37,206 nt of DNA from an uncultured Verrucomicrobiota bacterium. GTDB lineage: Bacteria; Verrucomicrobiota; Verrucomicrobiia; Opitutales; Opitutaceae. The translations under genes were made by a program, and so were the position numbers. Numbering within the stretch: the first letter of the stretch is position 1; every line of letters starts with the position of its first letter. A model generated the notes under the pieces. That model was given only the letters and a program-made list of their open reading frames with translations. It was not told where the DNA came from and searched no databases. Location of the stretch: positions 1 through 37,206 of the forward strand of contig CAJXQX010000037.1 in assembly GCA_913058185.1 (NCBI GenBank), written 5' to 3'. Below, piece by piece: positions 1-37,206 of this stretch.

Positions 1-1532
1 GGTGTTGGCGGTCAGCTCTAAAGTGCCACCAAAATTGAAATCGCTGGTAATATTCAGGGTATTGCCGGCGGTGAGGATCAACTCACCGGTTGAACCGGCG
101 CCTGATCCGCCGGAAATGGTGCCACCGTGTCGGTAACGTTGTTCAGATCAAAGGTGCCGGGAGAAGTGACGGTGACTGCGGTCGTGTCAGCGAGACGACC
201 TGAACCAGAAAGTTGGAGCGTCCCAGCGGTGATGTCCGTGTCACCGGTGTAGGTCTGTGCGCTGGTAAGCGTGGTGGTGCCGCTGCCGGTTTGATCTACT
301 CCGCCGGAGCCGGATATCACGCCGCCGTAGGAGTAGGTGTTGGAGCGATTGAAATCGACCGTGCCGCTGTTGGTGATGTTACCGGTGAGCGAACCGGTGG
401 TCGCGCCTGAACCAATTTGCAAGGTGGAGCTGCCGGCAACCGTGGTGCCACCGGAATAGGTGTTGGCTCCCGTGAGGGTAAGGGTGCCGCCATCCACATC
501 GACTGCGCCGGTGCCGGAGACCACGCCGGACAGGGTGTTGGAACCTGAGGTATTGGCGACGGTTCCGTTGTTGGTGATGTTTTCCGCGACGGAGATTCCA
601 TTGGTGAGCGAGAGTTCGGCGCCCGAGGCCACAGTGGTGCTGCCCGTGGTGGTGCCGAGAGCAGTGTTATGAGCAATGGTCAAGGTGCCGGCATTGACGT
701 TGGTGGCACCGTTGTAGGTATTGGCTCCGGAAAGCGTGAGGTTGCCGGTGCCTGTTTTGGTGAGATTACTCGCGGTGCTACTACCGTCAGAGACGACACC
801 AGACACTAAGGTGTCGTTGGTGCCACTCATGGTGAGCGTGCGATTCGTGCCGTTTTCGGAGAGGGAGATGCAGTCGACGGTGACGGAGCCGGTGGAGTTG
901 TTGATAAAGCTTCGATTACCTCCACTATTTTTAATTAAGGCCGACACATCTAAATCGGCACTGCCAGCCAGTGTTAAGTTCTGTTTGAGAAGTATATTGG
1001 TGGTGGTAATCCCCCAGTGTTGTTGAGAGTGAGCGTCAGGTTTGCGTTGGTGGTAAACCGATCCCCCAGGTCTATATTTCCGGCGCCATTGATCGTGAGA
1101 TTATGGCGCATATTAATATTGGTGGTAACAATAAGGTCACCGGTGAGGGCCCAGGACTGGTTTGCTTCGGTGCGGATAATGTTGAAAGTCGGGGTTTGAT
1201 CATCGTCTTTGGAGAGACCGCCCGAACCGATGCAAAAATGATTGGTGCCGTGGGTGAATCCGTTGGCCGAGGTGGCCGCATCAAAGTTGATACTCTGAAC
1301 GGTGCGGGTGGCCCCGAACACGATAGCATATTGACTGTTGGCAGTATCGGCGTCGAAGACGGCGTCAATGCCGGAGCCGGGTGCAGAGCCTCCGACCCAG
1401 TTGCCCCCGGTGGCCCAAGTGCCGGTTTCCGCACCACCACTCCAAACCACTTGTGAATTGCACAGATGTGCTCAAACCAACGGACACGCCGAAGATTAGA
1501 AGCAGGACCCGAAGTAATACCCGTGCAGGCAT
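1..1532 (-). pseudogene. Autotransporter-associated beta-strand repeat (PATR) surface protein, 5' part, three frameshifts
   Basis: The product would be a secreted or surface beta-helical repeat protein; its 3' part lies beyond the left edge. A signal-peptide-like start (MPARVLLRVLLLIFGV...) begins at the ATG at 1532-1530. The mature frame (VWSGGAETGTW..., complement 974-1450) is a different frame, so one break lies near 1444-1455. A second break is at the C5 run 1011-1015: restoring one base joins NNTGG to ITTTNILLKQN and then to the frame of 78-947. A third is near 122-123: restoring one base joins NNVTDTV to GTISGGSGAG and continues to position 1. The 78-947 segment carries several repeats of the form GVxSGxG...LTLxGANTYxGxT, typical of PATR passengers. 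No other long gene here is broken this way, which favours true decay. Assembly or read error in a repetitive gene remains possible. Confidence 0.75.
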
Positions 1533-1751
1533 ATTATAAAAACTAGGGTGTAATACCTATTCGGCAAGTCATTTACATGTGGATCGCTTAGGGCCTATAA
1601 GTCATAAACTACTAAAATTCAACTATTTATGTAATTATTAATATTATAGAATCTTAAACCGTTGGTGAATTGGTCCTAACGGAGAGGAAAATGATCTCTT
1701 TGCGGTAATCGAAAGCTTGGCGTCGGGGCGACCTTCTGCGACCGGTAGCAC
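1533..1751. promoter_or_regulatory. Divergent intergenic region, AT-rich
   Basis: This region separates the minus-strand PATR gene from the plus-strand cobA/hemD gene. The stretch 1595-1665 is much richer in A and T than the rest of the window and probably holds promoters for one or both sides, but I cannot point to a convincing -35/-10 pair. A Shine-Dalgarno-like GGAGAGG (1681-1687) precedes an ATG at 1691 that opens only a five-codon ORF (MISLR, stop ending at 1708), 43 bases before the cobA/hemD start. No ribosome binding site is evident directly before that start. Confidence 0.35.
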
Positions 1752-3284
1752 ATGGCTGAATCAGGTATGGTCTATTTAGTGGGAGCGGGTCCGGGTGATC
1801 TCGGTCTGGTGACATTGCGGGCTCGCGAGCTCATCCAACGAGCGGACGTTTTGGTCTACGATTATCTCGTGCATCCGGATCTGGTGGATTGGGTGCGATC
1901 GCGCTGTGAGGTGATTTATGTCGGCAAAAAGGCCGGATTCCACTCCATGCCGCAGGAAGAAATCGAAGCCTTACTGGTCAAGCATGCTGAGGCAGGGCAG
2001 CAAGTGGTGCGTTTGAAGGGCGGCGATCCCTATGTATTTGGTCGCGGCGGCGAAGAGGCTCGGGCTCTAGCTGAGAACGATATTCCGTTTGAGGTGGTGC
2101 CCGGTATCACTGCGGCTTTGGCGGCTGGAGCCTATGCCGGAATTCCGCTTACGCAGCGCAATACCAGTTCTTCGCTTATGCTCGTGACCGGACATGAAGA
2201 TCCGACGAAACATGAACTGCAGGTGGATTGGCCGCAGTTGGGGGCGTTGAAAAATACCACGCTGGCAATCTATATGGGGATGAGCCGTCTTCCCGATATT
2301 CTTAAGGGACTACAGTCCGGTGGACTCGCTGCAGATACGCCGGCTGCCGTCGTGCAGTGGGCCTCACTCGGCCGTCAACGCAGCGCGACCGGCACGGTGA
2401 GCGACATCGTGGCCCGCGCCGCGGAAGCCGGCCTCAAGGCGCCATCAATTATTTTTGTGGGCGATGTGGTGCGGCATCAGGAATCCGTGGACTGGTTCGA
2501 ACATCTCTCGTTGTTCGGTCGACGCATCGTCGTTACTCGAACCCGCAGCGGAAACAGTGCGTTGCGCGGTAAACTGGAACACCTCGGTGCGGAAGTGATC
2601 GAGCTGCCGCTCATCAATGTGGTGCCTGCCGTCGATCGAGATATGCTCGTGGAGGTGATTAGTGAACTCGGGATGTATGATTGGATCGTCTTCACCAGCG
2701 CGAATGGGGTCCGTATTTTCTTCGAGCATTTCTATCAGGCTTTTGATGATATCCGCGCGCTGGGTCTTTTGCGTTTCGCATGTGTGGGTGATGCCACGGC
2801 CAAAGAGATCGAACGTCATCGGGTGAAGGTCGAATGCCGGCCGAAGGTTGCCACCGCTGAAGCCTTGGCCAAAGCGATGATTGCCACGGGCAGTTTGGAC
2901 AGCGCGAAGATCGTCACCGTCACGGGTAATTTGAACCGAGATATCTTGGTCAAGAAACTCGAGGAGGCGCGGGCGATCGTCGATACGTTGCCGCTTTACC
3001 GCACCGAGAAGCTCGACTTATCAGAGAACGCCGCCGCGCATGACTTCCGTGAACGCGGCGCTGATGCCATCCTGTTCGCGAGTTCATCCGCCGCCGAGGC
3101 TTACGCCAGTCAGGCCGATTCACTTCAACTCTCGGAGGAGGCCAAGCAACCGCTACTCGGATCCATGGGGCCACAAACCAGTAGAACGCTGAAGGAATTA
3201 GACCTTACGGTTGATTTTGAATCACAAGCGCCCGGTCTGAATGCCTTGGTCGATGCACTCATTAGCCGTTTGAACGAAAGCTGA
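1752..3284 (+). CDS. Uroporphyrinogen-III C-methyltransferase / uroporphyrinogen-III synthase fusion
   Basis: This 510-residue protein joins two enzymes of tetrapyrrole synthesis. Residues 1-250 form a SUMT (CobA/CysG-C) domain. It shows the SAM-binding start VYLVGAGPGD, the VRLKGGDPYVFGRGGEE motif, VVPGITAALAAGAYAGIPLT, LVTGHE, TLAIYMGM and APSIIFVGDVV. This domain methylates uroporphyrinogen III at C2 and C7 to make precorrin-2. Residues 260-505 are a HemD-like domain (RRIVVTRTRSGNSAL..., DWIVFTSANGV, ...ILFASSSAAEAY) that closes hydroxymethylbilane to uroporphyrinogen III. The fusion would channel substrate toward siroheme or cobalamin, and HemD activity also serves heme. The ATG at 1752 begins just before the conserved N-terminus; no good ribosome binding site is visible. 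It is followed after 62 bases by the aminotransferase. The domain assignment is firm; the physiological branch is inferred. Confidence 0.95.
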   Translation: MAESGMVYLVGAGPGDLGLVTLRARELIQRADVLVYDYLVHPDLVDWVRSRCEVIYVGKKAGFHSMPQEEIEALLVKHAEAGQQVVRLKGGDPYVFGRGGEEARALAENDIPFEVVPGITAALAAGAYAGIPLTQRNTSSSLMLVTGHEDPTKHELQVDWPQLGALKNTTLAIYMGMSRLPDILKGLQSGGLAADTPAAVVQWASLGRQRSATGTVSDIVARAAEAGLKAPSIIFVGDVVRHQESVDWFEHLSLFGRRIVVTRTRSGNSALRGKLEHLGAEVIELPLINVVPAVDRDMLVEVISELGMYDWIVFTSANGVRIFFEHFYQAFDDIRALGLLRFACVGDATAKEIERHRVKVECRPKVATAEALAKAMIATGSLDSAKIVTVTGNLNRDILVKKLEEARAIVDTLPLYRTEKLDLSENAAAHDFRERGADAILFASSSAAEAYASQADSLQLSEEAKQPLLGSMGPQTSRTLKELDLTVDFESQAPGLNALVDALISRLNES

Positions 3285-3346
3285 TACCGCATCGCGAACC
3301 GGCGCTTGCTGTCGGTGAGCCCGCGAAATACCGTATAACTCCTTTT

Positions 3347-4447
3347 ATGAAGGTTCCTTTTCTTGATTTATCGCGCGCTCATCAAGCGCTCCGGACTGAA
3401 ATTCTTGAATCGTTCGCGGCCACCTACGATGCCGGACGATTCTGTTTGGGTGATGACGTTACAGCTTTCGAGTCCGCCTTTGCCGCGGCGAGTGGAACGG
3501 ATGCTGTCGTTGGGGTGGGCAACGGCACCGCCGCGCTGCACCTCGTGGCACGAGCGTTGGGGATCGGCCCCGGTGATGACGTGGTGGTTCCTGCCTTCAC
3601 GTTTATCGCGAGCGCCTGGACCGCGAGTTATGTTGGAGCACGTCCGATTTTCTGTGATGTGGATCCAACCACATTTACGGTGACAGCTGAGACCATTGCC
3701 GCGGCTTTGACGCCGAAAACCAAGGCGGTCGTAGTCGTGCATCTTTTCGGACAATCAGCCGACATGGATCCCATTCTAGAATTGGCTGCGAGTCGCGGAA
3801 TCCCTGTGATCGAAGACTGTGCTCAAGCCCATCTCGCGACCTATCGAGGTCGCCCGGTTGGCACCATGGGGGTTGCCGGCACGTTTAGTTTTTATCCCAC
3901 CAAAAACCTCGGTGGCGTGGGCGAGGGTGGTGCGGTCGTCTCATCGAATTCCGAGGTGTTGGATCGGGTGAAACTTCTCCGCGTTCACGGTTCAAATGTT
4001 CGGTATCAACACGATGATGTGGGATATAATTACCGCATGGAAGGGCTGCAGGCCGGGGCTCTGACGGTGAAGCTGAAACATCTCGAAAATTACACCGCGG
4101 GACGACGCGCGGTGGCGCAAAAATATCGGGAGGGAATTCAACTCAAGGATGTCACGCTGCCGCAGACCGTAGAGTGGGGTGAGTCCGTTTACCACCAGTT
4201 CACCCTCTTGCATCCGAATCGAGATGGTTTGCGCGCCCACTTAACGGCGTGCGGCGTAGGCACGGATTTGATCTATCCCCGGGCATTGCACCAGCAGCCC
4301 TGCTATGCCGCCGTCGGTCCAGCTGAGGGGTCGTTGCCGGTCGCGGAAAAACTAGCACGGGACTGCTTGAGCTTACCGATATTTCCCGAGCTCACCGCGG
4401 CAGAAATCGCGCATGTCGTTGAGAGCGTTAATTCATTCGAAGGCTAA
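3347..4447 (+). CDS. DegT/DnrJ/EryC1/StrS-family PLP aminotransferase
   Basis: This 366-residue fold-type I PLP enzyme belongs to the nucleotide-sugar aminotransferase family. The N-terminus VPFLDLSR is typical. GNGTAALHLVARAL binds cofactor phosphate, EDCAQAH (Asp157) sits over the pyridine nitrogen, and SFYPTKNLG supplies the Schiff-base lysine, Lys186. The GGVGEGGAVV segment and GYNYRMEGLQAG are family hallmarks. Relatives transfer an amino group from Glu or Gln to a keto-sugar nucleotide in surface polysaccharide or antibiotic pathways. No sugar epimerase, dehydratase or glycosyltransferase lies nearby, so the substrate cannot be guessed from context. The stop is 3 bases before the trpF start, so the two are probably translated from one message. 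Confidence 0.93.
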   Translation: MKVPFLDLSRAHQALRTEILESFAATYDAGRFCLGDDVTAFESAFAAASGTDAVVGVGNGTAALHLVARALGIGPGDDVVVPAFTFIASAWTASYVGARPIFCDVDPTTFTVTAETIAAALTPKTKAVVVVHLFGQSADMDPILELAASRGIPVIEDCAQAHLATYRGRPVGTMGVAGTFSFYPTKNLGGVGEGGAVVSSNSEVLDRVKLLRVHGSNVRYQHDDVGYNYRMEGLQAGALTVKLKHLENYTAGRRAVAQKYREGIQLKDVTLPQTVEWGESVYHQFTLLHPNRDGLRAHLTACGVGTDLIYPRALHQQPCYAAVGPAEGSLPVAEKLARDCLSLPIFPELTAAEIAHVVESVNSFEG

Positions 4448-4450
4448 GGT

Positions 4451-5125
4451 ATGATCGATGGTGTTCGTCTCAAATTCTGCGGACTGACTTCGTTGGTAGA
4501 CGCCAACTTTGCGGATGCGTTGGGAGCGGATTACCTCGGCTTTATTCTGTATCCGAAGTCACCACGCGGCTTGTCGGTTCGGGACTTTGAAAACCTGAAA
4601 CCGAACCTGCCTAGGGGGCGAAAATTGGTGGCGGTGATGGTTGAGCCAAGTGATGTCGAATTGATCGCGGCGAAAGAGTCAGGGTTCGATCGATTTCAGA
4701 TTCATTTCTCTACCGAATTCCCGATCGAGCGTATCGAAGGAATAAGTAAACAAGTAGGCCGAGATCGGCTTTGGCTGGTCCCGAAACGGCACCCGGAATC
4801 GCCCATGGATGAGCGTTGGTTGAAATGGGCCGAGACGATTCTCGTAGATACGTTTTCCGCGAATGAATTTGGTGGTTCAGGCAAGACCGGAAATTGGTCC
4901 GAGTTTGCCCGGCTCCAATCCGACCATCCCACTACGAAGTGGATATTGGCCGGAGGCTTGAATCCGGAAAATATAGGCGATGCCCTGACCCAATCGGGTG
5001 CGCGGCTTGTCGATGTGAACAGTGGCGTCGAAATTGCTCCCGGCATTAAAGACCACGCCAAGATGAAGGCGGTGGTTTTGGGTATCCACAAACAACGCAC
5101 GTCGTCAACAAACGCCCATGAGTGA
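4451..5125 (+). CDS. trpF: Phosphoribosylanthranilate isomerase
   Basis: This 224-residue (beta/alpha)8-barrel enzyme converts N-(5'-phosphoribosyl)anthranilate to CdRP in tryptophan synthesis. The catalytic Cys lies in LKFCGLT (Cys10), and the general-acid Asp in ILVDTFS, followed by the GGSGKTGNW phosphate loop. WILAGGLNPENIGDAL and LVDVNSGVE are the C-terminal phosphate-binding strands. Family members usually have a Q-[LV]-H-G motif in the middle; here it reads QIHFSTE, a small deviation. It starts 3 bases after the DegT gene and its 3' end overlaps the transporter by 8 bases. No other trp gene is present in this window. Length is normal. Confidence 0.93.
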   Translation: MIDGVRLKFCGLTSLVDANFADALGADYLGFILYPKSPRGLSVRDFENLKPNLPRGRKLVAVMVEPSDVELIAAKESGFDRFQIHFSTEFPIERIEGISKQVGRDRLWLVPKRHPESPMDERWLKWAETILVDTFSANEFGGSGKTGNWSEFARLQSDHPTTKWILAGGLNPENIGDALTQSGARLVDVNSGVEIAPGIKDHAKMKAVVLGIHKQRTSSTNAHE

Positions 5126-6362
5126 CGATATACCTAAATGGTCTAGCGGCGGACTGATTGGTCCGGGCTTATTAGTCGCAGCCACCGGCGTTGGCGCCGG
5201 CGATCTGATTGCCGCAGCGGTGGCGGGTCGGCAATTCGGTCTCGCCGTGCTTTGGGTGGTGATCGTGGGCGCTGCGGGGAAGTGGTTATTGAATGAAGGG
5301 ATTGCCCGGTGGCAGTTGGCGACGGGGGAATCGATTATCAAGGCGTGGGCGACTCGACTGCCGCGTTGGGTGTTTTGGTATTTCGGCGGTTACCTGATCG
5401 TATGGGCTTTTCTGGTGGGAGGTGCCCTTGGGGCGGCCTGTGGCGTGGCCTTCAAAGCGCTGTGGCCCGACGTTCCGGGATCGGTCGGTATCTGGGCGAC
5501 GATTCACGCGTTGGTGGGCTGGACGATCGTATTGTTGGGCAACTACCGCTTCTTCGAAAAAGTGATGCAGGTCTTAGTGGCATTGATGTTTGTCTTCGTC
5601 TTCGCCTGTGGCGTTTGGCTCGCTCCGGCCGGAAGTGAGATCCTAGCTGGTTTAGTCATTCCGGTTATTCCAGCCGGGGGGCTTTGGATTGTGCTTGGAC
5701 TGATGGGAGGAGTCGGTGGAAGTGCCACCATACTTTGCTACGGGTATTGGATTAAGGAACGGGGCTGGAATTCGCCTGATGTTATTCCCCGCGCAAGATG
5801 GGACCTTCTAATCGCCTATGGGCTGACGGCTGCCTTCGGGGTAGCGATGGTGATTTTGGCGTCGACCGCGCGTCCGGCTGATGCCAGCGGAACGGCCCTG
5901 GTTTTGGCTCTCGCGGATCAGCTCGAAACCCTTTTGGGCCCGACGGGAAAACTGCTTTTCTTAGGTGGATTTTGGTGTGCGGTATTCACTTCTTTGCTAG
6001 GCGTCTGGCAGGGAGTGCCCTACCTGTTCGAAGACTGGTGGAATAATCGAACTACCGCCGTAAATTCGACGGATTCAACCGGTGGTCGTTCGCGTCCTTA
6101 TCTAGGTTTTTTAGCTTATTTGGCGGTACCTCCCCTGGTCCTGCAGTTGTTTGATCGGCCGCTGCTGATTGTGGTGCTTTATGCGATCGCAGGGGCCTTC
6201 TTCATGCCCCTACTTGCGAGCACGTTGTTGGTGCTGAATAATCGTAAACAATGGGTCGGTGAGCTGACCAATCCACGTTGGATCAACTTTGGGCTGATTT
6301 CCACCCTGCTGCTTTTCGGAACTTTATTTATAGTGGAATTAAAGAACCGATTTTTCGGCTGA
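5118..6362 (+). CDS. Nramp-family (COG1914-like) membrane transporter, atypical
   Basis: This 414-residue protein has about ten or eleven hydrophobic segments and the general layout of the Nramp/LeuT fold. The first helix reads GPGLLVAATGVGAGDLIAAA where metal-transporting Nramps have the DPGN metal-binding motif. The sixth-helix region reads GLMGGVGGSATILCYGYW where they have A/M-P-H. Such sequences, with conserved features such as LNEGIARWQLATG and CYGYWIKERGW, are to my recollection common in Planctomycetes and Verrucomicrobia and are annotated as Nramp transporters. Because both canonical metal-ligand motifs are absent, manganese or iron transport should not be assumed. The start overlaps trpF by 8 bases, so the gene ends a four-gene plus-strand cluster. 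Confidence 0.85.
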   Translation: MSDDIPKWSSGGLIGPGLLVAATGVGAGDLIAAAVAGRQFGLAVLWVVIVGAAGKWLLNEGIARWQLATGESIIKAWATRLPRWVFWYFGGYLIVWAFLVGGALGAACGVAFKALWPDVPGSVGIWATIHALVGWTIVLLGNYRFFEKVMQVLVALMFVFVFACGVWLAPAGSEILAGLVIPVIPAGGLWIVLGLMGGVGGSATILCYGYWIKERGWNSPDVIPRARWDLLIAYGLTAAFGVAMVILASTARPADASGTALVLALADQLETLLGPTGKLLFLGGFWCAVFTSLLGVWQGVPYLFEDWWNNRTTAVNSTDSTGGRSRPYLGFLAYLAVPPLVLQLFDRPLLIVVLYAIAGAFFMPLLASTLLVLNNRKQWVGELTNPRWINFGLISTLLLFGTLFIVELKNRFFG

Positions 6363-6394
6363 TAGAAGTCAGTCCGTTTTCTGGGAGAGAGTTC

Positions 6395-6603
6395 TTAGGC
6401 GCCTCTTCGTTCGGCCAAGTCCGCTCGAATTGTCTCCATTTTCTTTTCGTTGAGGGAGAAGAATAGGAAGATGACGATGGTGAGAACACCAAACGCGGAG
6501 GGGATAATACTTCCTCTTTTTCTAGTTCCAATAAGACATCGGAAACGACGGTGACGTCGTCGAACCGCTTGGTGATATTCTGCAACTCAATAAACGCGGG
6601 CAT
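6395..6603 (-). pseudogene. Deletion scar: N-terminus of an ABC ATPase joined to C-terminus of an MFS transporter
   Basis: From the ATG at 6603 the frame reads MPAFIELQNITKRFDDVTVV followed by SDVLLELEKEE, which resembles the first strands of an ABC-transporter ATPase up to just before where the Walker A loop should begin. In a second frame, from about 6510 to the TAA at 6397-6395, the same strand reads SIIPSAFGVLTIVIFLFFSL then NEKKMETIRADLAERRGA. That is a final hydrophobic helix plus the Ix-DL-x-RRG tail typical of GPH/MFS sugar transporters. The simplest reading is that two adjacent minus-strand genes lost everything between these ends, leaving an out-of-frame junction near 6505-6515. The start codon remains, so a 91-residue chimeric ORF (6328-6603) could still be translated, but I doubt it is functional. 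Fragments are short, hence moderate confidence. Confidence 0.55.
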
Positions 6604-6696
6604 GGCTAGGCTCTTTTGGCCGCACTACCGATGTATGGCCAGTAATTTGAGAATCTTTCTGCACCAGGCTGGTAACGGTCGTGCCTATTTCTGCAC

Positions 6697-6726
6697 AAAA
6701 AAGCGCGCCCGATAACGAGCGCGCTT
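6697..6726 (-). terminator. Intrinsic terminator after fba
   Basis: A perfect 8-base stem (6701-6708 with 6719-6726, AAGCGCGC/GCGCGCTT) with a 10-base loop is followed on the minus strand by a U-run (A at 6697-6702 on the plus strand). It lies about 27 bases past the stop of the aldolase gene. Confidence 0.85.
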
Positions 6727-6752
6727 TGAAAAGGAGAGGAATTCGCCGTAGC

Positions 6753-7703
6753 TTACGCTTTGAGCGAACCGCGAAGATCGTCGAGCGTGCCGGCAGCTCC
6801 GAGGAGCTCGCAACGGCTGGCGATGAACTTCGCGTATTCCGCGATGAAGATCTTCCCGGGGGGACGGAAGTCGAATTGCTCCGGGTTCTTCTGGAAGAAC
6901 TCGCGATGAACGCGGGTCCAGACGAGACGGCCATCTGTATCGATGTTGACCTTGGTGACGCCTCTTTGGGCGGCAGGAAGATATTCGTTCACGTCGACGC
7001 CCATGGAGCCGGCAATCTCGCCGCCAGCGGCGTTAATCCGGGCCACTTCGTCCTGAGGGACCGAAGAGGAACCATGCATGACGAGCGGGTAGTCGGGCAG
7101 ACGGTCCCTGATTTTTTCGAGCACATCGAAGTGCAGGGACTGACGCCCCTTGAACTTGAAGGCGCCGTGGCTGGAACCAAAGGCGCAGGCCAGAGAGTCA
7201 CAGCCCGTTTGCTTCACGAACTCCTCAGCCTCAGCTGGGTCGGTCAAGCAGGCGTTGCCCTCTTCGACGACGATATCTTCTTCGACGCCACCGAGCATGC
7301 CGAGTTCGGCCTCGACGGAGATACCTTTGGCGTGAGCGCGGTCAACGACCCGTTTGGTGATCGCGACGTTTTCCTCGAAGGTTTCGTGGGAAGCGTCGAT
7401 CATGACGGAACTGAAGAAGCCGGAATCGATGCAATCGTAGCAGGTCTCTTCGTCACCGTGATCCAAATGGACGGCATAAATTGCGTCCGGGTAGATGTCG
7501 CCTGCAGCGCGGATAACCGCCTCAAGCATGCGCTTGTCGGTGTATTTGCGGGCTCCCTTGGAGATCTGGATGATAAACGGCGACTTGGCATCGACAGCAC
7601 CTTGGAAGAGGCCCATCGCCTGCTCGGCGTTGTTAATATTGAAAGCACCAACGGCGTATTTGCCGTAGGCGTGCTTGAAGAGCTGTGCAGTAGTAACGAT
7701 CAT
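6753..7703 (-). CDS. fba: Class II fructose-bisphosphate aldolase
   Basis: This zinc-dependent enzyme cleaves fructose 1,6-bisphosphate into DHAP and glyceraldehyde 3-phosphate in glycolysis, or runs in reverse in gluconeogenesis. Visible hallmarks are GAFNINNAEQ near the N-terminus, HLDHGD with catalytic Asp and a zinc His, SVEAELGMLGG, the zinc-ligand region FGSSHGAFKF, LVMHGSSSVP, and the NIDTD phosphate-binding segment. I chose the ATG at 7703 (MIVTTAQLFKHAYG, 316 residues) because class II aldolases begin about here. An upstream in-frame ATG at 7751 would add 16 residues with no family counterpart. No clear ribosome binding site is visible. It is followed by a strong terminator and looks monocistronic. 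Confidence 0.95.
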   Translation of the reverse strand: MIVTTAQLFKHAYGKYAVGAFNINNAEQAMGLFQGAVDAKSPFIIQISKGARKYTDKRMLEAVIRAAGDIYPDAIYAVHLDHGDEETCYDCIDSGFFSSVMIDASHETFEENVAITKRVVDRAHAKGISVEAELGMLGGVEEDIVVEEGNACLTDPAEAEEFVKQTGCDSLACAFGSSHGAFKFKGRQSLHFDVLEKIRDRLPDYPLVMHGSSSVPQDEVARINAAGGEIAGSMGVDVNEYLPAAQRGVTKVNIDTDGRLVWTRVHREFFQKNPEQFDFRPPGKIFIAEYAKFIASRCELLGAAGTLDDLRGSLKA

Positions 7704-7848
7704 GTTTCGGTAAGGAAAATTGTGAGAGAGACTTACGAGTGAACCTACCAACTCGAGGTTTCGCCCGGCAAGGGTTTTTCACCCTCGCTCGATATCAAGG
7801 GTGATAGTGAGATGAATTGAGAACGAAAATGCCGCTTTCGGGGATGAA

Positions 7849-8823
7849 TTAACCACCACCACCACCGCGTGAATTTCTACCGCCTGCCCGAGAACCATCA
7901 CCGTCAGAACGCATCGCTTCAGCCAATTTTTGGCCTGCTTGTTGTTCTGCTTGAAGATCTTGCAATGATTGAAGCTGTCCGCCTGAGAGAACTCCCGAAG
8001 CGCGGGAGATCGCTTCGTCGGTGATTGAAACCCCGCCACCACCGAACTGTGAATCTCCGCCGCGACCGCGATTTTGGGCAGGCGCGGTATCGGCAAGAAT
8101 GGTCGTTAATGCTTGGGCCTGGGTCGAATTAAGAGGCGTCGAAGAGTAGCTTAACCGGGATTCGAACTGGCCAACTATGGCGCGTTGCTGCCCGGTTTGC
8201 TCGTAGTTTTGCAGGGTATCGAAGCCCGATTGCCCGATCGCCGCCGTAATGTCGGTATCAATTTCGGCCTGCGTTTGTTGCATGAGAGCACGGATTTCAT
8301 CGCGATCCTCACGTCCGAATCCTTCCTCGCGGGCAGCCGTGAAGACGTCACGGGCGGTATTCTGTTTTTCCACCAACAGATCCTGCAGCCGGGCCAGCGT
8401 AGCGGGGGGGAGGTCTAGTTGGGCGAAAAGATCGGCGTAGGTGCGATCGAGCCGGGAGCGCTGCTGTAAACTCAGGGCTTCAGCATATTCCGGGTCGGCC
8501 ATGATGGCGGCAATCCGTTCCCCCATATCCCGTCGGCCACGGTCGCCACCGCGTTCCTGACGGCGTTCTTCGGGTTCTTCGGCGGATTCCTCCTCGGCTT
8601 TCGCTGACGCTTTGACCGGTGCGGCGGTTGCCTCCTTCGGTTCGGCTCGAATATCCGTAATCCGTGATGAGCGATCGGCGGTTAGATCGATTGGTTTGGC
8701 CTGTTCGGCGGCGAGGCGTGCGGCCAATTCCTCAGCACGTTGATAATGGTGATAGGCGAAGCCGGCTGCGGTGATGGTGGTGACGCCAAGGATGACGATA
8801 GCCGCTAATCGAGGTTGGGACAT
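7849..8823 (-). CDS. Membrane-anchored hypothetical protein, charged middle, Gly-rich tail
   Basis: I do not recognise a named family. From the ATG at 8823 (MSQPRLAAIVILGV) the protein has 324 residues; the ATG at 8877 would put 18 residues before the membrane helix. Residues 6-24 form one hydrophobic segment, with most of the protein probably in the periplasm. Next comes an Ala/Glu/Arg-rich low-complexity stretch (about 55-100), then a helical region of about 180 residues with many Gln, Arg, Asp and Glu (IMADPEYAEALSLQQRSRLD, YADLFAQLDLPP), and a Gly/Arg/Ser tail ending in five Gly. The helical middle recalls Spy/LTXXQ-type periplasmic proteins in composition only, so I assign no function. 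It lies 146 bases upstream of fba and is probably transcribed separately. Confidence 0.7.
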   Translation of the reverse strand: MSQPRLAAIVILGVTTITAAGFAYHHYQRAEELAARLAAEQAKPIDLTADRSSRITDIRAEPKEATAAPVKASAKAEEESAEEPEERRQERGGDRGRRDMGERIAAIMADPEYAEALSLQQRSRLDRTYADLFAQLDLPPATLARLQDLLVEKQNTARDVFTAAREEGFGREDRDEIRALMQQTQAEIDTDITAAIGQSGFDTLQNYEQTGQQRAIVGQFESRLSYSSTPLNSTQAQALTTILADTAPAQNRGRGGDSQFGGGGVSITDEAISRASGVLSGGQLQSLQDLQAEQQAGQKLAEAMRSDGDGSRAGGRNSRGGGGG

Positions 8824-9082
8824 AGGGGTAAAGACGGCACAGTTGAGGAAAGGTTTCAACGCATTGAGCGAAATCATCCAAAGTACACTCGATCGAGGGG
8901 CGGACAGGCATCCTAGGTTTTAGGGAAGGGCGTGCTCGGCGAGCGAGCCGGCGATGGAGTTGTTGTTGAGTCGGATGAAACCGACGGTCTCGGCGAGACC
9001 GTCCTGCTTTGCCGGATCAATGCAACTGCTGTCAGTCAGGTCTTTTCTCGAGTGCCTGTGCTTGTTCTCACGGACGATCTCT
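8824..9082. other. Intergenic stretch without a recognisable gene
   Basis: The region between the hypothetical protein start and the hairpin repeats holds no recognisable gene. A 62-codon plus-strand ORF (8932-9120) runs into the large inverted repeat, has no recognisable features and is not annotated. Confidence 0.5.
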
Positions 9083-9117
9083 CAAATAAGTGTCACTTAG
9101 GAAGTGACACTTATTTG
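9083..9117. repeat. Long near-perfect inverted repeat (hairpin)
   Basis: A 16-base arm (9083-9098, CAAATAAGTGTCACTT) is followed by a 3-base loop AGG and its exact complement (9102-9117). The core AAGTGACACTT is itself partly palindromic. There is no long U-run on either side beyond the arm's own TTATTTG, so it is not a standard terminator. It could be a mobile REP-like unit or an operator. It lies upstream of the composite hairpin repeat at 9179-9366. Confidence 0.85.
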
Positions 9118-9178
9118 TAAGAAGTTATATAATAGGTAAATACATTCACTCCGAATCTGAGAATTAATCCCCCAAAAT

Positions 9179-9366
9179 GACTCCCGATTTAGGTCAGTTC
9201 TGCGGGACGAATCCTGGGGATTCGCATCAATTCTGATGCTCACCTTATTCCCGCCTACCGAGGCGGGAATTGTGATTCAAATCGCCCAGAGGACTCCCGA
9301 TTTGAATCATCCCTGCGGGACGAATCCCTATGGATTCGCCATGTTTCCGCCTATCTAGGCGGAAAC
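9179..9366. repeat. Two diverged copies of a multi-hairpin repeat (REP/REPIN-like)
   Basis: Copy A (9179-9270) and copy B (9292-9366) share the order GACTCCCGATTT, TGCGGGACGAATCC, GGATTCGC and a final hairpin around CCGCCT/AGGCGG. The final hairpins are perfect 10-base stems: 9247-9256 with 9261-9270 (ATTCCCGCCT/AGGCGGGAAT) and 9343-9352 with 9357-9366 (GTTTCCGCCT/AGGCGGAAAC). They differ at two stem positions with matching changes in both arms. A further 12-base inverted repeat links the copies (9273-9284 with 9298-9309). Smaller stems are CGAATCC/GGATTCG in both copies and GCATCA/TGATGC in copy A. The last hairpin contains the stop codon of the topoisomerase gene. Such paired palindromes are typical of REP/BIME elements spread by RAYT transposases, but none is seen here. 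Confidence 0.8.
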
Positions 9367-12146
9367 TCAAAGTCGGCTTTGGTCTTGGTTTTGGAAAGAA
9401 CCAGATGGGCGTTGAATTTTGAGCCTCGTTTGGAAACGAAATCTTCGATCAGGGCGGTCTTGCCTTCGCCTACCAGAGCGGTGGCTTCGTCGAGCTGGAT
9501 ATCGCGCTCGCACAGTTTCTTTTTCAGTTCGAAAACGATGCGGGGTTCGTTTTCAGCACCGGAAGGTTTGGTCACAAGCCATGAGGTTTTGGTCTCGTAA
9601 AACTGGGCTTCATCTCCGAATTGCGCTGCCGTGCCGATCAAGGTCGACTTCTTGGCGTCGAACTTCTTCGGCTCGCGTTTCTTGGCTCCGGCCTTCGCTT
9701 CGCGGGGAGGGAATTCCCAGCGCACGCGGTTACCGCTCTTCAACAAAAAGGCGTCAAATGGGCGACCACGCTTCGAAATGAAGCCCTTGATGAGCTCCGA
9801 CTTACCGGTTTCGACCATTTGGATGGCTTGCTCGCGAGTGACCTCTTTTTGGCACATCAGGCGACCAACGCGGAATGTCCGGGTGTAGTCTTCGCCTTCT
9901 TTTTTACGCAGCACGTAATTGGTGGAATCTTCGCAAAGGTCTTCGCCGGTCTTTGGATCGGTCCAAATCGGATCCAGCTTACCAAGATCCTCGTCGTCAT
10001 CGCCGAAATCGAGGGACACCTTGCGGATTCCTTTATCGTCAGCGGCGGCAAGTTTGAGCTTGGCGGGAAAGTGTTTGCCGGACCGGGCAGAAACAAAGCC
10101 ATCGATCGGTCCGATTTCGCCAGCAGAGACGAGTTCTTTGATTTCCGTTTCTTCCATCCGGCGGCCACTGGTCACCTTGTAAACCGTGAGCATGCCATCG
10201 GCCGAGCGGTAGGCTCGGAGCGTTTCGGTCATCGCCTGGTTGTCGGTCGGGGAAATGATTTCGGTCAAGCGGGTCTCGCCTTCCTCTTCATTGAAACTCT
10301 TGGTCCGCTCGATGATTCCCGTGATCTCCTTAGTGACCTCGGCCATGAAATCGGATCGATCGTAGCGATTGAATTCCATCTCCCGGAGTTTAAATTCCCA
10401 CTCGCCCGTCATATCAGGCTTGGTCAGCGCATCGGCTTCGACCGCGTGGAGGAATTCTAACAACTGTTCCGCTTTGGCGGTGGGGTGGATTTCACGCTCT
10501 TGGCGCTCTAGGTATTTCTGGTTGATCAGCCCGTCGATGGTGTCAGCGCGAGTCGCGGGGGTGCCGAGACCGCGTTCTTTCATCGCGTCGGCGAGCTCAT
10601 CAGAATCTACCAGCTTGCCGGCCGTTTCCATGGCGGAGAGCAACGTGGCTTCCGTGTAGCGGGCGGGTGGTTTGGTGAATTCGGCGAGGAGCGTGGCTTC
10701 CAGGGTCTTGGCGTCTTCACCTGCTGCAATGGCGGGGAGAGTCTTGTCCTTGCTGTTGCCGGGATTCGCGACGGCTGCATCTGAGGAGTCACGTCCGTAA
10801 ACGGCGAGCCAACCTGGGGCCGTGAGGATCTTACCGTCGGTCTTAAAGCGATGCTCGTCAGCGACGGTCGATATCCGCGTGGTCACATCAAATTGGGCCA
10901 CCGGGTAAAAGGCCGCTACAAACCGGCGCGCGATCATGTCGTAAACCTTGGCTTCCAGGTCGCCCAATTTCTTAGGTTCTGTGGTGGTGGGAATAATCGC
11001 GAAGTGATCGGAAATTTGGGCGTTGTTGAAGATCCGCTTGTTTGGTTTCAACCAACCTGAATCCAATAGCTTCGTCGCATGCTCGCTGAGGTCGCCCGTC
11101 AGGTTCTGCAGGGTCTCTTTACAAGTTGGAATGTAATCCTCCGGCAATGCGCGGGAATCGGTTCGAGGATAAGTGATGACCTTGTGGCGCTCGTAAAGGG
11201 CCTGAGCAATTTGCAGGGTCCGACGGGCCGAGATGCCGTAACGGTTGTTGGCCTCGCGCTGCAGGGTAGTGAGGTCGTAGAGGCGGGGAGAGATTTGAGT
11301 CGTAGCCTTCTTTTCCTCGGTGACGATTGCAGGGGGCTGGCCTTGGCAGGCGGTAACGACGGCCGTTGCGGAGGCTTCATCCCACATGCGATCAATTCGA
11401 TCGTGCTGGTCAGCCTTGCTGAATTTGGGCCGTTGGTAGGTGCCTTCGTAGCTTCCGCCCGTCACGCCAAACTGGGCGGTAACCCGCCAGAAGTCGCGGG
11501 ACTTGAATTTGCGGATCCCCAACTCACGGACGACGATCAGCGCGAGGGTAGGCGTTTGGACGCGGCCGACGGAGGCCACGTTTCCAGCGCGGGAGCCAAA
11601 CATACGCTTGGTCAAGGCCCGGGTGCCATTGATGCCGATCAGCCAATCACTCTCGGAACGGCAGCGAGCGGCGTCGGCGAGACCGGCCATTTGATCACCT
11701 TCGCGGAGATTCTCGAAGGCCTTTTGGATACCGCCGGTGGTCATCGTCTGCATCCAAGCGCGTTTTACGGGCAGCTTGGACTTGGTGAGTTGATAGAGGT
11801 AGGCGAAAATCAGTTCACCTTCGCGACCGGCATCACAGGCATTGATGACCTGATCGATATCTTTCCGCTTCAGTTGTTTTTTGAGAATCTTCAGCTTGTC
11901 CTCGGAAGACTTGATCGGTTTGAGCCCAAATTTCTTCGGGATGATGGGCAGCATCTCGAGGCGCCAGTAACCGTATTTCTTCTTATCTATATCCTCCGGC
12001 ATCTCGAGCTCCACGACGTGGCCCACGGCGGAACTGATCACATATTCGTCGTTCTCATAAACGTCGCCTTTCTTGGGGACGCGGCCGAGGGATTTGGCCA
12101 AATCGGTGGCCACACTAGGTTTCTCGGCAATGATGAGTGATTTCAT
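9351..12146 (-). CDS. topB: Type IA DNA topoisomerase (topoisomerase III-like) with C-terminal repeats
   Basis: This 931-residue enzyme relaxes or decatenates DNA by passing strands through a transient single-strand break. The Toprim domain begins with KSLIIAEKPSVA (Lys9 region) and has ACDAGREGE near residue 105. The catalytic tyrosine is Tyr326 in VITYPRTDSRALP. IGINGTRALTKRM and SVGRVQTPTL are further core motifs. The C-terminal 300 residues carry three repeats ending near GKHFPAKLKL, RGRPFDAFLL and RGSKFNAHLV, two of them followed by EFPPR; these match Topo_C_Rpt-type modules. I chose the ATG at 12146 because the 24 extra residues of the longer ORF precede the conserved MKSLIIAEKPS. The terminal EFPPR and stop codon lie inside a 10-base hairpin of the downstream repeat. 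TopB versus TopA naming is by the TopB-like spacing of the core. Confidence 0.93.
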   Translation of the reverse strand: MKSLIIAEKPSVATDLAKSLGRVPKKGDVYENDEYVISSAVGHVVELEMPEDIDKKKYGYWRLEMLPIIPKKFGLKPIKSSEDKLKILKKQLKRKDIDQVINACDAGREGELIFAYLYQLTKSKLPVKRAWMQTMTTGGIQKAFENLREGDQMAGLADAARCRSESDWLIGINGTRALTKRMFGSRAGNVASVGRVQTPTLALIVVRELGIRKFKSRDFWRVTAQFGVTGGSYEGTYQRPKFSKADQHDRIDRMWDEASATAVVTACQGQPPAIVTEEKKATTQISPRLYDLTTLQREANNRYGISARRTLQIAQALYERHKVITYPRTDSRALPEDYIPTCKETLQNLTGDLSEHATKLLDSGWLKPNKRIFNNAQISDHFAIIPTTTEPKKLGDLEAKVYDMIARRFVAAFYPVAQFDVTTRISTVADEHRFKTDGKILTAPGWLAVYGRDSSDAAVANPGNSKDKTLPAIAAGEDAKTLEATLLAEFTKPPARYTEATLLSAMETAGKLVDSDELADAMKERGLGTPATRADTIDGLINQKYLERQEREIHPTAKAEQLLEFLHAVEADALTKPDMTGEWEFKLREMEFNRYDRSDFMAEVTKEITGIIERTKSFNEEEGETRLTEIISPTDNQAMTETLRAYRSADGMLTVYKVTSGRRMEETEIKELVSAGEIGPIDGFVSARSGKHFPAKLKLAAADDKGIRKVSLDFGDDDEDLGKLDPIWTDPKTGEDLCEDSTNYVLRKKEGEDYTRTFRVGRLMCQKEVTREQAIQMVETGKSELIKGFISKRGRPFDAFLLKSGNRVRWEFPPREAKAGAKKREPKKFDAKKSTLIGTAAQFGDEAQFYETKTSWLVTKPSGAENEPRIVFELKKKLCERDIQLDEATALVGEGKTALIEDFVSKRGSKFNAHLVLSKTKTKADFEFPPR

Positions 12147-12216
12147 AAATGGGGGGATAAAGAAAGTGAGCGGTAAGGGACCCGCTACCGAAATATCAAG
12201 GCTTACTTTAAAATAC

Positions 12217-12244
12217 AAAAAGCGGGCGGACTAAAGTCCGCCCG
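12217..12244 (-). terminator. Intrinsic terminator after the class V aminotransferase
   Basis: The perfect 10-base stem 12223-12232 with 12235-12244 (CGGGCGGACT/AGTCCGCCCG) is followed on the minus strand by a U-run (A at 12217-12221). It sits 28 bases past the aminotransferase stop and upstream of the topoisomerase start, so it separates the two transcripts. Confidence 0.88.
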
Positions 12245-12272
12245 AATTCGCAGGGTCAAATAGATCACAAAA

Positions 12273-13361
12273 TCAGCCCGAAATAACCGGGGTTTTAGCC
12301 ATGACAGCCACGACGGCATCAAGCATTTCGATGATGGTTTCATCGGTTTCGTCACCCATGTTGGAAATCCGGAAGGTCTTTCCTTTGATTTTACCGTATC
12401 CTCCGTCGATCACCATGGCGTGCTCGGCTTTGAGCACTTTGTTCAACGCACCGATGTCGAGGTTTCGGGTGTTGGCAAAACAGTTGAGCGACCGCGAGCC
12501 GTTCTCTTCGGCCGGGAAGAGCTCAAAGCCCTGAGCCTTGATGGTGTCGCGAACGAGGTTATTGAGCCGCAAATGACGGGCGTGGCGGTTAGCGACACCC
12601 TCAGCGTTGATATCCTCGAGCTTCGAGCGAAGGGCGTAGATGTGCGGGATATTAGGCGTGCTGGGCGTCATGCCCTTCTCGTGGTTCTTAAGAAACTCGA
12701 TAAGATCGAAGTAGTATCCGCGGTTCGGGACGGTTTTGGCCTTCTCTAGGGCACGTTCAGAAACGGAGCACAGCGAGAGTCCGGGAGGAAGGGCGAGGGC
12801 CTTCTGCGAACCGGTGATCATGATATCGATACCGAGTTCATCCTTCGGGATGGCCACCGCACTGAAGGAACTGACGGTATCGACCAGCGAAATAACCTCG
12901 GGAAACTCGCGAATGACAGCCATCAGAGCCGGCAAATCACTCATGCAGCCGCAGGAGGTTTCGTTGTGGATGAGCGTGATCGCATCGTATTGGCCCGTGG
13001 CGAGTTCAGCGCGGACGGCTTCAGGGTCGACAGGTTGGCCCCAATCGAATTTCAGCGGAGTCGCATCGATACCGTTCCGGTTGGCGACATCGTGCCACTT
13101 GTCAGAAAAGGCGCCATTCATGCAGTTGAGCACCTTCTTGGTGCACACGTTACGGAGGGCACCCTCCATGATGCCCCAGGCACTGGAAGTAGAGAGAAAG
13201 ACCGGGTCTTTGGTTTCGAACAGCGCCTGCAAACCCGGTTGGACGGATTGGTAGAGGGCGACGAAATCGGGACTGCGGTGCCCGATAGGCGCCGAAGTCA
13301 GGGCTTTCATGGTTTTGGCCGACACAGCGATCGGACCAGGGATGAACAGTTTGTAGCTCAT
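12273..13361 (-). CDS. Class V PLP aminotransferase (serine/alanine-glyoxylate or phosphoserine aminotransferase type)
   Basis: This 362-residue fold-type I enzyme starts with LFIPGPIAVSAKTMKAL and GHRSPDF, the opening of the serine-pyruvate/alanine-glyoxylate aminotransferase group (PucG/AGXT-like). HNETSCG precedes the cofactor Asp in SLVDTVSSFSAV, and TGSQKALALPPGLS supplies the Schiff-base lysine. In several bacteria and archaea this type acts as phosphoserine aminotransferase in serine synthesis; the phrases NRGYYFDLIEFLKN and TPSTPNIPHIYAL would fit that, but the substrate cannot be settled by eye. No serA or serB is nearby. It is followed by its own terminator, and panD lies 49 bases upstream on the same strand. 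Confidence 0.88.
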   Translation of the reverse strand: MSYKLFIPGPIAVSAKTMKALTSAPIGHRSPDFVALYQSVQPGLQALFETKDPVFLSTSSAWGIMEGALRNVCTKKVLNCMNGAFSDKWHDVANRNGIDATPLKFDWGQPVDPEAVRAELATGQYDAITLIHNETSCGCMSDLPALMAVIREFPEVISLVDTVSSFSAVAIPKDELGIDIMITGSQKALALPPGLSLCSVSERALEKAKTVPNRGYYFDLIEFLKNHEKGMTPSTPNIPHIYALRSKLEDINAEGVANRHARHLRLNNLVRDTIKAQGFELFPAEENGSRSLNCFANTRNLDIGALNKVLKAEHAMVIDGGYGKIKGKTFRISNMGDETDETIIEMLDAVVAVMAKTPVISG

Positions 13362-13410
13362 AATAGTGTGAAGAGGTTCGAAAGGACGGGGAGTCGGTTG
13401 GGGGAGTGGA

Positions 13411-13776
13411 TCAGGCCGCCGGGCGTTTGATGATGCGGGTATTGGATTTTCCGAGGAGGAGCACCTTGGGCTGCCAACCTTCGGCGTCAGCTGCCTCGAC
13501 CCGAGCGAAGGCCATGATGGTCAACAGGTCGCCCTTGGCCCCGAGATGAGCCGTCGCGCCGTTGAGGGAGATGGTTTTTGACCCAGCCGGTGCCTCGATG
13601 GCGTAGGTCTCGAAACGCTCACCATTGGCCATATTTCCCACTAGAATCTTCTCGTAGGGGCAAATTCCAACCATCGCCATGAATTCAACGTCGATCGCCA
13701 GGGACCCTTCATAGTGCAAGGAAAGGTCGGTGACTTCGGCCCGATGGATCTTTGACTTGAGTAGATTGAGTTGCAT
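13411..13776 (-). CDS. panD: Aspartate 1-decarboxylase proenzyme
   Basis: The 121-residue pyruvoyl enzyme makes beta-alanine from aspartate for pantothenate and CoA synthesis. [18 protein letters not shown] matches the family N-terminus. YEGSLAID places the self-cleavage site exactly at Gly24-Ser25; Ser25 becomes the pyruvoyl group. Tyr58-region YAIEAPAGS and [17 protein letters not shown] are also conserved. The ATG at 13776 gives this register; the longer ORF from 13812 would add 12 unrelated residues. Length is normal for the family. It is divergent from lpxK with an 82-base gap and probably cotranscribed with the downstream aminotransferase. Confidence 0.95.
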
Positions 13777-13858
13777 GCAGCCGTGGCGATAGAGATAGAG
13801 AACCGCGAACAAAGCGTTTTCGGTTACGCCTCGTCAACCGCCTATTGCCCGAATCCCT

Positions 13859-15061
13859 ATGTCCAGCCCTTGGCTCAAACAAAAGTTCACCGACTTTGAA
13901 CAATTCGCCATCGATGTCGTTTATGGACGTCGAGACGACTTGCCGGCGGTGATTTTTGCCGGGTTTCTACAGGCGCTGTCGTATCTCTTTACCGGAATCG
14001 TTAAGCTACGTTGGCTGCTTTATCGCAACCGCGTGTTGCACGACCAACATCTCGGTTGCCTCGTCGTGGTGGTCGGAAATCTGACGGTGGGTGGGACTGG
14101 CAAAACTCCGGTGGTGGAAAAGTTTGCCCGAGCACTGCGTGATCAAGGTCGTCGCGTCGCCATTCTCAGTCGTGGCTATAAGAGTAAAGCGCCCCCCATG
14201 TGGAAGAAATGGTGGTATTGGCTCTCTCACACGGCTGAGCCTCCGCCCCGAATCGTTTCCAATGGCGAAGAGGTGCTGCTCGATAGTGAACAGGCCGGAG
14301 ACGAACCTTACATGTTGGCCCGAAACCTTCCGGGAGTCATGGTGCTCGTGGACAAAAATCGCGTAAAAGCCGGAGCTTACGCGATCAAGCAGTTCGGTTG
14401 CGACACGCTGATCTTGGATGATGGCTTCCAATACTTGCCGCTTAAGGGCCGCCTCAATCTGCTTCTGGTCGATAAAACCAACCCCTTTGGGAACGGATTT
14501 CTGTTACCTCGCGGGATTTTGCGTGAGCCCATCTCCCATCTCAAACGCGCCAGTTACGTTTTCCTGACCAAAAGCAACGGCGAGCGGGACGTGGAACTGG
14601 AGGATCTGATCCAACAGCACAATCCGGGAGTCGACGTGATCGAATGCTCTCACCAGCCCCAGTATCTCCAAAAGCTCGGCGAGCCGCCTGAGACTGCGGA
14701 AACACGTCTACCACTCGAGTTTCTCGAGGGGAAACGAGTCGGAGCATTTAGCGGTATCGCGACGCCGGAGAGTTTTGAAAAATTCATCCGCGATCTCGGT
14801 GCTGACATCACCTTCGCTCGACGGTTTTTGGATCACTACCGCTTTGAACCCGCTGATTTTGTCGATATCTTCAGCGCGGGATTGGAGCACAAGGTCGACA
14901 TGATCGTGACGACGGAAAAGGACGCCGTTCGGATCGATTCCGACCTGCCATGTCCGGTTCCGATCTATTACCTACGGCTGGAAATCGCCATAATCAGTGG
15001 CGAAGACGATTTTGATGCCGCGGTGGCGCGGCTGTGTTTTGACGAAATGCGCCCGCGATAA
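13859..15061 (+). CDS. lpxK: Tetraacyldisaccharide 4'-kinase
   Basis: LpxK phosphorylates the 4' position of the lipid A disaccharide at the inner membrane, so the organism should make lipid A. The 400-residue protein has a hydrophobic N-terminal segment (about 28-50), a P-loop [13 protein letters not shown] at 73-84, [27 protein letters not shown], the conserved LILDDGFQY, and [18 protein letters not shown]-terminal features include [13 protein letters not shown] and [10 protein letters not shown] 20-odd residue Trp-rich insertion (KKWWYWLS) follows the RGYK motif. No other lpx gene is nearby, so regulation and substrate supply come from elsewhere. Confidence 0.95.
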
Positions 15062-15143
15062 GCGGCAGGGGAATAGGATCAAGTCGTGACTAAATTGCGG
15101 TCGCAATGCGTCTACGACCCGACCCCGGCGGGCCGCTGGCTCG

Positions 15144-15314
15144 TTTCTTGTTACTTGATACCTGTACCTGCTACTTGAAACTTCACGCGGAACGCGTGCG
15201 GAGTGCCTCAGAAAGTCCGATTGTGGCTCTTGTTACTTGATACCTGCTACTTGTTACTTCTGCGCAGCAGTTTGATACTTGGAACTTGATCCTTGGAACT
15301 TCGCGCGATGCGCG
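15144..15314. repeat. Composite repeat array: ACTTG-type tandem words ending in GC palindromes
   Basis: Three units occupy most of the lpxK-aminopeptidase gap. Each has runs of words such as CTTGTTACTTGATACCTG or GATACTTGGAACTTG, ends in (G/A)AACTTC or TTACTTC, and continues into a GC-rich palindrome. The palindromes are CACGCG-GAA-CGCGTG (15184-15198), CTGCGCAG (15260-15267) and CGCGC-GAT-GCGCG (15302-15314). The words are conserved while the palindromes differ in sequence, suggesting that pairing is kept rather than letters. The region lies just before the aminopeptidase start at 15328 and would be in its leader. I know of no named family to assign it to. Confidence 0.75.
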
Positions 15315-15327
15315 CTTTAGCTTCGCC

Positions 15328-16461
15328 ATGCTAATTGATCCCCGATTCCACGACTTGGCCAAAGGCCTCATTGGATTCTCCACCAAGCTCAGCCGCGGTG
15401 AGAAGGTATTAATCGACGCCTATGACGTGCCAGACGCGATCGTCGTGGCTCTCGTTCGTGTGGCCCGCGCTCGGGGAGCGACTCCCTACGTAAACATCAA
15501 TCACGCGCGAGTCAGTCGTGAGCTACTCGTCCACAGCAAGTCTGGTGATTACGACGCTCATTCCGGAGTCGAGTTGAAGCGGATGCAGGGGATGGACGCT
15601 TACATCGCGCTGCGTGGGTCCGATAATATTTTTGAGAATTCGGACGTTCCCGCCAAACAGGTTCAGCACATGGCGAAGTCCATGAAACCCGTGCTCAACT
15701 ATCGGGTGAACAAGACCAAGTGGGTGGTGTTACGTTGGCCGACGACTGCGATGGCTCAACAAGCTGCCATGAGCACGGAAGCGTTTGAAGATTTTTATTT
15801 CCGCGTCTGCACCCTCGATTATTCCCGCATGATTCCCGGCATGCGTGCGCTGCAAAAACTGATGGAAAAGACCGATCAGGTGCACATCAAAGGCCCTGGC
15901 ACGGATCTCACTTTCTCTATCAAGGGAATCGGCGCGTGCCCTTGTGGCGGCGATCGGAATATTCCGGATGGCGAAGTTTTTTCCTGTCCGGTGAAAGACA
16001 GCGTTGAAGGCGTGCTGCAATACAACGCCCCGACGGTTTATCTCGGATCATCATTTGATAATATCCGCCTCGAATTCAGCCAAGGTAAAGTAGTGAAAGC
16101 GACGGCGGATTCACCAAAATCGACCAAGCGACTCAACGCCATCCTCGATAGCGATCCGGGCGCCCGTTACATCGGCGAGTTCGCACTCGGCTTCAATCCC
16201 CACATCCTCGAGCCCATGCGCGACATTCTCTTCGATGAGAAGATCGCGGGTTCGTTTCACTTCACCCCCGGGCAAGCCTACGCCGAATACAGCAACGGCA
16301 ATAACTCGCAGGTTCACTGGGACATGGTATGCATCCAGCGTCCCGAATACGGCGGCGGTGAAATCTACTTCGATGGAAAACTCGTGCGTAAGAATGGGCT
16401 CTTCGTGCCGAAGTCTCTCGAAAAACTGAATCCGAAATACTTGCTCGGAAAAGCGAAGTAA
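15328..16461 (+). CDS. M29-family metallo-aminopeptidase
   Basis: This 377-residue protein belongs to the AmpS/AmpT/PepS group of two-metal aminopeptidases that trim N-terminal residues from peptides in the cytoplasm. Family features are the start [18 protein letters not shown], the region around [13 protein letters not shown] with a likely metal-binding Glu, [10 protein letters not shown] with the second Glu, a His in [10 protein letters not shown] and the HWDMV segment near the C-terminus that supplies His and Asp ligands. I chose the ATG at 15328; the longer ORF from 15286 would begin inside the repeat array. The adenosine deaminase gene follows after 22 bases, so the two are likely cotranscribed. 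Confidence 0.92.
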
Positions 16462-16483
16462 GTCGCTCCGGATTCTGAATCAA

Positions 16484-17491
16484 ATGTCCGAACGAGAAGC
16501 AGATCTGCGGGCGTTTATTCGCGCGCTGCCCAAGACCGAGAACCACATTCATATCGAGGGCTCTTTGGCCTACGAGTTATTGCATGAATGGGATCCCGCG
16601 AAATACCCGCGCGATCCGGTTTGGCGTCGTCCAGATCATCGGTTCGAAAGCTTCCCGAAATTCGACGAAACGTTACTCGGTCACGCCTTGCCGTGGTTTA
16701 CTTCTCCCGAACGTTACTACGAAGCGGCCCGGGTTTCATTTGCGCGCCACGTGGAGCAAAACGTGCGCTATGTGGAGACCAGTTTTCATCTCGGGATCGT
16801 GGAGTTCGTCTCATTCTCCGCCCGCGAGATTATCGATGCCATTCGAGCAGCGGTTCCACCGGGTTTGGAAGTTAGAATTTTCGCCGGTATGCTGCGCAGC
16901 AACTACGCGGGGCCGGTGCAGGCGGTGATCGATGACCTCGCCAACTGGGATGATTTGGACGGCGTGGATTTACACGGATTCGAACAAGTTCCGACCGAAT
17001 CTTGGACTGCCCCTGTTTGGCAACGACTCCGCGATGCGGGGAAGGCAACGAAGTGTCACGCGGGTGAATTCGACGGAGCGCATCGGGTGCGAGAAGCGAT
17101 TGAACAACTCGGAGTGAAGCGCGTGCAACATGGCGTCCGTGCGATTGAAGATCGAGCGGTGGTGCAACTCGCGGTTGATCATGATGTGACCTTTGATGTC
17201 TGCCCGATCAGTAACGTGAAGCTACAGGTGTTTCCCGACATTCAGAGCCATCCCCTGCGTGACTTGATGGCGGCTGGCGTGCGTTGCACGGTCAGCAGCG
17301 ACGATCCGCTGGTCTTTGGGAATCAAGTGAGTGACGACTACCTAGCCTTGGCTCATGAAGGATCATTTTCGAAATCGGAGTTAGCCCAACTCGCCCGCAA
17401 TGGGTGGGACGTAGCGGACGTATCTACCGAAGAACGACAGGCCCGCCTAACCGAGATCGATCGCGTTGAGGCTGCCTTTACTCATGATTGA
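16484..17491 (+). CDS. Adenosine deaminase-family enzyme
   Basis: The 335-residue protein is a zinc amidohydrolase of the adenosine/adenine/aminodeoxyfutalosine deaminase family. Metal ligands His21 and His23 lie in ENHIHIEGS, a third His in KCHAGEF with the catalytic Glu, and the fourth site in [18 protein letters not shown] and VCPISNVKL are also conserved. The reaction is hydrolytic deamination of a purine ring. The sequence alone does not distinguish adenosine from adenine or aminodeoxyfutalosine, and no menaquinone (mqn) gene lies nearby to favour the last. Its 3' end overlaps the next start by 8 bases (ATGATTGA), which points to coupled translation. Confidence 0.88.
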
Positions 17492-18410
17492 AACTTATAT
17501 TGTCCCCGAAGGGATCAACCGCAGCCGAGCTGATAAAGCTCTAGCCGCTGCTTTTCCGCAACACAGTCGCGTGGCTTGGCAACGAGCCATCGACGCCGGA
17601 CTAGTAAAACGCGGCGAAACGGCATTACAGCGCCGGGACGAAGTGCTTGCCGGTGAGGTTCTGACTTTCGAGGAGCCGGAAGTGATCCCAATGGATCTCA
17701 CTCCCGCGAATATCCCCCTCGATATCGTCCTAGAGGACGAGCATCTGCTGGTGGTGAACAAGTCCGCTGGCATGGTGGTTCATCCGGGTGCGGGCACAAA
17801 GAGTGATACTCTAGTTCATGCTTTACTCTATCATTGTGCTGGAACCTTAAGCGGAATCGGTGGCGTGGAACGCCCTGGTATCGTTCATCGCCTCGATCGG
17901 GAAACCAGTGGGCTCATCGTGGTGGCTAAAACGGATGCGGCCCATCGGGGGTTAGCGGCTCAGTTCGCGGAACGCGTGCTGCACAAACAGTATCTCGCAT
18001 TAGTGAGTGGCGTGCCGCGGCTACTGAGTGGAGTCGTCGAGCAACCCATCGCGAGAGACCCTCGCCATCGGCATCGCATGTCCGTGCAGGAAGAGGGACG
18101 ACACGCGAAGACCGATTGGATTCTAGAAGAGAAATTCGAGAAGTTGAACGTGTGTCTGTTCCGCGTTGAAATTCACACCGGCCGCACGCATCAAATTCGC
18201 GTGCATATGAAGCACCTCGGTCATCCCATACTCGGTGATCGCACCTACGGATGGCGACCAGATGATCGTCTACCGCTTGCGCCCGAACGGGTCATGCTCC
18301 ACGCGGAGCGACTGAAATTCACGCATCCGATCACCGAGGCAGAAGTCTCTTTGGCTGCGCCTATTCCCTCGGACTTTACCGCGCTGATGGATTCACTCCG
18401 AAAGAAGTGA
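17484..18410 (+). CDS. rluD: RluD-type 23S rRNA pseudouridine synthase
   Basis: This 308-residue protein isomerises specific uridines in RNA; RluD modifies the helix 69 loop of 23S rRNA. An N-terminal S4-like RNA-binding region ([13 protein letters not shown]..., residues 8-70) is followed by the catalytic domain with [19 protein letters not shown], which contains the essential Asp. [23 protein letters not shown] is the matching C-terminal motif. I chose the ATG at 17484, which overlaps the deaminase stop, rather than 17466. The 3' end overlaps the convergent Ppx/GppA gene by 18 bases. A second RluA-family gene is at 34540; this one has the S4 domain and fits RluD best. Confidence 0.88.
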
Positions 18411-19334
18411 ATCGGCTAATCCCCAGCGGAGATTGTAGAGCGAGTGCTGGAACTCACTCAGTCGGGCAAATTCAGCCAAGGCAATGACGGTCGCTAGAGC
18501 CGTCGGCATAACATCTGCCCGTTTTACGGGGAGGCCGGGAACGGCTCGACGATCCTCCAAGGTAAGCCCGCCGAGTTTTTTAAAGATGGCCCCGAGTAGT
18601 TCTACCGTTACGCGAGGAGCGGTTTTGCTAAAGCCCACATCTTTTGCAGCCGCGAGGATGGCTCGTGACGTGGTCATCGTGCCTCCGGTGAAAGCGGCGA
18701 GAGGTTTGTCGGCCAGAAACTCAACATCGGCGTTGAGCAATTGTCGCCGCACGTGGGAGCGGATCGCTTCACCTGCTTCGGCGGAGAACGGGGAGGCTCG
18801 GTCTTTAACAAATTTTTCGGTCAGACGCACGCACCCGAGAGGCAGGCTCACGGCTTGAGTGAGTTCACGTTTGCGAAAAGTGAGCACTTCCAAACTCCCT
18901 CCACCCAGATCGAAAACGTTGAAGTCTTCCCACTTCGTCATCGCGGGATCGCACAGCAGGCCCCGACCGATTAAACGAGCTTCCTCGTCTCCGCTTAGGA
19001 TTTGAAGCTTATGGCCCGTGACGTCTTCGATACGTTTGGCGAATAGGTCTCCGTTGCTTGCTTCACGCACCGCACTGGTGGCTACGATACGGATCTTAAC
19101 CGGTTCGTGCGCGGAGATCATCGACTTGAGTTCAGTCACGGCTTCGAGACCCTCAGCGATGGCATCGTCGGTGAGGTGCATCGATGAACCGCTGATCCCA
19201 TCGCTGATGCGAGAATCGAGGGTGCGTTGTTCGATGGACTCGAGCAATCCGTGCTCGTTGCGCTTGGCCACAAGGGCTTTGATGGTGTTCGATCCGATAT
19301 CGATTACCGCGACCATGGGAGAGGCAATTTTCAT
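18393..19334 (-). CDS. Ppx/GppA-family phosphatase
   Basis: The 313-residue protein has the actin-like ATPase fold of exopolyphosphatases and guanosine pentaphosphate phosphatases. MVAVIDIGSNTIKALVA is the first phosphate-binding loop, ATSAVREASNGD follows, LSGDEEARLIGRG is the diagnostic central motif, and FDLGGGSLEV the second phosphate loop. FTGGTMTT is also conserved. Its length matches the short Ppx/GppA form that lacks the C-terminal HD-like domain of E. coli Ppx. It would act on polyphosphate or pppGpp. The start overlaps the rsmI stop by 4 bases (ATGA), so the pair is translationally coupled. Confidence 0.9.
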   Translation of the reverse strand: MKIASPMVAVIDIGSNTIKALVAKRNEHGLLESIEQRTLDSRISDGISGSSMHLTDDAIAEGLEAVTELKSMISAHEPVKIRIVATSAVREASNGDLFAKRIEDVTGHKLQILSGDEEARLIGRGLLCDPAMTKWEDFNVFDLGGGSLEVLTFRKRELTQAVSLPLGCVRLTEKFVKDRASPFSAEAGEAIRSHVRRQLLNADVEFLADKPLAAFTGGTMTTSRAILAAAKDVGFSKTAPRVTVELLGAIFKKLGGLTLEDRRAVPGLPVKRADVMPTALATVIALAEFARLSEFQHSLYNLRWGLADSLLSE

Positions 19335-20056
19335 AGGGAAAAAGAAGCGGGAGCGATCAGCACCACGAACTCACCTTTGAGGCTCATGGAGAGCAATCGA
19401 TCGTTCACATCCTGGGCTGTGCCAACCAGGAATTTCTCGTGAATTTTGGTGATTTCCTTCGCCACAAAAATCACTCGATCGGGACCCAGAACCGCAATGA
19501 TATCGGCGGAAAATTTGGCGATGCGATGGCAGCTTTCGTAAAGAGCGAGGGTGTATTCGAAATCCTGATATTTGGTTAAGAACTTCTGGCGGGCCGCGGT
19601 CTTGGGGGCGAGGAATCCGGCGTAAAGAAAACCGTTGGTCGGCAGTCCCGAGGCACTGAGCGCCGCGGTGAGGGCGGAGGGACCAGGAACTGGGACGACG
19701 GGTAGTTTGCGGCGATGACAGGCGCGGGTGAGCCGGAATCCTGGGTCGCTCAATGCGGGGGTGCCGGCGTCACAAACAATGGCCACCGATTTTCCAGCAG
19801 TAATTTCTTCGGCCAATCGTTCGGCCGCCGCGGTTTCGTTGTGGTCGTGGTAAGCGACCAGTTCGCGACGTAATCCGAGTCGGGTCAGCATACTGCCGGT
19901 GGTGCGGGTGTCCTCGCACGCGACGAGATCAACTTTACTAAGAATGGAGAGGGCGCGTTCCGTTAAATCAGCCAGATTGCCAATGGGCGTAGCCACGACA
20001 TAAAGGTGACCCGGCAAAGGAGTCAGGGAAGCGTTAGTGGCAGCTGGCTCGGACAT
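19331..20056 (-). CDS. rsmI: 16S rRNA (cytidine-1402-2'-O)-methyltransferase
   Basis: RsmI methylates the 2'-O of C1402 in the decoding centre of 16S rRNA using SAM. The 241-residue protein has LYVVATPIGNLADLTERAL, ACEDTRTTGSML, YHDHNE, AIVCDAGTPALSDPG, VPGPSALTAALSASGLP and the AGFLAPK region, all diagnostic. Its ATG at 20056 directly abuts the U-run of a strong terminator hairpin (20057-20085), leaving no room for a normal ribosome binding site. Transcription must therefore come by readthrough, or from a promoter within or just upstream of the hairpin with a nearly leaderless message. It is coupled to the downstream Ppx/GppA gene. Confidence 0.95.
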   Translation of the reverse strand: MSEPAATNASLTPLPGHLYVVATPIGNLADLTERALSILSKVDLVACEDTRTTGSMLTRLGLRRELVAYHDHNETAAAERLAEEITAGKSVAIVCDAGTPALSDPGFRLTRACHRRKLPVVPVPGPSALTAALSASGLPTNGFLYAGFLAPKTAARQKFLTKYQDFEYTLALYESCHRIAKFSADIIAVLGPDRVIFVAKEITKIHEKFLVGTAQDVNDRLLSMSLKGEFVVLIAPASFSL

Positions 20057-20085
20057 AAAAAAATCCGGCGCCCGGAGGCGCCGGA
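20057..20085 (-). terminator. Terminator hairpin between the lipoprotein gene and rsmI
   Basis: The perfect 9-base stem 20064-20072 with 20077-20085 (TCCGGCGCC/GGCGCCGGA) with a 4-base loop is followed on the minus strand by seven U (A at 20057-20063). It ends the lipoprotein transcript 30 bases past its stop. The U-run is immediately followed by the rsmI ATG. Confidence 0.88.
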
Positions 20086-20114
20086 AGGCGAGTCAAAAAC
20101 TGAGGGTAATCCGC

Positions 20115-20288
20115 TTAGCGGATGCCGGAACCTTGGCCCGTGCCCATGCCTGGAACTTGGCCTTCCCAATTGGCGGGACGGCTCCATGGAATGGAGGAAT
20201 CAGCTTCGGTTGCGCTGGTGCAACCGGTGAAAAGGAAAGCGCCGGCGATTCCGGCGATGGCGAGGAGGAGACGAAGGGTGGCTTTCAT
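20115..20288 (-). CDS. Small lipoprotein, 57 residues
   Basis: The ORF starts MKATLRLLLAIAGIAGAF, continues LFTGCTS and ends GQGSGIR. The lipobox is LFTGC with Cys23, preceded by a short positively charged start and hydrophobic helix, so the mature form would be a 35-residue lipidated peptide at an inner or outer membrane. The mature part has SSIPWSRPANWEGQVPG; I recall short lipoproteins with an IPW-x-RP-x-x-WEG core from Opitutia genomes, but no function. The start lies 3 bases after the stop of the upstream ORF, so it is translationally linked to the coiled-coil protein pair and ended by its own terminator. Confidence 0.85.
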   Translation of the reverse strand: MKATLRLLLAIAGIAGAFLFTGCTSATEADSSIPWSRPANWEGQVPGMGTGQGSGIR

Positions 20289-20291
20289 AGG

Positions 20292-20543
20292 TCAGTGAAT
20301 TAATGTGGCGGCATCGCCTTTGCGTATGTTGCCAGAGAGGGTTTCAGGTAAGACCTGCGCAATGGAATAATGCTCCTTCGTGAGGCTAATTTCTACGGTC
20401 GCGAGAACCGCAGAGCCGCGTTTTACGGTAAAACGTTGGTTGGGGACCGCTCCATGGGTTTCACCGAAATTAATGACTACAAAGGCATTGCGCGGACCTA
20501 CTTTGGCAACTTGAGCATGATTACTGCGTCCCGCGACGAGCAT
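20292..20543 (-). CDS. C-terminal domain of the coiled-coil envelope protein, in a second frame
   Basis: This 83-residue frame begins MLVAGRSNHAQVAKVGPRNA and continues FVVINFGETHGAVPNQRFTV, STAVLATVEISL-like strands (actual text SAVLATVEISL) and SIAQVLPETLSGNIRKGDAA. The pattern reads as a small beta-barrel domain. To my recollection this kind of domain follows the coiled coil in the same polypeptide in related proteins. It overlaps the upstream coiled-coil ORF by 23 bases in a different frame. A one-base change in the A9 run at 20550-20558 would join the two into a single 247-residue protein. Whether it is translated alone from the ATG at 20543, by frameshifting, or not at all is open. Confidence 0.6.
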   Translation of the reverse strand: MLVAGRSNHAQVAKVGPRNAFVVINFGETHGAVPNQRFTVKRGSAVLATVEISLTKEHYSIAQVLPETLSGNIRKGDAATLIH

Positions 20544-21036
20544 CGATGGTTTTTTTTTGGGCTAGGCGCCGCTCCATGGGACCGATTCGCGCCTCCAAGT
20601 CGGTGATGGTCTGCTGGTAACGTGCGACCTCCTCGGGCGAAACGCTTTGGGCAAGTTGAGCGCGCAGCTCCGCAAGATTTTCGGTGGCAGCGGTCAAATC
20701 AGTTAGAGCGGCTTCCCGAGCTGAGACGGCTGATACCCGAGCCTCCTCGACTAGATCGAGGGTTTGTTGCATCTGCTCAGCCTCCAAACGCAATCCGGTT
20801 AGATCACGTTTGTTGGAGGCTAGATTGGTGTCCAACACGCGAACCTGATTGGAGAGTTCTTCGTTTTCGTTTTGAGCGCTGGCAAGTCGGGTTTCAGTCG
20901 CGCCGAGCTGAGCCTCGGTGTTCTGCCAGCGGTGGTGAAGTTCTTGTTTGGTGTTGCCGATAATGAAAAACATCACTCCCGACGAAACGGCCCCGGCCAA
21001 TGCAATGATGCAGAGAATCAGGGTGAGGTTGCGCAT
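20521..21036 (-). CDS. Membrane-anchored coiled-coil protein (N-terminal part of a split gene)
   Basis: The 171-residue frame starts MRNLTLILCIIALAGAVSSG, a signal-anchor helix (about 4-26), then runs through a long coiled coil rich in Glu, Gln, Ala and Leu (residues 30-160, e.g. ENEELSNQVRVLDTN, EEVARYQQTITDLEARI). It would sit in the inner membrane with the coil in the periplasm. The frame ends AQKKTIDARRGTQ just after an A9 run. Removing one A gives AQKKPSMLVAG and continues into the 83-residue frame. pgi lies 33 bases upstream and the small lipoprotein follows. Function unknown; envelope or cell-shape roles would be a guess. Confidence 0.75.
   Translation of the reverse strand: MRNLTLILCIIALAGAVSSGVMFFIIGNTKQELHHRWQNTEAQLGATETRLASAQNENEELSNQVRVLDTNLASNKRDLTGLRLEAEQMQQTLDLVEEARVSAVSAREAALTDLTAATENLAELRAQLAQSVSPEEVARYQQTITDLEARIGPMERRLAQKKTIDARRGTQ
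20550..20558 (-). other. A9 homopolymer at the frame switch of the coiled-coil protein
   Basis: On the minus strand nine consecutive A encode part of Gln-Lys-Lys-Thr. A run of this length is prone to transcriptional slippage and ribosomal frameshifting. With eight A the frame continues into the downstream domain; with nine it stops 10 codons later. It is also a classic place for a mutation or read error. Confidence 0.7.
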
Positions 21037-21069
21037 CAGGGGGTGACGGTGACGACGAAGGGCGAATGC

Positions 21070-22632
21070 TCAGACTTGGTAGGTCGTTTCGAACCACGGA
21101 TCGCCTGCGGTACGGGTTACTTTGCCGTTGGCTGCCAGATGCTCGAGGATCTTAAAGGCGAATTCCGCATCGCCGTAGACTTGGTTGGCCAGTGCTTCAG
21201 CGGTGAAGGCTTGGCCCGGTGCCGCGGCGAGGGCGGCCTCGAGTTGGCCTTTGAGCACCATGACTCCGCCGGCGGCTTTTTTACCGGCTTCGACTCCCGG
21301 TTGGTGGTAGGCATTGATGCCGACGAGTGAGGCGTAGAGTCCGACCACGCGTTCGTAGAGGGCAATGAGCATGCCGAGCGTGCGGGGAGAGACGTCAGGC
21401 ACGGTGAGGGTGACAGACCAGCGATCCTTCTCGGTTAGGGCGTCGCGCGTCCCGAGCAGAAAACCTTGAAGGAAATCACCGGCGGTGACACCGGGTTCAA
21501 CGTCCATGGATTCACCGGAACGGTCCCGCAGGACTTCGATGAAAGTCACGAAGAAGTTGTTCACGCCTTCGCGGAGTTGTTGCACGTAAGCGTGCTGATC
21601 GGTGGAGCCCTTGTTACCGTATACCGCGATGCCTTGATTGACGACGTTCCCTTCGAGATCGAGTTCCTTGCCGAGCGACTCCATGATAAGTTGCTGGAGG
21701 TAGCGTGAGAAGAGCAGCAGGCGATCCTTGTAGGGCAGCATCACCATGTCTTTGGCTCCGCGTCCGTCGGTGGCGAAATGCCAGGCCAGAGCGAGCAGCG
21801 CGGCAGGATTGGCCGCGGTGTCAGGTTGGCGAGTGACTTCGTCCATTTCCGCGGCACCTGCGAGCACGGCGTCGATATCGATGCCTTGGAGCGCGGCAGG
21901 CAAGAGACCGACGACGCACAGTTCGGAGGTGCGTCCGCCAACCCAGTCCCACATAGGGAATTTGGCCAACCAGTTCTCGGCGATCGCGACTTGGTCGAGT
22001 TTGGAACCGTCGCCGGTAACGGCCACAAAATGAGCGGAAGGCGTAAGGCCGGCGGCTTTAAATGCAGCCGTTGCTTCCAGCATGCCATTGCGGGTTTCGG
22101 CGGTGCCACCTGACTTCGAGATGACAACGGCGAGGGTCTCGGGGAGGTTTTCACCAATCTGACCGAGGACCAGGTCCATGCCGTCGGGATCGGTGTTGTC
22201 GAAGAAGTGAACAGCCATTTTGTCCTCGGCAGGTTGGCCGAGGGCGTGGTGCACAAATTGGGGCCCAAGAGCGGAACCCCCAATGCCGATCACCAAGAGT
22301 TGAGTGAACTTGCCTTTGGGACCGACAATGTCACCGGAGTGAACTTTGGCGGTGAAGTCCTTGAGCGAGACTAGCGATTCGGTGATCGCGGTGCGCAGTT
22401 CGTCGTTGGGCGCGAGGGCGGCATTGCGCAACCAGTAGTGTCCCACCATGCGGTCCTCGTCGGGATTGGCGATGGCACCCGCTTCGAGTTCGGCCATGGC
22501 CGCAAAGGCGGCTTGCATCGCGGGTTCCTTTTCGGCCAGGAAACCATCGGGCAGAGGGAGGCGGCTAAGGTCGAGCGCGAGCCCGAGTTGGGGGTAAGGA
22601 TGATAGTTTTGCTTGAAGCGTTCCCAGGACAT
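21070..22632 (-). CDS. pgi: Glucose-6-phosphate isomerase
   Basis: This 520-residue enzyme interconverts glucose 6-phosphate and fructose 6-phosphate in glycolysis and gluconeogenesis. Motifs visible are [12 protein letters not shown], the sugar-phosphate loop [36 protein letters not shown] with the catalytic Glu, and [15 protein letters not shown] with the ring-opening His. [15 protein letters not shown] near the C-terminus is also typical. It has a clear ribosome binding site (GAGGA, 22640-22636, four bases before the ATG), which many neighbours lack. It lies downstream of the ilvD terminator, so it probably has its own promoter in the 40-base gap or depends on readthrough. Confidence 0.96.
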
Positions 22633-22672
22633 GATTCCTCGATCAAATCAGTTTGCGGCGTCAGAGGCAGAC

Positions 22673-22705
22673 AAAAAATGGCGCAATCGGTTAAGATTGC
22701 GCCAT
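22673..22705 (-). terminator. Intrinsic terminator after ilvD
   Basis: The perfect 11-base stem 22678-22688 with 22695-22705 (ATGGCGCAATC/GATTGCGCCAT), with a 6-base loop, is followed on the minus strand by a run of U (A at 22673-22678). It lies 41 bases past the ilvD stop. Confidence 0.88.
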
Positions 22706-22745
22706 GCGTGAAAGGAGAGGGCCGGTCAGGTCGCCCCGACGATGG

Positions 22746-24467
22746 TCAGATGAGGTATTTGTCGGTCACCGCACCTTCGGAAGCGCTGGAGACTAAACGG
22801 GCGTATTTGGCCAGCACTCCACGGGTTTCGTTAGGAGGAGGGGGCGTGTAGGCGGCCATGCGGCTGCTGAATTCCTCATCGGGGATAAGTAGGCTAATCG
22901 TATTCTTAACCGCATCGATCTCGATTTGGTCACCGGTTTTGACGATACCGATAGGGCCACTATTGGCGGCTTCCGGGGTAATGTGCCCCACGTCGAAACC
23001 ATGGCTGCCACCGGAGAAGCGGCCATCGGTGATGAGGGCGACGTCTTTGATGAGGCCACGGCCCGCGACCGCACTGGTGGGTGAGAGCATTTCGCGCATG
23101 CCGGGTCCACCGACCGGGCCTTCGTTGCGAATGACGACCACATCGCCCTTCACCACGTCGCCGCGGAGGATGCCTTGGAGGGCTTCTTCTTCGCTTTCGT
23201 AGACCTTGGCCGTGCCTTTGAAATAAACACCTTCTTTGCCGGTGATCTTACCGATCGCGCCACCGGGAGCGAGATTGCCGTGCAGCACCCGCAGATGGGT
23301 CTCGGTTTTAATGGGATCATCCCAAGGACGGATAATATCCTGTTCGGTTGGGTAGGCACCGTAGGGTTCAACGTCGGCCAGTGATTCCGCCATGGTTTTG
23401 CCGGAGACCGTGAGGCAGTCACCGTGGAGCATGCCGCGATCGAGGAGCATTTTCATCATCGGGCGAATACCGCCGATGCGGATGAGGTGGCTCATATTGT
23501 ATTTACCAAAGGGCTTCAGATCCCCGAGCAGAGGCACCCGAGCACCGATCTCCTTGAAGTCCGCGAGCGAAAGCGGGACGTCGGCCGAGTGAGCGATGGC
23601 GAGCAGGTGAAGAATGAGATTCGTCGAGCCACCAAGCGCCATACATACCGTGATGGAATTCTCGAAGGCCTTGCGCGTCATGATGTCGCGAGGTTTCAGG
23701 TCTTCCTCGAGCATCCGCATGACGGCGGCGCCGGCGCGTTCGCAGTCGCGGCGTTTCTCTTCGCCGATGGCGAGCTGGGCACTGCTGTTAGGTAGACTCA
23801 TGCCGAGCGCTTCAATCGCACTGGCCATGGTGTTAGCGGTATACATGCCGCCGCAGGAGCCGGGGCCGGGGATGGCGCACTCTTCGACTTCCTTTAGCCC
23901 GGCATCATCGAGTTCGCCTTTGGCATGCTTACCAACGGCCTCGAAGACCGATACGATATCGAGCGCATTTTTCTTATCCGGGTCGGATGGCGTGAAGCCG
24001 GGAAGGATGGTGCCGCCATAGATGAAGACGGCGGGACGGTTGAGGCGAGCGATGGCGATCATCGCGCCAGGCATGTTTTTGTCGCAGCCACCAATGGCGA
24101 CCAGACCATCAAAACCCTCGGCAGCGGTGGCTGTTTCGATCGAATCGGCGATTACCTCCCGGGAAACAAGGCTGTAGCGCATGCCTTGGGTGCCCATACT
24201 GATGCCGTCAGTTACGGTGATGGTATTAAAATAGATCGGTTTTCCGCCGGCCTCGGCGATGCCTTTACGAGCGTGGTCGCTGAGATCGCCCAAGTGAACG
24301 TTACACGGGGTCATGTCGCTGGCGGAGGACGCCACGGCGATTTGCGGTTTGGTGAAATCCTCGTCGGTGAAACCGACTGCACGGAGCATGGAGCGCGCGG
24401 GGGCGCGGTCGTTTCCATCTACGACGATGGAAGAATGGGGGCGATTGGAGACGGAATCAGAGCTCAT
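22746..24467 (-). CDS. ilvD: Dihydroxy-acid dehydratase
   Basis: IlvD dehydrates 2,3-dihydroxy acids to 2-oxo acids in valine, isoleucine and pantothenate precursor synthesis; it is a cytoplasmic iron-sulfur enzyme. From the ATG at 24467 the protein has 573 residues. Likely cluster ligands are the Cys in MTPCNVHL, in GGCDKNMPG (whose Lys is usually carbamylated and binds Mg) and in PGSCGGMYTANTM. DGISMGTQGMRYSLVSRE, GGSTNLILHLLAIA and RFSGGSHGFDVGHITPEA are also typical. The longer ORF from 24509 would add 14 residues before MSSDSVSNRP. It is divergent from scpB with 102 bases between the starts. Confidence 0.96.
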   Translation of the reverse strand: MSSDSVSNRPHSSIVVDGNDRAPARSMLRAVGFTDEDFTKPQIAVASSASDMTPCNVHLGDLSDHARKGIAEAGGKPIYFNTITVTDGISMGTQGMRYSLVSREVIADSIETATAAEGFDGLVAIGGCDKNMPGAMIAIARLNRPAVFIYGGTILPGFTPSDPDKKNALDIVSVFEAVGKHAKGELDDAGLKEVEECAIPGPGSCGGMYTANTMASAIEALGMSLPNSSAQLAIGEEKRRDCERAGAAVMRMLEEDLKPRDIMTRKAFENSITVCMALGGSTNLILHLLAIAHSADVPLSLADFKEIGARVPLLGDLKPFGKYNMSHLIRIGGIRPMMKMLLDRGMLHGDCLTVSGKTMAESLADVEPYGAYPTEQDIIRPWDDPIKTETHLRVLHGNLAPGGAIGKITGKEGVYFKGTAKVYESEEEALQGILRGDVVKGDVVVIRNEGPVGGPGMREMLSPTSAVAGRGLIKDVALITDGRFSGGSHGFDVGHITPEAANSGPIGIVKTGDQIEIDAVKNTISLLIPDEEFSSRMAAYTPPPPNETRGVLAKYARLVSSASEGAVTDKYLI

Positions 24468-24569
24468 GATTGATATAACGACAGGAGCAAATCGACGCGC
24501 GACCGGCAAGAGGTGTTTTCATCATTGCTTCCCTGAGGGCGTAGCGGCGAAATTCAGGTTCCTGTTTGT

Positions 24570-25541
24570 ATGGCTTTCCACCTTCCATCTGTCCTCAAAG
24601 CGTTGTTGTTCTCCTCAGGACAACCGCTCTCCGTCAAAGACATCCAAGACGTGTTCGCTCGATTTCACGAGCAACGCCAAGCTCCGGCCGAACCTGAGCT
24701 CAGCACCGAGGCGAAGAAGCCCGATGCCGCCACCGAGGCAGATGAGGTCCCAGAATTACCACCATCGGTCCCTAACCTAGTCACTGCAGCCGAAATTCGC
24801 GACGCGATAGCAACGCTTTCGCAAGAGCTCGAGGCGAGTGGTGATGTGTATTTAATGGACGAAAGTGCCAAGGGCTACCGGATCGTCTCGAATCCCCAGT
24901 ATGCACCGTGGGTCCGGGCTTTGCGGAACGAACCGCCTCCGGCTCGTTTGACCGTCTCTTCCTTGGAGACCCTCGCGGTGGTGGCTTACCGCCAACCCGT
25001 CACTCGCAGCGAGATTGAAGCCGTGCGCGGTGTATCCGCCGACGCGGGCCTCAACAAGCTGCTGGAGCGAGAACTCATTTACATCACTGGAAGGGCTGAA
25101 TTGCCAGGCCGTCCGTTGCAATACAGCACGACCGACAAGTTCATGGAATTCGTTGGGGTTAAGTCGCTGGTCGAATTACCGGCTTCGGATGTGCTTTCTC
25201 CCCGTCAAATAGACGAGTGGCTTAAGAATGCGATGAATCCGACGATTCCAGGTGATGTTGAGATGGGCCTCGCACTCGAAGCGGGTGAGGGCGAATCCCC
25301 CATGGAAGATGAAGCGCACATCGAAGGCGGGGAAGAATCTAGCGAATCTCCTAAAGCGGACGATGTGGAGGAAGCTCCGGAAGAACCATCTACAGATCCC
25401 GCCGAAGTTGAAGTTGCAGCGGAACCAATCGCAGCAGTCGAAGAGACTGATGTGACCGTTGAGACGGAGAATGAACCCGCGGAAGACACTGATTTAGACG
25501 TCGCTCCAAAATCCGACGAAACTGATCCCGAAAAATCATGA
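24570..25541 (+). CDS. scpB: Segregation and condensation protein B with acidic C-terminal tail
   Basis: ScpB is the winged-helix partner of ScpA in the SMC condensin complex. Residues 1-225 hold the two winged-helix domains, with LPSVLKALLFSSGQPLS at the start, RLTVSSLETLAVVAYRQPVT, the conserved RGVSAD and ELPGRPLQYSTTDKFMEFVG. Between the first helices, residues 28-72 are an Ala/Pro/Glu-rich insertion. Residues 226-323 form a long, acidic, Glu/Ala/Pro-rich tail, about 100 residues beyond the usual end, likely disordered. The last 4 bases overlap the pheA start (ATGA), coupling its translation. scpA is not in the window. Confidence 0.93.
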   Translation: MAFHLPSVLKALLFSSGQPLSVKDIQDVFARFHEQRQAPAEPELSTEAKKPDAATEADEVPELPPSVPNLVTAAEIRDAIATLSQELEASGDVYLMDESAKGYRIVSNPQYAPWVRALRNEPPPARLTVSSLETLAVVAYRQPVTRSEIEAVRGVSADAGLNKLLERELIYITGRAELPGRPLQYSTTDKFMEFVGVKSLVELPASDVLSPRQIDEWLKNAMNPTIPGDVEMGLALEAGEGESPMEDEAHIEGGEESSESPKADDVEEAPEEPSTDPAEVEVAAEPIAAVEETDVTVETENEPAEDTDLDVAPKSDETDPEKS

Positions 25542-26623
25542 GCGACGAACTAGAACCTATTCGCCAGGGGATCGACGAGCACGACCGAGAGTTGGTGCGA
25601 CTGCTCAATGAGCGACTCAAGTTGGCCGGCAAGATCGGCGAACTTAAGCGCAGCAGTGGAGGATCGATTTACGCATCGGAGCGGGAAGATAAAGTCCTTC
25701 GCAAAGTATCTGGTCTGAACGATGGCCCCATCAAGGATGAGGCGCTGCAGGCGATCTACCGCGAAATTATGTCCGCGGCCATTGCCTTAGAGAAACCGAC
25801 TTCGATCGCTTATCTCGGACCGGAGGCGACGAATACCCACGCCGCTGCGATCAAGAAATTTGGAGCGAGTGTGGACTACGAGCCTCTGCCCACGATTGCC
25901 GATTTGTTTACTGCAGTGGAGAAGGGTGAAGCCGACTACGCGGTGATCCCGATCGAGAATTCGACCGAAGGAAGCGTCCGCGAAGCCTTAGATAATTTTG
26001 TCGAAAGTGACCTTAAGATTGTCGCGCAGGTTTATATGGAGATCACGCATTGCCTGATTTCCAACTCTCCACCGGAGAAGATCACCAAAGTTTATTCCAA
26101 GGATCAGGCGTTGGCTCAGTGTCGCAACTGGCTGCAACGTCATTTGCCTCATGCCCAGCTAGTCGATGCTTCCAGCACGTCGCGAGCGGTTGAAATTGCC
26201 CGGGACGAAGAAGGCGCGGCGGCCGTGGCCGGCGATCTAGCGGCGCATCACTATGGTGTCCCGATCGTGGATGCTAACATTCAAGACAAGTCGGAGAATA
26301 CGACCCGGTTCTTTGTGCTCGGGAAGAAACCAGCTGGGGCCGTTGGTAATTCGCGTGATATGTCCAGTTTCCTGATCTCGTTAGGGGATCAAGCTGCGTC
26401 GAATTCCGGAGCACTTTTGAAAATGCTTATGCCACTGGCAGAGCGGGGGATCAATCTCTCCAAAATCGAATCTCGGCCGAGTAAAAAACGGCCTTGGGAT
26501 TATTTCTTTTTTGTCGATGTGTCCGGTCACTTTCAAGACGACAACATGCAGGCGGCGCTCAAAGAACTCGGACAGTTTTGTCCGCTGGTAAAATGGTTGG
26601 GTAGCTACCCAGTCGTAAACTGA
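25538..26623 (+). CDS. pheA: Bifunctional chorismate mutase / prephenate dehydratase
   Basis: The 361-residue protein carries out the last chorismate-to-phenylpyruvate steps of phenylalanine synthesis. Residues 1-85 are an AroQ-type chorismate mutase (LEPIRQGIDEHDRELVRLLN, ...KIGELKR). Residues 90-270 are the dehydratase with SIAYLGPEATNTHAAA, the catalytic IPIENSTEGSV and the diagnostic ENTTRFFVLG. Residues 280-358 are an ACT domain for feedback by phenylalanine, with the ESRPSKKRPWDYFFFVD motif. The start overlaps the scpB stop. It is followed after 10 bases by the Gfo/Idh-like gene. Confidence 0.96.
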   Translation: MSDELEPIRQGIDEHDRELVRLLNERLKLAGKIGELKRSSGGSIYASEREDKVLRKVSGLNDGPIKDEALQAIYREIMSAAIALEKPTSIAYLGPEATNTHAAAIKKFGASVDYEPLPTIADLFTAVEKGEADYAVIPIENSTEGSVREALDNFVESDLKIVAQVYMEITHCLISNSPPEKITKVYSKDQALAQCRNWLQRHLPHAQLVDASSTSRAVEIARDEEGAAAVAGDLAAHHYGVPIVDANIQDKSENTTRFFVLGKKPAGAVGNSRDMSSFLISLGDQAASNSGALLKMLMPLAERGINLSKIESRPSKKRPWDYFFFVDVSGHFQDDNMQAALKELGQFCPLVKWLGSYPVVN

Positions 26624-26633
26624 GATTCCGAAC

Positions 26634-27653
26634 ATGTCGTCATCCGCAAAACTTCGAGTCGGCTTTATCGGAGCGGGCGGTAATACGCGCTTACGCCATC
26701 TTCCCGGTTTCGCCGCGATCAACGGGATCGAGTTGGCGGCTGTCGCAAATCGGTCGATCGAATCGGCTCAGGCAGTTGCTCAGGAATTTGGTATCACCGA
26801 AGCCAAGGCGACTTGGCGCGAAATCGTTGATGATCCAGCGATAGACGCGGTGTGCATCGGCACGTGGCCGGATACTCACGCCGAGATGACTATCGCGGCA
26901 CTAGAAGCCGGAAAGCACGTGCTCGTCGAAGCGCGGATGGCCCGTAACGTCGCCGAAGCTCGAGCGATGGCAGCGGCAGCGAAATGCCACCCGCAACAGA
27001 TCGCGCAAATAGTCCCATCTCCTTTTACGTTGGATGCGGATGCTGTCATCGCCCAGTTAATCGCGAAGGGTGAATTGGGTGAGCTCCGGGAGGTCGTTTC
27101 GGAGTTTCGATGCAATGCTACGGTTGATCCGACGCTGCCGCTAAGCTGGCGCCTAGATCAGGCTATCAGTGGCGTGAATACCATGGCATTGGGGATTTGC
27201 TACGAACCTCTGCTGCGTTGGATTCCGGGAGATGCGAAAGTGATCGCGACGGACGCTCGGATATTTACCCGAAATCGACTGCTTGGAGACGGATCGGCAG
27301 GAGTCGTCGAAATACCCGAAAGCCTGACCGTGCTCGGGGAGTGGGCCGGCGGCGAGCGTTTGGTCATGCATCAATCCTCGGTCGATCACGGACCCGGATA
27401 TGGCTGCTTTCGCATAGTAGGATCCAAGTCGACGCTGACATTCGATGTGTTTGCCCAACAGCTGACTCGAATCGATTCTACCGGAAATTCGTGCGTGATT
27501 GAATTCGAGAAAAGACCGAATGGCGGATGGATGGTGGAGGAACAGTTTGTGAACTCCATCCGATGCGGAACGCCGGTCAGTTTAACAGATTTTAAGTCCG
27601 GAGTGCGCTACATGGAGTTCAGCGATGCTGTTTGGCAGGCCTGGAACGCGTAG
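26634..27653 (+). CDS. Gfo/Idh/MocA-family protein lacking the catalytic EKP motif
   Basis: The 339-residue protein has an N-terminal Rossmann domain (KLRVGFIGAGGNTRLRHLPG, residues 7-25) and a C-terminal alpha/beta domain of the NAD(P)-dependent sugar and amino-sugar dehydrogenase family. The position that normally reads GKHVLxEKP here reads GKHVLVEARM, so the conserved Lys is replaced by Ala100 and the Pro by Met102, with Arg101 between. The Rossmann glycines are kept (GxxGAGG). The protein may bind a nucleotide without oxidising a sugar, or use another residue. It follows pheA after 10 bases and may be in its transcript. No substrate can be assigned. Confidence 0.85.
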   Translation: MSSSAKLRVGFIGAGGNTRLRHLPGFAAINGIELAAVANRSIESAQAVAQEFGITEAKATWREIVDDPAIDAVCIGTWPDTHAEMTIAALEAGKHVLVEARMARNVAEARAMAAAAKCHPQQIAQIVPSPFTLDADAVIAQLIAKGELGELREVVSEFRCNATVDPTLPLSWRLDQAISGVNTMALGICYEPLLRWIPGDAKVIATDARIFTRNRLLGDGSAGVVEIPESLTVLGEWAGGERLVMHQSSVDHGPGYGCFRIVGSKSTLTFDVFAQQLTRIDSTGNSCVIEFEKRPNGGWMVEEQFVNSIRCGTPVSLTDFKSGVRYMEFSDAVWQAWNA

Positions 27654-27672
27654 AAACGCGATCGTTGATCGG

Positions 27673-28084
27673 TTACGTTTCGTCTGAAGCGTAGTAAATA
27701 CTAATGAACGCCAGCAGTCCAATGATGCCGATTATCAATACGGCACTGAAAGCGCCCCAACAATCGGTTTTCGAAATTCGGGGAGCGGCGTCGGCGTCTG
27801 AATTCAACCAATTCTCAAGCACGGCGTCGGGGTCGGCCGTGGATCCAGGCGAAGGATTGTTTGATTCCAGCTGGATGGGGACTGGGGTTGGTGAGGTAAC
27901 CCGGAGCTTTAAATTGGGTTCCGACCTCACGCCCATTTGGGTTTCGCCCTGGGTCGCCTTGGCTATCTCTGGGTCGAGCTAGGCCAGGTGCTCGGCAATC
28001 TTGGCGCGCTGTTGGCGTAGTTGATGAAGTCGGTCAGATTCTCCCGCAGGGTAACTGAACCGTGACTGAGGTCTGGCCCGCCAA
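27673..28084 (-). pseudogene. Decayed small membrane protein (premature TAG, likely frameshift)
   Basis: An intact 87-codon ORF (27673-27936) gives a Pro/Ser-rich stretch and one C-terminal membrane helix (FSAVLIIGIIGLLAFISIYY). Reading upstream in the same frame gives LDPEIAKATQGETQ, then a TAG at 27981-27979, then DRLHQLRQQRAKIAEHLA. If the TAG were TGG the text would be AEHLAWLDPEIAK, a natural-looking continuous helical segment. Further upstream no start exists in this frame, but another frame reads from a TTG at 28084 MAGQTSVTVQLP and joins AGESDRL if one base near 28048 is removed. So the locus looks like a helix-plus-membrane-anchor protein with a nonsense change and a frameshift. It lies directly behind the rpmA terminator. 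The ORF starting at 27936 might still be made. Confidence 0.5.
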
Positions 28085-28085
28085 A

Positions 28086-28116
28086 CAAAAAGCGTCGAAC
28101 CCGAAGGTTCGACGCT
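28086..28116 (-). terminator. Intrinsic terminator after rpmA
   Basis: The perfect 10-base stem 28091-28100 with 28107-28116 (AGCGTCGAAC/GTTCGACGCT), with a 6-base loop, is followed on the minus strand by a short U-run. It ends the rplU-rpmA operon. Confidence 0.9.
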
Positions 28117-28141
28117 GATAAAATTTGTTTAAGCAGGTCGC

Positions 28142-28408
28142 CTATACGGCCTCAACTACACTCACGGCCTCTACCACACTCACGCGGCGGTGAGCCTTGT
28201 CGTATTCGACATGTCCTGGTTTGAGCGCGAAGAGGGTCCAATCACGACCGCAACCGACATTCTTGCCAGGACGGGTCTTGGATCCGCGTTGGCGAATGAT
28301 GATATTGCCAGCGATGACTTGTTCGCCGCCAAACTTCTTTACGCCGAGACGCTTGGAATGGCTGTCGCGACCGTTGCTAGTAGAACCTGCACCTTTTTTA
28401 TGGGCCAT
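28142..28408 (-). CDS. rpmA: 50S ribosomal protein L27
   Basis: L27 is a basic protein of the large ribosomal subunit whose N-terminus reaches toward the peptidyl transferase centre. The 88-residue protein opens [24 protein letters not shown], which is diagnostic, and has [23 protein letters not shown]. It has a clear ribosome binding site, AAGGAG at 28424-28419. The C-terminus ends [13 protein letters not shown], produced by an 18-base tandem duplication (28146-28163 and 28164-28181), so it is six residues longer than the unduplicated form. It follows rplU with a 29-base gap in the usual rplU-rpmA order. Confidence 0.97.
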
Positions 28409-28437
28409 GCGTTATGATCTCCTTGTTTAGGACTGAG

Positions 28438-28752
28438 TTACGCGCTGATGGTTTCGATCTTGATGACCGAAAGCTCCGAGCGATGTCCGCGTTGCTTATG
28501 GTAGCCTTTGCGCTTCTTTTTCTTGAAAACGATGACCTTTACGCCGCGTTTATTTTCTAAAATTGTGGCGGTAACCTTGGCACCCTCGAGTTGAGGATTA
28601 CCAAACTTGAAGTCAGCGCCTTCACCAGCGGACAAAACGTCCGTAATTTCTACAGTAGCACCGGCTTCCGTGTTTGGATACCGGTCGACAGTAAGGATGT
28701 CTCCTTCGCTTACGGCGAACTGTTGGCCTTGGGTTTTGATGGTCGCTTTCAT
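28438..28752 (-). CDS. rplU: 50S ribosomal protein L21
   Basis: L21 binds 23S rRNA in the large ribosomal subunit. The 104-residue protein has the typical start [39 protein letters not shown] and the conserved [13 protein letters not shown] near the C-terminus. Its promoter should lie in the 104-base gap to the divergent methyltransferase gene. No distinct ribosome binding site is visible before the ATG. It is the first gene of the rplU-rpmA operon. Length is normal. Confidence 0.97.
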
Positions 28753-28856
28753 GTGTAAAAGATCGAACTAAGATGTTTTGCCTATAGTCACGCAAGTCCC
28801 ATTTTTAACAATTCCATCTCGTATGACCGCGGAGCGCAAAACAGATTGATAATCGA

Positions 28857-29609
28857 ATGAAACAGATCAGCCCACAGGAGATTAAAACATGCTTTAGCTC
28901 AGATGCGGTGGTCGAACACTACACCCATGCCGCTATCGAGATGGGATTGTGGCGATCCGAAGAGGCCGTATTCACCCGGGTGTTCGAACCAGAACAGACG
29001 TTATTGGAACTCGGCTGTGGGGCCGGCCGGATCGCGCTGGGGCTGTGGGAGCTCGGCTATCGGGGTGTTTTGGGCACGGATTTTTCTCGGGAGATGATCA
29101 CCTCTGCGCGTCGATTGGCGGCTAAGCTGGGATATTCGGTGCCGCTACGGTTGGCCGATGCCACCAAGCTACCATTCGAGGATGGTATGTTTGATGGCGC
29201 GATCTTCGGGTTTAACGGCCTCATGCAAATCCCGACGAGGGAGCTCCGTCGCAGCGCCTTAAGTGAGATGCGCCGCGTTATTGCACTCGGAGGTCGCGCG
29301 GTTTTCACGACGCATGATCGTAGTATCGGCTCACCCGATGGTTTTTGGGAGGCCGAACAGACGCGCTGGCAGGCAGGGGAACAAGACCCGCGGCTGGCTG
29401 CGTTTGGCGATCGGTTCACCACGTCAGATTACGGAGAGCTGTTTATCCATATCCCGTCCCGGGCGGAGGTGGTCGAGGACTTAGCCGCGACGGGATGGGG
29501 GCTGCTCGAAGACGCGATGCGTTCCGAGATTCAAGCGGAGCCTGCTGATGTGGAAGCCTTTGCCGTCGATTGCCGTTTTTGGGTCGTTGAGAACCCACCC
29601 ACCGGTTGA
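28857..29609 (+). CDS. Class I SAM-dependent methyltransferase
   Basis: The 250-residue protein has a Rossmann-like methyltransferase core. Motif I is LLELGCGAGRIALGLWE, motif II has VLGTDFSREMI, and ADATKLPFEDGMFDGAIFGFNG is the post-motif region of Methyltransf_11/25-type enzymes. The early residues 1-45 (FSSDAVVEHYTHAAIEMGLW) are a helical lid. About 60 residues after the core contain many acidic residues and Trp. The substrate cannot be told from sequence. It is divergent from rplU and convergent with the DUF3108 gene, so it appears monocistronic. Confidence 0.88.
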   Translation: MKQISPQEIKTCFSSDAVVEHYTHAAIEMGLWRSEEAVFTRVFEPEQTLLELGCGAGRIALGLWELGYRGVLGTDFSREMITSARRLAAKLGYSVPLRLADATKLPFEDGMFDGAIFGFNGLMQIPTRELRRSALSEMRRVIALGGRAVFTTHDRSIGSPDGFWEAEQTRWQAGEQDPRLAAFGDRFTTSDYGELFIHIPSRAEVVEDLAATGWGLLEDAMRSEIQAEPADVEAFAVDCRFWVVENPPTG

Positions 29610-29625
29610 GCGGCTCAATGGCTCA

Positions 29626-30426
29626 TCAGGGATTTACGGAGGCGGCGTGAGCCCGCAACTCGGTCGCATCGGCATCAATTTGATGATCGGTGAGGATCGC
29701 CATGGCGGTGCCCACCGCAATCTTCACTTCGAATCGAAGCGGCAGGCGTAGCTCATCGTTGGATACCCAAATCTTAATCTCCCCGCCTTTTTTAAACATT
29801 CCCTTGGGCTCTCCCTGCATTCGGGGGATAAGGACCAAGGCCGGTTTGTTACCCCACTTAGTTTTGAGAATCTCTTCCCGATCTACGGTGATCGTGAGTT
29901 CATAAAATTCGTCATCGAAAAGAACCGAAACCACCTGATCTTCCCCTACGCCAATTTCCCAAGCGCGGGTTTGGATGAGAGTGGTGAGGAAGTCGGCCGG
30001 CTCTTCCGGTGGAATCACTAACTCGAGAGATTTCTCGGGCCGGACGTGATCGGTGTAGTTCGCCTTCATCTCGGCATAATCAAGAGCGATGGACGCATTG
30101 GTTTCCTTGGACCCCGTTTTGGTCCAGGCCTTGGCTTCGAGTAATCGACTGTTTTCGGGCTCGTAGATAAACTCTCCCCAACCATCAAATTGGTAGAGCG
30201 CTCGAATAAATCCACGCGTCGCCGTGTGAGAGGTGATGCGGATGCGGGGTTCGATGGAGTCGGGATCTTGCTCAGCGATGATTTCGAGCGAAGCGGCTTT
30301 ACGGAATAACCCCCAACTCAGGCGGTAAGTGAATTTCTCTCCCGGTTGAATGGCCAGAGGAGCCGCCGCGACGTAAGATGCAGTCATGAGGATAATGAGG
30401 GAGCAGGTGAGGAGGCGACGGTTCAC
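29626..30426 (-). CDS. DUF3108-domain exported protein
   Basis: The 266-residue protein starts with a signal peptide (RRLLTCSLIILMTASYVAAA, likely cut after the AAA near residue 22). The mature protein has the DUF3108 pattern: GEKFTYRLSWGLFRKAASLEI, the WGEFIYEPENSRLLEAK strand, and later KGGEIKIWVSNDELRLPLRFE VK-type text, which in the family reads as a beta-rich lipocalin-like fold. It would act in the periplasm or outer membrane; the family has no settled function. It is convergent with the methyltransferase gene (16-base gap) and lies downstream of the MBL-fold gene on the same strand with a 113-base gap. Confidence 0.85.
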   Translation of the reverse strand: MNRRLLTCSLIILMTASYVAAAPLAIQPGEKFTYRLSWGLFRKAASLEIIAEQDPDSIEPRIRITSHTATRGFIRALYQFDGWGEFIYEPENSRLLEAKAWTKTGSKETNASIALDYAEMKANYTDHVRPEKSLELVIPPEEPADFLTTLIQTRAWEIGVGEDQVVSVLFDDEFYELTITVDREEILKTKWGNKPALVLIPRMQGEPKGMFKKGGEIKIWVSNDELRLPLRFEVKIAVGTAMAILTDHQIDADATELRAHAASVNP

Positions 30427-30539
30427 AGCTAGAAGGTAAAATGGGAGACAATGCCTAAGTCAAAGGATCGGCATGCTCACTATGATACCCAAGAGGATGG
30501 TTCTGTTCCCAAACAATTATGTCGCCCTCCGGTCGTTTG

Positions 30540-31526
30540 CTATAAACCCAGTTCGAGCTGATTGGTGCGGCCGAGAGCCCATGCTTCGCGTCCCATGGAA
30601 CGCAACGTGGCGGCGAATTCGGTGGCAAACCCATGAACCGTATAGATCCGGGAAGGATTCACGCGTTCGATGAACTCGAGGAGTTCGGGGTAGTCAGCGT
30701 GATCGGAAAGAGGGAAGGCTGCATCGGTGGCGTGGCGAAACCGGGAACTCGGGTCCATCGCCCAGCCGGTTAGCACCGCGGTGCGGCGTGGTTCGATGAG
30801 AGTGAATAACTCGCTCTTAAGGGATTGCTGCGGAGCGATAATCACATGCCCGGCCGCCATCATGGGCGCGAGTGAGGTGTAGGCCGGAAATTTACAGCCC
30901 AGTTTTTGGTAAACCCGCGTAACGGCTTCGACTCGCGGATGGAGCATGATCGGCAACTCCGCGTTAGCCAAATGCGCTAGAATTTCCTGACTGCGGCCGA
31001 GACTATAGCCTAGCAGGACGGGAATCTCATCTGCCGCCAGAGTGTCGCGACAAAACGCGATGGATTTCGCCATGGTTTCGGTGGCCGACGGGAATACGTA
31101 GTGGGGTCGGGCGAAGGTGGTTTCGAGAATCAGCACATCAGCCTCAGGAGTCGCACAGGGTTCGACGGTCAAGGAACTACGGGTTTTGAAATCGCCGGTG
31201 TATAACAATCGGCCGTAATCCGGATGCTCGATGAGCGCCTGAGCTGAACCGAGCACATGCCCCGCTGGCACTAATGTGAGCGTTGCCGCGGGCGTGATGT
31301 TAAACGGTTCGTTGAATGGCAGGGGTCGGAGGGCGTTACCCGTTTTGGCTCCGCGGGCAGCCAGCAGCTCGGCCGTTTCCGGCGTGCAAATGGCTTCGAT
31401 GTGTTTTGCGACATGATCGAAATGCGCGTGAGAGATTACCGACCTACGCGCAGGGTGGTGGGCATCCAAGTGCCATTCGATCTGAGGGAGCCAAATCCCA
31501 TTTCGGCTACGCACCTCCCAGGTCAT
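30540..31526 (-). CDS. MBL-fold exonuclease-like protein (COG1236 type)
   Basis: The 328-residue protein has the metallo-beta-lactamase metal motif SHAHFDHV, the VLGSAQAL segment, YTGDFKTR with the bridging Asp, and FPLSDHADYPELLEF and YTVHGF at the C-terminus. These are the marks of the beta-CASP/YSH1-like RNA and DNA nuclease branch, and the overall layout matches the ligase-associated exonuclease group. That group usually sits beside an ATP-dependent DNA ligase and an Lhr helicase; neither is visible here. It probably acts on nucleic acid ends in the cytoplasm. It is 6 bases from the zinc-ribbon gene upstream, so the two are likely one transcript. Confidence 0.85.
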   Translation of the reverse strand: MTWEVRSRNGIWLPQIEWHLDAHHPARRSVISHAHFDHVAKHIEAICTPETAELLAARGAKTGNALRPLPFNEPFNITPAATLTLVPAGHVLGSAQALIEHPDYGRLLYTGDFKTRSSLTVEPCATPEADVLILETTFARPHYVFPSATETMAKSIAFCRDTLAADEIPVLLGYSLGRSQEILAHLANAELPIMLHPRVEAVTRVYQKLGCKFPAYTSLAPMMAAGHVIIAPQQSLKSELFTLIEPRRTAVLTGWAMDPSSRFRHATDAAFPLSDHADYPELLEFIERVNPSRIYTVHGFATEFAATLRSMGREAWALGRTNQLELGL

Positions 31527-31532
31527 TTTATG

Positions 31533-31799
31533 CTAGTTGAGACCTAAGACTACGAAGATGAATCCGATCAGGACCGCGACTCCGGCGGTCCACCAATACC
31601 AAGGTAACTCTCGGGAAAGGGCGGGGCCTACATCCGTATCGTCCTCCCAGGCTTCGCTCGGCAAATCGAGGCCATCATACATATTCGTATCGCGCCATCC
31701 GGTGCGTTCGTCGGCGCCACACTCGCGACATGATTTGGCTCCTGGTGAAAGATCCGTTCCACAATTGGCGCACTCCGATGGGGGCGGAAGGTGAGTCAT
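31533..31799 (-). CDS. Zinc-ribbon membrane protein, 88 residues
   Basis: Two Cys pairs (CANCG and CRECG) form a short zinc ribbon at residues 9-29. An acidic linker follows, then one C-terminal membrane helix (WWTAGVAVLIGFIFVVLGL). The layout is a cytoplasmic zinc finger tethered to the inner membrane by its tail. I do not recognise a named family. It lies between the AI-2E-type permease (15 bases upstream) and the MBL-fold gene (6 bases downstream) on the same strand, so the three probably share a message. Confidence 0.82.
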   Translation of the reverse strand: MTHLPPPSECANCGTDLSPGAKSCRECGADERTGWRDTNMYDGLDLPSEAWEDDTDVGPALSRELPWYWWTAGVAVLIGFIFVVLGLN

Positions 31800-31814
31800 C
31801 GAATTGATATAGAA

Positions 31815-32960
31815 TTAGGCGGAGAAGTATTTCTGCTGCGCCAGTCGCCACGCCGTGACAAAAAACGCCGTCAGAGGAATCGCGAGAATCATGCCTAAGA
31901 TCCCGTTGAAAGCCGCTCCCCAGAAAAACACTGCGAAGATAATCACCACGGGATGAAGCCCGGTTCGTTCCCCCATAATTTTAGGCGTCAGGAACCAACC
32001 CTCGATGTTTTGAACGAGAACGAATACCGCCAAGGTCAAGGCAAGCAGCACCCAGCCGCCTTCGGTTTGGAAGAACGCCAGCGGTAAAGTTACACTCAGA
32101 CCGACAATGGTGCCGAGGTAGGGGATGATATTCAGGATGCCTAGAGTCAGTCCCAGAACTAAGGCGAATTTCAGTCCCACCGCCCAAAATCCGACCGTCA
32201 GCAAAAGCCCCATGATTAGGCCGATCAGCAATTGTCCGCGGAAAAAGGAGACCACGATCTCGATGAAGTTCTGCACGAGAAACACGACGTCCTTGCGGAC
32301 TTCGCCTTGGAGGAAGGTGAGTTGGGTGCCCAAACTGCCGGTCGGGTCACGACGCGAAAGCAGAAAGAAGAATAGGTAAATGGGGACAATGGCCAAGGAC
32401 GCTGCGAATCCAAACAAGCCTAACGCTCCCATCCCAGCGGCTTTGAGCGAAGGCACCGTTCCGCCCACCAGGGTTTTAATCTCACCAGATAGGGAGGTGA
32501 GAATGGATTTTATGGTTTCATTCTCGGCATGCCGCGCCACGACCTCGATCCAAGCAGGGTAATGCGCTGTAACGTATACGTTAGCTCGCTCCCAGACGAC
32601 GGGCGCGAACGCGATGAAATCGAGCAACTGTTCGACAATAGCGGGAATGATCAGCAGCAGAAAACCTCCGAACGCTAGGGCCACCAGCGCGTAGAGGATT
32701 ACCACGGAGGCGACTCGGCTGAATTTTAGACGGTCTTCCAGCAAGGTTACCGCGGGCCGGAGGACGAGAGCTGCGACACCGGCGGTGGTTATCGGCCAAA
32801 GCACACTGGAGAAATGCCCGATGAAATCAGCGAATAGTGAAAACGACTGTCCGAGCAGCCAAAGAATGATCGCGAGTGACACGAAGCCGATCGCGAACCC
32901 GGCGAGTTTGCGTTGGCGCTCTGTCAATAAGCGGGACGTCGATTCTACCGGTTCAGACAT
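31815..32960 (-). CDS. AI-2E/PerM-family permease
   Basis: The 381-residue integral membrane protein has about seven or eight helices in the AI-2E_transport/PerM arrangement. Two helices lie near 20-75, two near 88-115, a soluble loop follows (WERANVYVTAHYPAWIEVV), and then five C-terminal helices. The late motif LNIIPYLGTIVGLSVTLPLA with NIEGWFLTPKIMGERTGLHPVVIIFA is diagnostic. Family members include transporters of autoinducer-2 and sodium/proton antiporters, so substrate is unknown. It begins 140 bases upstream of the divergent tRNA-Arg gene and is the first gene of the three-gene cluster toward 30540. Confidence 0.9.
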   Translation of the reverse strand: MSEPVESTSRLLTERQRKLAGFAIGFVSLAIILWLLGQSFSLFADFIGHFSSVLWPITTAGVAALVLRPAVTLLEDRLKFSRVASVVILYALVALAFGGFLLLIIPAIVEQLLDFIAFAPVVWERANVYVTAHYPAWIEVVARHAENETIKSILTSLSGEIKTLVGGTVPSLKAAGMGALGLFGFAASLAIVPIYLFFFLLSRRDPTGSLGTQLTFLQGEVRKDVVFLVQNFIEIVVSFFRGQLLIGLIMGLLLTVGFWAVGLKFALVLGLTLGILNIIPYLGTIVGLSVTLPLAFFQTEGGWVLLALTLAVFVLVQNIEGWFLTPKIMGERTGLHPVVIIFAVFFWGAAFNGILGMILAIPLTAFFVTAWRLAQQKYFSA

Positions 32961-33100
32961 GGGGGTAAAAGAACCCGTTCGAGGAATTCACGCCAGCGCA
33001 AATCACGCCGGTTGAGGTGGAAACGAATGAAGAAATGAGATTACTTTAAATATGCGCTTGCGCTATGGGGGCTAAGATCTCTTTTTCTGCGTTCCTTCAA

Positions 33101-33177
33101 GCACCCATAGCTCAACTGGATAGAGCGTCTGACTACGAATCAGGAGGTTAGGGGTTCGACTCCCTTTGGGTGTACCA
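33101..33177 (+). tRNA. tRNA-Arg (anticodon ACG)
   Basis: The 77-nt sequence folds as a full cloverleaf. The acceptor stem GCACCCA pairs with TGGGTGT (G1-U72 wobble), then A73 and an encoded CCA. The D arm is AGCTC...GAGC. The anticodon stem TCTGA/TCAGG frames loop CTACGAA with ACG at 33135-33137. The T arm GGGGTTCGACTCCC is intact. ACG, read as ICG after deamination by TadA, decodes CGU, CGC and CGA. Confidence 0.97.
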
Positions 33178-33183
33178 TTTTAA

Positions 33184-33214
33184 AAATCGCGATTTCAACC
33201 ATCGCGGTTTTTTT
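33184..33214 (+). terminator. Intrinsic terminator after tRNA-Arg
   Basis: The 10-base stem 33184-33193 with 33201-33210 (AAATCGCGAT/ATCGCGGTTT, one G-U pair), with a 7-base loop, runs into a T-run ending at 33214. Confidence 0.88.
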
Positions 33215-33237
33215 ATGGGTGGAAACAGGCCGACATA

Positions 33238-33268
33238 GAAAACCCGCCTCGATAGTGAAGAGGCGGGT
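33238..33268 (-). terminator. Intrinsic terminator after the hibernation factor gene
   Basis: A 9-base stem 33242-33250 with 33260-33268 (ACCCGCCTC/GAGGCGGGT) has a short U-run on the minus strand. It lies 26 bases past the stop and is convergent with the tRNA terminator. Confidence 0.8.
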
Positions 33269-33293
33269 CGTGGGTTGGGGGAAAGCTTAGCTT

Positions 33294-33665
33294 TTAAGCT
33301 ATAAACGCTCGAAGGCCTGGCGCAGCTTTGATGCCCGTGCGGTGCCGCTTTACTTTGAAGTAGCGGGAGCGACGTCGCAGCATCCGATCCAGTTTGTCGG
33401 TCACGAGAGCTACAGCCTTGTGAGCCTCGTTGGTCGTGACGGAGGCATTCATGTCTGGACCGTTGATTTCAATGTGCCCTTTGGCGGTAAAACGATGTTC
33501 GGGATCTTGCTTCTGGTCGAATTCGACTTCTACCCGAACTCGGACGATCTGTTCTTCGTGCCGAAAGAGCCTTTCGGTTTTGTCGTGGACGAATGTTTTG
33601 ATTGAAGGGGTGAGGTCCATGTGGATACCGGAGACTATCAATTCGTTAGCACGATTTTCATTCAT
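33294..33665 (-). CDS. hpf: Ribosome hibernation-promoting factor / RaiA family
   Basis: The 123-residue protein binds the decoding region of the 30S subunit in starvation and silences or protects ribosomes. The family pattern is clear: ELIVSGIHMDLTPSIKTFVHDKTERLFRHEE, then VRVEVEFDQKQDPEHRFTAKGHIEI, and the C-terminal ALVTDKLDRMLRRRSRYFKVKRH. It is longer than the short Hpf form but lacks the dimerisation domain of long HPF; the last 20 residues (HRTGIKAAPGLRAFIA) are unusual. A plausible ribosome binding site AAAGGA lies near 33682-33677, with a long spacing to the ATG. Confidence 0.9.
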   Translation of the reverse strand: MNENRANELIVSGIHMDLTPSIKTFVHDKTERLFRHEEQIVRVRVEVEFDQKQDPEHRFTAKGHIEINGPDMNASVTTNEAHKAVALVTDKLDRMLRRRSRYFKVKRHRTGIKAAPGLRAFIA

Positions 33666-33730
33666 CTTATTTTATTTCCTTTAGTTGAGTTGACCAAGAG
33701 AATCGCGGATTACCTCTGGAGAATACCCGC

Positions 33731-34543
33731 ATGAGTGCCGCTAAAACTGACTCTTTTCCTTATACCTCGATTGTCCTCACGGGAGGATCGTCCGGGATTG
33801 GAAAATCGTTTCTCAAGCACATGGAGAATCAATATCCAAATGTGCGGATTTGCAATCTTTCACGTCGCTCACCCGAAGGTTTTTCAGCTCAGCTTAAGCT
33901 TCGCCATATAACTACGGACCTTAGTGATTCTACTTCTCGGCAGGCTTCGATTGCCAAGGTATTAGATTTCCTTCTAAGCGATGAGAGTGCTGGGTCCATT
34001 CTACTCATTAATAACGCTGGGTTAGGTAGTTACGGGGAATTTCATAAATCTAATGCGGCCAAGCAACGGGAGGTGATCGAAGTGAACCTCAATGCCGTGA
34101 TCGACCTCACATCCGCCTTATTGCCGCTGCTGGAGGAACGAGGAGGTGTGGTCATGAACATTGCTTCGGTCACCGCATTCCAGCCCACGCCCTATATCGC
34201 CACTTATGGGGCCACGAAGGCATTTCTGTTACAATGGGGGTATTCCCTGGGGCATGAATTAAAAGATACGGGAGTCCGCATTCTCACGGTTTGCCCGGGC
34301 TCCACCGACACCGCTTTTCACAGCCGGGCTGGAATGGCGATACGGGGACCCTTATCTCGGTTTGCTCAGACGCCAGATCAAGTGGTGAAAGAGGCCATGC
34401 AGGCGTTGGCATCCGGCAAATCGCACGTCGTTACCGGTTGGAGTAATAAGATCATGACCAAGTTTTCAACGTTCCTGCCGAGTGGCCTCGTCACTCGAAT
34501 GAGCGGTAGCGTGCTTTCTCACCTCCGGGCCGATCGATCGTGA
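33731..34543 (+). CDS. Short-chain dehydrogenase/reductase
   Basis: The 270-residue protein is a classical SDR. The cofactor loop is TGGSSGIGKSF near residue 18, NNAG lies near 95, the Ser of the active site is in NIASVTA, and the YGATKAF segment supplies Tyr and Lys. RILTVCPGSTDTAF completes the set. No residue typical of NADP preference is obvious apart from SRRS after the second strand, which does favour NADP. The substrate is unknown. A good ribosome binding site GGAG (33718-33721) precedes the ATG at 33731. Its stop overlaps the GTG start of the pseudouridine synthase by 4 bases. Confidence 0.92.
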   Translation: MSAAKTDSFPYTSIVLTGGSSGIGKSFLKHMENQYPNVRICNLSRRSPEGFSAQLKLRHITTDLSDSTSRQASIAKVLDFLLSDESAGSILLINNAGLGSYGEFHKSNAAKQREVIEVNLNAVIDLTSALLPLLEERGGVVMNIASVTAFQPTPYIATYGATKAFLLQWGYSLGHELKDTGVRILTVCPGSTDTAFHSRAGMAIRGPLSRFAQTPDQVVKEAMQALASGKSHVVTGWSNKIMTKFSTFLPSGLVTRMSGSVLSHLRADRS

Positions 34544-35379
34544 GCGAACCCGTGATTAAACCTGATACGCCTGCGATCCGCCCCTACGGACCTTGGCCTC
34601 CGCGTCCGTTTCGATCGGATCGCGTGAAGCTGACGAGTCCGGCGGAGCTGAAATCATGGATTCTGCATGAGGACGACGATTTGTTGGTCGTAAACAAGTC
34701 GGGTGAGGTGGTGTGCCATCCTTCAAAATTTGGGCCTACGTCCAGTCTGGTAGGGGCCGCGCGGGAATACACGGGACTTGATACTGTCCATTTGGTTTTC
34801 CGGCTGGATCGGGAAACCAGTGGGGTGGTCGTGATGGCAAAGAACCCCACCACTGCGAGTCGATTGCAAAAAGCGATGCAGACCCGCAAGGTAGGGAAGC
34901 GTTATTTGGCGCTCCTAACGGGCGAGATGGATGCACCCATCGAGGTGGATCAGCCACTCGGGCCGGAAATCGATAGCGCGGTCCATGTCAAAGATCACGT
35001 GCGGGCCGATGGTAAGGTCGCCCAAACGAAGTTTATCCCTTTGGCCGTGCGAAACGGATTTTCTCTCGTCGAGGTGCACCCGAAGACCGGGCGAAAGCAT
35101 CAAATCCGAGCGCACGCGCAGTGGTTGGGCCAATCTGTGGTGGGAGATAAGATTTATGGCCCTGACGAGCGGTTATTTCTCAAATTCGTCGACGATGGTT
35201 GGACTCCAGAATTGGCCGAAAAATTACTGATTCGTCGTCAGGCCCTCCATTGCGCCGAAATCGATCTCCGGCCCACCGGACTGGACTGGGTCTTTAGCGC
35301 AGAATGGCCCGCTGACTTGTCCGAGTTTACCCGAGATCGCATGAACCACGACGACGTTCGACTCAGCCCACGGGGTTGA
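34540..35379 (+). CDS. RluA-family pseudouridine synthase without an S4 domain
   Basis: The 279-residue protein holds the RluA catalytic domain: [36 protein letters not shown] with the catalytic Asp, VGKRYLALLTG, and HPKTGRKHQIRAHAQWLGQSVVGDKIYG. It lacks the N-terminal S4 domain seen in the RluD-like gene at 17484, so it is closer to the RluA/TruC/YlyB short types. It would convert a uridine of tRNA or rRNA to pseudouridine. The start is GTG at 34540 within the SDR stop (GTGA overlap), which indicates coupled translation. Confidence 0.87.
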   Translation: MSEPVIKPDTPAIRPYGPWPPRPFRSDRVKLTSPAELKSWILHEDDDLLVVNKSGEVVCHPSKFGPTSSLVGAAREYTGLDTVHLVFRLDRETSGVVVMAKNPTTASRLQKAMQTRKVGKRYLALLTGEMDAPIEVDQPLGPEIDSAVHVKDHVRADGKVAQTKFIPLAVRNGFSLVEVHPKTGRKHQIRAHAQWLGQSVVGDKIYGPDERLFLKFVDDGWTPELAEKLLIRRQALHCAEIDLRPTGLDWVFSAEWPADLSEFTRDRMNHDDVRLSPRG

Positions 35380-35441
35380 ATTCGGGTAAAGCAGTGATCC
35401 ATGGGCTTGCGGGAGACGATTTCCGTCGCCTTGTTCTTTTC

Positions 35442-37206
35442 ATGCTAAATCCCAAGTCTCGATTTCAGGGTGCCCGCCTGGCCCTCGGAATTATTCTCCT
35501 CCCGTGGTCTGGTGCGATTGCCCCCGCTGAATCTAATCCGATCGATATTGATGCGCTGCGGAGTGCGCTGATTCCGAAACGAGAGGTTGGAGCCGATACC
35601 TTTATCAATGATAACCCCACTTACGATGGGCGCGGTGTCATTATTGCCGTCTTTGACACCGGGGTGGACCCCGCGGCCGCCGGGTTAGCGGTGACCACGA
35701 CGGGGGAACGCAAGGTTCTGGATATGATCGATGCCTCCGGCAGCGGAGATGTTGATGCCTCTGTGGTGGCTGAGCTTGGCGAGGACGGCACGTTGAAAGG
35801 GCTCACGGGCCTGCAGCTGACTTTACCGGCGGGACTGGAAAATCCTTCGGGTAAATTCCACGTCGGAATGAAACCGGCTTCAGAGTTGTTTCCACCCGCC
35901 GCCTTGCGCCGCCTGAAAACACAGGTCCAAGCAGAATGGGATGCAGAATTGAGCCTGTTACGTCGCACTGCCGATCGAAACAAAGATGAGGACTTGGTCG
36001 CGGCCGAAGTGAAAGCCGCCGCCGATCGATCGCGAGAGGAGCAAAACCTAGTCGCGCTACACGAAGCGAAAGTCGCCCTCGAAGATGCTTACGCGTCTTC
36101 CGGACCGGGATTGGTTTACGACTGCGTGCTGTGGAACGACGGGACTGATTGGCGGGTGATCATCGATACAAATCGTAACGGCGATTTGGCTGACGATCTC
36201 GTGCTTCGACCCTACGGCGTGGCCGGAGAATACGGCACGTTTGATACCCACACCAATGCAACCTACGCCGTGCAAGTCTACGAGGACGGCGACCTGCTTT
36301 CGATCGTGACCATGAGTGGTGCTCATGGGACGCACGTCTCGAGTATTGCTTCCTCAAATTTCCCGGATGATCCGGATCGTAACGGGGTGGCGCCGGGGGC
36401 TCAGATTTTATCGATCAAGATTGGCGACCTTCGTGGCGGCGGAGGGTCTTACGGACCCAGCGAACGACGCGCAGTCGCGACCGCAGCTCGGTATGGCGTG
36501 GATATCATGAACGCGAGTTGGGGTGGATCCAGCACCTACCAAGACGGCGGTGATCACAATGCGATGAACTATAAGTTGCTTGCTGATCGCTTTGATATTC
36601 TCGCGGTGATGTCGGCCGGAAACGAAGGCCCCGCCTTGAGCACAGCAGGATCGGCCGGCGGTGAGTCGAGTCGCGTGCTAGGGGTGGGAGCCTATGCTTC
36701 CGCAGAGATGGGTAAGGCGCTCTACAATACGATCAAAGATAGCCCGGATGCAGCGCTGCAATTCTCCAGTCGCGGTCCGACAAAGGACGGCGACTTAGGC
36801 GTGGACATCATGGCTCCCGGTGCCGCCTGGGCTTCTACTTCGGCTGAAACTCTCGGCAGTGCCGGCATGTATAACGGGACATCTATGTCCGCCCCATCGA
36901 CCAGCGGAGTCGCAGCATTGGTGCTCAGCGCAGCCAAACAAAATGGTTTGAATCCGCGGCCCGCCTTGATGCGCAAGGCAATGATGTTGGGGGCTACTCC
37001 GATTGATGAGGAAGCGACCTTTACCCGAGGCGCTGGTCTTGCCAATGCGGGAGGAGCTTGGGCCAAATTGCAGGAGCTGGCCAGCGAACCGGCCTTCTAT
37101 GTGTTCTATGATGTATCCGTGACCGGAGGAACTTTTGTAGACCGCGGACGCGGTCTCTACCTGCGCGAACCAATCGATGAATTACGTCGTCATGTGATTG
37201 TTGATG
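35442..37206 (+). CDS. S8 serine protease, tripeptidyl-peptidase II-like (5' part)
   Basis: The frame stays open to the right edge (588 codons seen), so the gene is partial. A signal peptide (ARLALGIILLPWSGAIA) is followed by a catalytic domain with Asp72 in AVFDTGVDP, His295 in GAHGTHVSS, the oxyanion Asn394 in SAGNEGP, and Ser481 in NGTSMSAPS. More than 200 residues separate Asp72 and His295, where most subtilisins have about 30. That insert, and text such as GERKVLDMIDASGSGDVD just after the Asp, are hallmarks of the TPPII branch. Eukaryotic TPPII is a giant cytosolic exopeptidase; here the signal peptide suggests export. The start is the ATG at 35442; an ATG at 35401 is out of frame. Confidence 0.88.
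   Translation, partial: MLNPKSRFQGARLALGIILLPWSGAIAPAESNPIDIDALRSALIPKREVGADTFINDNPTYDGRGVIIAVFDTGVDPAAAGLAVTTTGERKVLDMIDASGSGDVDASVVAELGEDGTLKGLTGLQLTLPAGLENPSGKFHVGMKPASELFPPAALRRLKTQVQAEWDAELSLLRRTADRNKDEDLVAAEVKAAADRSREEQNLVALHEAKVALEDAYASSGPGLVYDCVLWNDGTDWRVIIDTNRNGDLADDLVLRPYGVAGEYGTFDTHTNATYAVQVYEDGDLLSIVTMSGAHGTHVSSIASSNFPDDPDRNGVAPGAQILSIKIGDLRGGGGSYGPSERRAVATAARYGVDIMNASWGGSSTYQDGGDHNAMNYKLLADRFDILAVMSAGNEGPALSTAGSAGGESSRVLGVGAYASAEMGKALYNTIKDSPDAALQFSSRGPTKDGDLGVDIMAPGAAWASTSAETLGSAGMYNGTSMSAPSTSGVAALVLSAAKQNGLNPRPALMRKAMMLGATPIDEEATFTRGAGLANAGGAWAKLQELASEPAFYVFYDVSVTGGTFVDRGRGLYLREPIDELRRHVIVD

Follow-up and report, generated by a model that had tools for sequence, protein, structure and literature searches.

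A short, dispersed, non-coding repeat is present, by a modest balance of probability, in three nested copies in the 266-base gap between lpxK and an M29 aminopeptidase gene. It consists of (CTTGNNA)n ending in ACTT and a hairpin that follows, would spread non-autonomously and would have its hairpin made or renewed by template switching. The DNA analysed, hereafter the window, is a stretch of 37,206 nucleotides on contig C37 of the draft genome (4.09 Mb, 159 contigs) of an uncultured member of the Opitutaceae; by its aminopeptidase, the nearest named loci are records from this family.

Three heptamer arrays upstream of the aminopeptidase gene

The gap contains, in this order, a decayed inverted-repeat element and three degenerate heptamer arrays (positions 15147-15315; CTTGNNA, last word ACTTC), and a different small palindrome stands directly after each array (Table 1). 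The three word units of the original prediction, each ending in ACTTC and passing at once into a palindrome of different sequence, were borne out by direct reading, the second hairpin being weak. The repeat finder returned the array words as direct repeats and reported no inverted pair of at least 12 in 14800-15700, because the window palindromes are too short for it. Folded as single-stranded DNA, hairpins 1, 2 and 3 reached -6.8, -2.5 and -6.1 kcal/mol, and 5, 7 and 47 of 200 shuffles, respectively, folded as well. With 47 such shuffles hairpin 3 alone is therefore not exceptional, and the case against chance is made by the genome-wide pattern count and the array-edge hairpins. The genes downstream of the arrays encode the M29 aminopeptidase, an adenosine deaminase family protein and a pseudouridine synthase, as had been claimed, and lpxK lies upstream. 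At Rfam gathering thresholds the only match in the window was to tRNA (a tRNA gene at 33101-33174).

Table 1. Features of the window between lpxK and the aminopeptidase gene
Feature	Coordinates	Strand	Basis and remarks
lpxK	13859..15061	+	Upstream of arrays; Pfam LpxK, E 6.5e-81
Decayed inverted-repeat element, TIR type	15068..15126	.	GGGGAATAGGATCAAGTCG ... CTACGACCCGACCCC
Heptamer array 1, last word ACTTC	15147..15184	+	Direct reading and repeat finder
Hairpin 1, CACGCG-GAA-CGCGTG	15184..15198	+	ssDNA fold
Heptamer array 2, last word ACTTC	15229..15260	+	Direct reading
Hairpin 2, CTGC-GCA-GCAG, weak	15260..15270	+	ssDNA fold
Heptamer array 3, last word ACTTC	15272..15302	+	Holds CCTTG where relatives have the promoter's CCTTG
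Putative -35, TTGGAA, in last words of array 3	15293..15298	+	Place and 17-nt spacing as in six relatives with no array here
Hairpin 3, CGCGC-GAT-GCGCG	15302..15315	+	Within putative promoter spacer; ssDNA fold
Putative -10, TTTAGC	15316..15321	+	GATAGG, GATAGC or GATACG in relatives
M29 aminopeptidase gene, ATG at 15328	15328..16461	+	Pfam Peptidase_M29, E 3.1e-46; orthologous N-termini

The promoter region of the aminopeptidase gene was compared across the genus. The six relatives without an array at the promoter point have the form TTGC(C/G)(A/G)-17 nt-GATA(G/C)(G/C). The window genome (G000) has TTGGAA-17 nt-TTTAGC, with a spacer made up of the end of ACTTC and the palindrome. CCTTG lies 40 bases from the ATG in G000, G002, G004 and G007 and 42 bases from it in G001, G003 and G006; this length is kept, and the last unit therefore overwrote the promoter region and did not lengthen it. 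As judged from these alignments, the array 3 unit replaced the -35 region and the spacer, and it probably now forms the aminopeptidase promoter. Nearly the same last unit is present at this point in G005, whose promoter region was read by eye and did not fit the CCTTG motif used for the others. In G004 a short array precedes a promoter of the usual form, and no arrays were found in the orthologous upstream regions of G001, G002, G003, G006 and G007. The predicted tie of the arrays to the leader of the aminopeptidase operon appears to be coincidental, even though the promoter region there was rebuilt by the last unit.

A dispersed family with a hairpin at one edge

The pattern ACTTGNNACTTGNNAC gave 66 matches in G000 against 0 for the reversed pattern. 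It was matched 44 and 47 times in the sister species G004 and G005 and 0-5 times in the other five genus members (genome completeness is 82% for G004 and 69% for G006). A genome-wide search for similar arrays had been set beforehand as the step on which the claim of an undescribed dispersed repeat could fail. Arrays were found, and the recurrence of the array-plus-palindrome unit throughout the genome and in the sister species supports the claim. Among the 51 arrays read first, ACTTG made up 99 of the 114 inner words, and 40 of the 51 closed with ACTTC. The spacer dinucleotides were AT (53), TT (50), GA (30) and others (32) among 165; the search pattern itself fixes some word positions, and this two-position variation is partly built in.

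Sixty-five arrays of G000 were examined for hairpins. A run was counted if it had at least two full words behind a leading CTTG or CCTG. Most of the 65 arrays were taken from stretches selected for the pattern, so that proportions are meaningful and densities are not; six other 20-kb contig starts held one array. Hairpins were scored as base pairs minus twice the mismatches and had to start at most 3 bases from the last base of the array. A score of at least 5 was reached at the ACTTC edge of 39 arrays and at the opposite edge of 3, and a score of at least 6 at 31 and 2 of the 65, respectively. Scores of at least 6 were obtained at 0.7% of 1000 background places and in 1.2% of 510 shuffles. 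The 39 array-edge hairpins comprised 37 distinct sequences, with at most one A/T in the arms of 20 and two or more in those of 19. No hairpin of score 5 was found at 26 of the 65 arrays or at 15 of 24 in G005. In this sister species a score of 6 was reached at the capped edge of 9 of the 24 arrays and at the other edge of 1 (20 stretches picked from its matches; for G005 and the distant genomes discussed below, arrays within 62 bases of a stretch end were left out). An inverted-repeat motif lay within 160 nt on the far side of 25 of the 65 arrays and on the hairpin side of 2.

Nearly all of the arrays differ from one another (62 of 65). The position of words in the arrays is not random, as 0 of 2000 shuffles reach the observed value, and the arrays therefore partly share descent. 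A single master array copied everywhere was also considered. Neighbouring words were near random (185 of 2000 shuffles; with all dinucleotide classes, 356 of 1000), which together with the 62 differing arrays means that one master alone is not the explanation.

Eleven array-bearing gene ends (contigs C60, C66 and C106) were then followed across the genus. Of 10 orthologs in G005, 7 had the array, and of 21 in the more distant members G001, G002, G003 and G007, none did. In one gene (L148, 7248-8877), the 5' hairpin arm encodes PYKAVWLK, which is native coding sequence with the counterpart PYKHVWL in four orthologs and PYKHVSL in G003. The 3' arm is an exact 22-bp inverted copy of this native arm and is joined to the array; both the hairpin and the array are absent from all five relatives compared. 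At a second gene, a hairpin is retained in both sister species, which share its native arm but not its loop, and at a third the array is common to both sister species and the hairpins differ. In gene 2 of C60 both hairpin arms are new relative to the relatives, and in metH both differ from them, so not every hairpin has a native arm; the 20 hairpins with at most one A/T in their arms point the same way. Neither duplication of a target nor a clean empty site could be shown inside one species. Between these species the intergenic DNA has diverged too far.

These comparisons are consistent with the following course. The element would spread in the genome as a non-autonomous unit, and its copies would survive mainly where extra DNA is tolerated, that is just after stop codons, in flexible protein linkers and in DNA close to promoters. 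A template switch in the DNA at the capped edge would copy the flank in inverse orientation, or would later re-match the arms, and the outcome would be self-complementary hairpin ends that are specific to each locus. Template switching is proposed because it can yield a hairpin on one side only, with an inner arm copied in inverse orientation from the adjacent DNA. It is described as a one-step source of perfect inverted copies that also re-matches existing stems (PMC8794818); the available text of that source draws no link to tandem arrays. Several points speak against a dispersed repeat of this kind: no enzyme was tied to the array at the 30 Y1 loci described below, the native arm is not general, 26 of the 65 arrays have no hairpin of score 5, the arrays partly share descent, and neither a target duplication nor a clean empty site was shown.

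Gene ends, the companion element and known repeats

The position of the arrays relative to genes was determined with a small, purpose-written, hexamer-based gene caller that was checked against the Pfam hits of the window only. Among the 37 intergenic arrays between tandem genes, the capped edge faced the stop of the upstream gene in 29 and the start of the downstream gene in 8 (two-sided binomial p 0.0008), and 17 of the 29 upstream-facing array ends lay within 25 nt of the gene end. Of the remaining arrays, 6 were located between convergent genes, 7 between divergent genes and 15 in genes or at contig ends. Where the capped edge faces the stop, the order in the sense of the gene is coding sequence, hairpin and (G)AAGT(NNCAAGT)n. 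The stop codon itself falls in the hairpin loop, in a hairpin arm or in the array, and a score-6 hairpin straddled the stop in 11 of the 31 genes with an array near it.

This arrangement brings up a tentative reading, which we hold to be unlikely, in which the unit is a candidate functional mRNA 3' end. The stop-overlapping hairpin would act as a transcription terminator or exonuclease barrier and the array as a downstream protein or Rho binding tract, and selection would keep the structure while the sequence drifts. Besides the orientation of the capped edges and the hairpins across stops, it is favoured by the sister species, both of which retain hairpins of changed sequence at some gene ends, and by array-free genes, in which scores of at least 8 were found at 4.8% of 250 stops and at 1.4% of 281 internal places. 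At score 6 there is, however, little difference between array-free genes and background (16% and 12%), and the same genes have no array in all 21 of the more distant orthologs. Further, the window copy lies before a start codon and other copies lie in frame in dnaE1, dnaE2 and metH. The T run of an intrinsic terminator was not found either, as the 39 array-adjoining hairpins are followed in gene sense by the AAGTNN... array (judged from array position, not by T-run scoring). Termination of transcription may be one role of the unit, in which case the hairpin would form the 3' end structure of an mRNA. It explains neither the copies in frame nor the array that stands where a T run would be expected, and so falls short as a full account. 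Pre-existing terminators were tried separately as the origin of the hairpins, which did not hold for the genes with known array-free orthologs: a score of at least 6 near the stop was found at 7 of the 11 G000 ends compared with just 1 of the 21 array-free orthologs of G001, G002, G003 and G007. The three array-free G005 orthologs had hairpins near the stop with scores of 6, 6 and 5 and unrelated stems.

The element that precedes the arrays in the window is of a known kind. Nineteen own-genome similarity rows start on it (query 662-684), and its other copies keep the intact arms GGGGTCAGGTCGT...ACGACCTGACCCC. The motif GGGGWSAS is described for the TIRs of TIRYT Y1 transposases (PMC3733652); the intact companion arms GGGGTCAG and GGGGTCAC fit it, and similar arms flank some Y1 genes, as in the TIRYT elements treated in that source. 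At 5 of 30 Y1 loci, arms like those of the companion element face each other across the gene, about 1 kb apart; of these loci two (L132 and L138) have arms, GGGTCAG, that fit the motif and three (L125, L131 and L137) have GGGTCAT, which misses its last letter. The match concerns the companion at 15068-15126, whose left arm is decayed, and not the array. A possible arm of another TIR element, GGGGTCATGTCG, was noted at window position 24307.

Y1 family matches occur in all eight genus genomes (68 in total), and REPs are reported to be abundant in Opitutus terrae, which is rich in GTAG REPs and has the highest number of them inside genes (PMC3733652). This raises the question whether a Y1 (RAYT) transposase moves the array unit as a kind of REP in which ACTT takes the place of GTAG as the fixed tetranucleotide at the hairpin foot. 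GTAG- and CGTC-tagged REPs are likewise small dispersed stem-loops that lie near or over gene ends, supply stop codons and occur in genes including dnaE2, as far as that source describes them. The REP palindrome is, however, family-specific and carries a GTAG or CGTC tag, whereas the palindrome of the array unit is locus-specific, with 37 sequences among 39 hairpins, and its constant part is the heptamer array with the foot ACTT(C) (40 of 51 last words). In addition, no ACTTG array (two words in register) was present at any of the 30 Y1 loci fetched from the 68 matches, three of them from G000, so that an array flanking its own Y1 transposase gene was not seen. A REP-like origin therefore seems quite unlikely.

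The TAACTGA heptamer repeats of Beggiatoaceae resemble the arrays in that they form short sets of heptamers between genes, contain stops in every frame and in some cases overlap gene ends (PMC4679880). Unlike the arrays, they repeat a single heptamer exactly and mostly stand directly before start codons, and the available text of that source mentions no hairpin cap. The words of the arrays described here vary in their spacer dinucleotides (AT, TT, GA and others among the 165), and their capped edges face upstream stops more often than downstream starts (29 against 8). In the literature on heptamer and palindromic repeats (Verrucomicrobia, Opitutaceae and general), no description that we recognised as the array and hairpin unit was present among the matches listed.

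In-frame copies and other genera

Two composites in dnaE2, one array in dnaE1 and one in metH are inserted in frame (genes named by NCBIfam; the dnaE1 piece is partial and the metH piece lacks the first third of the model). The first dnaE2 site is empty in G001 and partly common to G004. The linker of dnaE1 contains CAAGTNN words in G000, G004 and G005, AAATCNN words in G003, and in G002 (L237) the different heptamer AATCCGA behind an 8-bp hairpin; no clear array was found there in G001, G006 and G007. By exact pattern AATCCGA is rare, with 11 matches in 6 of the 8 genus genomes. The metH site, compared in G000, G001, G002 and G004-G007, has ACTTG-type words in G000 and G005 and more loosely in G001 and G002, CATTGGN words instead in G004 (L241), and no array words in G006 and G007. 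Hexamer arrays of GAGAAA/GAGAAC also lie near heptamer arrays of G000 (L142 from about 1985, L145 at about 4608-4645), including inside dnaE2. In-frame insertion in conserved genes is shared with the Rickettsia palindromic elements (PMC10969869). Those families, of about 150 bp, encode a conserved peptide according to that source, whereas the palindrome of the array unit is not conserved and its hairpins differ from one array to the next.

Outside the genus, the genome G012, from another genus of the family, contains GTTCAGN arrays in the same order of native sequence, hairpin and array. A hairpin score of at least 5 was reached at the outer edge of 8 of 15 of these arrays and at the inner edge of 0 of 15, with a background of 5.2% of 1000 places, and 5 of the 15 had a mirrored array nearby (strict pattern). 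Duplicates from overlapping stretches, arrays close to the end of a stretch and the loci of G008 and G010 were left out of this count. Heptamer arrays without hairpins were found across the phylum. The pattern occurs in 96 of 387 phylum-wide, which is not evidence of the same element because the distant arrays lack the hairpin cap: in nine distant phylum genomes with countable arrays of ACTTG words, scores of 5 and 6 at the capped edge were obtained for 1 and 0 of 32 arrays, respectively, and a tenth (G163) had no countable array. The reversed pattern is rich in other genomes because other heptamers occur there, so it is not a neutral control outside G000. On the genomes examined, the presence of the cap in G012 and its absence from the nine distant genomes make it look like a trait of the Opitutaceae.

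Paired arrays were seen in several of these genomes. In G012, inverted pairs of heptamer arrays surround a short linker in stretches called as genes (L213 7557-7643, L208 6262-6362, L212 8770-8858); some have outer-end hairpins and several word families are represented, among them CAGAGGC with the recurring linker GACTTCGGCTACGACAACTGCTGGC. A second word family of G000, GAGTAGN, forms an inverted array pair between two genes (L065 17817-17911) and also single arrays near gene boundaries. In the distant phylum genomes G141 and G152 (L366, L367, L374), inverted ACTTGCG array pairs lie about 30 nt apart and have no caps.

Period 7 was the commonest short period in the stretches of both G000 (23 arrays in 392 kb, mostly chosen for arrays) and G012 (27 in 200 kb, half so chosen), with 0 arrays in shuffles at this period. 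Together with the hairpin-free heptamer arrays across the phylum, this agrees with ordinary short tandem repeats that arose by replication slippage and were later mutated, with neither function nor mobility. Slippage does not, however, put a hairpin at one edge only, and arrays that end in ACTTC in 40 of 51 cases while their inner words are ACTTG in 99 of 114 are not expected from it, so we regard this origin as very unlikely. A long shot is a lineage-specific process that would write heptamers onto fold-back DNA ends, in which broken or stalled strands would snap back, forming the hairpin of one native and one copied arm, and 7-nt words of variable sequence would be added by a hypothetical enzyme from a short template, internal or of RNA, comparable to the addition of degenerate repeats by telomerase. 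Species-specific templates (CAAGTNN, GTTCAGN, AATCCGA, CATTGGN) would explain the word swaps at the same site. The original prediction raised binding sites; as sites for a regulator of the aminopeptidase operon, the words are scarcely credible from the sequences compared: in the window they overlap the putative promoter, but the arrays mostly face gene 3' ends genome-wide, some lie within coding sequence, and the orthologous upstream regions of five relatives contain none.

The preferred explanation remains a dispersed repeat that would spread non-autonomously and have its hairpin made or renewed by template switching. Its constant part is a degenerate seven-base array and its palindrome varies by site, which is the reverse of REPs. 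In conserved proteins the arrays make C-termini and linkers longer and change their shape, and at a promoter they can remodel the region. As they also turn over between sister species, they provide a natural series for testing how DNA hairpins originate and whether short word arrays are mobile.
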